Positions 1 to 64,000 of a stretch of 64,000 nucleotides of DNA are shown in pieces. The stretch's first letter is position 1, and each line of letters begins with the position of its first letter. Source of the stretch: Sphaerolaimus hirsutus (Eukaryota; Nematoda; Chromadorea; Monhysterida; Sphaerolaimidae); contig OZ038460.1 in the NCBI GenBank assembly GCA_964036195.1, positions 8,249,504 through 8,313,503 on the forward strand, written 5' to 3'. Both the position numbers and the translations under genes were made by a program. Under the pieces are notes generated by a model, which saw only the letters and a program-made list of their open reading frames with translations, was not told where the DNA came from and made no database searches.

Positions 1-120
1 TAGGCAATTTGCGGCAGGGGGCTGGGAAGTACCTAATCAAAAAAAATCCCTCTGGTATAGATAGATTGCTGGGTGGTTTGCGATGGGGTGACCGGCTCCA
101 TTCTTACCCCTGTGGGTATG
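1..120. mobile_element. Right end of a GATAGATAGCTGG-type MITE (truncated by window edge)
   Basis: The stretch contains the GATAGATTGCTGGGTGGTTT signature and ends near CCCCTGTGGG, like the right ends of the fuller copies at 44527-45034 and 50350-50836. The left part lies outside the window. Confidence 0.5.
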
Positions 121-3100
121 ATGTGCCTATAATGGGTGTACATGCGTAATGGGTTTACATGCGTAATGGGCCTGACCCACTGCACCTTCCCCTTCAATTT
201 CCTGTGCATTAAAATGTGTTCATGTGTCTTGTTCAGTTCACTTGACTCGCACTTGAATATTTTACACGACAGTTTACAATGGCAGAAACCGTTTTTACTT
301 TTCTGACTGATCGGTGTCGGTCAATTGATGACTCTACAAAATTCCATTTGAAATTGTGCGGGTAAAAAACACTCGTTTAAATTTTGTGTCGTTTTCAATT
401 GAGTTGCGTCTGTGTACATTTTATATCGGAAAATAAATCCAATGGCGACTGGATGCCGCCGCCTAATCTCGATCGAAAATAGCCTATGACTAAAGTCAAT
501 GTTTCTAAAATGGGATTAAATTTATTCCGCCATCATTCAATGTCACTTTTTATGACCTTCTGATAGTATCTACATTAAAATAAATACATTGGCGAAGGGC
601 GTTGCGCCCCGCCGGTTGTCCAAACATTTTACAAACACAATTTTTCTAATTACTCCGCTTATACGCGCATGTCAGACAGAGTGCTGAATAAGCTCGGTAT
701 TCTGTTCTGATCAGGGCGGGGCTCTTTGGAGTCCATTTGTACAGGGTGGCCCTGTGTTAGCTGAGTCACAGCAAAAAATGGGTGTGTGATACATCGGGAA
801 GCGAGCTGGATGAGCGGGCACATCTTCCACACGCTTCACCTAGCTTCAGAAACACTTATTACCTTATGCATTCAACTGCATGCTATGAAGTTTATCTGAT
901 CTTTTTGTGCAAATGTATCTGTTGAATGAGGATAGAATAGCATGTGCGATTGCTTGGGCTACCATTCACTTTAAGGGAACTGTGACCAGTGTGAATCTGA
1001 GCCACTCTGTATGCCCTTTGCGCAAAAGCTTTGTAGTTAGGTAGCCCATCTGAGTTGGTCAGTTGGTTATAATCGGGCAAAGGACATGTTCAATTGGAAG
1101 CGACATGTCCATCCATCACATCGGCTTTAGTGCGAGTTCATGACTCCCAAGTCAGAGTCGCGTAAATTTCATTCGATTTCAATGCATGTTCCTTTCACCA
1201 TGGAACTTGCTTGCTTCGTAGCTAGCTCGCCCCGTTCCAATCCCAATTATTTTTCTCATTTTGTGCCGTATTCCCGAGTGGCACTTTTATTGGCGCCCCG
1301 GCTTTGAAGCCCATTTCCTATCTATGCGCGAGTGAGGTTGACAGCATCATAGCGCAAATTTGCGAAGATATTTTATTCACCTGATGTATACTAGAAGTTT
1401 TCTGCTTCTGATTACTTTTGCGTGGCTTTTCTGTATTTTATGTTGCTGCTGTCATGTTGGATCACATTGCATGTTCTTGGCTGTGTTAGCATGATATTAA
1501 TGACCATAATTGGCTATTAACTACTCACTCTAGCTCTACATTTATGTAGATATGTAGCTGTACGTCGGTACATGTTATGCGTGATTTTAATTGATGTACA
1601 TACATACCTGTTAGCATTGTTGAAAGATTCTGTGCTCAAACTTAATTCCATGGGGCGGGAAATTATATTTTCTTCCATTATACAGTTTTTTATCGTGTAT
1701 AAACAAAGGACTGGCATTGAAAACTGTAAAATAGCTAAATTTCGCGCCAGTGTAGCGCCGCATGACCGATCCCAAAGGTGTTGCAGCTGGGGTCTGAGGT
1801 TTTCAACCGGAGTTGTTAAAGGTACTGAACTGATTTCAAAGTATATGTGAACGTAATGTGTTTTCTTTTACTCACCCGCCTTCGTTCAGAAAACGTAAAG
1901 CAAAATGGTTATACGATTAAACTTAAAATGCACTGTTTTCCAGAAGAAAAAATGAACATAAAAGTGAGTATTTTTCATTTTTACTAGGGAAAAGTTAATA
2001 AAAGTTCTTTTTTCTGGAATGCTTCAAGCTTTCTGTTTTTAACAACTAAAACTGCTCCAAATTTTATAAACATGACCAAACCAAATGATCAAATGACATG
2101 ACCACAGCGATTTTTTTATGCACCATTTTTTATTTTTAAAAGCACTTCCCCAGCATAAATATTTCTATTTAATATTCTAACTGAGAACCTCTGCAAATAC
2201 ATAACAGTGAAGCCACTTTCTGCCCCATTTTGGAATTTGGAAATACGTTTTCTGTACTCAGATACTTGTGAAAGGTATATGTAAAGGTGAGTACACGTAT
2301 TCTTTTGGAGGAAACCTAAACGTATTTACTCAGTACTCGAGTATACGTATTTTTCAAGTAAAAGTAAATACATTTTAACAACTATATGGTTTCAACAACT
2401 TGTCGCGTAGTTGGGGAAGTTACTAGTACATTTACTCGCTCGATTCGAACTCGAATCGCGAATGTGTCGCAGCGCAGCGCGTAACAAGTGCCGCATTTGT
2501 CGCCAACAGCCCCTTCATTTAAGCCACTACTATGCTTCCTATTATGTACTTGTAGTATTCTGTAACAAGCTTCCTTTATGGGTTCTGCAAGCATCCAAGT
2601 CACGCTAGTTTCCTGTTTTCTGAACTCCGCTACTTAGGGTGTAAGCATGCTTGTAAATTTGCAATTGTTAACTGCATGTGCAAAACCATAGCTGAATGGG
2701 GAAAAAATCCACTCTAAAATATGTACCTATATTTCAATCCGCTTATCATACATACTGATAAATAAATAGAGCATACAGGCATTTTTTCAAAAGAACTTTT
2801 TTATTCTCACTAAGGGTGTTTGCGCATCCGTTTGTGCACATTCAAATACGAGATCAAGTATAGTCTAACCTATATGTGTATGTTTCTCTCTTGTAAAAGT
2901 CCATACAGTAACTGCTGCTGTGAACTTTATTTTCCTGTTCACTCACCAGCCGTGAAACTACTGACTCAGTCTTTTGATTCACACTTTCAGCGCGCAAAAA
3001 TTGAGGCCAAAGTTTCTGCATTCAAGTTTGCTTCAGTGTATCGCATCAATTGTAGCTCCTTTGGGGGCATCTTTTATTTGGACTCTGTTTGCTGGGTCTT

Positions 3101-3789
3101 TCAGCCTGAAAACATTTAGTTTATATTAGAAGTGGTTTTCGAGGTACCATGCCTGAATCGACGGTTTCTACGCGCTGATTTTTATTTCAATTGAATATGT
3201 TTTGGTGAATCAAAGTGCGTACTATTCACTTGTGACTATTCATATATTTATGTATCATTTACACAGGTAACAGGTGCATTCAGCAACCAATTCAATACAC
3301 AACACAAACAGGAAACCATGGCTCATTTGAATGGGCTGTTTGGTATCAAATTGACTGCAAGGTCAAGCAAAGATAGGATCTCATGCATTGATCTTGCTCA
3401 GTGGAAACGAGTGTTTCCTTTGCACAGTCACGCTGGCTGTCATTGTCATGGAATAATTCCGATCGGAATGGCTACTATTTCTTCTTGGAATGACCCGCGC
3501 GCGCTGCCCGCGCCCATAAACGTTTCCTCGTTTCGATTGCGATTGCTTGGGCTGGAATTGAAATAAATTGTCCCATGGGCGCATTTTCTAACGTCGAACC
3601 AATTTTAGTTAATGAGATTGGCCGCTTACCGTTTCTTGGCGGCTTTTGTTTCTGTTTTGGGCGGAGTTTACCCGTTTTTAGTCCCCCTTGCGTAATTTTT
3701 TTCATTGAGCGCCGGCCCAAACCCGGATGCATCTCATCTCTGCACAATCTGCAGCCAAGGTTCAAGATCTAGTCGGCTAACAGAAGGCC

Positions 3790-4250
3790 GTGTAGTATCC
3801 GAATGGGCACCGACCGACCGTGATTTATAGCCCCCATTTAGCTGCTCCTTGCAGCGCACCTACGTACTATTCGACTGCCGCCGGCGCACGCATAAACATG
3901 CCGCCGCGAGCGGGAATAGCAGCTAATGCAGTGCGCCGCGCGCATGCACTCCCTGCCGCCGCGACGCTCGAGTCAGTCGCAATTGCCGCCGGTGCGCATG
4001 AGATTTGCAGTTTGTGCCGCCTCGCGGAACACTTGTGGTGCGGCGCGGCGCCGCGCGTGTGCATCGTGCATATCCTGTGTGTATATTATGAGCTTATGAA
4101 GTTGAGTGCATGTTTGTCTGTGGTCGCTTTTATTGGCGCCCAGGAAATGGTCTGTTTATTGGCTTATGGAGTGGGTGGCACGACGGTGGCGCAGTAGACG
4201 GCGGTGCGTAGTAGTGTTCGTGGATTCTGTGCCGGTGGGCATGTAAACCC
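3790..4250. other. GC-rich, CpG-dense block
   Basis: This block is rich in GCCGCC, GCGCGC and CG steps, unlike its AT-rich surroundings. It resembles a promoter-type or unmethylated island, but no downstream first exon could be tied to it. Open frames through it on both strands follow from base composition. Confidence 0.3.
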
Positions 4251-4375
4251 GGTGCGCATGTAGGCCAAATTTGCTGCATTTTTCCATCACACTGATATTT
4301 TATAAGTAGATCAATCCTCCTACTGTCAATTCTATATCAGCGATGCAATGACAAAGGCGCCAGTGCGATGACGCC

Positions 4376-4475
4376 ATTCCGTCACCATTTAAGTAAAATT
4401 TTAGGGGAGCCGAGCCCGTCCCCCGTTAACCGGACTCAGTAAACAAACAGACCCCCCTCAAAAATCCTGGATATG
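4376..4475. mobile_element. Degenerate ACGTATCC-family MITE end
   Basis: The stretch keeps the family order: a GCGCCA-like block, TAAAATTTTAGGGG, a GAGCCC..CCCGTT segment, GTAAACAAACAG, then CTCAAAAATCCTGGAT. It is an older, diverged relative of the copies at 16737-17180 and 41879-42325. Confidence 0.5.
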
Positions 4476-7225
4476 TTTCCGTCCCCTGAGCACCGGGTCT
4501 ACACGTGCACCGGGTTTACATGCGCAGCGGGTTCTGGCCGTGTTCGTGAACGCGCCGTCCGCCGCCCGCCGCCGTTGTATCAGACGGTGAAACTGCAACA
4601 TTCCGGTACGGTTGAATCGCATCCCGTTGCGAACGAAGGTATTCGACGCATGATAAAATGGCTTTGTGTATAAGCAAGAACGTCGGCTGATTTGATTTTA
4701 TTGGCTCAGCTGCAATTCAAGGCAGCGCCGCGTGCAGTCGCTGCAGTGCAATGTATGGTTCAGTGCTTATGGTGTGACTGTGCTGACTTGGCGGCTGAAA
4801 CTGAATACCTCATTTTTACCGTTTTTTTATTTGGACTTCTCACTCATTTCTCTCAAGGATTTGGTTGCAATGTATTTATAATGTTGTTTTATATGTATCT
4901 ACTTGTGGTATAAATTGTGTTATTTCTGCCGTATCCATTTTTATATAATATAGACGGCAACTTCAGTTTTTTTTCATTGAGCACCATTCGCATGACATGC
5001 ATTCTATTTTGCCACTGAACGTTCTGTTGGCGGTAGTTTGAAAGCATCCATTAAATTTAACATGCATGCACATTTTGGTCCCCTCTGTGTCAGCTTGTTT
5101 CAGGCACTGGCACAGTGAAGTTGCTTTGAGTAATGTGTTGCAAGTGGACACTTTTTGTGTTGTTTTGAGTAATTTTGCCTCGTGTTTGGGTCCGTTTGTG
5201 TCCCGTGTCGCGTTATTAACGTGTGTCTTTTGTCAATTTTGTCAGGTTTTGTGTGACTGATGGGTTTTTGTCTGTTTCGGTGTCCTACTTTCTGAATGGA
5301 ATGCGTTAGAAATAGTACATATCTGGGATTGCCTTAGTTTTTCACCTGGTCGGTTTTATTCCATGTATTGCAAAATAGGAAATGTATTTATCCTTTTTTA
5401 TAAATCCCGCTGTATTGAAAAATAAAATATGTATTTATAATATTTCGCTGAGTACGGATCGGTGTTACAAACTCATGCGATAATTTGGATACGTTTTACT
5501 CCATTGTTGTATCAGTTTTTACAACAGTTTCGCTTTCAACGTCAATGATTTATCACCTTGAAACTCAAAACTTTTATTGCCCTGCCCTGTTTGACGTAAT
5601 GCAATGCCGCTCCGCAGCGGCAATTTTATGTTCCAACAAACGCAGTAGTGATAGTACAAAAATTTTCGTTTGCAAACACGAATTATCACACATAACAACA
5701 ACTGTTAACTTTTGCAGATTACCCAAACAATGGAAGCGGACTATTTCAAAATCAAAACTATTTTTGTCAGTGGACTAATATTTGTCTCTGCGAGACCAAT
5801 TTCTCCCAATTCAATTTCTAACCATTTCTAATCGCATTTACATAAAACATTTGATTTCCAACAATGAAGGCATTTTTCACAGCTTTAGCATGGTGTTTGG
5901 CTCAGTGTCATCAAATAGTCAGCCTACCCACAGATTCAGGTATTTTAGGTTGACAAGGTTTTTGTTTTTCCACATCAAAGTGAAATATTTATGTACAAAC
6001 TGCCCCTCAGCATCAGGCTGTAGCACTTCACACATTAGCAATTTATCGGATAAAATGCGAAACAAATGGCACGCTATTTCACGTGAGAAATTTCTCTTTA
6101 GACAATTAATTCACGCTGAAAATTAGCAGCCTGTGAGGAAAATTCCAAATGTGTCATATGCCCGGTGCTAATTGGTTTGACCCGGGTTAAGTGCCATTTT
6201 CGTCCGCTAGCATGTTTTGTGGCTCAGATTTGGGATATGCTCGCTGATTTGAACATGATAACAAGCAACATACATACATGTGTAAATTGTAATTAGCGTG
6301 GATTAAGCCTGTGTTTGAATTCGGCTTGGCTTGACTGGGGTCGTTCATTAGAAAGTCCAAGTGGGATCATTTGTGTTGTGGGGCGTTCGCTTGAGAAAAT
6401 TATTTATGTAAATTGAGTACGGCTACGTTCAGAGTTAACTGCAGAAAATTAATTTTCGTGTGTATCAGCATTTGCGATCTATTTTCATTAGCATATTTCT
6501 TGTGTCAACATTCTCGTCTATGCAGAATTCATGTGCATACATTATTGTCAATTCTTGACATGACATCTCCTAGCCGATCACATAAATTATATTTTGTTTT
6601 GTGGTGGGTTGAAGCCGCAGTCTGCACATGAATATATATTTTCTGGAGTCTGGGTAGCTTTCACTTGATAGCGATGCTCTACACAAATAAATGGACCTGA
6701 AATATGCTACATGACCATTTACCATCCATGCTTTAGGCGTGTTTTGAAAATAACATCATTCAGAGGGCTGCAAGAAGCAAGCATGGATATATTTCGTGAG
6801 CACTCAAGCGTGTTTTTGCGATATAAACCATGCATGTGATTACACGGTTTTATATTTTAGCTAGGCCTCAAATTACAAGCCTTTTGATGCGGCATCTCTT
6901 TGATATATACAGCTCTGGGTTTGATTGTCACATTCAAGACACGCGTGTTTTTGTCAGCGAGCATGTCAATGTAGATCTTACTGCGCCGCGGCACTGGCAG
7001 AATGTTGACGCAACGTATTTTGACGGGAATGGTCATCCTCAAGAAAGTGTGGCTAGTGAAAAAATGCACACTGTGTGGCAATATTGTGTGTCAAATGCTA
7101 CATGTGTGAAGAGTTCAATTCAAATACAATAATTCACAGAAGTTGAATTCACATGCGCATCTTTGACATTTGACATAAAAACACACCACGTTTCAACATT
7201 CCAAAGCCAAACCTCACACCCCCAG

Positions 7226-10200
7226 GATCACCATGCACCTTCCCACCATCGTCGATCGGCTCGTGGTACCAGGCGAACACGATGCCGCCGCTGGTGCTCG
7301 GCTCGGACGGCCGCATGACCGACAAGGGCACTTGCATAAGTCAGAATGCACCCATGCAGCAGTACGTATTTCGGTTGAAAAGGTCCGTTTTGAGACTGAT
7401 TGAAGGTGGAGTTTCATGTGATTTGTGTCGATCTGTCGCGGTCGATAGAAACCTTTGATAATTGATCGTTTTGTAGCGTTTATGATCGACCGCGCTGATA
7501 GCCAAGGACAAATGTTGTGTTCGATTAAATTTCAGCGCCAATGAGATTGTGCCGGCTATTTTGCAGTTATCGTGATAAGATCCGTTCATCACGCGATGAC
7601 TGGTGTGTTCTCGTCATTCATGCGTTCGAGCGGAAAAATTCCGAATGTGAAATCGGTCAATCGGCACCCTTAATATGATTCTGGTGAACAAAAATGTGAA
7701 ATGTTTATGCCAAGTTAACTGATGTGTGTACATATTTATATGTTATGTACCCAACTCCAATCCGTTGATTTATGGCACTTCCTGAATTCCCCATAGCACA
7801 ACTTGGAATTTGGAAGCAATCCAAAAATGGACTTAACTAACTCCAATAATAAAACTTGTCAAAACGGATGGCTGAAGTGGTTACTTTAAATGGATTAAAA
7901 TTGAAGTCGACAACATGGTGCAAAAAGTCACCCCACTCAAAAAACCGTCTAACTTAAATAACCAATTGATTATTAGAATATTTAAATATGGTACTCAGTT
8001 GACCAAGCGAAAGGGGGTGTCGTAAATAACGGCACATATCGGAATCTCATTATTCTTACATAACGCATGCGAACGTTTCCACATCGTGACCTTAACCCTT
8101 TCCATATAATACTATCTCAAATTATGGCCAATCCATCATGATCTCGTGAAATCTGTGAGTGCCGTTCGACTGAAATATTTAGTGTTCTGGGGGTCTGAAA
8201 ATACGCATGAACATGCAGGTGACACGGAAATAGGTATTGACAGCTCTTGAACAACATTTTAATGCCTTTATCGCGTTTTATTCAAATTCAAGTTCGATTT
8301 TCAAATTTCAGTCGATCTGGCGACTGCTACCGCTGCCTGCTAATGTTCACCCGGCATCACAACGTGCTGCAGTACAAAGAAAGTTGGTTGTGGTTGTTCG
8401 TGTTTTTGCAGTGGCACGGTTTTGAATTTCCATTTTTGAATTCTTTGCGATGAAATGGGAGGTGATAAAATTGCCGCGGGTTTGGCCGTAAAAAGTCGTT
8501 TTAATCAACATAAATTTCCGTTATTTACGATATACGCATTGAAATTGCGCTGCGACAATTTCGAAAATTTATCGCCCTCAAAATTGTGTAATCCGGACAA
8601 AACGCTGCAACGATAAATTGCCCGAAGGAAACGTCTGAACAAATAGGAAATGTTTATATAAAGAAATAGTACAGCACCGGAAAAAGGACCCATGTTCTTT
8701 AAAAAAATTGAAATGGTGCCCAAAATATGCCAGCGTAAAAGGCGCCAACCAAGTCACTTACGGTATATCCTCGAATAAGTCCCCCGGGAGTAATTTTTTC
8801 GTCAGAACTTTTTGAGGGGGAACTTATTCGAGGGGGTGGGAGTTATTTTTTTCGTCAGAATATTAAGTAACATGCATGATCAATATGTTGTATGAAATTC
8901 CATAATTCATGCAATGAAATCAATGCTAGTGAACATTAGCTGCAAAAAAACATGGCTTTTGAAGAAAACATACATAAAATCGTCTGTCATACATGGACGT
9001 CTTTGTCACCCATTAAAGAGGAGGCAGTTATTCGAGGGGGAACTTAATCGAGTATATACGGCATTTGGCGCTGGCGCCATAGAATATGGTTTGACAGTGT
9101 AGGTTCCTTTCCTTACAATTCCATCGCTACCGTAAAGTGATTGAATTTGGCACATGAACAAGACATTGCTAACAGCGACATCGTGATGCAGTGCAATGCA
9201 CGTAGAAATGTGCGCATGAGCAAGCAGTTCCATGCGCTGAGCTCATTCGTGAACGCGTCACATGCGTATGACTTTTGACAGTTTGATGCTCATTTGTGCG
9301 TTCCAAATTAGAGCCAAATCCCCCGGGGGATTGGATGGTGAATGTGGAGTTAGAGTGGCCTAATTCAGCTATGAGGTTTCTTATTTACGCTACTTTTCGC
9401 CTGGAAATGCTCTTTGATGGGATTTACGTGGGATCGAGGAGGGACATTCAATGTTAAAACGTTAAAAAATATAGCACACACGTAAATGTAAAAAGCAAAT
9501 GTAACAAAAAAATTATTAAGTAAATAAAAAAAACTGATAATATAACATTGTATATTTTCAGCGCAATGCCGACCCCATGGCGACCTGTCCTCACTGTGCC
9601 AGCCGCTTGAATTCAGCGACTCCAAACTGAACACACTGTTCAGAGGTGAGTACCCACACTAGGGGGCACTTCCAGACCCTGTAAAAGCCCTGTAAAATGT
9701 CAAATGCCATGCAAAGTGTCAAAAGTCATGGAAAATGCCCTGCAAAATGGCAAACGTACGTTTACCATATTGAAGGGCATTTTCCATGACTTTTGACACT
9801 TTGCATGACATTTGACATTTTACAGGGTCTGGGATTGGCACCAGGTGCCGGTTCCAGTAGAAAGAGGCTAGTGAAATGATAAATGGCAAGCTAAGAGTTT
9901 ATAGTAAAATTGAATGTGAAGTTAAATGTTAAGTTTACTCTTGCCATTTGTCTTTTAACGTTGCTTTGAACTTTTAACCTTGCCTCTTGCGGAACTGGTC
10001 TCTAGAAACGTCAATACTCATGAGACTCAAACGTATCCACAAACGTTCACAGCTAACAATCTAACGTCGACACGTTGTCCCGTTGTGGGGCCAGCCACGT
10101 TCGTGTACACCGACGCAAAGGGCTCCCGGTGTGACAAACGTGTATCCCAGTTAGATCAGTGTGCTGATGAGAATTTGATAAATTTGCGGTTCTCTGCGTG

Positions 10201-13037
10201 CGATGACAATCGGGAACAAAGGGGTAGGTTCTATTTACATTAGCTTTTTGGGTTTTAAATTGTTATTTAACAAGTGCAGTGTGTCCACTAACAAAATTGG
10301 AGTAATGTGACAGGGTTCGTAGTACTTAAATACCGTATTATCTCGAATTACCCCTCCCCTCGAATTAACCCCCCTCAAAATTTGCTGGCGAAATAAAAAA
10401 ACCTGTAGTTGCAAAATTATGACCGATGTCAAATGATCAAAATAATGCGGTGTTGTTTTATGTATCAGAATGAGCTTCATTGGGCAATTCGTCAAACTGA
10501 ATTAACAATTAGGTATCCACAAAGATACTTTAACCTCGCCGCTTACAATTATTCCATTTTTACTGCCGCAGAAGAGCAGATCGAATGCATCGGCAGTTGG
10601 GAAACACGCAAAGCGACAAAGTTCTTCGCCGGCAAAATAGTCAATCGAGCCACTAGCAAGCCAGTCGACAAATACAGATGCTTTGTTCGTTTTTCACAGT
10701 TCACTTTAAAATAAATTGGCAATTTACCAAAAAAAATCCACGAAAATCGCAGGTCTACGAATCGACAACGGCGCGCGGCCGCATGGGAATGTCAGCCGAC
10801 TCGACGTGCTGGGAGCTGCGCGATTCACCCGACCAGGCCGAGCTGGTCATCGACTACGTGCTCGGTGAGCTGTTGATGCCCCTCGGTTTTGTAGTTTTTA
10901 ATGTTCAAAAGCCGCGGCAAAATGAGTTGAAAATGCCTAAACATGATTAAAGTAGAACATGAACAAAATTCAAATGGAAAATGTGGGAAAGGATTTCCAA
11001 TGTGTGACAAGAATATTCCGAAAGGTCCCTCTCCCTCCCAGCTATTTTCCCTCTTCACCACTAAGTAAACAAATTTATCATAATCATAAAATGCCATACT
11101 ATTCCCCTTCGCAGCCGACGCATATCCCACCCCTCAATGCAAATTCCACCGAGAATTAACGCACCAAGCGTGGCGCAGTCTATCTCAAGGCACCCAGTTG
11201 CACACTATCAATAAAGACTCGTGGGTGGTGAGCGACAGCTCGACGGACACGAAGCACAGCAGCGCCATTTGCGTCAAGCGGGAAAACTTAGGCACCTTGC
11301 ATAGGTATACTGTGTATAAAGTGCAGGGATGGTTGGTTGATAAAAAACTACTTCCGCATCAAGTTAGGCCCCGATTTTTAATTTTTTTTATGAGCGCAGT
11401 ATTTCCAGCTTATAGTTAAGGAGTATATTTAGGTGTAACACCTCCTACTACACACGAGCAGGGGGTGGGCTTCGGCGACTCACTACTGTGTGGATCGCTG
11501 AACATGCTAAAAATTGAAAAATCGGTGCCGAACCTTATGTGGAAGCAGTTTATAATAAATTTTTGCACCTGATGTGTTCAGGCATTTAGTGGCCAAAAAA
11601 CTCCTCGCAGCTCACGTGGGTACTTCTGCGTCGAGGTGTATAAACGGACCAATCAGATAATTGAAATGCTCTGGGGCAAGATTGCACCCAGTGATTATTT
11701 AGCATGTACGGATGAATATTTCAACCACATTCCAAATCCTGCCATTCCATTGCAATATGACACCATGCTGGGTAGGTTGCTTAGATCAGATTTTTCCAAA
11801 ATGTTTTTTTAGAAAGGTATTTTTACACATGTCATGCTACAATTTGATTATTTTATCTACTATGACCTACTATTTAATTATTACAGCTGTGTCCTCAGTG
11901 GAAGTGAATTGCCCACACCGCGGCCGCTATTCGCTGACAGTGCCACAAACTTGCGGCGATAACTTTCTGCCGGAAAGTGACCAAAGCAATGAAGCCACTC
12001 TAAATGTGGGCTGCCACTTTGATGCTGCGCACAGGATCGTTTTACACGGGCGAAAATCTTTGGATGATTGCCAAATGTTCGATGGTAACTCTGATAAAGT
12101 GGGAGGTAAGTCAATTTTTTCGATATTTAAGGATTGGTTTTGGTGCATTGTTCAAAATGCTCATTTTATCTAAACAAGTTATTGATAAGTCGATGACTTT
12201 CAGGCGTATTCAATTGCCATGGCGATTGGAAAGAGGAAACTGCCACCGGCACTGTACATTATTTAGTAGTGCGACACAAGGCCACTGGCGTGCCCTCGTG
12301 CTTTGTAAGTTTCTTCTTTGTTTGGCTAAATTATATTTGACAACTTTGATTCGAACAGTTCAATAGGGTTGATTTAAATTGCCCAGCAGAGAGTTGTTGT
12401 TGTTGAAAATATGGTTTTGCATTTTGGGGCACAGTCAAAATAAAATACCAATAACAACGTACACACTTTACCTGACAATAATTTTGCCCCTCTCAGGTCT
12501 ACAGTCGCACAACTGACAGCAACCTCCTAAATCTGCGGTCATTTGAACACTCGTGCCATAGGGTGGACATTGGAAGGCAAGCATCCCCTGATATGCTCCG
12601 GTACAATTTGGACGAGGGCACTGAGATTAGCCTGCTGCCATTGATAGATGTCAAACGGGTGCAGCCGATTAATGCTACTGCTATGCTAGCGGGTGAATTT
12701 GCAATTTTTTTTGTGCATTTTGAGATTTTTCTGCAGATTCCGAAGCCGGGATAGTATACACAATTGGAACCTATTTATTTCGTTGTTCACATTTGGTTTC
12801 AACTGGCATTTGCTATTTGATGTATCCAGAAAAAGGGAAAAACTACGTGTACATCTAGTTTCCAATTAGAGACCAACTTTCATCACACCCACAGGCAAAT
12901 GCGTCGACGAGGCATCCTCCCAAGCGGCACTAAACGCACAGGAGGATCTCTCATCTCAAGCGGCAACCAACACACTGCCGTCGGTGATGGCGGTCACCTT
13001 GGCGCTGGTGCCCGTGTTGGACAGGTGGATCAGATGA
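7226..13037 (+). CDS. Secreted cysteine-rich protein resembling the DUF7044/7043/7042/7045 family (first exon missing)
   Basis: Twelve exons join in one frame: 7226-7373, 8312-8382, 9562-9645, 10053-10223, 10572-10684, 10753-10864, 11115-11304, 11611-11771, 11887-12105, 12204-12304, 12497-12692 and 12895-13037 (TGA), giving 568 residues. All junctions are GT-AG and phase-consistent. Seen: CTFPPSSIGSWYQ near the start, then CYRCLLMFTRHHNVLQYKE, CPVVGPATFVY, ECIGSW and YRCFVYE (which spans a splice), GYFCVEVYKRT, VFNCHGDWKE and a short hydrophobic tail (MAVTLALVPVL) suggesting a GPI or membrane anchor. Recalled family knowledge: this alternation of CxFP, YRC and WKxG segments is typical of uncharacterised secreted arthropod proteins with DUF7042-DUF7045 domains. 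The molecular function is unknown. The first exon starts in phase 1, so an upstream signal-peptide exon is expected. The 11304/11611 junction is the least certain. Confidence 0.75.
8757..9064. mobile_element. MITE, TACGGTATATCCTCGAATAAG-type ends
   Basis: The ends are inverted copies (TACGGTATATCCTCGAATAA and TTAATCGAGTATATACGGCA) with GAGGGGGAACTTATTCGAGG blocks inside each. It lies in the second intron of the DUF7042-type gene and is related to, but distinct from, the TACCGTATTACCTCGAA family. Confidence 0.55.
9670..9832. repeat. Near-perfect palindromic hairpin repeat (CCAGACCCTGTAAAA family)
   Basis: The two arms starting CCAGACCCTGTAAAA are inverted copies around the self-complementary centre AACGTACGTTT. 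The repeat lies in an intron of the DUF7042-type gene, just after the exon ending at 9645. A sister copy fills an EDC3 intron (21440-21600) and a decayed one lies near 58785-58900. Confidence 0.7.
10331..10405. mobile_element. Partial TACCGTATTACC-family MITE
   Basis: TACCGTATTATCTCGAATTA is followed by CCCCTC-rich blocks and TTTGCTGGCGAAATAA, matching the left end of the full copy at 43076-43471. It lies in an intron of the DUF7042-type gene. No right end was found. Confidence 0.5.
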
Positions 13038-13608
13038 TCGCACAGTGGCAGTGATGGTGAAATGAAATTAATATGGGTATTATGATCTCATAAATCAATG
13101 CTGTGTAGATCATTCCTCTCTTGGTGATGTATTGACTATTGACATTTAGATTTTTTTCTTGCTGAGTTTGCCTGGCTGGTTCGACTTTACCACGATTTTG
13201 TTTTTGTTCATTTTTTAGTTTGATTTGTGCCACGCAGATGATTATTCGATTGCTTTTAATGCTCACGTGGTGCTGTTACTCGGTTTGAATATCTATGGCT
13301 GCCAGTATTTAACTTTAAATTTCTCTGCTTCTGGAAGTATTTTTCTATGCTGGCACATTTACATAGATGAATTTGATACTAACATAGCATAGGAGTTTCT
13401 TTTATAAAAATGCGATAATATTCTGTGATATTTTTCACACAATGACAATGATATGACATTAATTTCCAGTGATATTTTGAAGGAGCTGTAAAAATAATGG
13501 CCCTGTGCCAAGCGTAAGATTAGTGACCATCACGTACACTTGTATTAAAATTTTGTCATGTGTTGAAACCTGTACACTGGATGAAAATTTGTTACGTAAA
13601 AAAGTGGA

Positions 13609-13614
13609 AATAAA
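13609..13614 (+). promoter_or_regulatory. Possible polyadenylation signal of the DUF7042-type gene
   Basis: AATAAA lies about 570 bp after the TGA stop at 13035-13037. No competing gene lies between. The position is plausible but not proven. Confidence 0.35.
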
Positions 13615-13892
13615 ATACAGATCTAAATAACAAATGAGTGCGTAATATTGAATTGACTGTTTGGACTAATTTTCCACGACTCCATGGCTTGTGGCCTCGT
13701 GCATGCGATGCCTACATGATGGTTTATCTCAAGGGATTGTTTTTTTATTGATGTGGAGGGCCGATAAGTGAAGTTGTTATTTTAGTCGGGTGGCGCGTGA
13801 CGAGTAAACTTGGCTTCACACAAACTTACCACTTTTCCGTCACTTATCTAATTGTGGAATTTGCCCCAGGCCTGTGCCCAGCGTTCAAGTGC

Positions 13893-14312
13893 TACCGTAT
13901 TACCTCGAAATACCCCCAGGGGGTTTATTATTTCGCCAGCAAAATTTGAGGGGGGGATAATTCGAGGGGGGGGGGTTTATTCGAGGGGGGGGGGGTCTAT
14001 TATTTCGCCAGAAATTTTCGAAAATTCCCCATACGCAGACATAGAAAAATCGAACAATTACATAGATGTATGTGTGTTTATAGGCATCTATAACTGTATA
14101 TACACAAAAACCCTTCCCTAACGTCACTTAATCATTAGTTTTAACGTGTGTTCTGCATTGTACAGAACACAAACTGCGGTATTTGTCATGTACGTTCACG
14201 TTACAGTCACTTTTAGGGGGGGGTATTTCGAGGGGGGGGGGTTTATTATTTCCTCAGCCGAAATTTAGGGGGGGGTATTTCGAGGGGGGGGTTAATTCGA
14301 GGTAATACGGTA
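13893..14312. mobile_element. Full-length TACCGTATTACCTCGAA MITE
   Basis: The element has terminal inverted repeats (TACCGTATTACCTCGAAATA and its complement), flanked inside by alternating G tracts and TTTATTATTTCGCCAG blocks. The unique core has no coding capacity. It is the reverse-oriented sister of 43076-43471. Other copies: 22533-24500, 24854-25539 and 51266-51673. Confidence 0.75.
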
Positions 14313-14350
14313 TTTTGCAGAAATGGTTGCCTAAGTTTTGATTTGATGTG

Positions 14351-14586
14351 CCTACACACTAGTTTTCACCGTGAGGTGTGAAAACTGAAATTTTTTCAAA
14401 TGAAATTTAATGAACACGGTTGAATGATTTCATTTTATTTAAATTAGAAATTAAATTAATGAAAGTTAAAAATTGAAAATTTGAAAACTAAAACACATAT
14501 AGCATACAAAAAGAGTAGGCTGAGTGTCGCCATGTCGCCATTTCAGTTTTCACACGAGTCACGGTGAAAACTAGTGTGTGTGGGGC
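14351..14586. mobile_element. Small foldback MITE with ACACACTAGTTTTCACCG ends
   Basis: The left end (ACACACTAGTTTTCACCGTGA) recurs inverted at the right end (TCACGGTGAAAACTAGTGTGTG); the interior is AT-rich. Related ends occur at 59006-59143 and, decayed, near 46595-46635. The flanks 14313-14350 and 14587-15239 hold nothing else recognisable. Confidence 0.55.
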
Positions 14587-15239
14587 CGATTAATCAAAAT
14601 ACCTAAGTTAAATATGTTAGTGCCTGTGGACCGCGGTGCGGGATTTCTTTCGCCAACACAAAGTTGCGAAACGTCCAAGTTACACATAGCTGTTTGACCC
14701 ACGTCTAAGTCGAACGATTTCTCCACAATTTTCTTGCTTAACTCGCTAATTTATGCCCTATTTTGCCTATTTTCATCTTCCCAATTGCTTTTTTCCTCTA
14801 TATATATGGTTATATACCTATTTAAAGCTTATGGTTATTTATAACTATAGCGATGTCACATTTTTGGCAGGTTACCAACTTATCATACAGGGTGTTTCCC
14901 CAAAGACATCTCTGACCTCTCATTTGGATACCGGGATACCCTTTTTGGTATTTATAGTGTAAGTTGGCAGCTGCCGAAAATTTTTCGAAATCGCTACAAA
15001 TATAAATAAAATACGTATATACCCAGTATAAAGAGGAAAATAGCGATTGTGACTATGAAAATTGGCAATATGGAGTACATTTTAGCTTACACTTTAGCAG
15101 GGGCAGCTCTCACTCTCGTTCGTACAATACGCAACCGGTAACTTGGACTTGGTCCAACTTCACATATGACCCGATCCAAAAATATGAAATAAAAAAACTT
15201 TTCTTATCGCGGGTCGTGTCGAAATTTTCAGTGTACAAA

Positions 15240-18200
15240 ATGGCGTGCCCTCAACGCTCATTGGACAATTACATCGGATCCCTTATCACAATCCGAACTG
15301 TTGACAGAGTCGACTACCAGGGAGTGATATCGAACATCGACATGAAAAGCCACACCTTGGTTTTGGACAACCCTTTTGTGGACGGGCAACCTTCGGGCGA
15401 AAATGCCACATTACAGTTGGTCATTGTTTTTCTTTGAACATGCTGTTTGAGTGTGAATTGTTTCGTGTGTACTCCCGGGTTGTTCTGGCTTTTGGCACTT
15501 TTCCAAATTTGCCACAATTTTTTTTACAATTTTTGCTGTCTGCACGTGACGTTTTGTGCATTCAATACACGCTCATTTTTCTCGCGCAGAATCAGCAACA
15601 TATCAAAACTGGAGGTGCTGCAATCGCGAGAGGATCACAATGTCGATAACGGGATGGTAAAAATTCCGCGAGCCAGGCGTCCATTGGCTGGAAAACAGCA
15701 ACACAGAGACTTTGCAAATAATGGGTTTGTCGCGCGCGTATTTATGTCCTACCTGGGGTCTCCAAGATTTTGGCCCTCGTGGGGGCTGGATAGATAGCAA
15801 ATCGCTCCTCCGGAGGGATAGATAGCTGCCGGGGGCACAATAAATATATAGGCTTTTTAGAGGTTAAGAAGGCAGAAAGGGGAAAAATCTCTAATAATCA
15901 GTTAAAAGTAGCCAAAAGTAGCTTTTAAATGGCTAAAATAGGTATATAACCATTTATTTATTTAACACACGTACCGCTGCTGGCTCTACAAGTCACGGGC
16001 GTAGAATAACAACATTCGGAAAGAAAATATCGAACCAAGTCCTAGTCGAACAAGAGGCAATAGCCATGTATATAGCCAGAAAGCACGATTTTGAAGGTGA
16101 AAAACTCCAGATAGATAGATAGCTGAGCGATTGGGGGGGGGGGGGGGTCTTTGGAGGTAGTAGCCAAAAATTTTGCCTCGGGGTAGATAGATAGCTGAGC
16201 GGCCTCCGGGATAGATAGATAGCTGGCCGATTTGGGGGGGAGACCCCTGTCCCTGTGTCCTACTATGTGTGAACCGAATAAATCCCTTTTCAAGTCCCGA
16301 AGACTCAAACTACCCATATGTTTTAGGTCCTACATGCCGGCGCAGTCGCAATCGCCCGGCACATCACAACACCCTAACCAAACTGTTCGAATGCCATCGG
16401 CGCTGGGAAAGTTGTTTCTTGGCATCGAGCCAATCGATCCCGCGCCACTGACTCAGACGGCTGTGTCCTCTGCTGGGGGCCATGGCAATTTAGTGTCGCC
16501 CAGACCAATGGGCCACCCTGCATATTATAATCTGGGGCGTGGCCCAATTCAAAGCCCTGTTTATCCGCACTACAGCAACCAAAGAAGCGCAGTCAAGTCG
16601 GCTCAGTCGAATAGGAGAGTCGGTCAGTTGGATCTCGATATGATGGCGACGCACCAGATTAAATGGCGCGCTCTGGTGTTAGCGCCATGGCGCTGCCAGC
16701 CAGAGTAGCGAAAGCGTATTTACGCTTACTCGAATTCAAGGACGTATCCAGGGGGGGGGCGGGGGGGGCTGCAGCCCCCCCCCCTTCCCGGGTGAGACCT
16801 CAAAAGTCGGTGAAAATGCGACTTTTGGTACGACTTTTGAAGGTGTTATGAAAAAATTTTGCGCGCAAGCGCGCATTTCTCGATCACACAGCTTTATTAT
16901 CTGAAAATGGGTCATCGTACCCTCAATTCACTATAAATTACACTAAATGGCGTGTTCATCGCCCTATTTGTATGTATATTTACATACAAATTAGCGACTT
17001 TTGGCGCCAGCGCCAACGCCAATGGCGCCATGGCGTGGCGCCTACGAATGGCGCCAGCGCCATGACGCTATTCCGCTACCATGTAGGGAAAATTTTAGGG
17101 GGGGGGGCTGAGCCCCCCCCGTTCGCGGGGCTCCGTAAACAAGCAGCCCCCCCCGCTCCAAAATCCTGGATACGTCCCTGCTCGAATTACCCGGGTAAAT
17201 GGGTATTTATGCTTACGCTTACGCTTTCATAAAATACCCGTACGCTTTATTACGCTTTCCCGGCCGAAATACCCGGGTACTAAAAGCGTAAAAAAGCTTT
17301 TCACATGGTCCGGTTTTACACTTTTGAAAAAGTGGCAAACCACGGAAAAAAGTGAACAAAACTGCGTACCAAAATAAAATGACTATGTGTGCACTGTGCA
17401 GTAATGCACTGGAAATAGCGACACATGTACAAATTGTGTCGCAATATGAATGTCATGTTAAAACTGTGTCGTGGCTTTAGATTAGAAATTTTTGGGTCAT
17501 TTTTGGATTCCGACGACGATGTTGTCGCCGTCAACAGCATGAGTTAGAAAATGAATATGACTTAAGTGTCGTTGACAATGAATTGCCATCAGCATCTAAG
17601 GGCAGGCTACCAAGTGGACGTCTGAAAAATGTGGCTGAGAGCTTGATTTCGGAAGAATTCACTGAGAAAAACCGTCTTAAAGTTTTTTCGCTTACGCTTT
17701 TTTTACGCTTTCCTAGGTATTTTAAAAATACCTTACGCTTTCTGTATCCATACTCAAAATTTGGAAAGTGTATTTACGCTTACGCTTACGCTTTCCAAAA
17801 ATACCGGTATTTTAACAACTCTGCTGGCAGCGCCTTGTCGAATGAATATTTCATACACATAAGTCACAAATTCCTGGTGACAGTGGTCTGGCATTGGGCC
17901 AATGGGTATGCTGCACTAATTAATTGTGTACGTGAATGAGTGTGCAAAATCACAATGCGGCTGTCAAGTGGAATTCAACCCCAAAAAATTCTATATCTTG
18001 AAGAAACCTTCTCGCAGCTAACCGCCTAACGGACAGCTACGCACTGTCAATGGCGACCAGTGGAGGCAATCCGCAGCAGGCAAACGGCAGACCTGTCAGA
18101 CGCGCGGGCGGCATTTTCGCAGAACCGTGCGGCGATCCCACCGAGGACATGGCCAGGGCCGCGGGCAGGTTAGAGGTTTTTCTGACGACCCTGGATAGGA

Positions 18201-21200
18201 AAGGGGTGGGTTTGCGGGTACCCCCACCCCCAATCGCTCAGCTATCTACCTATCTGGAGCGATTTTTGAGCAAATTTACTCTAACTTTTGCTCAAAAACG
18301 CTAATTTTCGTACATTTTTCATAGATTTTCCTCTCCAAAATCACCATTGCATGATTGCATCATTGCCTATTTTCAGCCATTTTTAGCACTACGTGTTATA
18401 TACTTATTTTGAGCTATTTTGCACCTACTTTTACCAATTTTTCTCCCTTTTCTCCCTCTACACCTTGAAAAAGCCTATATATTGAACCCCCGCGAATAGG
18501 GGTTAAGTAGGGGGGGTTATCCCCCCATATCCAGCAACTATCTATCTATCCCAGAGGCCGCTCAGCTATCTTTCTATCCCGGAGGCAAAAATATTGGCTA
18601 CTTACTATCTGGCTACCTCTTTTGGCTACCTTTTCTACAGTCGCCCCATTTCCTCAGATACACTGTTGGCGACGCGAACGCGTTATTGGACGCCCCATTA
18701 GATGCGGCCGCGATGCAGACTGACTTTGACTTTGAAGCCAATTTGGCTCTTTTTGAAAAGCCCAAAGTGCAGACCAGAAACTATAGTGGAAACAATGGGG
18801 GTACTTTGTCTGCAAGCGGCGATATACCCCCGGCCGATCCACTGAAGTTTGTTTCATTTTATTCATTTTCCAGTATACTCAGCGGACGTCACACTTAGTA
18901 TGGAAACCTACCATAACCCATCTGAATAATGAACCAAAAATTATACAGTTTTTCATCATAATATTTCGTTTTTACTATGGAAAATTAATTGCGGAACTTA
19001 TAAGATTTTACTCATTAAATTATGGTAGGGTCCTGCGCATACTTTGCGGTCCACCGAGTATATTCATTTAGATTTCTCATGCCGCAAGCGCCCATCGATT
19101 TTGCAGCGAGCCACAGCGTAATTTCCGTAATGATGAGAATGTCGTCAGGGATCCCAGCAGGGTCCTATCCTGGGTTACCGAAAAATTGGCTGGCACAAGC
19201 TCTACACAAAATGGTCTGTTTTTGGTACCTTCCTTCCCTACCTCAACTGAATTCATAAACTAAGCACTTAAATTACCCAGATACACAAGCAAATTCAGTT
19301 GCAAAACAGACCCCACACATAGTCGAGCCTGCTTTAGAGGCTGTGCCATGTGTCAGTGGAATTGTGAAGGAATCGTTACTGCTGGAAGCGCTGGCACAGT
19401 GCCCAAGGGATTTTCTCGCTACCAATTTGGCGTCTGTATTTGCGCAAATAGTGCTCGAGGGTAAAAATGGTGCTGCGAGGTTGGTATTTGGTTCTGTTGG
19501 AATGTCGAGGGTTTCTTTGAGCATGTTAGGTTGCTAGATACGCCTACAAACCTGGGCTCAGTTGCACTGGGAAAAAATACAAGTATTTTTTTCCGGAAAT
19601 GTACATGTACAATAAAACATTTCCTCAGGGGTATTCTAGATTTCGATTCTCCGGGGGGTTGGATAGATAGCTGACCGGCCTCCTGGATACATAGATAGCT
19701 GGGCGGTTTGTGGGATAACCCCCCAACCAACCCCCCTTTCCTACCCCTACATTTCCTTACCCTCGAATCAGTACCTCGTCTCTTCATTCAGCTCTAACGA
19801 ACGCCACTGCGTCATCGTGTGCGGCGTGACCGCGTTCAGTGCGAACACTGCCGCCTTTATGTGCTACCACTTGGCCAATCGTCGCTGGCGGGTGACAGTC
19901 ATTCGAGCTGGTTTCGGTGTTACTGCGCCGCTGTTTGAACAGAGTAATGTGGCAAGGTAGGGAGGGTACTATGGCGCTGGGTTAATATGAAATTAAGTGT
20001 GATTTTACAGGTTGTTTGGTGTCGGAGGTTGATTTATTTGGAAAAGTTACCTGTAGACAGTGGCGGAGCCAGGGGGCGGCCGCCCCCCCCCCTAGGGCTC
20101 GAACTCGACTCGACTCAGCTCGTGATTCGAGGGTAAAGCAGGGTACCGACTCGACTCGTCTGACTCGACCGGAAAAATATGGCCCAAACTCGAAACTCGA
20201 GGTTTTCGCCCGACTCGACTCGAAATTTTGACAAATTTCGAGTCAGGCTTTCCATTGAATAATGTCCTAAAATATCAATTTTGATATGAAATTTTAAACA
20301 TATTTTTCAAAACTTTTGCGTGCGAGCGCGCTTTTCCACACCGCAAGTGTGATATATTGTGGATTGTGTTGGCATATGTATTGAATGGTGTTAAAACTCA
20401 AATTTCTTATTACCATACAATTCTACATAATGTGCATGTGCATGCTAGTTTAGCGCCAGATTTTGGTAAACTCATAAATCAGCTATTATAAAACGCATTT
20501 GAGTTTACTGAAATGAGTTATTCTTAATCCCCATCAACTGCAGTTGACAGATACATCATTATGGTAAATTCAAATGCGTTCAAAGCCGATTTATGAGTTT
20601 TCCAAAATCTGGCAGTAAACTAGCATGTGCAGCGCCACATGTGAAACACACACCACCTCAAATGCATTGCTCAATGTTGGCACTGATCAAAAAAAATGTT
20701 GTAAAAGATGTTGATTTTCCATCCCTAAGCCACTTTTATTTTTGCAACTTTATTTGTAGCAACATGAGTGATAAAAAGTTCTATTTTTGCTTTATCTTGA
20801 TATTGAAATGAACTGTTGGCATTTAGACTTCATTAAGTGTGTGTGAAAACATTGGTAGAGAAACCAGTATCAAAAATTACTGCAAGGGTTATACCAGAAG
20901 TAACGTATCCGACTCGACTCTCAAGATTTTTGCCTGACTCGACTCGACCTTTCACTGGCTCGCCCGACTCGACTCGCCGACTCGACCGGAAAAAAATTGG
21001 GGTTGCGACTCGAACTCGAGTTTGAAAAAAATCGAGTTTCGAGCCCTAGCCCCCCCCTTCCGGGTTAAGACATAAGGAATGTAAGAAAAGGTATCCACGT
21101 GCAACGATTTTGGGGTCAATTTGCATAAATTTTCTGCGCAAGCGCGCATTTTTGCTTCACGTTACGGGCAGTTTCACTTTGTAGAGTTATGTGAAAATGC

Positions 21201-22015
21201 AGTCGGGTGTGTCCATGTCGCTTTATATGTGTGTAAAATACCCTCAAAAGATTGGCCCTCACTTTTTACTAAAGTAGTTCTACCCCGCCGCAGCTACAAA
21301 TCCGACCTGATCACCGAGTGCGCCAAGTTGCCCGACGCGGGCCTCATGTCCGCCGTGCTGGTTATCAACGACCCGTTCTACAGCGGCGCCCAGTGGGCCA
21401 GCAGCCCCGCTTCCGACAAAATGCCCCAGGTGCCACTCCCAGACCCTGTAAAGTACCCTGTAAAATGTCAAATGTCATTCAAAGTGTCAAATCTCATGTA
21501 AAATGGCAAACGTACGTTTGCCATTTTACCGGGCATTTTACATGACTTTTGACACTTTGCATGACATTTGACATTTTACAGGGCACTTTACAGGGTCTGG
21601 CAGTGCCTCCAGGATTGGCTCGGCGGGTTGAAGAAGGGCTGCACGATGATTTTGTGGGAGTGCGCGCCGCCGCGGTGTGCAGTCGGGTGTCGGGTGGACA
21701 GCGTCTACTGTTTGTTGCCCTCGGTTGATGAGGTGGGTGGCGATTTGTTCATATTTGGCGATTTGTGGATGTGCGGTTCAGTGTGCCGATGCAAACTAGT
21801 TGACATTCGCAACAGAAAATTCGTGTCAACTAAATTTTGGCTAGTTATATTCACCACTCAACACCATACCACAGTGCATCGACCCCTGTTACGTGTGCGA
21901 CATTGGCATAGATAGATCGCTGGTCGACAAACACTTGGCCGACTCGACTGCCAGCAAGGTGATCGACAAGCTGTTCACCAACAAGTTTTACGTCAAGGTG
22001 ATGCCACGGGTCTGA
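15240..22015 (+). CDS. EDC3: EDC3, enhancer of mRNA-decapping protein 3
   Basis: Eleven exons join in frame to 602 residues: 15240-15415, 15590-15724, 16327-16622, 18018-18168, 18658-18850, 19117-19213, 19281-19479, 19792-19956, 21294-21429, 21613-21732 and 21875-22015. Exons 1-2 encode an N-terminal Lsm fold (DNYIGSLITIRTVDRVDYQG). Exon 5 holds the FDF motif (TDFDFEANLALFEK), which in known EDC3 proteins binds the DDX6/Me31B helicase. Exons 8-11 form the C-terminal YjeF-N domain (CVIVCGVTAFS, AVLVINDPFYS, YVCDIGIDRSLVDKH). EDC3 is a cytoplasmic P-body scaffold that stimulates DCP2 decapping. The ATG at 15240 gives MACPQRSLDNYIG in good context. The protein is longer than the human one (about 508 residues), mainly in the linker. 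The acceptors at 19117 and 19792 and the donor at 19479 were chosen by phase and are slightly less certain. Confidence 0.92.
15753..16255. mobile_element. GATAGATAGCTGG-family hAT-like MITE in EDC3 intron 2
   Basis: The element starts CTGGGGTCTCCAAGATTTTG, ends in a GACCCCTG segment and is flanked by an exact 8-bp duplication TGTCCTAC (15745-15752 and 16256-16263). Inside are GGATAGATAGCTG units and long G tracts typical of the family. Confidence 0.75.
16737..17180. mobile_element. ACGTATCC-family hAT-like MITE in EDC3 intron 3
   Basis: The termini are CAAGGACGTATCCAGG and CCTGGATACGTCCCTG, with exact 8-bp duplications CTCGAATT on both sides. The interior holds opposing G and C tracts, the GCGCGCAAGCGCGC palindrome (16861-16874) and a GGCGCCATGGCG cluster. 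It is non-coding and interrupts a TTACGC-rich tract. Confidence 0.8.
17185..17815. repeat. Dispersed GCTTACGCTT simple-repeat tract
   Basis: Clusters of GCTTACGCTTACGCTTTC and matching AAAGCGTA units lie at both ends of this stretch and upstream of the MITE at 16737. They look like ends of another non-autonomous element carrying a TTACGC array, now split by that MITE. The whole lies in EDC3 intron 3. Confidence 0.4.
18190..18605. mobile_element. Partial GATAGATAGCTGG-family MITE in EDC3 intron 4
   Basis: Reverse-orientation family units are seen (CAATCGCTCAGCTATCTACC, CCCGGAGGCAAAAATATTGG) with the usual AAATGGC/TAGGT interior. Clear ends and target duplications were not found. Confidence 0.5.
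19625..19745. mobile_element. Short or deleted GATAGATAGCTGG-family MITE in EDC3 intron 7
   Basis: The stretch begins CAGGGGTATTCTAGATTTCG and carries GGTTGGATAGATAGCTG and CATAGATAGCTGGGCGG units. It is much shorter than the roughly 500-bp family length, so it is an internally deleted copy. Confidence 0.5.
20058..21065. mobile_element. Two nested MITEs in EDC3 intron 8, inner one with an ACTCG array
   Basis: The outer element opens CAGTGGCGGAGCCAGGGGGC. Inside it, at about 20092-21048, an element with ends TAGGGCTCGAACTCGACTCG and TCGAGTTTCGAGCCCTA carries GACTCGACTCG arrays at both ends. A further inverted repeat lies at its centre (GCTAGTTTAGCGCCAGATTT near 20450 and its complement near 20620). 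Both flanks of the inner element are C runs, so its target duplication cannot be placed exactly. The right end of the outer element was not found. Confidence 0.55.
21440..21600. repeat. Palindromic hairpin repeat filling EDC3 intron 9
   Basis: The arms start CCAGACCCTGTAAAGT and meet at GCAAACGTACGTTTGC. The intron (21430-21612) is only 183 bp, so the hairpin makes up about 88 percent of it. The left arm has lost a few bases relative to the right. Confidence 0.75.
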
Positions 22016-22532
22016 TGTACATATTTGTGTATAAGTGGCGAAATGTTTTCTATATTTGTAATTTTCTAGGTTAGGTCTTTTATTTGTGACTTTTTCATAG
22101 ATGACTTTGGTTGTATTTGGGTTCCCTTTTCTATTCTGTTGTGATTATCTTCTCGGTTAAAGGGATTGTTCGCGGTAGGTAGCTGAGGTTAAAATAATAT
22201 AAAAATGACGATCATGGATGAAATCTAGATCACCTCGTTCTAAAAGCGGATTACGCCCACTGTCCGATTTTGTGTATGGCTTACGGTTAGCTTTCAAGTT
22301 TAAATGACGCCCCAGGTCCCAATTCTAATTACTAAGTAAACGTGCAAAATAAGTTGCAAGCGCTAAATTAACAAATAAACTGATGGAGCAAATAGAACAG
22401 ACTTATGTTCAGGTTCAAGGTACAAATTCCAAAGCCAGTTAGATGAACTACCCTCAATTCAATTAGTCAGTTTAATCAATTCCACAAGGTACATAGGTAA
22501 TTGGTAGTGACCGTTGGGCATCGGTTGTCATC
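22016..22532. other. EDC3 3' flank
   Basis: The stretch is presumably the EDC3 3' UTR and spacer. An AATAAA at 22374-22379, about 360 bp after the stop, may be the polyadenylation signal. Nothing else was recognised. Confidence 0.4.
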
Positions 22533-22670
22533 TACCGTATTACCTCAAATTAACCCCCTCAAAATGGGCTGGAGAAATAATAAACCCCCCTTGAGATACC
22601 CCCCCCCTTCGGAATGATTTACATCATGTACGTAATAAATATGTCATGTATGCAATGTACATGATCTATA

Positions 22671-23929
22671 CACTACCGTGCAGAATAGTTGAGCTTTTTC
22701 CACTGCGTGATTAATGTTGCCAGAATTTCGAAATGGTTGATATGCAAAACATTTGGATACTATACATGGGTACCCTGGGGGGTTGACTACACATGCCTGG
22801 GATGACTGCCCCTCTAGTTCAAATCTGCATTTTTTCCTAGTGTACAAACATATAAACTCAATTTGTTCATGTTTCAGAATAGTTGAGACTTTTCTTGTTT
22901 TGGGCAGAAGCCACCCTGTATCTCACTTTAAAGTCTATATCCAACTCCTATGTTCATTTTTTGACTAAATTTTCACCATGGCAACTGCTTGCCTGCATCG
23001 CTGAGCTCTGTGTGCAGCAAGAAACATTCTAAGCATGAACAGCATATGGCAAAGCATATATGGAAATGGGGCATTTATTTATTTTTGCTGCACTTTTGCA
23101 TCCATTGCCAGCAACTCAGAAATGGGGGTAGGCATACTACTGAGTGGGCTATTTGGTGTGTAAATTTGAGGTTTTGGCTTTGCTCTATTAGGGAGAAAAG
23201 TTGGCCCAACTGTGAATGAGTAATGTGCAATTATTTTGGATGGAATGAAGATGGCAGTTTGTAAGTGCTATAACTTTTGATTGGAAAGAGATATTGAAAA
23301 TACGTTTTTGTCATATTAATTCTCTCTGTCTAAAGTATGTTATAGACTGTTCAAAAACAGAATTTTCATGCTGCAAACCCCAGTAAAAAAGCATATATTA
23401 TTTTGACACCATTGGAAACTTTAAAGTGCCATAACTTTTGATTGGAAAGAGATATCTAACTCATTTTTGTTTTAAATGAATCCTCGTTGTCTAAAGTACA
23501 TGGTAGCATGTTCAAAAAATTTATTTTTAAATGTTCAAAAACTGGGTCAAATTGACATACGGAATTTAGACATCACTAAACCGACCACAAAAATAGAATC
23601 TGCAGGTTGTTCCGATCATTTTAAGTGTAGAATGATTCAAATCAGCCCAGAAATGGTTGAGTTATTAAACTTCAAAGACACTCACCCAGATTGCCTATTT
23701 TATGTATATTTATTGACCATCTTTTTATAGACCCCCCTTATCTCGGGCCTGGGGGATTATTTGAGCAAACAAAAATTGTTTGTAGTAGCCCCAGCATCAA
23801 ACCCCAACATACTCAAACGGCATCAAAATTGGGCAAGGGAGAAAAAATTGGGAAGCAAAAAAGTGCGGTGGACCCCCAGCCTACTGTTTCTCTTTGTGTG
23901 AAAAGTCTCAACTATTCTGCACGGTAGTG
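22671..23929. mobile_element. Tc1/mariner-like non-autonomous element (copy 1)
   Basis: The termini CACTACCGTGCAGAATAGTT and AACTATTCTGCACGGTAGTG are perfect inverted repeats flanked by TA on both sides, as in Tc1/mariner insertions. The 1.26-kb length is mariner-like, but no intact transposase frame or catalytic motif is visible. A second copy is at 36370-37633. Confidence 0.75.
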
Positions 23930-23938
23930 TATTACTAC

Positions 23939-24256
23939 CAGGGTTGGCAAAATCTCAGAAAAAAATAAAAATAAAATGGAAAATTGAATAATAAAATAAA
24001 AATAAAATGGAAAATTGAAGAATAAAATTAAAATAAAATACAATTTTTATACAATTTTACTACATTTTTAGTAAAAATAATTTTACAAAAATCAATTCTG
24101 GTCACGATCTGAAATAAAAAATAAAAATAAAATGGAAAATTTAAGAATAAAATAAAAATAAAATGAAAAATATAAGAATAAAATTAAAATAAAATACAAT
24201 TTTTATACAATTTAACTACAATTTTAGTAAAAAGAATTTTACTAAAACCAACCCTG
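23939..24256. mobile_element. hAT-like MITE with CAGGGTTGGCAAAA end
   Basis: The ends are CAGGGTTGGCAAAATC and AAAACCAACCCTG, with exact 8-bp duplications ATTACTAC (23931-23938 and 24257-24264). The interior is AATAAAATAAAAATAAAATG-type AT repeats. The CAGGG start and 8-bp duplication fit hAT. Confidence 0.75.
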
Positions 24257-24500
24257 ATTACTACTAATTTGCATTGCAGCTACACATAGACTAGTTTGTG
24301 TAGCTATCTACGTTTTCATGTCCAAATATACCCCGTTTGGACACGTTTATTACCTGTTTTGGGTACACAAATGCCCAATTTTTACTACGATCCTTACGAA
24401 AAGTTCTGACGAAATAATAAACCCCCCTCGAATAAACCCCTCTCAAATTTTGCTGGCGAAATAATAAACCCCCATGGGGGTATTTCGAGTTAATACGGTA

Positions 24501-24853
24501 GTTTCTCAAGTCTGGTGATCTAAATTTCAATCCCTTACAACGTAAACAAATCATGGTGTCTTACGATAACCGAGCTTGTGATCTGTTTAAGGCATTATAG
24601 CTGGACGTGACGACTCTACTCGTTGCGTTCATAAATTGTTTTGCATTCCGGGTAGTATTTTTACTGACTTCGCGTGCTCATTTACACACCTATGTATCAA
24701 ATATTTCAAAACAATTTTCCCGTCTACCGGCGCTTCGAAATGGTCCGTTGGATTGTTGGTTGTGAAATGTGCGCAAAATTTCATTTATGTAAATGAAAAG
24801 TGTACCCCTCATAGACAGTATTCGTTCAAATTTGAAATATAATCTTGTTGGCA
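24501..24853. other. Short unique stretch between two MITEs
   Basis: No gene or repeat was recognised. A short frame starting at 24636 shows no family resemblance. Confidence 0.5.
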
Positions 24854-25539
24854 TACCGTGTTACCTCGAACTACCCATGGGTAGGGTTCAAACGGGATCC
24901 CGAAACTTTTAAATTCCAATCCCGACACCGGAAAAATTTGCCAACTTTTTAAAATAACATTTTTGCACTAAGAAATGTGACCAGGAACGCCCATGTCCAA
25001 TTTACGGCACTTTTCCGGCATTCATGCGTGTTTCTAGACCTAATTTTGCAGTAAGTTTGAGACAATCTTTTAATATGAGATTTTTTCAAAGATCCCGATC
25101 CCGGTGCCGATCCAGAGACACAAATACCGATCCCGAAATCTAAAAATAGCAATCCCGAAAGCCCAATCCCGATCCCGAAATCTCAAAGTCAATCCCAATC
25201 CCGAAAAGCCAGTCCCGTTTGAACCCTACCCATGGGGGTTTATTATTTCGTCAGCTAAATTTAATTCGGGGTTAATTCGAGAGGGAGCTTATTCGAGAGG
25301 GGGGTTTATTTTTTCGCCAGAAATTTTCGTGACATTCATAGTACAGAATACGCTTTTACATGCCTAAATCGGTAATACACGTGACCGAATCGATTAATTA
25401 GGAGATATAAACGTACGTCAATACATAAACTAGCGTATGTGTCTGCGATGCTAACTGGCATCAATAAATGCATCATGTATTTACATTGCATACATGATGT
25501 AATCATTTAAGAGGAGGGTTTATTCGAGGTAATACGGTA
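24854..25539. mobile_element. TACCGTATTACC MITE with a nested GGGATC-array hAT-like element
   Basis: The outer ends are TACCGTGTTACCTCGAA and TTCGAGGTAATACGGTA. The MITE is split in its CCCATGGG segment by the inner element at 24882-25228. Confidence 0.75.
24882..25228. mobile_element. hAT-like MITE with TAGGGTTCAAACGGGAT ends and GGGATC array
   Basis: Terminal inverted repeats TAGGGTTCAAACGGGATC / GTCCCGTTTGAACCCTA are flanked by an exact 8-bp duplication CCCATGGG (24874-24881 and 25229-25236). Inside are diverged CCCGATCCCGAAA units and a shared core containing ATTTTTGCA and TTTCCGGCATTCATG segments seen also in 28230-28753 and 29376-29851. Confidence 0.85.
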
Positions 25540-25597
25540 TTTTACAATGAAATGATGATCTTGTTACAAGTGTTGATGATGGCGTAGCGTCAGATAT

Positions 25598-26356
25598 ACT
25601 GTATTTTCTTGAGTAATCCCCCCTCCCCTTGAAGCCGATATACAGCTCAGCGTGATTTTGACGTTAAGTGACGTCGTAAAATTAATTACATGACTGGATG
25701 ATGCTACAGGTCTACAATTCTATGGATAATATATGTATCAAGACCTTAATCGTGTTCAATACTGAGTGTTATCAGCCACAGCTAGAGCGAAAATAAATTT
25801 TTTCATTTTATGTCAGGGAACTAATGTTACATTTCATGTCAATGATTGCATGCAACCATTGACGTAAAATGTAAATGGCTGTGGCTGACAACACTGAGTA
25901 TTGGACACGATTAAGGTATTGATACATATATTATCCATAAAAAATTGTAGTCCTGTAGCATCATCCACACTCACGTAATACATTTTACGACGCCATTTTA
26001 TGTAAAATTCACGCCGAGCTGTAATCTCTGCTTGATGGGTCGGAAAGACGTCCATGTACGAAAAGCTTTAAAAATGTTCAGAAAAATAATCTTTTATTTT
26101 GCAGCTGATGCTCCCTAGCATACATTTCGTTGCACGAATAATTCCCCCGCTAATCCCAAATGAATGTGAACTGAGGCATACGACAAATTTCTGTCAAATT
26201 TGAACAAAACGAATCTGTCAAATCTGCCCACTATTTTGTTGATAAAGCATATTTCGTGAAATGAATTGATAGAAACATGCTTGAGCATTCTGGCAAAATA
26301 ATAACCCACCGGGTAGTCCCGGGAATTCCGCAGGGAATTATTCGGGTAAATAAAGT
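25598..26356. mobile_element. Foldback MITE
   Basis: The ends TACTGTATTTTCTTGAGTAA and TTCGGGTAAATAAAGTA are imperfect inverted repeats. Long inner arms (about 25690-25860 and 25845-26010) fold on each other around shared segments such as GGATAATATATGTATCAAG and GATACATATATTATCC. It has no coding capacity. Confidence 0.5.
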
Positions 26357-28229
26357 AATTCAAATGACAAGCTAATCGTAGAGTGACCAGGTGCTTCTTT
26401 CCATAGAAACGACAACTCTTATATCAATAAGTTAGGAGTATATACATGCAAAACTGACAATTGGCAGGAATTTATTTACGATATTTATTGACCATAAGTT
26501 AATCTAAAAACGTATCGGGCATGTTTCGTTGGGCCTTTTGGCACACACCGAACTGAATAATGAAATTTCTGTACAAATAAATGACAACAAATACTGAAAA
26601 CCAGGAATAATATGTCTGCTCTCTCGAATAACTAAATTTGACTAAACTTCGACCAAAAAAAACAAAAATTTGACTGACGCGCATTACGATCAATAATAAA
26701 CAATGGATATCGACATTTCACGGATAGAAATCATTGCTTTGTGTGTCTTCTCGCAGCCACAGCCCCTGGAAAATCGCAATACGTCAATAAAATGTACGCA
26801 CAAATCCATGAAGACGTGTAAACAGAATCCATGTCTAAAAAATCGAAAATTTTCAAAGCATCCAAAAATGGAAAAGTTGAAAGTAAGTGGGACAATCAGC
26901 TTAAAAATCTTTTAAGCGGGCATGCGAAAACGTCTGCTTTGCACTATTTAATTGTGTATTTTTCACATTTCTCTGTCTAAATAGCATAGATACTTGAAAG
27001 AGTGCAAATAGTTTTGACGGGTGGGTGTTCGCGAGAAGAAACATTTTGGTGCAAAACGATGTGCAGAATCGTTGCGAAAAATCGAGCAACATCAGTTCGG
27101 AGGTCGCAACTTACCCGATTTCCAAAATTCCTGCTCAAAAACATTTTGCACAGCATATTGCACGTGTGGTAGGGTAGTGCGAGGGGGCTAGACTAGGGAT
27201 GGAAAACATAATTTTACAGTGCTGCTAAGTGTTTTTGTACACTTTTAAAGACTGATTTCAAAAAATTGAAAGTAGATTTCAAAGTTGAAGTGTAAAGCAT
27301 CACGCACTAGTAATCAACCAAAATTTGCGAAAAGCCAAAAAAGTTCCATCTCTAGCCGAGGAATTGCAAATGAACACCTTCCCATTTTACCAAAATCAGA
27401 TAAAATGCGATTAGAAATCAGCCATTTTTCGGCATCTCTTTATGGACCAGAACCCAGTCGCCTTCATCCGAACTCAATGGTGTCCCGGCCGAATTTTTCC
27501 CGCGTATTTGTCGGTTTTCACCATCGGCTATGGAGGATGTGATGCAGGGTTTATTACTTCTACGCGACGGGTGCCAACCGCCCCCTCAATACCTTTTCAG
27601 GACAGATATCACGCTGAAAGTACGCAATTATTGTACGTATTTATATTTCATCGAATTTTTTGGCTGGAAGCAAGGGCGAAAGTTATATTTGTTAGGATTT
27701 TTATGAGAATGCATAATTTTTCTATCAACTGATTGATGATAGATAATGTCAAATTCAGCGTGCGAAAAAAATTCAAAAAATCACCACTAATAAATTTTGG
27801 TGGTATTTATGCATTGTAAATATGTATGCTATGCATGTATTTTCAAATAGTGTGATATTCAGGGCTACCATTTGATAGTTGGAATGGAAGTGAACTCAAT
27901 AGATATCAAACATTTGTTTTCCAAATTTACATTTCAGCTGGCCGGATGCACACAAAATGGCACAGTTGCACACACTTTCCACCCATGTTTACATAAATAC
28001 AATCATCTGGCTTGCTGTGACAGAGCAGTTAGCTATTTACTTATTTAGTTAGTTACTCCTGTGATGTTGTGATCACAGTAGTTGAAACATCCTTCCTCGA
28101 TGATCGATTGATAGCTGGCGTCCTTTCAGCGAGATTCACACTTGCCGATAGCTACTACCAGCACTCCCTTATGAACCCCTAACTCAAACAACACTCAACA
28201 GGATTGCACAAAACGTAATGAACATAAAG
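26357..28229. other. Mostly unassigned stretch with possible exons
   Basis: A candidate exon lies at about 26757-26882, between a CTTCTCGCAG acceptor and a strong GTAAGT donor. An open stretch of about 100 codons around 27430-27600 is followed by a TTTTCAG acceptor. Neither resembles a family I know, and no chain linking them could be built. The rest is unique AT-rich sequence. Confidence 0.3.
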
Positions 28230-28753
28230 TAGGGTTCAAACGGGATTGACTTTTCAGGATCGGGATCGGGATTGGCTTTTTGAGATTTCGGGATCGGGAT
28301 TGGGGTCACGGGATCGGGATTGTTTTTTTTCTTCAGATTTCAGGATCGGGATTGGGGCCACCGGACTCGGCCACACGATCGAGATTAACATTTTTTCGGG
28401 ATCGGGATTGGGGTGTCAGGATCGAGATTTTGGCCATATATCTGGCATTCAGAGTTGCTCACAAAGGTCTAAAACACCTTCGGATGCCAGAAAAGTGGCA
28501 TAACACAGATGATGGAGGTTGCCGTTCGCATTTTTTAGTGCAAAACGTCATTTTGTAACTTTTTATTATTTCCACTGATTTTTACGGGATCGGGATTGGA
28601 ATTACGGGATCGGGATTGGCTTTTGAAACCTTTCGGGATCGGGATTATCTTTTTTGGGATTTCGGGATCGGCATCGGGATTGGGGTTTCGGGATCGGGAC
28701 CACAACATCCGAAAATGCTCGGGATTCGCGATCGGGATCCCGTTTGAACCGTA
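28230..28753. mobile_element. hAT-like MITE with TAGGGTTCAAACGGGAT ends and GGGATC array
   Basis: The ends are TAGGGTTCAAACGGGATT and ATCCCGTTTGAACCGTA. The flanks ACATAAAG and ACGTAAAG match at 7 of 8 bases. The interior is a long array of GGGATCGGGATTGG-like units around the family core. Confidence 0.8.
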
Positions 28754-29375
28754 ACGTAAAGGCCACATTACAAACAAGACAGTTTTCTGGTGGTATGGAT
28801 TGGGTCGCAAAGGGATCGAGACACGTAAAAATTTATTTAGTATGGTGTGAATATATATATGAACAGAGATGGGATTCTGAGTACTTTATCCAATATGAGA
28901 GGAATTCAGAGTTGCGATCAGTGTGACTCAAGGGACATGAAAACCGTGACAAGTGGACTTGTTACTGAAAAAAATCGCCAGTTATTTACATGCAGTCACT
29001 TGTCACTTGACTTACCAGTTATAACTTTACCACCTTAGGCTTTTCTATACACTAGTCCACTAGCTCGGGAACTATGCCCTGGATGCCAAGGCGACCCAGT
29101 TTAGAATATCATCCGAACAGCAGAAAATGCGATTACGATAGCACCAACACCACATCTATCCGAAAACCAAACACCACATGCACCGGAGCAAGGATCGTAT
29201 TCCACACCTTGTCGAGTGACAAGTGAAGTTGCAAGTAACAGATATGTCACAGTCGTGAATAAAGATTTGATGTTGCTTTACTTATGATGTTTTCTTTAAA
29301 TTCCCTCGTCAGTCGTCAATGTATGCTGTAATGTCTCTTTTTGTATTGTAATTAGGGATCAAACTGGACCACGGT
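28754..29375. other. Unassigned stretch
   Basis: A small inverted repeat of TGACAAGTG/CACTTGTCAC type lies at about 28945-29230. A frame near 29070-29130 is open but short. No gene was recognised. Confidence 0.4.
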
Positions 29376-29851
29376 TAGGGTTCAAACGGGATCCCGGATC
29401 CCGTGAAATTCCGGGATTTAGCAGTCCCGATCCCGATCCCGAAACTTTTCAAATCCCGATCCCGATCCCGAGAAACTCCAAAGTCCGGGATCCCGATCCC
29501 GGAAAAATTAGTGGAAATTATCAAAAGTGAAAAAACGACGTTTTTGCATGCAAAAATGTGAACGCAAACCACCAGCGTTCATTTTATGCCACGTTTCTGG
29601 CATCCAACAGTGTTTTTAGACCTTTATAAACAACTGTGGATGCCAAAACATTGGCCAAAATATCTATCCCAAGACCCCAATCCAGATCCCGAAAAAATGC
29701 CAATCCCGATCCCGATCCCGTGACCCCAATCCCGATCCCGAAATCTCAAAAAAACAATCCCGATCCCGTGACCCCAATCCCGGCCAATCCCGATCCCGAA
29801 ATCTCAAAAAACCAATCCCGATCCCGAAAAGTCAATCCCGTTTGAACCCTA
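29376..29851. mobile_element. hAT-like MITE with TAGGGTTCAAACGGGAT ends and GGGATC array
   Basis: Perfect ends TAGGGTTCAAACGGGATC / ATCCCGTTTGAACCCTA are flanked by an exact 8-bp duplication ACCACGGT (29368-29375 and 29852-29859). The internal CCCGATCCCG arrays lie on both sides of a non-repetitive core. Confidence 0.9.
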
Positions 29852-30159
29852 ACCACGGTCCAGGTAGATGGTTCGGCAAAATTCCTGGACTGAGGCTCTA
29901 CCGGTCCCGATAAAAATATATACCAGTCCCGGTCCCGGTACGATCCCCAAGTCCCGATAAGAAAAAATTTCGGATCCCCGGTTCGGCCCGAAAAAGTGGT
30001 CCGGTCCGAACCCCAATTATAATCCGCAATTTTGCTTGTCATCATAAAATCTCGTCAATTGACAGGTGTGGAACCGATCAAGCCTAAACTTCAAAGAATC
30101 TATACAAAAAACATACTTGCACACACGCTGGCGCCGGGGCCGCAGCAGTAGCACTGAAA

Positions 30160-30280
30160 ACTCGGCTCAGCACGTTCATTTTGCGGCGAGCGCCAGGCGC
30201 CGCCACTGGCGGGGGTGCTGGCGTCCGTGCTGGTCGCCATGGCGCTGGGCGCACTCGCTGTCGTTGTCGGCGGGTTTTGA
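30160..30280 (+). CDS. Possible last exon encoding a hydrophobic C-terminal segment
   Basis: After a CTCAG acceptor near 30162 the frame ends in PPLAGVLASVLVAMALGAL plus a few residues and TGA, which looks like a membrane or GPI-signal tail. The tract is GC-rich, unlike its neighbours. No upstream exon could be assigned, so the parent gene is unknown. The overlapping longer frame (30066-30314) is arginine/tryptophan-rich and looks like an artefact. Confidence 0.3.
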
Positions 30281-30567
30281 CTGGTGTTTGGGGGTCTGCT
30301 GGGAGGGGGGTTGATTGATTGAGGCGTTCACTTTTTATGTTGATAACTCGAAATTTGAGTGAAGCTAGGAAACGGCATCTATTTAGAATTGGTGCCGCAT
30401 ATTGTTAACTATTTTTCACTTACCTTGTTCACTGTTTGTCACTGGCCCTTTTTAAACTATCACATGACACCTTTGGAACAAATTACGGACAATTTTCAAA
30501 AAATCTACAGCTAGAAGTAGGGTTCAAACGGGATTGACTTTTCGGGATCAGGATTGACTTTTCGGGA

Positions 30568-30866
30568 TCAATTGCAGTGGGTAAGCCGCCTTTCCGTGGA
30601 CGCGGGGGTGGTCAACACAACGCACAGCCGAATTTCAAGCGCGCAAGGATGGCTTCCGCGAATAGCAGTCCAGTAGGGCACGGACAGCAAAAAGTTGGTG
30701 TTTTCATTTTTTGTGGTTTATGGAGGTTTTCGCTGCACTCGTGCTTGTTTAGGTATGTATTTTAAGTACCCATTTGTGTTCATGCTGATGAGTCCCGCAC
30801 AAAAGTGGGGGCAGGTCCATGAGTGGGGACGAAACCTGCAAAACTTTTCATATAGTGTATAAAATT
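30568..30866 (+). repeat. Left pseudo-LTR of the Penelope-like element
   Basis: The repeat runs from TCAATTGCAGTGGGTAAGCC to TATAAAATT. It contains the probable ORF1 start (ATG 30649), a candidate donor (GTTGGT at 30694) and the hammerhead-like motif. Relative to the right copy it lacks one G near 30606 and has C for T near 30771. Confidence 0.85.
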
Positions 30867-32056
30867 TGATTTTTCGGCTTTCTAGTGTGATACTGTGGGT
30901 GTCCCGTTCACACTAGCTTTCCTGATCGGTAAAATGTCAATTTTTGTCGTTTTTCTCGTTTTGCGACCGTCAGAAAGCACGCTGATGCGTCATCTGAGGT
31001 TCGCTGGGTCATAGAAGCACTGAATAAGTCACTATGTACCCACCACATGCACTCTCAAGGAGTCTGTGGATTTATTTATCTTTTTTCACGTTTGTTTAAC
31101 GTTTACTCTTATCGTAGGGTCAGAAGAAAGGGGGTGGTGATATTGTGCGCCGGCGCGATTTTGAGCAGGCGATACAAGGGATTAGGACAAATAGGAGGCT
31201 GATAGATAGGGTGGAAGATTTTGCGTGTGATTTTTGGCTAATTGTTAAGGGTATTCCGACAACGGAAAAGACACTGAAAGATGTTTTACGCGACATTTTT
31301 GTGAACGGTTTGGAACTAAGCGAGGATCAGTGGAAAACGATTTATAAATTTAGGCGCCTGCCTAGTCAGGACGTTAAAGTGTCAGTCAAAGATCCCGTCT
31401 TGGTTAATGAAATTGTCCAGTTTAGGCGCCAGAAAATGGCGGAAAAGGGCTATTTTCTGGAGCTCACCGATGAAACAGGGGATATTAAGCATTATGACAT
31501 AAAAATTTTTAAGGAGCGCACCGAAAAAGAGCGCGGTGACGCGCGCTCGGTGGCAAATGTCATGAAAGCGATTAAGAGCACTGGTTTGGAGTGTTTCCAA
31601 TACGATGGCACCCGTATTGGAGTGAAAAAGCCCGGTACTGGCGAAGTTGATAGGCAACCGTGGTGGAAATGGGTGAAAATCCTGAAATTGGATCTAAATG
31701 CACCGCACGATCCAAATTCGCTGGTAGCGAAAGTGGCGCGCGCCACGATTTCTGAGGCTGGGGGCGATAATGTCGCCTCCAGCAGTAATTCTAATGCTTC
31801 GGGCAAACCCACGCAGTTGCCGGTGGTGAATTTGGCGCGCATGCTGAACACCTCGGCCGACACGTCGGGCGTGCACTCGCGCAGCGAGACGCCGGGCACC
31901 GGTCAAAGCACTAGCACTTTTAAGTTGCCAGATGCACCCAAAAATGTGCGTGGCAGGAATCCAAGTAATATTGTGGATGTGGCCGTAGTTCAGAAAATGC
32001 GCGAGGATTATCAGCGCAAGTTGGAGGGCTTGCAAAATATGCAAGTCGGAAATTAA
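30649..32056 (+). CDS. ORF1 of the Penelope-like element, resembling L1-type ORF1 proteins
   Basis: Predicted exons are 30649-30693 (inside the pseudo-LTR) and 31118-32056, joined in phase 0 (GTTGGT donor, ATCGTAG acceptor), giving about 327 residues. The second exon opens GQKKGGGDIVRRRDFEQAI. Seen: LIVKGIPTTEKTLKDVLRDI, a basic IVQFRRQKMAEK stretch, HYDIKIFKERTEKERGD and YDGTRIGVKK, then a Ser/Asn-rich linker and a short C-terminal helix. Spacing and motif style recall the RRM plus C-terminal domain of L1-type ORF1 proteins, RNA-binding chaperones of non-LTR retrotransposons. This is an inference from pattern; no homologue was checked. The intron would contain the hammerhead-like motif. Without it, the frame is open from 31118 and has no early ATG. 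Confidence 0.6.
30779..30839 (+). ncRNA. Hammerhead-like ribozyme motif in left pseudo-LTR (non-canonical strand order)
   Basis: Seen: CTGATGA (30785-30791), GTC (30815-30817, cleavage expected after C30817) and GAAA (30831-30834), the invariant hammerhead core. Stem I pairs 30779-30784 with 30818-30823 (one G-U), stem II pairs GTCCC 30792-30796 with GGGAC 30826-30830, and stem III pairs GCAGGT 30811-30816 with ACCTGC 30834-30839. In a normal hammerhead the CTGATGA strand is followed by the GAAA strand and then the GTC strand; here GTC comes second, so the three stems would form a pseudoknot. In a two-copy transcript, the GTC strand of the second copy could complete a normal fold with the first two strands of the first copy. 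Activity is unproven. Confidence 0.5.
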
Positions 32057-32476
32057 TTGCACATTTATTTTGTGTCGCATGTTAGTTTCTCATGATTGTC
32101 ATTTTTAGGTGTGAGACAGGTTGCGGTTGGCCACTGTTGGCCTGTTTTTCAATTTTTGTTAGATTAGTGTCAGCGTTTGTGGGCTGTTTAAGGTTTTCAC
32201 ACTTATCTTTCACTTTTTTACACGGGTAAAATGTATTTATTTTACTCAGGTATCTTCTGTTCCTTTTTGGAAGTGATTCGGTTTGGCGTTTTTGGCGCAT
32301 GAGTGTCCTACTGCGATTTTTGACCGTATTTGGTATGTTATGTGGATTGACAAGGGTGTGGTATTAGATAGGTTTTTAGGTTAGCATTGTGGTTTTTGTA
32401 TTTACGCAATTGCTCAGTGGAAATGATAAAATACTATGAAGTACATAACTTAGTGTGATTGTGGAAAAATAGTTGA
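32057..32476. other. Spacer between ORF1 and ORF2 of the retroelement
   Basis: The spacer is 420 bp with stops in all forward frames. It may contain a second intron or a translation-reinitiation region, as ORF2 lacks an ATG in its first 77 codons. Confidence 0.4.
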
Positions 32477-35377
32477 GCAAAGGTAACGTGGCAGGCCTAT
32501 TTAGGTCACGCGGCCGCGATAAATCCTGGCAGCCCCAGGACAATAGGCATTCACACTCCCGGGGATAGCCATGGGTCGGGCCCCCATTGTAAATCACCTG
32601 CGACAAATTTACTAAACTTTTGTGGGTATGATAAGCCACATTTTGAATTCAATAGTAGTCATTTAAGGGGATTAAAGATTGTAAAATGTGGCCGAAAAGT
32701 ATGTGATATGTGTACACATATCAACAGAGAAGTGTGGACTGAAAGTACAGTAACGGGTAGAAAATTTTGTACATCTACAGATACCGGTGTACAGAGTTTT
32801 TCATGTGACACGAAAAACGTCGTGTATTGTATTACATGCACAAAGTGTTTGGCACAATATGTTGGTGAAACGAAGCGTAGTCTTAGGCAACGTTTAGGTG
32901 AACATTTACGCAATATACGTAATAATAAGAAGCAGTATTTATATACGCATTTTACAGGAACCTGTAACGTTGATGATCTAAAGTGCCAGATACTTTGGCA
33001 TGGTCCAGAGGATAAATTGAGGGCAGTTGAAAAGATTTACATGTTGGTGCTTAATACTGTTTATCCACTGGGTCTTAATGATAATGTTCCCGGTCTAGGT
33101 AACCTTGTACAAAAATTCCCGTCATTGCAAAGTTGTAAAGGGTGCCCATACTTTTCATTGCCAGTACCGAGAAGGGTACGGACGCATGGGACAAAGGTGG
33201 CACAGGTAAAACGTAAGGTTGTAGATGTAGTTGATAAATTACGTGAAAATGTCAATTGCACATCTTTTATTCTGTATTGTCGCTTACATATATTGTGTTC
33301 ATGTACCCGTAAAACAGTATGGAAAGCGGCGGTTAATGAGTTTGATATAGGTTCAAATAAATTAATTGAGAATTTTGTGAAAATAATTGATTTTAAGGAG
33401 AATAGTATTCAAACACCCAAAAAGAGAATAGGCTTTCGCATGGTTGTAAAATATAGAAATAAACTCTTTGATAAGGTAAACTTAAAAAGAATTTTACGTA
33501 GTGCAGAAGTTCGGCATTCTTTACCGCATACTTTGTGGGAAGAAGTAGATAGAGTCACTTTGACGTTTCGTTATGAGGACCCAATTTTCCTCAAATTTTG
33601 CAATTACACCAGTCGTTTGCGATTTTTGACGTTTACGGAATTTCGTCGGATTTTGGATGAGGAGTGTAAATGCGGTACGGAGTTTGAAAGTACTTATGTA
33701 CATGATGTTTACAAACATGTGTACACGGGTGATTCGGGGGTGGTAGGCAACGTGTGTCTACAAAATTTGCTTGATAAGGGAACTAAATTTAGAATTCCTA
33801 AAAATGATAATAAGCTAGAAATTTATTATGAATTGGTAATGGCATTAGGTACATTGGCAGCCTTTCTGGTTAAGAAACATGGAGATAGAAGTTTTGTGTG
33901 CAAATTTATTGCAAGTGCAAAAAACGCCTGTAGGAACCATGTATTTCGCCTTCCATGTAGCTTGGATAGGAATTTGTACAATTATGAGGAGTGTGAAAAA
34001 GCGATAGTGCAAATTCACAAAAAATTAATCCTTGTACCGGTGGATAAAGCTGCAGCTAATTTTGCATTTATTTGCGACCACTTGTATTTCAGTGTTTTGG
34101 GTAATGAGCTTGGCTATAATAAACGAAGTGTGAAGTTTTCTGATAGTGTTACATATAAGTATTTTGGTGAAAAATGCACACAACTCACAGATTTGCTGTG
34201 TAGACATCGGAATATGTCACTTCACTATAATTATGCAGTGGAAAGTTTCTCTGAGACATTGCCACTATTATTCTGGACAGCCAAACTGCATAAAAACCCT
34301 TATAAATTTAGGTTTGTTAGCGGTGCTAAAAAGTCCAGCACGAAGCCGCTTTGTATGTTAGCGTCTAATATTTTGCAGTCGCTGCTACGCATGCTTAGGG
34401 GTTATTGTACTGTTATTTTGGAGAGATCTGGTATTAAGCACTTCTGGATGGTAGAAAGTACCATGGAAGCACTTGATTGGCTGGAAAAATGGCGCTACAA
34501 AAAAGTAGATGTGGCTTTTACTGCAGATTTTACCACATTGTTCCCTAAATTGCCTTTTAGAGTAATGGTTGATTCACTAAAATTTGCCATTGATCTGCTG
34601 GTTAAGGGTGATATAATTAACATCTATAAAAATCATATTTCAGTTGATTATAAGCGCAAAAATAGAGCCATTACAACATTGACTAGAATGGAAATACTAG
34701 AATGTCTTGAATTAAGTATCACTGAGAATTATGTTGAATTTGCTGGGCTGATTTTTCAGCAAAAGTGTGGTATACCGGCAGGTGGAGCACATTCACCTGC
34801 ATTAGCAAATTTGACCCTGGCAATTCTAGAATATAAATATGTTCGAGAGAACATAAATGCTTCAGACATTTGTAAAGTAAACAATATTTTCCGGTATGTC
34901 GATGATTGTTTGGCAGTCAACTATCCTACATTTGTGGTAGATGCACAGTCATATATTTATCCAAACACACTACCCCTTGAAATGGCTTCGGATCCCGCTA
35001 CAGGCACTTGTCCATTTTTAGACATTGAATTAATGTTCACGCCAGACACTCTGCTTTGTAGAAATTTTGATAAGAGGAGGTTATTTACTTTTACTGTTGT
35101 AAAGTGCATACAACCGGATTCAAATGTATCCATGCAATTAAAGAAAAATACAATTTTTAGTGCACTTATTAGAATAGCTAGAACCAGTTCTACAAATTCT
35201 GAATTTTGGCCGGTACTTAGATACACGTTTCAAGAGCTGTTGACAGCTGGGTACGATTTAGGTACACTTTTGGGGGAAATGAAAAAATTCGTTGAGAAAA
35301 AATTGAGCTTGGCTAAAAAAGTAGGGGTGGGCTCACCAGGTGGGCTAGATGAGACACTTAGGAAGGTTCTCAATTGA
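32477..35377 (+). CDS. ORF2: GIY-YIG endonuclease - reverse transcriptase
   Basis: The open frame starts at 32477; the first ATG is at 32708 and gives 889 residues. The upstream part is probably coding, since CGRKVCDMCTHI spans the ATG and supplies a cysteine pair suited to the zinc-binding motif of these nucleases. Counting from the ATG: GIY-YIG domain at residues 36-100 (VVYCITC, YVGET, R60, E65); CxC linker (CSCTRK) near 196; RT motifs VPVDKAAANFAF, FWTAKLHKNPYKFRFVSG, TADFTTLF near 604, CGIPAGGAHSPALANL near 688, the catalytic FRYVDD near 728 and PFLDIEL near 768. There is no C-terminal nuclease. The product should nick target DNA and copy the element RNA by target-primed reverse transcription. 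No stop or frameshift is seen. Confidence 0.92.
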   Translation, partial: AKVTWQAYLGHAAAINPGSPRTIGIHTPGDSHGSGPHCKSPATNLLNFCGYDKPHFEFNSSHLRGLKIVKCGRKVCDMCTHINREVWTESTVTGRKFCTSTDTGVQSFSCDTKNVVYCITCTKCLAQYVGETKRSLRQRLGEHLRNIRNNKKQYLYTHFTGTCNVDDLKCQILWHGPEDKLRAVEKIYMLVLNTVYPLGLNDNVPGLGNLVQKFPSLQSCKGCPYFSLPVPRRVRTHGTKVAQVKRKVVDVVDKLRENVNCTSFILYCRLHILCSCTRKTVWKAAVNEFDIGSNKLIENFVKIIDFKENSIQTPKKRIGFRMVVKYRNKLFDKVNLKRILRSAEVRHSLPHTLWEEVDRVTLTFRYEDPIFLKFCNYTSRLRFLTFTEFRRILDEECKCGTEFESTYVHDVYKHVYTGDSGVVGNVCLQNLLDKGTKFRIPKNDNKLEIYYELVMALGTLAAFLVKKHGDRSFVCKFIASAKNACRNHVFRLPCSLDRNLYNYEECEKAIVQIHKKLILVPVDKAAANFAFICDHLYFSVLGNELGYNKRSVKFSDSVTYKYFGEKCTQLTDLLCRHRNMSLHYNYAVESFSETLPLLFWTAKLHKNPYKFRFVSGAKKSSTKPLCMLASNILQSLLRMLRGYCTVILERSGIKHFWMVESTMEALDWLEKWRYKKVDVAFTADFTTLFPKLPFRVMVDSLKFAIDLLVKGDIINIYKNHISVDYKRKNRAITTLTRMEILECLELSITENYVEFAGLIFQQKCGIPAGGAHSPALANLTLAILEYKYVRENINASDICKVNNIFRYVDDCLAVNYPTFVVDAQSYIYPNTLPLEMASDPATGTCPFLDIELMFTPDTLLCRNFDKRRLFTFTVVKCIQPDSNVSMQLKKNTIFSALIRIARTSSTNSEFWPVLRYTFQELLTAGYDLGTLLGEMKKFVEKKLSLAKKVGVGSPGGLDETLRKVLN

Positions 35378-35667
35378 GTTTTTCATCCCCCAAAGTTGTA
35401 AACGATGGTTTGGACAGTAGCCGGAAAATGTCTGGTACAACTGTACCGTGCGGACGGTACGACTGTATCTTTTCGTGAAAAGAAAAAGCGTGTGGACGCC
35501 TGTCTGGTAATTCTCGCAAAATACGAATTTATTCGCTGGCTGGCAATTAATGCCTACTACTTAGTTCGGTTTAGAACAAAGTTATTCGCGTGTCTACGTG
35601 TCGTGGAAGTGAGTTTTTCAAGTAAATGACATTTTAATGGGTTTTTTGGCTTAGACAATACTTCAAG
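35378..35667. other. 3' spacer of the retroelement
   Basis: A 74-codon frame (35405-35629, starting MVWTVAGKCLVQLYRADG) fills most of it. It could be a small third ORF, but nothing supports it beyond its length. A run TTGAGTTTTTCATCCCC follows the ORF2 stop. Confidence 0.35.
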
Positions 35668-35967
35668 TCAATTGCAGTGGGTAAGCCGCCTTTCCGTGGA
35701 CGCAGGGGGTGGTCAACACAACGCACAGCCGAATTTCAAGCGCGCAAGGATGGCTTCCGCGAATAGCAGTCCAGTAGGGCACGGACAGCAAAAAGTTGGT
35801 GTTTTCATTTTTTGTGGTTTATGGAGGTTTTCGCTGCACTCGTGCTTGTTTAGGTATGTATTTTAAGTACCTATTTGTGTTCATGCTGATGAGTCCCGCA
35901 CAAAAGTGGGGGCAGGTCCATGAGTGGGGACGAAACCTGCAAAACTTTTCATATAGTGTATAAAATT
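35668..35967 (+). repeat. Right pseudo-LTR of the Penelope-like element
   Basis: Direct repeat of 30568-30866, differing at about two positions. It runs straight into the host array at GGTTTTTTGAGATTGCGGGA, which matches the internal repeat of the 28230-28753 element. Confidence 0.85.
35880..35940 (+). ncRNA. Hammerhead-like ribozyme motif in right pseudo-LTR
   Basis: Identical to the motif at 30779-30839: core CTGATGA 35886-35892, GTC ending at 35918, GAAA 35932-35935, with the same three stems. The two copies carry no compensatory changes, so identity alone does not test the pairing. Confidence 0.5.
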
Positions 35968-36035
35968 GGTTTTTTGAGATTGCGGGATCGGGATCGGGAT
36001 TGGCCTTTCGGGATCGGGATCCCATTTGAACCCTA

Positions 36036-36369
36036 GCAAGAAGTCGATAAGCTCATGCTGCATCTAGCAAAAAGTCAAACTCAAACTCACCTCGCCCCGG
36101 CATTCGCCCCACTACTACTCTGAGCTGTCTCGTCCACCTCATTAATCCTTCCAAAACCCGGATATTCAAATGCCCCAGGCAGCCCTAAATCTGGCCGGAT
36201 CACATGAACAGCTTTTTTGGGCATGTCGCAAACTTGGCAAGCGTCCAAATAGTCATCATTGTGCAGTGTACACTGAGGGCAAGCCCACTGGCCAGCGGGT
36301 GCGGGGGTTATCGCGGGGGTGGGCGATTTGCGTCTTGAGGGTGACTGCGCATTGGAGGGTGTTGATAAA
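36036..36369. other. Short unique stretch
   Basis: A frame at 36170-36391 reads partly into the next transposon. No family was recognised and no clear splice sites support it. Confidence 0.4.
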
Positions 36370-37633
36370 CACTACCGTGCAGAATAGTTGAGACTTTTTG
36401 CACTGCGTGATTAATGTTGCCAGAATTTTAAAATGGTTGATATGCAAAACATTTTGATACTATACATGGTAACCCTGGGGGATTGACTACACATGCCCAG
36501 GATGACCGCCCCTCAAATCTGCATATATTCCTAGTGTACAAACATATTAACTCAGTTTGTTCATGTTTCGGAATAGTTGAGACTTTTCTTGTATTGGGCA
36601 GCAGCCACCCAGTATCTCACTTTAAACTCTATATCCACCTCATACGTTCATTTTTTAACAAAATTTTCACCATGGCAACTGCTTGCCTGCATCGCTGAGC
36701 TCTGTGTGCAGCAAGAAACATTCTAAGCATGAACAGCATATGGCAATGCATATATGGAAATGTGGCATTTATTTATTTTTGCTGCACTTTTGCATCCATT
36801 GCCAGCAACTCAGAAATGGGGGTAGGCATACTACTGGGTGGGGCTATTTGGTGTGTAAATTTGAAGTTTTGGCCTTGCTCTATCGGGGAGAAAAGTTGGC
36901 CCAAATGTGAATGAGTAATGTGCAATTATTTTTGATGGAATGAAGATGAAAGTTTGTAAGTGCTATAACTTTTAATTGGAAAGAGATATTGAAAAAACGT
37001 TTTTGTCATTAATTCTCTTTGTCTAAAGTATGTTATAGACTGTTCAATAACAAAATTTTCATGCTGCAAACCCCAGTAAAATAAGCATAAAGTATTTAGA
37101 CACCATTGAAAACTTCGAAGTGCCATAACTTTTGATTGGGAAGAGATATTGAACTCATTTCTGTTTTAAATGAATCCTCATTGCCTAAAGTATATGATTG
37201 CATGTTCAAAAAAATTATTTTTTCATGTTCAAAAACTGGGTCAAATTGACATCACTATCAAAATTGGAATTTAGACATCACTAAACCGACCACAAAAATA
37301 GAATCTGCAGGTTGTCCCGATCATTTGAAGTGTTGAATGATTCAAATCAGCCCAGAAATGGTTGAGTTATTAAGCTTCAAAGACACTCATCCAGATTGCC
37401 CATTTTTTGTATATTTATTGACCATCTTTTTATAGACCCCCCTTATCTCGGGCCTGGGGGTGAATTTGAGCGAACAAAAATTTTTTGTTGTAGCCCCAGC
37501 ATCAAACCCTAACATACCTAAATGGCATCAAAATTGGGCAAGGGACAAGAAATTGGGAAGCAAAAAAGTGTGGTGGACCCCTGCCTACTGTTTCTCTATG
37601 TGTGAAAAGTCTCAACTATTCTGCACGGTAGTG
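36370..37633. mobile_element. Tc1/mariner-like non-autonomous element (copy 2)
   Basis: The ends CACTACCGTGCAGAATAGTT / AACTATTCTGCACGGTAGTG are the same as in 22671-23929, with closely similar interiors throughout. The right flank is TA; the left TA has decayed to AA. No intact transposase is visible. Confidence 0.75.
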
Positions 37634-38004
37634 TAATTGTTTTGCAGTAATGACTTAGCCAAATAGGTGTTTGGACAAAAACATTGGAAATCGTAAACAG
37701 TGTCTGATGAGCAGTTGGCAGTTTCCCCAAAAAATTGTTAAATTTTAAACGTCTTTGAAAAATTTACTTTTAAAATTTTAGAATTGTAGAATGGAGATAT
37801 CGTCATCTGCCTAGCTGCTTTCACATGTCTACGGCAGTTTTACATTTATTAGCTTATTTGAAAAAGCCATTTATGGACATGTTTTGACTGAAATTTATTT
37901 TTCAATACCGGTTTAAAAAATCTGTTTTCAAGCTTTTGCGTGCAATCACTATTCTCGTTGTCACCACCTGAAAACACTGCAATAACGTCCCTTCTTTCCT
38001 CCAA
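37634..38004. other. 3' flank of the coiled-coil gene
   Basis: The stretch lies downstream of the minus-strand stop at 38005-38007. Nothing was recognised apart from AT-rich sequence. Confidence 0.4.
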
Positions 38005-41000
38005 TTAAATAAACAAATTCACTACCAAAAAACCCCGCCAGCCAACCAAATGCCCAGGCGCCGAAAACACGGGAGGTAAGCCACTCGGATCCGTAACCCC
38101 TTCCACTGAACTCAACCCCAGCTGGTCTCTGAGGTAGTCAATATCTTCGCGAAGAGCGATATTCTCCGCTTGAATATCGTGCACTTCATTGTCGGAGGTC
38201 TGTATTATGGGCACTTTGTCTCAGGGGTGTTCTAGTTTTCGACCCTCCGGTGTGTTGGGGAGCAAATCGCTCCTCCGGAGGGATAAATACTAAAAATAGG
38301 TAGCTGAATATAGGCAAAAACAAAAACAACAACTAGTGATTTTGTATGTGAAAATCTATCAAAAATGTGATTTTGAGTGAAAATTTAAGTTTAAAAAGAT
38401 CGTCCTCAAAACTCGCTCCAGATAGCTAGATAGCTGGGCGATTTAAGGGTTTCAGCGGATAGTAAGGAAAACAAATTGCATCCAGGGATGGATAGATAAA
38501 TAGCTGAGTGGCCTCCGGGATGGATAGATAGCTGGGCGGTTGGGGGGGGGGGTTAACCCCCCCCCCCCCAACCCCTGCTTTTATTTAATGTTCAATAGTT
38601 GGCCCCAAAGTCCTCCAAATTCGACATACCAAGGTGGGCCTATTGCGGCGCTGTGATTCTTCAACGGATCTCTCCAATTGGGTGACGTCCGTGCGCAGTT
38701 CCGCGATGGCGCGCTCTTGCAGCGTGCTCAAAGCTGTTTTCAGCCGCTCTAAGCGCATTTGCTGTTCTGAGAAAAGGATTGAAAAGAGCGAAATTAACAT
38801 AATAGGCGCTGAGCACACTAGTACACCACTGAAATTTGGGTAAATAATTATGAAACGATTTGAGTTTACCAAAATGAGTAATCTGTTGACTACTGTCAAC
38901 AGAGCGGCGATCAAAAATCATTCATTCTATAAACTCAAGTGTGTTCCAATTTTTTTTATGAGATTCCCGAATTTCGATGGTGTACTTAGCGTGCGTGGTA
39001 GGTGTTCCCCCAAGCGACCAGCTATCTATTCATCTGGAGCGATTTTTGAGAAATTTTGCTGAGCTTCTTTTAAGGTCACACCAAACTGAGCATATTTACA
39101 TAGAAACCGTTTCTCAACACTAAATACGTAAAACATTACCGATCGTGTTTTAGGAGGAAATGATTTGTTGCAAAAGAGGGAATTTTTCAGAATATAAAAA
39201 GGACTTCGTCAACGACTATCACTTTTTTGTAAACCAAAAAACCTACAAAAAATCTCGAAAACCCCAACCCCGTACCAACCAATCAAATACTGTTGAAGCG
39301 GGTCGCCATTTCTCAAAGGAGATCGGCCATCGACAGAAGTCATCGACTGATCATCACCCGAATTCAAGCTCACCTCCATTATATTATTGTTGGTCAAATT
39401 GTGCCCGAGCGAATGGGGGTTGGCAAATGGCGACAAAGTGTGATGACCCGAATCAGCTGTGATGCGAGCGCCGGGCTGCGCTGGGCGCCTGTTGGGAAAA
39501 ATTATGTTGAAAAAATCGGCCCGCCAAAATACATTCCAATTACAGTCGATGAGCCTTGAAAGAAGCCAAAGAGTATTCAGTCGAGTGCTTTCCCCCTTCA
39601 CACTTCACACGGGAATGCATAAAAATATTCGAAAAATCACAAGCACCAGACTAAGGATGGGAAAAAAGTTTTTCCAACCAAGTTTAAAAAAAACAACGTT
39701 TTTTTAAAATGAAACCGCTTCAAAGTTCCCAAATATGATTATGAGTCAACATAATCTCTGAACGGTATGTCAGAGAAGTGGCAGTATTTAATGATGTCAT
39801 ATATAGCCATAGAATGACCCTGGAGCGATGGTATTTTAAAGTTGTTTTTTAAAAGTTTTGAAAAAACAGTGTTTTCAAAAAGCTTTAAAAAATCCCGACC
39901 ATCCAAACAAACCCGAAAAGTCTCGACGGCGGCGTGACGCCAGAACTATTCGCTTGCCGCTTGTCGCCATCACGAATGGGGGTGAAGCCCCTCCCCAAAA
40001 GTGGGTTGCAAGCCTGCGTACCCGCCACCTGCGACGCTAGACGTTCACAAGCCGCCCGGTCGCCGTCGCACTGAAATTGCACGTCCGGTTGAAAGGGAAC
40101 TGAAAATAAGTTTATTAAGCGGACATTGATTCTAGAGAACAAAAATGCGCTAAATCTAGGGTTGGCCGATTTTTTTTAAAACGTTTTTTATAAATAAAAA
40201 AAAACATTTTTTTTAAAACATGACGTCCGAAATGTTGTTTTTTTAAACATCGGCCAAAATTTTTAGTACTAAGCACTAAGTATTTTGCAAAATTTTTGCG
40301 CGCAAGCGCGCAATTTCACACACAAATTGACATTGGTGGTTGTTTTCATTGGTTTTGTTGCATTTTTAGTATCAAAACATCCATTTCTATGTGCTACCAT
40401 GGGTGAATAAGCCGACATATGTTGCTGTAATATATAATACTCAGGTAATGTGCTTCCATGCACCTCCACAGTGTATAACTTCACTCCCAAAGTAACAACC
40501 TTTTTTATAACCTTGTTTGATCACTTTTCCATACCAAACTTCATCTGAAGTCACGAACATTCGACTATAAGGCAATGTACGAACATGTCGACAAAAAAAT
40601 GAATATTTTTGACACAAATCACCACTTATAATGCTATCCCATGGCTCCACAGCCATTATATGGTCATATTTAACATCACAGAGTATTGCCACTGTCTGAC
40701 AGGGACGTATCCAGGATTTTTGAGCGGGGGGGGGCTGCTTGTTTACAGAGCCCGGCGAGCGGGGGGGGGGGGGCTCAGCCCCCCCCCCTAAAATTTTTGC
40801 CCATATAGTGACGAAATAGCGCCATGGCGCTGGCGCCATTCGTAGGCGCCACGCCATGGCGTCATTGGCGCTGGCGCCAGTGCCTGAAACCACTGTATAT
40901 GTATGTAAATATACGTACATATAAACCTATGGTCACTTGAGTTGGGACACTTGAAAAATTCTGATAAGTTTCATTTTTGTGCCAGACTGCGGGCATCCTG

Positions 41001-43828
41001 GGAAACTTGGGTGGTATCAAAAGGTAGCCCTAACATTTGTCTAAAAGTTCCCGGGGACACCCCCCAGCTGTACCCCCTGTGGGCAGTGTAAATGGCCCAC
41101 ATGTTTTTTTATACAAAAGTGACCTGCTCACTTGGGTGGGGACACGTTCCAGATTTTGCTCTATTCTGTGTTTCAAGGCTGGATTTCAACCTTGAAAATT
41201 ACACAGTGTTGCAGAGGACAATTCTTAATCGAAAAAATCAGATTTGGATAGAGTTATATAAACTCATGCTGTCAAGTTAGTTAACAATCAGTTTTCTGTT
41301 GTTTACAGTTGTTTCTTTTGGTAAACTGACTTAACAAAGCCACACCCACTTCTCAGACATCCACTACACCCCCACCAACCAGAACAACCCTGAAAAGTGC
41401 AATGAGGCGCTGCACAGTGAAGGGATAATCTCTCATGTGGATTGCTTGAGCACAGTTGGTGTACTGGGTTAGGGATTCTGGGAATTAAGCTGTGTGTAGG
41501 ACACTGGAAACAAAACGTCACATTAGAGGAGAGTATGGTGAATTTTTTTTACATATTTTACCTGCACAATGAACCATCAAAAAATGGAGAAATCGGAAAT
41601 CAAAAATCTTAGGAATGAAAAAATTGAAAATTTAGTAATAAAAATGAAAAAAAATTGCATTTTTTTTTGCACCTGCAATCTGATTTTTTCGATTAAGAAT
41701 TGTCCTCTGGCAGTATGCCAACACTGTGTTTCTTCAAGGTGGAAATCCTGCATTGAAAGACAGAATAGAGCAAAATCTGTAACGTGTCCCCACCCAAGTG
41801 AGCAGGTCACTTTATTATTAAAAAACATGTGGGCCATTTACACTGCCCACAGGGGGTACAGCTGGGGGGTGTCCCAGGCAAGGACGTATCCAGGGGGGGT
41901 GCGGGGGGGGCTGCAGCCCCCCCCCTTCCCGGGGTGAGACCAAAAAAGTCGCGGAAAATGCGACTTTCCCCATATAATTTTTGATGTTTCTGAAAAATTT
42001 TGCGCGCAGGCGCGCAATTTCTTCCCCATGCATTGTATTTTAAGCGGATCGTTCCGTTAAAACCAATATCCTTGGAAATCAACACATTTTTGCGACTTTT
42101 TGCTGTATATGTATGCATAATTACATACATATAAAGCGGTTCCCGGCGCTGGCGCCAACGCCAACAGCGCCATGGCGTGGCGCCTATGTATGGCGCTAGC
42201 GCCAAACGCCTTTTTGTACCTATATCGTGAAAAATTTCAGGGGGGGGGGCTGAGCCCCCCCCCGTTCGCCGGCCCCCGTAAACAAGCAGCCCCCCCCCCG
42301 CTCAAAAATCCTGGATACGTCCCTGGTCCCAGGGAACTTTAGACAAATGTTAGGGCTACCTTTTGATACCACCCAAGTTTCCCAGGATGCCCGCAGTCTG
42401 GCACAAAATTCAAATTTATTGGAATTTCAAACGTGTCCCAACTCAAGTGACCATAGGTTTACGCCGACATACACATTTTGGACAGAAATTTTAGGGATTT
42501 GTGCCTAAGTGGACCGATCCACTGATAAATATACATTTGCGGGGGTGAATGCGTGCTTGCGCGCAAAATTTTTGCACAAAATGTGAAAAATGTATAGGTA
42601 GAAGTCGTATTTCCCGCGATTTTTTTGGTCTCACCCCGGGAACGGGGGGGGCTGCAGCCACCCCCCCCCCCGCCCCCCTGGATACGTCCTTGCTGTCTGA
42701 TATACCTATATATGTTGACACAAGATCATATCTGGAGCTTTAAAAAAAACGTTTTTTATTTTAAAAAAACGTTTTTTTATTTAAAAAAAACGTTTTTTTT
42801 ATAAAAAACAACGTTTAAAAAACAACAACATCGAGTTAAAAAAAACGTTTTTTTTCCAACCCTAGCTAAATCAGAAAAAAATTCTGCCAGGCGCTTTTTC
42901 ATTTAGCGGCGCCGATGGTCGAATATGCAAATACAATCGTCTGTGCAAAAAAATCGACGAAACAAATTTGGTTCAGGGGTATTGTAGATTTCGGCCTCCG
43001 CGCGTTTCAGACAGACACATGTAAAAAATGGAGTTCCACACAAAGTATAGAAAGCAAAAAATGCGTGAAAAAAGGTACCGTATTACCTCGAATTAACACC
43101 CCCCCCCTAAAATTTGGCTGAGGAAATAATAAACCCCCCTCGAAATACCCCCCTAAAATTGAGTGTAAAGAGAACGTCCATGACAAATACCGGAGTTGTG
43201 ATCTGTACAAAGCAGAACACACATTGAAACCGATGATTGAGTGACGTGAGGGGCAGGGTTTATGTGTATGTACAGTTATATATGCCTATAAAAACATACA
43301 TCTATGTAATTGGTTGATTTTTCTATGTCTGAGTATGGGGAATTTCCAAAAATTTCTGGCGAAATAATAGACCCCCCCTTAAATTTTGCTGGCGAAATAA
43401 TAGACCCCCCCCCCTTAAATTTTGCTGGCGAAATAATAAACCCCATGGGGGTATTTCGAGGTAATACGGTAGATATATAAATAGAACGAAAGCTCTAAAA
43501 TTTGTGTTGCTTATATTCACATGAAAATGCAATACGTGGCACTTCCGGGAAACCGACCCCCCCCCCATATTTTCCTTTATCTGAACCATTGCGATCGGAT
43601 CGAAATCAACGAGATCCCTGAAGCAAATAGCTTTTTTCTTAGGTGAGGACTTTTTGCACAAATGAATTTCGAATCCCGAACACCGAGATTTTCTTTAATA
43701 TATTTTCTTCTCACGTCAAGGAATTGGCACCAGACAGAACAAACTTCTCTGATTATTGACTTCAATTGATCGGCATCGAGTTGCGGAAACGATTGTTTCA
43801 AATGTTCTTGAATCGTAGAATCCCACAT
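38005..43828 (-). CDS. Five-exon gene: possible CUE-like N-terminus and C-terminal coiled coil
   Basis: Minus-strand exons 43684-43828, 40022-40099, 39280-39480, 38630-38766 and 38005-38199 join in frame to about 251 residues. A slightly shorter exon 2/3 pair (ending 40029, starting 39488) has splice sites but does not keep phase. Seen: a helical start (IQEHLKQSFPQLDADQLKSI) with the FP and spacing of CUE ubiquitin-binding domains; a Ser/Asn-rich middle; a coiled coil across exons 4-5 (QQMRLERLKTALSTLQERAI, VHDIQAENIALREDIDYLRD); and a mildly hydrophobic end. The 5' UTR appears spliced (TTTTCAG acceptor ending at 43842). I do not recognise the family; an adaptor such as TAB2 is a thought only, and the zinc finger of TAB2 is absent. 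Intron 1 contains the four-level transposon nest. Confidence 0.6.
38224..38579. mobile_element. GATAGATAGCTGG-family MITE in the last intron of the coiled-coil gene
   Basis: The element begins CAGGGGTGTTCTAGTTTTCG and ends in a CCCCAACCCCTG segment, with GGATGGATAGATAGCTGGGC units inside. The flanking 8-mers match only partly (CTTTGTCT and CTTTTATT). Confidence 0.6.
40924..42459. mobile_element. Foldback element with long arms and TA duplication, third level of nest
   Basis: The ends AACCTATGGTCACTTGAG and CTCAAGTGACCATAGGTT begin inverted arms of about 350 bp and are flanked by TA on each side. Undisturbed sister copies of the host read ACATATACAGCG at this point, which supports TA as the target. 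The centre is unique, and the element is non-coding. Confidence 0.8.
41879..42325. mobile_element. ACGTATCC-family MITE, innermost (fourth) level of nest
   Basis: The ends CAAGGACGTATCCAGG and CCTGGATACGTCCCTG are flanked by exact 8-bp duplications GTCCCAGG (41871-41878 and 42326-42333). The interior has the usual G/C tracts, the GCGCGCAGGCGCGC palindrome (42002-42015) and the GGCGCC cluster. Confidence 0.85.
43076..43471. mobile_element. Full-length TACCGTATTACC MITE
   Basis: Left end TACCGTATTACCTCGAATTA, right end TATTTCGAGGTAATACGGTA. Its core is the reverse complement of that in 13893-14312. It lies in intron 1 of the coiled-coil gene. Confidence 0.75.
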
Positions 43829-43983
43829 TGGTGTTTTTTTCCTGAAAATTCTGAAATTACAGACAGCACGTTTAAGAATGTTCTGATAACTGCTGCAGCG
43901 GAACGGTAACAGGCGGTCTGTTTGAAAAAATCACAGTTTTTGAATACATGTAAAACGATAAGATGAAACTGCTGTGAATCTAG

Positions 43984-43989
43984 TTTATT
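43984..43989 (-). promoter_or_regulatory. Possible polyadenylation signal of NDUFA13
   Basis: AATAAA on the minus strand, about 265 bp after the NDUFA13 stop and before the next minus-strand gene. Confidence 0.4.
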
Positions 43990-44252
43990 TAGAAATTTCA
44001 GATTGGCGCAAGATAAATCCAAATACACAAACGGTTTGCACGAAAGCATATAATAACTCAAATGCAAACTATTGCAACCGAATTCAACTAATACGAAAAA
44101 GACGCCAAATAAATGTAAAAATAAATATATCAAATTCAATTGACCAACATTACACGATCGACCGAAACGACTAAATTTGCGCAATTGAACCTATCAAATC
44201 CTTGAACCTCATTCCTTATTTACATCCTAAAATTGAGCCAGCGACACAAATC

Positions 44253-47200
44253 TCAGCGCACATGATCCAAGATAACCTGTGGCATATATTTATCATACCA
44301 CTTTGGTGCGCAATACTCGTGGTGATCATCGAAGAAACGTTCGCGGCGCAATCGGTGAAGCGTCGCGTGTTCCTTCAGGATCGTAGGGCCGGGTTCAATC
44401 CATCGACCAGCCTGAAAATTTGGAAAAATTTACAACAAAAAAACAACTGAAAAAGCGAAGACTGCAAAAGTTGGTTCATATCATTAAGAACCCCCCCCCC
44501 CTTCAAGGTACCTATATAGGTAATCACAGGGGTATCTTGAATTTTGACCCTCCGAGTGGTTGGATAGATAGCAAATCGCTTCTCCGGAGGGATAGATAGC
44601 TGAAAAATTTTCTGGGGTGGGGTTGGGGGGGGGGGTTGGGGGGGTTGTGGTGGTTCGATATATAGGCTTCTTCGGGGCACAGAAGCAAGAAAAGGGAGAA
44701 AAATCGCTAAAAGTAGGTGTAAAATAGCTCAAAATGGGTATACAAGAGCATATAGTACTTAAAATAGCTGAAAATAGGCAGTTAGATGCATGAACTAATG
44801 ATTTTGGAGGTCAAAATCTATATATAGGTATGAAAAATAGCGATTTTGAGCGAAAATTGGGGTATAGTTTCTGAAAAATCGCTCCAGATAGGTAGATAGC
44901 TGGGCGATTTGGGGGGGTTTAGGGGGTAGTAGCCCAAAATTTTGCCTCCGGGATAGATAGATAGCTGAGCGGCCTCCGGGATAGATAGATAGCTGGGCCG
45001 TTTGGGGGGGGGGGTAACCCATTCGAGACCCCTGGGTAATCAATTTGTTGTGTTCAATTAAAAAAAAGCATTTTGTTGTGTTAATCAAACAAATTTTGTG
45101 GAATGAGTGGATTGACACATCCTTGAAAAAAAATTACGAAATAACCGCTCCCCTTGAATAGTTCCCCTTCACAAAGTCCGACGAAAACATAATTTCCCAG
45201 GGAGATTATTCAAGCAGACACGGTACATATATAGGGTTGGCACTTGATTTTTTTAACTGTTTTTTTTTAAATTCTGATTTTTTAAATAAAAAAATCACAG
45301 GGTGGAAACTGATTTTAATTTAAAAAATCAAAAGGCAAAATTTTTGGTAGACTTGTACTAGGTATTTTTTAATTGTTTTTGCGCGCAAGCGCTGCAGCAA
45401 TTTCTCATGCAATTACCATTGGTAATGGTAATGGTTTTCATGGGTTTTGTAAAAATTTTGAGAGTAAAAGCTTTATGCATGCTACCGTGTAATAATAAGC
45501 CGTGATATGCTAGTGTAGGATACATTATCCAGCCAATGTCCTCCCACATACTACTACAGTATGTCACATCATTGCCAATGTATTAGCCTTCTCTTACAAC
45601 CTCATTTAAGCACTATTCCACGCTGAACTTCACTTGAAATCACGAATGTTCAACAAAAGGCGATATACGTAATAAGTCGACAGTATACATGGTTATTTTT
45701 TAAAAGAAATCAGTGCTTATAATGCTATCCCATGACTCCACAGTCATAATATGACCACAATAGACATAACAATACATTGTCTGACACTTAACATAAATAC
45801 ACATATTTTTCCTCTATACCCCCATTTTGGACGATTTAAAAAAATCAGATTTTTATTTTAAAAAAATTTTTAATTGATTTTTTAAATCAAGGCGTTAAAA
45901 AAATTGATTTTTTCCAACCCTATACATATATATAACAATTGGCGCCAAGTTCAGACACAAAACGGTTTAAAAATACACCAACAAACGAACCGTGGAGAAG
46001 TAAACTGGCTCGCCATACCAAGTGCCCGCCTGCCAGCCGGGGACATCCTTCATGACTTCTGCTTCCTCTTCGTGGTTTTTGCGTAGGAATGCCAGCCAAC
46101 TGAAAAGGGGGGGGGATAACAGTTGCGTACAAACTTGAGGTTGGCAAAGTGGTTTTAAAGCGGTTTTTAAAGTGCGCATTTTTACGTACTCAGATGAACA
46201 CGTTCAAATTCACGGGAGCATCTTACACTCATATCATCTCTCATTCTCCTTACAAATCCACTCATTGATAATCCTGACATCAGAATGGCGCCGGTGCCAT
46301 ATTACCCTTCCGTACTACACACGCAAAATTTTAGAGGGCTGGGATAGGGAAAAAGATTTTTTTCAACACCCCTGCTTTTTTATAAAACCGTGCTTTCAAA
46401 AGCTCACAAATCTGGTTACGAGTCATACACATACTTGTTTTTACCGTAACATTATTGAAAACTAAAATGGCGACATTCAGCCTACTCTTATTGTAGGCTG
46501 TATGTGTTTTTGTTTTCAAATTGAAACTTTCATTAATTAAAATTCAATTAAATTATTCCACCGTGATGAGAAATCTGCATTTGAAATTTTTTTAGTTTTC
46601 ACCGAAATCACGCTGAAAACTGGTGTGTGTAGGCACATAGAGGTATATCAGACCAGTGGCAGTACTTTACAAATTGTGATTTCTGCTGGTTTATTTAAAA
46701 AACGTTGTTATTTTTGTAATGTTGCTATAAATAAAGGAGTCGTTAAAAAAAACGATTTTTTCAATCCCCATTCGTGTTGCACATAAATTTCCTTGCTTGG
46801 CGTCTGAAAATACTTTTGTTTTTTTCAAAATCTACTGGCCATTACTGATACAAATACACGCCCATACATCGAACGCAAATATCATCAATTATCCAAAACC
46901 AGACCGAACCAGATACTACTCAGAACTGCACGCACCCCCAGCCCAAATCAAAGGCATTAATTACTGCGTGTGCGTGCAAAACACTCGACCGATGGCGATT
47001 ATCAAATCGCGATCTACAATCCAAAATGGTTTGTTCTAGTTTGAACCGGATGCTTGAACGATGGTCAGGCGGTGTAAAAGGCAACACCAACCTCCAAAAT
47101 TGCACGTAGTCTCACTGTGTGAATGCAGTGTGAAATGTGCATGGTCGCTCGTGCGTTGCGGAATGTGGGTTGGTCGCAACAGTTACTGGTGTTTTAGGTG

Positions 47201-48919
47201 CAGATAGACTTTTTGTTTTTGTGATGTTTGGAAAAGGCTACCTCAGAAATTGACAATTGATCACACCAAATTTTTCTCAACAGTTGTAATATTAATTTCT
47301 TATTTAGTAGGGTGTGGAGTTAGCATTCACTCCCTATTCATTCGAAATTAGCATTCTCACTTGACTTTTATCAAGCCCTTGCTTTTCCAGCTCAAAATGG
47401 TTCGCTACCTACACATCATATTAACTGCACTATTACTAGCAGTTATTCTGCCCCACATTTGTACCAGCGCACGCCTACCCACTGGCAGTAGAGCCTACGT
47501 GGCATCCAGATCTACAAAAAATGGGAGAAAAATTCCGACATTCCGAAACCAATCTAGTCCCTTCAGACGTACATTTTTTTCGAGACGTAAAACACTCAGA
47601 GGCAGCGCCAGATATAGTAAGTCACGCACGCGAAAATATAGGGGTCTCCAAGATTTTGTTCTCGCGGGGGCTGGATAGGTAGCAAATCGCTCCTTCGGAG
47701 GGATAGATAGCTGAAAAAAATTTCTGCCGGGCGGGGGGGGGGACTTGTAGGGAGCAAAATAAATCGGCTATTTCAAGGTATAGATGCGGAAAGTGTACAA
47801 AATGGCTAAAAATAGGTTGACAGTAGTCAAAATAGGTAAAAATATTCAAAAATAAGTATATAGCCAAAAACCGCGATTTTGAATGTGAAAAACTAAAAAA
47901 GGTATGAAAATTGGCGATTTTGAGCGAGAGCAGGGGTAAAATTCCTCAAAAACCGCTCTAGATAGATAGACGGCTGAGCGATTGGTAGGGAGGGGGCTCA
48001 GGGGACACTAGCCAAATTTTTCTTCAGGATATATAGAAAGCTGGCCGATTTGGGGGGCAGCCCCACCTTGGAGACCCCTGCGAAAAATTGAAATTTCACA
48101 CGGATTTTTTTCAGAGATTGCAATTTACGTGTCCTTCAGGTGGCAGACACAGCATCCCGCTGAGAACGCGCTACTACAACATGCGAGGTTAATGAAAAGT
48201 GATAATATGTGAAAAGTGATTTTATGTTTACTCGCCTATTTTAGATGAATCTAGTATTTACATTCCCCGACGTATAGTACCATGAAATTTTGCATTCCGC
48301 ATTCGAACGTGTTTGTATACGAAAATATAAAACCGAAAATGATGAAGATGCATAACTCCACGTATTTGACGGGTAAAAAGATTATCTAATTGGCATAAAA
48401 ATTTCCTCGATGGGTGTCCGTTTTTCTCTCGAAAATAACGATATTTAAAATATCATATAATTTGCAATTTGCACGAAAAACAACATTACTCACTTCCTGT
48501 CATGTTCCGCGTACCAAAACGGCTGCAAAGCGCATTTTGTGTCGATCTCGTCCACGCGAAGCATCATCATCTTAGCCTTGGAGTATTTGTGCTGGAAAAA
48601 GCCCCACACCGTAAACACTCCGATGCCCGCCAGAGCTTTGTAGCCTGAAAAACAGATACAATTTAATCGCAAATCGACAATGACGACAAAACGTGCGAAA
48701 TACGGTCTAGTAAGTCGAGCAAAACATTGGAAATGTGCCAAAAATTCCTGTAAACGAAAGCTCACCGCAGAACAGAACCGAAGATCACAAAAATCAATGA
48801 AAGTAAGTCTAACCGGTCAGCCAGGTTTTAGGGAAGGTTCTCTTCCAAAAAACAGGATCATAACCCCCTTTAGGAGGCATGTCCTGCTTAAATTTGAATC
48901 CCCTCGTTGCGGCGGACAT
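44253..48919 (-). CDS. NDUFA13: NDUFA13 / GRIM-19, accessory subunit of mitochondrial complex I
   Basis: Four minus-strand exons, 48814-48919, 48494-48644, 45991-46099 and 44253-44411, join to 174 residues. Seen: KFKQDMPPKGGYDPVFWKR (family hallmark QDMPPKGGY), a single membrane helix (GYKALAGIGVFTVWGFF), then the matrix-type segment RKNHEEEAEVMKDVPGWQAG and the WIEPGP segment matching the family RWVPP. The subunit belongs to the membrane arm of NADH:ubiquinone oxidoreductase in the inner mitochondrial membrane. The start Met gives MSAATRGFKFKQDMPP. The tail after WIEPGP is longer than in human (144 residues in total). Intron 2 contains a peptide gene on the other strand and intron 3 contains two hAT-like MITEs. 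An uncharacterised minus-strand open exon lies upstream at about 49233-49416. Confidence 0.9.
44527..45034. mobile_element. GATAGATAGCTGG-family hAT-like MITE in NDUFA13 intron 3
   Basis: It begins CAGGGGTATCTTGAATTTTG, ends CGAGACCCCTG and has an exact 8-bp duplication GGTAATCA (44519-44526 and 45035-45042). It carries multiple GGATAGATAGCTG units and G tracts. Confidence 0.85.
45232..45922. mobile_element. hAT-like MITE with TAGGGTTGG ends in NDUFA13 intron 3
   Basis: The ends TAGGGTTGGCACTTGATTTT and TTTTTCCAACCCTA are flanked by exact 8-bp duplications TACATATA (45224-45231 and 45923-45930). AT-rich subterminal GATTTTTTAAAT blocks and a partial GCGCGCAAGCGC palindrome (45381-45392) are present. 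Confidence 0.85.
46338..46770. mobile_element. Decayed MITE-like repeat in NDUFA13 intron 2
   Basis: GGGATAGGGAAAAAGATTTT at the left and AAAACGATTTTTTCAATCCC at the right are imperfect inverted repeats similar to TAGGGATGG-type ends. A CACCGAAATCACGCTGAAAA segment with GTGTGTGTAGGCAC recalls the foldback at 14351-14586, perhaps nested. Confidence 0.4.
47397..48192 (+). CDS. Small secreted basic peptide precursor, nested in NDUFA13 intron 2
   Basis: Two exons, 47397-47616 (GTAAGT donor) and 48140-48192 (CCTTCAG acceptor), encode 90 residues. Residues 1-24 are a clear signal peptide (hydrophobic run HIILTALLLAVILPHICT). The mature part is very basic (RRTFFSRRKTLRGSARY) with RR/KR-like sites and ends RYYNMRG, where the terminal Gly could be an amide donor. 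It shares SRAYV and the general style with the precursor at 52258-52552. It could be a neuropeptide-like or antimicrobial peptide; the family is not recognised. It lies antiparallel within an NDUFA13 intron. Confidence 0.6.
47639..48080. mobile_element. GATAGATAGCTGG-family MITE in the peptide-gene intron
   Basis: It starts TAGGGGTCTCCAAGATTTTG and ends TTGGAGACCCCTG. The flanks CGAAAATA and CGAAAAAT match partly. It makes up most of the 523-bp intron of the nested peptide gene. Confidence 0.7.
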
Positions 48920-49232
48920 TTCGCGAATTTTGACCCACCCACTGGGTAGAAATGATCGGGTGGGTCGCTTTCTGAAAAGTTGCTTTGACGATTCATCGGA
49001 TATGGTAGCTTCAAGAAGAAAATACGCGGCTATTCCTCTAAACAACAGCGCGGGAAACGTAAAAAAAATATTTATCTTTTTACACTAAAAGCAGTACTGA
49101 CACGTTTTTGCAACTTACTTTTTTTGAGCACCGGATCACGAAAAAGTGTTAAAAAGCAGATAATTGTTCTGGTTTTTCATGAAACTAGCGGTAAAAATAG
49201 CAGTATGGCACAAAAATGCTAGACTTCTCACC

Positions 49233-49416
49233 ATATCGGTTCTTTCCGATATCCAAGGCATCGTATCCAAAAACTGTGTTTGAATCGCTGCCAAACGGAA
49301 ATAGCGCGTTTCACAAATGAAACGGGCGATCGTTTCGAAATGTGATTTCCTCCTAATTGGTTTCAAAGTTGCGTAACGCTCGGTGGTGCGGCGCAGACGT
49401 TGGGAGAAACTGTCCA
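49233..49416 (-). CDS. Possible exon of unknown gene
   Basis: A minus-strand frame beginning MDSFSQRLRRTTERYATLKP and ending before a GTGAGA donor (about 62 codons). Basic and aromatic; no family recognised. It lies head-to-head with the ETS gene start at 49453, about 40 bp away, so the two could share a promoter. No second exon was found before NDUFA13. Confidence 0.35.
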
Positions 49417-49452
49417 TTTTCCAACTGTTTTTTCCTTCGTTGGAAGCATAAA

Positions 49453-52400
49453 ATGGCCGGGAACTCCGACAAGGCAACAACGGCTGTATCTCCGAAGAAC
49501 GGTAAATTCAAATCCATCCGTGATTCGGAAGTTTTTTTTGACATTAGAACATTTTTTCAACCACCTTCAGACGTGCTGATTCGAGAGAATACTGTAATCT
49601 CGGCGGCGAATACAGCTAACCAAAATGCGAATGATAACAGTAGAGCGGAGAAAAATGACTGCGGCGGAGGCGGCAATTTTGTGCATACATCTGACACTGG
49701 TGTAAGGGGGGGGGGGGCGGAGTATTTTCTGTGGGGGTTGAGCACCTGTACGATTTCTGTGAGGATGAGCAACTGTACGATTTCTGTGAGGTTGAGCACC
49801 TGTACGATTTAACTTTTGCGATTCCCCTCTAACTTCACAGCAAAAGTTCAGATTTTTCTTCATGAATTTCGATTTTTCAAACCATACTTTAAAAGGAGTT
49901 AGCGCGACACTGGGCCGACGCCTACAGCGCCTCACTTTAGCGTGCATATTGTTTTTTAGAATTTCCTTATACCTTCGATATAGGTACATTCAAAATCGGA
50001 CATTGTAAATTGCTTCAATAACCTAGAAAAGAATATGCATAGAACGTAACTTATGTTTTATACTTCAGTAGCATCTAAACCCATCCCAAAAAATAATTAC
50101 CCCACCCCATTTCTAGAACCCTGAAAGCTTGCCAAAACCGAAAATCACACAAAACTCTACATCAAACACGTCGTCCGTACAACCGATCGCCGGTTCTAAT
50201 TCAAACCTATCAGAAGGGCACGATAATTCAAGCGCGACATTGAACAACGTCAACAGCCTACCGCCCGGGCGCGTTTTGCTACCTTGGCCCAGTGCCAAGT
50301 CTGTGGTGCCCGACCAGTTGTACTCGGCTATGTATGCTGTGGACGCACCCAGGGGTCTCCAGGATTTTGGCCCCTGCGGGGGCTGGATAGATAGCAAATC
50401 GCTCCTCCGAAGGGATAGATAGCTGAAAAAATTTTCGGGGGGGGGGGGGGCTCGCGAGGGCAAAATATATAGGCTTTTTCAGTGCTCAGAAGGCCGAAAG
50501 GGGAAAAAATGGCTAATAATCAGTTAAAAGTGGCCAAAAGTAGGTTTAAAATGGCTAAAAACAGGCATATAACCATGCATATAGCCGGAGAGCACGATTT
50601 TGAAGGTGAAAAACTATAAAAAGGTGCAAAAATTAGTGATTTTGAGCGAAAATTGGGGCAAAATTTCTCAAAAACCACTCCAGATAGATAGCTGAGCGAT
50701 TTCGGGGGGGGGGTCTTCGGGGGTAGTAGGCAAAAATTTTGCCTCGGGATAGATAGATAGCTGAGCGGCCTCCGGTATAGATAGATAGCTGGCGGATTTG
50801 GGGGGGCCCCCCCCAGCCCCCCCTAGGAGACCCCTGGACGCACCGCAGTGTGACCGGGTTGGCAGGGATGGTGTGATAATGCCCGGTCCCGGAAGATCGG
50901 TTAATAAGGTCGGTTTCGGTGTGACTTATGCTTGGAATTTTTCTTGTTTAATTTTATGTTTGAAATAAATCCCGTTCAAATCTCGTTTATATTTATGTGG
51001 AAAGGTGTTGAATATGATTTTGACTCGACTATTATGGTCCAAGTACACGTTGTCATTTTTGTCACGCCCACCAAAGTGATCTGCGGCGTGGTCTGTTTGA
51101 CCGCAAACGACCAGCTAAGCGCTTTAGATTAGCACAGATTTACTTATTTGTGTTCTAAAGCCAGCACCAATGAAGATCCGATCAGCACTTACTGATCCGA
51201 CATCATCCTATTTATACACCGAATGTTACCGTATTTTAATACACAAAGTAACGTGATAAATAAATTACCGTATTACCGCGAATTACCCCCCCCCCTTGAA
51301 TTAACCCCCCCCCCTCGAATTGACCCCCCTCAAAATGGGATGGGGAAATAATACCCCCCCCCCCTCGAAATACCCCCCCCCCCGGAATGATGTACATCAT
51401 GTATGCATTGTATTGTATTTTTTACTGCTAATTTGCATTGAAGCTATGGTTTTACACTCATTTGTGTACAGATGACGTCTATCGCCCCAATATAACCAAT
51501 TTTCTCACGTTTATTACCGCTTTTGTGTATGAAAAAGCGTATTCTTTACTATGAAATTCATGAAAATTTCTGACGAAATAATAAGCCCCCCCCCTCGAAT
51601 AAACCCCCCCCCCCCTCAAATTTTGCTGGTGAAATAATAAACCCCCATGGGGGTATTTCGAGGTAATACGGTATATGCCATATGCCAAATTTAGCAGGCA
51701 CATTCCCGTCTGTGGGAGTTCATCCTGGAAATGCTGATGGACGAACGTTACAGCAGCGTGATCACCTGGTCCGGCAACCCCGACCTGCCCTACGAGTTCC
51801 AGTTTTTAGACCCCAGGAAGGTGCGCGTGGGCGTTTAATATAACATTTACCTATATGACTTCATACGTCGCGTTGTTGCTTATTTGTGGCTATTTTGAAG
51901 GTTGTGCAATTTTGAAGTGACGTAGTGCTTCAAGACGCGTGTGGCACTTGAGTGTAGCGGGTGTGAAGTGTCCTTAGTCGACGTAATGCGGGGTATTAAG
52001 TCACATACGTAGCTATTTACATGCGCGGTGTATATTGAACATAATTATGAAATTAGTCATTACTTTGTGTGGGCATGGCAAATCTTATTCGTAAACGCTT
52101 CAAGTATGTTTTTAATTTCCCACTTGATAGTGCTCTTGAGTTGCTTATTGTCGCTTGTAATCTTGTATTTATAAGGAAATTTAATTTGAAAACCGTCAGT
52201 TGAAATCATTTTGGCGCGAGCTCGATCATTTCAAGTCAAACAAAAACCAAACTAAAAATGCAAGCAACATTGATCATTTTGGCAATGATCATGGTGGGAA
52301 TTTCGTTTGAAATTCCCGGCAGGTGAGAACTTCCAATTATTATTTCGCAAAAATAATTTGAATTTTATTTTATTGAAATTATTTGCAAAATTCATTTTCA

Positions 52401-55400
52401 GTCACGGATTCATCCGTTCGCTATTTTTGTCGAGAGCTTATGTTAATGGTGGTGAAGGTGTCCGTGTAGTTGTGCCAATGCGCAATGTTTTATTCAGAAA
52501 TGGCCTTTCACTCGGCAGAAGATCCAGCATGAGGAAAAGATTTGTTGGGTGAGCTCACATGTTTTTTCGTTGGTGGATAGAGATTTCTATTCACTAGCAA
52601 TTTGATATGATTCACGCATTTATCGTGTATTCTCGAGTCGACCCCAAGGTTAAATGGTTCAAATCTCAGTGGGTTTTCGAAGTTATGGCTGGAAATCTCA
52701 TTTCGCGGGAGTAGGGTCAACTTTTTCATATTCCGTGATTAGGACTAGGTTATGGGGGACGAGGTGTTTTTTTTTCGGGCGCGTTGTATACTAAATGCCT
52801 GATATTACAATTTTTGGGATTTTTGGTCATGTTTTTGGCTAGGTATTTTCACCGGCATTGATACGTTTGAATGTTTTTGCGTTTTTTTAATACTTAATGT
52901 TTTTGTGCACGTAATCATGAGCTTTTGACCTAAGTCTGACCTTTTTATCCTGGCATTGTGCAAGTAATGTAGAGTTTTAACCTGGGTTCAAACCGTAGGG
53001 TCCCGATCCCGAACCCCGAGAAATATTTCGGGATTTTGCAGTCCCGATCCCAAAACCTAAAAAAACCCAGTACCAGAACATTGTCCAAAATCCCCGATCC
53101 CTAAAAAATGTCAATCCCGATCACTAAAAATCAAAAAGATCCCGAAAAGTCAATCTCGTTTGGACACTACCTGGGCGGAAGTATTTTTTTCTAGGAGTTA
53201 GGCAGGGGGGAAGACTAACAAGAATACACGGTGTGTGCGCGCAATCGATTTACTATTCGAACTGATGGAATTTATCTTTTTCGCTCAGCAATGTCAAAAG
53301 TCATCACACTGAGCGCCAACGATATGCTATTGAAAATCTGAGAAGATTGTCAAAACTGTGGTGGTGATTTGTTGGCGATAATTTGGCATCTGCAGGGCCA
53401 TTGTGGATTCAGTGAAACTTCTTCAATCGCCGTATTATGAATCACAACTTTCATTTTGATGCTTTATTCGCTGTATAAAATGATCGAGCTCTGTCTGTGA
53501 AGAAATGAATATTTTCAAAGGTTTAATCGTTTCCTAATAGTATAGTAGGTACCGCATTTCTTCTGATAGAAGGACGGCTTCCAATTGAAGGGTGGATAAA
53601 ATGTTAAGGAAAAATATAGAAAGGCTCCCTTGTATTACAAGGGATGCTGTATTATTGTCGAGATCTCAACTCCCTTGACATTCCAATTGCGTGTCTGTAG
53701 AATTGTTGTTATTGTACTTAGTCAGACTGAAAAGCCCCCGGGCAGTGCTCGCCATTCGCGTTAGGGGTAAGTTACTGTCTAGGGATGGCCAAAAACGTTT
53801 TTTTTAACGACCCTGTTTTTTATCCAAAAAAACGTTGTTTAAAAAAAACGTTTTTTTAAATTTAAAACGAGTTTTTTAAAAGCTCCCAGATATGGTTATG
53901 GGTCAACATATAAATGTATATCAAACAATTGCCTGTACTTTGTGATGTTATATATAGCCACAGAATGGCTGTGGAGCCATGGGATAGCATTATAAGTGGT
54001 AATTTCTGTCAAAAATATCCATTTTTTGTCGACTTGTTACGTATATCGCCTTTTGTTGAATGTTCGTGACTTCAGGTCAAGTTTTGCATGGAATAGCACT
54101 TATACACTACCGTTCATAAAAGTCCGGAATCTGGTATCATGCACTGTTCTGGTGATGCTCCAATGCAGATAAGCAGGGACGTATCCAGGATTTTTGAGCG
54201 GGGGGGGGCTGTTTGTTTACGAGGCCGGCGAGCGGGGGGGGGCTCAGCCCCCCCTCAAATTTTACGTATACAGGGGCGGAATGGCGCCATGGCGCTGGCG
54301 CCATTAGTAGGCGCAACGCCATGGCGCCAGCGCCTTGGAACGCTGTATATGTATGTAAATATACATACAAATACAGCAAACAGCACACAATTGAGCATGT
54401 TTGTAACGATTTCGGCCACAGGGAACAAATCTGTAGATAATACATCACGTTTGGTGAAAAATGCGCGCTCGCGCGCAAAATTTTTTTTACGCTGACGTTG
54501 AAAAAGTGCCATTTTCCGGTCACTTTTTTGTCTCAGCCCGGGAGGGGGGGGGGCTGCAGCCGCCCCGCCCCCCCCCTGGATACGGCCCTGCAGATAAGCA
54601 TGGCTGCCAAGTAAATAGTCATTTGTTTGATGCATACGAGTATTCATAACGTGCATGCAAAAAAATTATTTTTCTATCTTATTCATAAGCCCTTCTAGAA
54701 CAAAATAAATTTACACACGCCATTTTGTTCATGGTGCATAAAAGTCCGGAAAATGCACCTGAAGCTATTCTAAGCTTAAGAATGCCCTCGAAAATGCTCA
54801 GGTTAATAGAGGGAGTGATCATCAACACTAAAATGCCAGAAAACGTCATCCTATTTTACTCTCAGGCCATTTTTTTATATGAAAACTCTTTACAATTGAT
54901 TTCCATTACCTGGTAGCCTTTGCTAGAGGAATGGGGCACTATAATGGCCCACAAACAGCTTTATCATAAACATTTGTTTCTTGGAATGATAAATACTCGT
55001 ATTATAAAAATGATGTTAGAGATCTATGTATAGTGATAATATAGGGATTTGAATGATAAATAAACACCCACACAAAACTGTACTCACAAGGTACTGGCAC
55101 TACAACATCAAAACTGACATACAGATCAAGTACAGTCACACATAGCTGAGATTAGATTGGTGCATAACCTAGAGCACTCTTGAGGGTACATAACCATATA
55201 ACTTGTGAAGTACATAGTAGTCTGGTTAAATCATGTTCTTAGGCCAAATGATTATTCATAAATTTTCTTCATTTTCAGGAACAAATTTGGCCAAATGTAA
55301 TCATCAACATTTTTGACCTAAGAACAATTTTTTTCAGATGATCAGGGTTCACTGTAGATAGTGTACCTAGGTACCCTGAAGTGTCTTCTGTATGATAGAG

Positions 55401-58400
55401 AGTTCAAAACAGCAATGTGCAGTTTTAAGATGTACTCCAGCTTGCATATTGTTGCTTCATACTATGGGAAACACAGACTGAGCAGTGTCACATTCATATT
55501 GATATATCATTTGAGATGGAATATATATGGCAATGTTTTCTGACAATTTTCTGTTGATGAGCACTCCCTCTATCTAACCATGAGCATTTTTGAGGGCATT
55601 CTTAAGCTTAGAATAGATTCAGGTGCATTTTCCGGACTTTTATGCACCAGTAACAAAATGGGGTGTGTAAATTTATTTTGCTCTAGAAGGGTTTATGAGT
55701 AAGATAGAAAAATAATTTTTTGCATGCACGTTATGAACACTTGTATGCGTCAAACGAATGACCATTTACTTAGCACCCATGCTTCTCTGCATTGGAGCAT
55801 CACCAGAACAATGCATGAGACCCGATTCCGGACTTTTATGAACGGTATTGTACAAGGTTATAATATAAGGCTAATCCATTGACAGTGATGGATCACACTG
55901 TAGAAGTATGTGGGAGCACATTGGCTGGATATTTTATGCTACACTCAAATATCACGGCTTATTATGACACAATAGCATGAACAAATGGAAGCTTTCACAC
56001 TAAAAATGCCTCAAAACCAATGAAAAAAAATCAGAAATGGTAAAGTGTATGTGAAATTGCGCGCAAAAAAAATTCAAAATACCTAGTACATAGTACAAAA
56101 AATTTTGGCTGATGTTTAAAAAAAAACGGTTTCGATGCCTCTGTTTTTTTAATATAAAAAACGGTTTAAAAAAAACACCGGCCATCCCTATTACTGTCAT
56201 AAAATTTTGACAGGTTAAGATATCAGGTGTTTTGAGTTTTCACCTAAAATTTTAATCCCGCCCCCTAGCTCCACCCACTGGGGTTACAATTTCCGTCATT
56301 TTGTACTGATATACAAATGGTGCTCTATCTCAATGCTGCTTTAAGTTGTGATCATGAAACTTTGGCTAGTATAGGCCAGTGTTGGCAATGTGCCAGAACT
56401 AACCAACATTAGCTATGATATCATAAGCCTAGTCCATATTGTCATTACTGCCACGTCACTACTCTCACTACCAAATTCATCAGTCTGCCTCTCCTCAAAA
56501 TAGCCCGCCCTTGGAGTCTAATGCACCTCTGCCACCTGACTACCACTTCCTCTATGATCTTCTTAAAAAATGCTGGTCCAGCAGAATGGCACCAGCACCA
56601 GAATCTTATCCTCCAGTTGGAACATGATCTCACATGATCACCAAAAACATCCATCACAGTTCCCACGTTTCTTGCTCATCACCCTGATCTGCATATTCAT
56701 TTTACCTTAATAGCAATGATGTTGATGAAAGTGTTGAATACTATCAGCACATTGCCAACACTGGTGCCTCACACTAAACAAAGTTTCATCATCACAAGTT
56801 AAAGCAGCATTGAGCTAGAGCACCATTTGTACATCAGTACAAAAGGACCTAAGTTGTAACCCCCACAGTTCGAGTCTGCACCGCTCGGCATCTAAACCTG
56901 CATGGCATCTGGACCTGCGTGGCATGGATTTCTGCCTGCATGGCATCTAGACCCGCGTGGCATCTATCGTCCCATAGATGCCAAGCGGGCTACATGCCTG
57001 CACATGCCATGCGGTCTCCATGCCGTGTGGGTGTAGATGCCAAGCAGGCTGAACCCCCCACACACCCACGAGACGGCCTCATGGCCTCTGTTCCTCATGG
57101 TGGGCTGTTGCGCACCTGTGCATGCATGGTGTCCCAACATGAATTCTGACAAAAAATGTTTTTTTTTCTCAAAAATTCATGCTGAACCTTTACTTGCACA
57201 GCTGAAATATTACTCACTGAACCTGTCACCCTGCAACTTATTTTTATAGGAGTACACCTGTTTATCCAGTCCAGTGTATCATGTGCACAAAAAATATGAA
57301 TTCAAAATGTGTAAAAATTTCAATGTTTTTCCCAATCATTGTTTTCAGATGTCAAGTATCTCTGAATTTTTTTATTTAAATGCAAATATGAGTACTGTTT
57401 GAAATGGGGAAGAAGTGTAGATAAATACATGCATGCCCATGCAAATTCATACATACAATTCTTTAGTAACCCTGTAAGAGTGGCTACTAGAATAAATTCT
57501 TATCAAGCCATTTTTGGTAGGAATTGCATTTTGGGACACCATGCATGTAAAAAGCCTCAGTGTTAAGGGACTCAAATTGATCTGGGTAGTGTGGTGAGAT
57601 ATGCATTGAATATTGTGTACATGGTGGCTTAGAAATAGATGGTCAAATTAGATATTTTTAACAGATTTTCTGGGATCATATTTAATTTAATTTTCTCAAA
57701 ATCAGCCAATTTGAAATGTGAAATTGAAATAAAATATTGATCAATATATTTAGTGTGGTGTTCATCCAAATACTGTGTTTGATTGAAATTTAGCCATATG
57801 CACTAAACTGTGAAACTAGGAATCCACTAATGTAGGCCACCCTGTAAATGAGTTAAAATTCCATGTGAACACTGCTGGAACTCAATGTTGAAAGCCACTT
57901 GAACAGGGTGGCCCAATACACATGGAAGTTTACAAAGCTGTTTTTAAAAATGATCAATCAATTTGAGTGTTGCCCCTTAACACTGAGGCTTTTTACATGC
58001 ATGGTGTCCCAAAATGCAATTCCCACAAAAAATGGCTTGATAAAAATTTATTCTAGTAGGCACTCTTACAGGGTTACTAAAGAATTGTATTTATGAATTT
58101 ACATGGACATGCATGTATCTACCCTTCTTCCCCATTTCAAATGGTACTCATATTTGCATTTAAATAAAAAAATTCAGAGACACTTGACATCTGAAAATAA
58201 TAATTGGGAAAAACATTGAAATTTTAACACATTTTGAATTCATATTTTTTGTGCACATGATACACTGGACGTGTAGACCCCCCCTGCCCGCTTGGCATCT
58301 GGCCCTACCCGCCTGTTTGGCATCTATGCCACAGTCCGCTTGGCATCCAGCATTGGATAGATGCCAAGCAGGTCTAGATGCCAAGCAGGCAGAAATCCAT

Positions 58401-61400
58401 GCTATCCGGGTCCAGATGCCAAGCGGATTAGATGCCATTTAGGCCTGACCCCACAGTTCCGCAGTGGGTGGAGCTAGAGGGGTAAAATTTTAGGTGAAAG
58501 CTCAAAACACCTGATATCTTAACCTGTGAAAATTTTATTACCGTAGCTTACCCCTAGCGCGAATGGCGAGCACTGCCGGGGGACTTTTCAGCCGGACTAA
58601 GTAGAAAAAAAATAGAACGTACAGCATATGTGCATTTTCTGCAGAGAATAATAAACAGCTGGACAACTGTCGGATGTTTGGGTGAGAGACAAATGTTAAA
58701 GATTATCATACAACAACCGTACAATATCATCGTACTACTGCCGGACCGTGTGAATGCCCGGTATCATTTTAAACGTCATGCAAAGCGTGAAGGTAATGTA
58801 AAATGCCCTGTAAAATATCAAATTTTATTTTTTACAAGTCGTTTGACATTTTATATGACTTTTGACACTATTGCATGACATTTAACATTTTAAATGGCCC
58901 CATTTAAAATCGATATGCAGCCCACAACAACATTGCAACCCCCGGTGCACCTCTCACTTGCACTGCTCATTCGGTGTCCGCGTTTCTACGTTTGTTGGAG
59001 TAATGGGCCCACACACACAACTGGTTCCGATCCCAATTCAAAGCTTGCATTTAAACATGGTTTGTCGGGTCGTCAGCAAGCTTTGAATTTGGATCGAAAC
59101 CAGTTGACATTTAGTGTCGATGTCAACTAGTGTGTGTAGGGCCAATACGCGGTTGTTTGTTTGTGACGCTGTTCCACGCATATAAATTAGTTAGATAGCA
59201 GGGCAGTGGCGGGGGGGTTCTTCAAAAAATTCCACAATGTTGAAAAAAAGTGTACACCATAAGCCGTATATTTATAATCATTTCTAGCTAGCTTAAATCC
59301 TCGAATAGTTCCTCAGTGGACATATTTTTGCCGTTAGACTTTTTGTGGGGTACAGTTTTTCACTATTTTCAGTCACATTTTTAGCAATTCGTCGTATGTA
59401 CCAACGTTTCGAAAGCGTAGTTACGTTTACCCAAAGTACCCAGGTATCCCGTTGGGTATAATTACATTAACGTTTACATATTCAAAAAGTATCGTTGAGG
59501 CGTCTACTTGTAAATAAATGCAAAGAAAACAAACTTGAAGAAGTCCAGTAAACAAGCGGATTTATTGACTGCTTACCCGTGACAATGTTTTTCTTTAAGG
59601 ACCCCAAAAAAATTTATAAGATATGGATTTATCGACTATTGGATATTAGCGACCACAATGCACACAAAAATCCCCGCAAGAGTGGGCTTATCGACTTATT
59701 GCCCAATCACAAATCTTTTGGCAGAGATCACAACTTTCAAATGCTCTTCACAGACATTGTAAATACCTACACCAGAAAAGGCATGACCATACATAAGATC
59801 AGGGACGTAGCCAGGATTTTTGAGCGGGGGGGGGGCGGATTGTATACGGGGCCCGGCGAACGGGGGGGGGGCGGCGCCCCCCCCCCCTAAAATTTTGCCT
59901 CTGTAGTAGAGGAATGGCGCCATGGCGCTGGCGCCATTCGTAGGCGTGACGCCATGGCGCCACTGGCGCTGGCATTAGCGCCAAAACAGCTGTACATGTC
60001 TATTTTTTCAGGCATATACAGCGACACGGACTGGAATTAATTGTTTTTTACCGGTTTTGAGGCCGCGGATACGGATCAACTGCAAATATATGTTGTGTGA
60101 CGGTAAAATGCGCGCTCGCGCGCAAAATTTTTTCTAACTACACAAAAATCGTCTTCTGGAAGTGCCATTTCTGGCACATTTTTTGACCCGGCCCGGGAAG
60201 GGGGGGGCGGCCGCCCCCCCCCGCCCCCCCCCTGGCTACGTCCTTGCATAAGATAGGCAAATAGGAACCAGAACCATGATTTTGGAAGTGAATATCTATA
60301 AAAAGGTATGAAAAATAGCGATTTTGAGCGAAAATTGGGGTATAGTTTCGCAAAAATCGCTCCAGATAGGTAGATAGCTGGGCTATTTGGGGGGGGGGGG
60401 TTTAGGGGGTAGTAGCCCAAAATTTTGCCTCCGGGATAGATAGATAGCTGGGCGGTTTGGGGGGGCTAACCCCTCCCCCCAACCCCCCCCCCCAATTCGA
60501 GACCCCTGCGGTAGAGTAAATTTTGTCACCCCAGTGGGGGATGGCTTGAGACGCATGCTTAGATGCTGAAAATGAAATCATAAACTGATTATTGACCGAA
60601 CTAGTTCATAATAGCTCTGGTGCCAATTTCGCAAAAAGTGAAGTGAAATAGTAGCGTAGAAATAGAGTAACATTTTCAAACCCTCAGTTCCAACTCAAGC
60701 GAAAAATCTGCACGTCTCCCACTAAATCATCATCACCATCATCATCAGAAACAATGCTCTGTAAGTCAGAATTCATCCAATACGTTTTTATATTCATTTT
60801 TCACTTCGTTTTTCACTTAACCTATCACTTCCCTTTTCACTTCGCTTTACTTTACCCTCGCTATTCCTTCCCTATGTCATTGTTTTCTCACCCAGGCGGC
60901 CAAACTGTGGGGCATAAGGAAAAGTCGCCCCCGCATGAATGCCGAGAAGTTTTTTCGTGCCATGAGATACTATAAGAATCGCGATTTGATTGACCGGGTA
61001 CCCGCGAAGAAAAATACTTTTGTTTTTGGTGAGTTTGGGACCGCAACTTTGCCCTGGGGCCCTTTCCCCACTGCCCTACTGCGTGGATGAAGGTAAATTT
61101 CTCATTTATTTATTACGGTATTTTATCGAATTACTCCCTTGAATTGACCCACCTCGCAATACCCCGGTCTGAGCGAGCTGAGAGAAAATTACCCCACTCG
61201 AAATGCCCCCCCCCCCGTCTGAATAATGTACATGCATGCAAGGTACATTAGGGTTGGAAAAAATCAATTTTTTTTAAACACCTTGATTTTTTTTTAATTT
61301 TGATTTTTTTATTTAATTAAAGTCAGATTTTTTTGAAATCGTCCAAAATGGGGGTATAGAGAAACTATATGTGTATGTTAAGTATCAGACAATGTTTTGT

Positions 61401-63731
61401 TATGACTATTGTGGTCATATTATGACTGTGGAGTCATGGATTTCTTGTGATGGATTTCATGGATTTGTGGAGGCATTAGTAGCAGAGATTTCTTTCAAAA
61501 TATTACGCATATTGCCTTTTGTCAAACATTCGTGACTTCAAGTGAAGTTCAGCATGGAATAGTGCTTAAATAAGGTTGTAAGAGAAGGTTATTACATTGA
61601 CAGTGATGTTACACACTGTAGAAGTATGTGGAAGCATATTGGCTGGATATTATATTCTACACTGGCATACCACGGCTTATTATTGCATGGTAACATGAAT
61701 AAATGGAAGCTTTTACACTAAAAATGCCCCAAAACCCATGAAAACACCAATGGTAATGTGTATGAGTAATTGCATGCTTGCGTGCAAAAAATTGCAAAAT
61801 ACCTAGTAGGTAGTTTGTATAGGTATTAGTGATGGGATGGCGCCATGGCGCTGGCGCCATTTGAGGGCGCATTGGCGCTTGGCGCCTTTTTTGTGGCGCC
61901 TGGCGCCCACATTCTGAAAGGCGTCATGGCGCGCTTGGCACCCTGCTTTAAATTCAAGGTGAGTGCTGTGTAAATGAAAAAAATGACGATCTAAATTCGC
62001 CAGAAAAGTGGTGTGAGTGGGTGGAAATCGTTCATCCAACGGTTTATCAGATGTGTCTGACGGATCAGAAGACAAGAATGATGGACCGTCGAACTTGCAA
62101 AATCATAAATCATTGAAATTCCGTTTTTGTCTATTTCAAGGAAACATTGATTGGAAAAGTCTATTTGAAGTGAATGGATTGTTGTCAAATGACAATTTCC
62201 ATTGTGTTTGAATTCGGCATGTAGATTTTATTTATAATTGTTATGTTGTTAGTCTTGTTTTTGTTCATTACCTCCTGGTGAACGTGAATTAAGAAGAAAA
62301 TGCGTGTCCACGGTGCTGTAGCAACACATGCAGGGTGTTGTAGGCACTTATTTATCCTGGCGCCCTTGACGCCTGGCGCCCTTTTTTCCAAATGGCGCCT
62401 GGCGCCCACTTTCCGAATGGCGCCCTTTTTTCTGGCGCTTTTCCATCACTAATAGGTATACCTATACTTGGGATGGAAAAAATGTGTTTTTTCAACCCGG
62501 TTTTCTAAAAAATTTAAAAGTTATCCTCCCCCTTCCTACCCCTGTGTACATTCTTATCCCCGCTACTGAAATATCACTGCTTGAAAACAGACCCTACATA
62601 AATAGATGGAGAAATATTACACACTTCATTTCAGGCAGCTTTATACGATCCTACATCGGTGTGTCGGATACGGGCGCAGCCACTGGCTGCCCCTTGCCGC
62701 TTCCAACTGCAGAATCTGGCGCCGCTGCGTCACAAAAAGTGCCGCTTAGCCAGGAAGTGACAATGACTATTGAGAGCTCCACCGATGCGCATGTGTGGCT
62801 GGCTGACTTTCAGGTAGGTGCACTGGTGGTGGTGATGCATTGTGTAGGGTTATGGGATCTTGACTAGTGATGTAAAAGCGCCATGGCACTTGGCACTCAC
62901 TTGCTGTTGCGCCATGCCCACGGAAAACGCCATGGCGCTTTTGGCGCTTGGCGCTATATTTAGTCGGCGGCAAGAGCAAAAAGCCTGGCACTGCTGCTTG
63001 GCGCTAGCGCCAAAGCAAAAAGCGCCATGGCGCTTTTGGCGCCATTTTGAGGTGGCGCCATTGCCGCTTGGTGCTGGGGGTTGGTAAAGCGCCATCGCCC
63101 TTTTGGTGCATAACGCTAGACCCCTTGCGCTTTTCACATCACTATTGACACAATTGACAACAGGCTCAGCCCCCCCCTAAATTTTTTCCCTATATAGGGA
63201 CGGAAAGGCGTTTTGGCGCTAGCGCCATACAAAGGCGCCACACCATGGCGTTATTGGCGTTGGCGCCAGCGCCAGGAACCGCTTTATATGTATGTAAATA
63301 TGCATACATATACAGCGAAAGTCGCAAATATATGCTCATTTCCGAGGATCTTTGTTTACAGGGACCGATCCGCTGAAAATACAATGCATGGGGAAGACAA
63401 AATTTTTGAGAAACATAAAAAAATATACGTGAAAAGTTGCATTTTCCGGGACTTTTTAGGTCTCACCCCGGGAAGGGGGGGGCTGCAGCCCCCCCCGCCC
63501 CCCCCCCTAGATACGTCCTTGATTGACAAGGAACGGGATTTGTTGACGTCAGTTGACCAATGTCAAATTTCACTGCCGAATGGATGTGCCCCATTTGGCC
63601 TAAAACATTTTTCGCGTCTAGTATAACATTTATAATTTTATGTTCCTCTGTAGTGCCACCATTTCACTGTGACCACCATTGATCCAAATGACAACATTTT
63701 TAGCGGCTACAGGGCTGCGGTGAATAAATGA
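49453..63731 (+). CDS. ETS-domain transcription factor
   Basis: Exons 49453-49701, 50117-50908 (interrupted by a 487-bp MITE plus its duplication), 51698-51820, 60896-61028, 62635-62813 and 63654-63731 join in frame to about 352 residues if the MITE is discounted. The first two exons encode an Asn/Ser-rich low-complexity region. The next two form the ETS domain: SRLWEFILEMLMDERYSSVI, ITWSGNPDLPYEFQFLDPRK, then AAKLWGIRKSRPRMNAEKFF and FRAMRYYKNRDLIDRVPAKK. The helix-3 Arg pair (RAMRY) that reads GGAA cores is intact. The E74/ESE-like ending (KNTFVFG) is suggestive only. The C-terminal 85 residues are not recognised. The ETS domain is split by a 9-kb intron (51821-60895). The last two exons fit by phase but are less certain than the ETS exons. 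Confidence 0.75.
50350..50836. mobile_element. GATAGATAGCTGG-family hAT-like MITE inside an ETS coding exon
   Basis: The ends CAGGGGTCTCCAGGATTTTG and CTAGGAGACCCCTG are flanked by exact duplications GACGCACC (50342-50349 and 50837-50844). Removing the 487 bp plus one duplication (495 bp) restores an open phase-0 exon from 50117 to 50908. Read through, the element introduces a stop about 70 bp in. Confidence 0.9.
50909..51265. other. ETS intron with ambiguous open frames
   Basis: Around 51000-51135 all three forward frames are partly open. None is needed to join the flanking ETS exons, which are already in phase 0 on both sides. An alternative exon cannot be excluded. Confidence 0.4.
51266..51673. 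mobile_element. TACCGTATTACC MITE immediately before the first ETS-domain exon
   Basis: Ends TACCGTATTACCGCGAATTA and TATTTCGAGGTAATACGGTA with the usual C-tract and AAATAATA blocks. The right end is only 24 bp from the exon at 51698, so the element lies where the polypyrimidine tract and branch point would be expected. Confidence 0.75.
52258..52552 (+). CDS. Small secreted peptide precursor within the ETS intron
   Basis: Exons 52258-52322 and 52402-52552 encode 71 residues. The first exon is almost entirely a signal peptide (MQATLIILAMIMVGISFEIP). The mature part includes SHGFIRSLFLSRAYVNGGEG and ends RRSSMRKRFVG with basic cleavage sites. It shares SRAYV and a glycine terminus with the precursor at 47397-48192. 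The role is unknown. It has the same strand as the host ETS gene, so it could instead be an alternative first or cassette exon, but it has its own ATG and stop. Confidence 0.55.
52553..53779. other. Intronic stretch with one decayed repeat
   Basis: At about 52983-53170 a diverged TAGGGTTCAAAC-family element is seen (GGGTTCAAACCGTAGGGTCC to AATCTCGTTTGGACACTA) with CCCGATCCCG units. The rest is not recognised. Confidence 0.5.
54105..55850. mobile_element. Tc1/mariner-like foldback element nested in 53780-56190
   Basis: Ends CACTACCGTTCATAAAAGTC and GACTTTTATGAACGGTATTG are flanked by TA. A second inverted pair inside (GTGCATAAAAGTCCGGAAAA near 54735 and its complement near 55640) suggests a related element nested in it. 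No transposase is visible. Confidence 0.75.
54174..54590. mobile_element. ACGTATCC-family MITE, innermost of this nest
   Basis: Ends CAGGGACGTATCCAGG and CTGGATACGGCCCTG are flanked by exact duplications CAGATAAG (54166-54173 and 54591-54598). GCGCGCTCGCGCGC lies at 54463-54476. Confidence 0.85.
56215..58530. mobile_element. Compound inverted-repeat element with TGCCAAGC units
   Basis: Several inverted pairs are stacked: outer ends (GATATCAGGTGTTTTGAG near 56219 and CTCAAAACACCTGATATC near 58500); an inner foldback (56285-56395 against 56755-56870); and long arms of about 300 bp (57270-57570 against 57960-58265). GGCATCT/AGATGCC repeats with TGCCAAGC cores cluster at 56885-57050 and 58280-58440. 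No protein family was recognised in any frame. Confidence 0.6.
58531..59799. other. Intronic stretch with decayed repeats
   Basis: A decayed hairpin of the CCAGACCC family lies at 58785-58900. Inverted ends GGCCCACACACACAACTGGT and ACTAGTGTGTGTAGGGCC lie at 59006-59143. The rest is not recognised. Confidence 0.45.
59800..60246. mobile_element. ACGTA(G/T)CC-family MITE
   Basis: Ends CAGGGACGTAGCCAGG and CCTGGCTACGTCCTTG are flanked by exact duplications CATAAGAT (59792-59799 and 60247-60254). The interior has G/C tracts, a GGCGCC cluster and GCGCGCTCGCGCGC at 60110-60123. Confidence 0.85.
60260..60509. mobile_element. Right half of a GATAGATAGCTGG-family MITE
   Basis: The stretch matches the right half of 44527-45034 (ATAGCGATTTTGAGCGAAAA onward), ending CGAGACCCCTG. 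The left half is missing, presumably lost around the adjacent MITE insertion. Confidence 0.65.
61115..61248. mobile_element. Partial TACCGTATTACC-like MITE
   Basis: TACGGTATTTTATCGAATTA, CCCACCTCGCAATACC and GTACATGCATGCAAGGTACA are diverged left-half features of the family. It is cut off by the TAGGGTTGG element starting at 61249. Confidence 0.45.
61249..61826. mobile_element. TAGGGTTGG-family hAT-like element, left part
   Basis: It starts TAGGGTTGGAAAAAATCAAT, and its interior is the reverse complement of much of 45232-45922 (for example CATATTATGACTGTGGAGTC). The right end was not found; another MITE follows at 61827. Confidence 0.6.
61827..62451. mobile_element. hAT-like MITE with TAGTGATGG ends and GGCGCC array
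   Basis: Ends TAGTGATGGGATGGCGCC and GGCGCTTTTCCATCACTA are flanked by exact duplications ATAGGTAT (61819-61826 and 62452-62459). GGCGCC/TGGCGC units cluster at both ends around a unique core. Confidence 0.85.
62865..63144. mobile_element. MITE with TAGTGATG ends and GCGCCATGGCGC array
   Basis: Ends TAGTGATGTAAAAGCGCC and GCGCTTTTCACATCACTA. The interior is almost wholly GGCGCTTGGCGC-like. An 8-bp duplication is not seen, only TTGAC on both sides. It lies in the last intron of the ETS gene. Confidence 0.7.
63161..63521. mobile_element. ACGTATCC-family MITE with left-end deletion
   Basis: Exact duplications ATTGACAA (63153-63160 and 63522-63529) flank an element whose left end goes directly from CAGG to CTCAGCCCCC, lacking about 60 bp of the usual terminus. 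The right end GATACGTCCTTG is intact. Confidence 0.8.
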
Positions 63732-64000
63732 GAAGCGAATGGCTGTGATGCGATTGTAATTTGTGTGTCATTTTAAATCGTGATGATCTTTGCTCAGCAA
63801 GTTGATCTTTCAGTTATGCTCTGCATTCTAGTTTTCCTCTACTAGTCGGTCGTTTGAGTTTTTTTCGTTTCTTCATGATATGAAGGGGGTTGTGCTGAAC
63901 CCACCCCTCTCTGGTACCTGTTAAATAACTGTCGAAACCAGGAACTATCTGTGTAAAATGGTAATTACGTTTTATGATTACTTTGCGCCACCAAGTTAAT
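63732..64000. other. 3' flank of the ETS gene
   Basis: Presumed 3' UTR. AATAAA overlaps the stop codon region at 63724-63729, and no later signal is obvious before the window edge. Nothing else was recognised. Confidence 0.4.

Follow-up and report, generated by a model that had tools for sequence, protein, structure and literature searches.

A predicted type-CSG pseudoknotted hammerhead ribozyme in the pseudo-LTRs of a Penelope-like element with an N-terminal GIY-YIG nuclease

The window, a stretch of 64,000 nucleotides from the nematode Sphaerolaimus hirsutus, contains a Penelope-like element (PLE) with a GIY-YIG nuclease in front of its reverse transcriptase, and we regard it as very likely that each pseudo-LTR of this element encodes a working pseudoknotted hammerhead ribozyme of type CSG that may process the PLE RNA. 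As far as sequence comparison can show it, selection maintains the fold. Self-cutting is suggested by the core letters together with two type-CSG RNAs whose cleavage has been published, and for the RNA-processing role taken by itself the chances are about even. Beyond the original prediction, which concerned three core segments in an unusual order, the analysis brought out a fourth helix (helix IV), conservation across families and the fact that the arrangement already has a name in the literature.

The element consists of two ORFs between two direct repeats spaced 5101 bp apart, as follows.

30604..30874, + strand: upstream pseudo-LTR (ungapped repeat core), a direct repeat 99% identical to 35705-35975
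31118..32056, + strand: ORF1, 312 codons from stop to stop, no Pfam match
32477..35377, + strand: ORF2, 966 codons from stop to stop, N-terminal GIY-YIG nuclease followed by reverse transcriptase
35705..35975, + strand: downstream pseudo-LTR, a direct repeat 99% identical to 30604-30874

By eye, the homology of the upstream repeat with the downstream one extends 5' to approximately 30568. Pfam analysis of ORF2 placed GIY-YIG at residues 114-164, above its cut-off, and RVT_1 at residues 733-813 with an E-value of 0.0015, which is below the curated cut-off of that model. Since GIY-YIG precedes the reverse transcriptase within one ORF and direct repeats are present, we assigned the element to the PLEs with the nuclease in front. 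Among the marks of an N-terminal-nuclease PLE, this domain order, the pseudo-LTRs and a tandem arrangement were found, the last in a pair of ORF2 copies lying 4837 bp apart with the ribozyme motif between them (L073/L074). The hammerhead thus sits in the pseudo-LTRs of such an element, as had been proposed. Head-to-tail PLE pairs, with ORF2 match starts approximately 4.84 kb apart and the motif in between, were seen in L073+L074 (G000 C4) and L078+L084 (G000 C738). GGGATC-like repeat units flank the element on both sides (30543-30569 and 35982-36000) and may represent its insertion target.

The original prediction had located CTGATGA, GTC and GAAA, with stems I-III, in positions 30779..30839 of the upstream pseudo-LTR, and this was confirmed base by base. 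The parts of the motif are listed below, with conservation counted over 67 distinct sequences.

30769..30778, + strand: helix IV, 5' strand (CCCAUUUGUG), abutting stem I, paired with 30798-30809, covarying in the family
30779..30784, + strand: stem I, 5' strand UUCAUG, paired with 30818-30823, covarying between families
30785..30791, + strand: block C core CUGAUGA, CUGANGA being kept in 65/67
30792..30796, + strand: stem II, 5' strand GUCCC, paired with 30826-30830
30798..30809, + strand: helix IV, 3' strand (CACAAA, an AG bulge, UGGG), paired with 30769-30778
30811..30815, + strand: stem III, 3' strand GCAGG, paired with 30835-30839
30816..30817, + strand: block S, U16.1 and C17, predicted cleavage after 30817, UH in 67/67
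30818..30823, + strand: stem I, 3' strand CAUGAG, paired with 30779-30784
30824-30825, + strand: linker TG between the 3' strands of stems I and II, from reading the sequence
30826..30830, + strand: stem II, 3' strand GGGAC, paired with 30792-30796
30831..30834, + strand: block G core GAAA, kept in 60/67, with AAAA in 6 and CAAA in 1
30835..30839, + strand: stem III, 5' strand CCUGC, paired with 30811-30815
35870..35940, + strand: second type-CSG hammerhead including helix IV, motif match 35880-35923, predicted cleavage after 35918

Direct reading of the window bore out the claim of a non-canonical, pseudoknotted strand order: the blocks run C-S-G, with uninterrupted junctions in the upstream copy and exact core letters in both window copies, and all three stems formed together make a pseudoknot. 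Canonical hammerheads of types I-III, which are rotations of C-G-S around a nested three-way junction, are ruled out by this order. Topologically, helix IV and stem III are consecutive hairpins, and stems I and II are kissing interactions between the two loops. The 3' strand of helix IV starts one base past stem II, and the helix links stems I and II at their outer ends. From the end of the motif it is 35 nt to the 3' limit of repeat homology. The second copy (row L010) differs in helix IV by a single C-to-U change, which retains a G-U pair. Folding calculations gave -25.2 kcal/mol for a nested, pseudoknot-free fold of the upstream copy compared with -13.1 kcal/mol for the two hairpins alone, stems I and II being uncounted in the latter figure; because of this alternative at lower energy, a fraction of the RNA may be misfolded.

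Several controls spoke against a chance match. The motif pattern matched twice in the window and never in 100 shuffles. When 30 ORF2 loci were scanned structurally for all six block orders, 25 hits were obtained and all 25 had the order CSG; no canonical-order hammerhead was detected in these loci at the threshold that yielded the CSG hits, and the same threshold left 6.7 Mb of dinucleotide-shuffled sequence (both strands counted) without a hit in any order. A parser tolerant of extra bases likewise had no match across 10.4 Mb of shuffled sequence, with stem III set at either 3 bp or 4 bp. It had been expected that standard models would miss a permuted form, and indeed in neither the window nor seven related loci did an Rfam hammerhead model reach its gathering score; the strongest sub-threshold match, to Hammerhead_3, scored 18.2 bits where 48.5 are required. 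Hammerhead_1 had 0 matches in the nematode genome itself but also 0 in each of 14 control genomes, so that its absence carries no information. Motif patterns run on viral contigs gave 0, 0 and 1 match, the single match (L109) being unrelated, and no relatives of ORF2 were found among the viral contigs. That match is a canonical type I (C-G-S) hammerhead at L109:12176-12227, just 5' of an ORF on a 40.7 kb viral contig with tailed-phage-like ORFs, and it also scored below the Rfam cut-off, which makes a miss by Rfam weak evidence against a canonical fold.

The same genome (348 Mb) holds dozens of copies. A DNA search with the motif region yielded 88 candidates, of which 40 were scored, and an ORF2 protein search yielded 514, of which the best 47 were scored (51 matches merged into 47 copies), so that both are lower bounds. 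The 47 ORF2 copies span 37-100% protein identity. Once 3' flanks had been added, 38 of the 47 carried an intact CSG hammerhead in sense orientation downstream of ORF2; two more (L054 and L094) were altered only at G12 (G to A), four (L065, L066, L079 and L087) held only a damaged motif, and in three (L056, L070 and L088) no motif was present downstream of ORF2. Among the 25 scan hits the motif lay mostly approximately 0.5 kb past the end of ORF2, and up to approximately 1.3 kb where the ORF2 match ended early. A second, 5' copy of the motif was present in nine of the 14 upstream windows examined and absent from the other five.

A search of other genomic copies for compensatory changes, suggested with the original prediction as a check, revealed them in all three stems and in the fourth helix as well. 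The window-subfamily alignment (A1) comprised 39 of 40 rows picked by DNA similarity alone, 33 of them distinct; the 5'-truncated L023 was omitted here and retained in alignments A2 and A4. In A2 one branch has five rows out of register, a fault absent from A4. Within this subfamily 98.5% of 889 cells paired, compared with a shuffled mean of 96.8% and with 27-51% for slid structures, and 11 cells had changed on both sides compared with 1.3 after shuffling; neither figure was reached in 500 shuffles. The set for all families joined 57 parsed sequences, for which the parser demanded that each stem have 4 or more contiguous pairs and that most core letters be present, with ten distinct damaged rows that failed the parser, in a plain MAFFT alignment; the three ORF2 copies without a recognizable motif were in no alignment. 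In these 67 distinct sequences 96.0% of 1537 cells paired (shuffled, 79.5%; slid, 30-45%), and 222 cells were double-changed versus 52.9 after shuffling, with none of 500 shuffles as high. The shuffle control ignores relatedness, so that such cell counts overstate the independent events. The 57 parsed sequences alone gave 94.3% pairing and 176 double-changed cells, and in their block alignment stem I had 59 double-changed cells, stem II had 17 and stem III had 54. Counts on a tree are safer, and the fewest changes on the ORF2 tree of 34 copies were four for the inner pairs of stem I, three for stem III and 17 for the 5' strand of helix IV. The mean duplex energy of helix IV was -12.2 kcal/mol, compared with -6.7 when strands were swapped between families and -7.1 when letters were shuffled.

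All three stems vary between families. Stem I occurs as UUCAUG/CAUGAG, UUCACA/UGUGAA, UCCAAA/UUUGGG, UUGCUA/UAGCAA and UUGCUG/CAGCAA; stem II variants include GUCCC/GGGAC, GCCUU/AAGGC and GACCC/GGGUC; and stem III occurs as GCAGG/CCUGC, AACGG/CCGUU, AAUGG/CCAUU and GCUAG/CUAGC, with GCAUG/CAUGC in L017. Some branches have one extra nucleotide after CUGANGA or after G10.1. In L080, L085, L079, L081 and L089, as well as in the outside contig L111, CUGANGA and stem II are separated by an extra U, which in L080 and L085 has a counterpart U in front of GAAA.

The placement of stems I and II relative to each other bears on how the fold is assembled. The original prediction held that their distal ends would be joined by a few bases, and that a GUC strand of one pseudo-LTR could complete a hammerhead of normal topology with the blocks of the other copy. 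The first point stood, with the TG linker in the window; the 3' strands of stems I and II are 1-4 nt apart in every one of the 57 parsed sequences, and 47 of these have 2 nt there, although the parser allowed up to 16. Helix IV adjoins stem I and begins at most 3 nt from stem II in 56 of 57 sequences, the exception being the truncated L023. In three members of the UUGCUA branch (L081, L089 and L092) it measures only 5-6 bp and lies at most a few nucleotides from stem III, which is sterically tight. The second point fared less well. A fold requiring two copies can be drawn, as the element contains both copies, with the same stems and at a spacing of 5101 bp, and head-to-tail copies exist (L073/L074); dimeric hammerheads have also been reported for other PLEs. 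However, such a fold predicts no constraint on the linker or on helix IV, leaving both unexplained, and the partner within the same copy is much closer than one 5 kb off. We therefore consider a ribozyme that works only across two copies improbable.

We next considered, and judge about equally improbable, a conserved RNA that has the shape of a hammerhead and is no longer catalytic, binding the protein of the element or marking the start of reverse transcription. Its position would fit, the motif ending so close to the 3' end of repeat homology, and reverse transcription of one active PLE begins inside its RNA, near a pLTR-ORF junction that also holds a hammerhead (PMC11167929). Some copies have also lost core letters, G12 in seven of the 67 sequences and a G of CUGANGA in two. 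Nevertheless, while the stems and helix IV vary between families, the letters of the core are mostly kept, CUGANGA in 65, UH in 67 (UC 62, UA 4 and UU 1) and GAAA in 60 of 67. This retention is partly built into the parser, as 57 of the 67 sequences were preselected for most core letters, with UH required, but the 38 of 47 ORF2-anchored copies with intact motifs keep all of them. Furthermore, all but one of the seven G12 losses are CG-to-CA changes at the junction of stem II and GAAA (in the distinct sequences L020, L030, L033, L035, L036 and L094) and look like the decay expected of methylated CpG.

For the self-cutting type-CSG hammerhead that we favour, the kissing pairs of stems I and II would rebuild the usual hammerhead core within one RNA molecule, with self-cleavage predicted after C30817 and C35918. 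With less certainty, a transcript that covers both repeats, or a head-to-tail tandem, would be cut twice and release a unit-length RNA of 5101 nt; its 5'-OH and 2',3'-cyclic phosphate ends might make it a substrate for reverse transcription or circularization, and the start region of reverse transcription might lie directly 3' of the ribozyme. A role in transposition is not secure, because the one active PLE studied, which has a C-terminal nuclease, did not depend on ribozyme cleavage for insertion in vitro, and RNA-seq reads neither started nor ended at its hammerhead cut site (PMC11167929). Our even estimate for RNA processing has the same source, since the hammerhead of that PLE needed protein and was dispensable for insertion in vitro.

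Relatives were also found outside the nematode genome. The alignment of ORF2 relatives included eight related loci on outside contigs, all from records titled as bacteria; judging from the type of element, the contigs with long PLE ORFs at least are probably misplaced eukaryotic sequence. A CSG hammerhead with helix IV was present in three of the eight (L110, L111 and L114), with stem letters unlike those of the window, linkers of 2-3 nt and ORF2 identities of 28-30% in the best segment. The parser tolerant of extra bases detected two of the eight at a stem III of at least 4 bp and three at a stem III of at least 3 bp. The motif lies 3' of the ORF in L110 and L111 and 5' of it in L114. L111 has stem I AUCUCA/UGAGAU, stem II GGCCU/AGGCC and a stem III of 8 bp, with its extra U following CUGAAGA, and in L114 stem III has 3 bp, a mismatch and then more pairs. 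Pfam placed a nuclease domain before the reverse transcriptase in L110 and L111; L114 had no Pfam match, and a GIY-YIG-like stretch was seen by eye near the N-terminus. No clear CSG motif was present in the other five contigs, and L113, L116 and L117 showed nothing. In L115, direct repeats (719-898 and 5276-5456) flank the PLE ORF and contain CUGAUGA, a 5-bp stem I and GAAA, with the partner of stem II displaced by approximately 30 nt. L112, a contig binned as Halanaerobiales, has a weak candidate in S-G-C order at 3342-3400, approximately 420 nt downstream of the PLE ORF match, with stems of 6, 3 and 3 bp; a score of at least 32 never arose in 4.9 Mb of shuffles (both strands counted). Although hammerhead cores are short and the parser demands paired stems, a chance match or an alignment artefact is extremely unlikely, given the empty shuffled sequence, the recurrence of the layout on contigs from other sources and the compensatory changes on plain MAFFT alignments with unparsed rows included.

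Taken together, the results place type-CSG ribozymes in an element, raise them to dozens of copies and support all four helices by strong covariation. N-terminal-nuclease PLEs gain a predicted ribozyme that Rfam models miss, so that the role of hammerheads for PLEs becomes testable in a second lineage. The results also suggest that a natural RNA fold can keep its core despite a knotted strand order over deep divergence. To our knowledge, N-terminal-nuclease PLEs had been described as lacking canonical hammerheads. We lean slightly towards the view that the non-circularly permuted, pseudoknotted hammerhead is the standard ancestral ribozyme of these PLEs across eukaryotes, long kept, and that the two type-CSG sequences published in 2023 are pieces of such elements. 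On this view the C-S-G order probably had a single origin, by rearrangement in tandem or circular element RNA, where rotations (CSG and SGC) interchange.

The closest known system is the non-circularly permuted type-CSG hammerhead described by Eckert, Friedrich, Weinberg and Weinberg in 2023 from two metagenomic sequences (PMC10085705). In vitro cleavage rates of the two RNAs are 0.004 and 0.03 per min, and their discoverers judged the type less certain because its covariation was modest (PMC10085705). Compared by layout rather than by letters, theirs and ours share the C-S-G order, three stems and a helix joining stems I and II. The sizes are similar, the published products being 48-49 nt and 29 nt with flanks, compared here, flanks excluded, with 49 nt up to the cut, counted from helix IV, and 22 nt from there to the end of stem III. 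In contrast with the published pair, for which the text names no element or host, the present hammerhead belongs to a defined element with dozens of copies and heavy covariation, and includes variants with extra nucleotides after CUGANGA or G10.1, unlike the published description. 'Penelope' occurs once in that paper, in a reference title, and its main text draws no link to Penelope elements (PMC10085705). Type SGC, the HRIMA-1 motif of the same paper, is a rotation of the same non-circular order and likewise has a short linker between stems I and II and a fourth helix, but it has another block at its 5' end and was first found in metatranscriptomes near hairpin ribozymes; the branch with the short helix IV poses a steric puzzle resembling the one its authors met in some type-SGC RNAs (PMC10085705). 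The hammerhead of the Poseidon PLE of Anolis carolinensis also sits at a PLE pseudo-LTR, whereas it is canonical, accompanies a C-terminal nuclease and needed protein for cleavage (PMC11167929).

Chlamys/Naiad type PLEs are the N-terminal GIY-YIG nuclease elements, and, as we know them, they share with the present element the nuclease before the reverse transcriptase, the pseudo-LTRs and the tandem copies. In the titles and opening lines of abstracts of the open-licence literature, we found neither a permuted hammerhead in these PLEs nor a link between type CSG and Penelope. PLE hammerheads and type-CSG hammerheads were each known, and, as far as the open-licence literature was searched, their combination with covariation of this strength is new.
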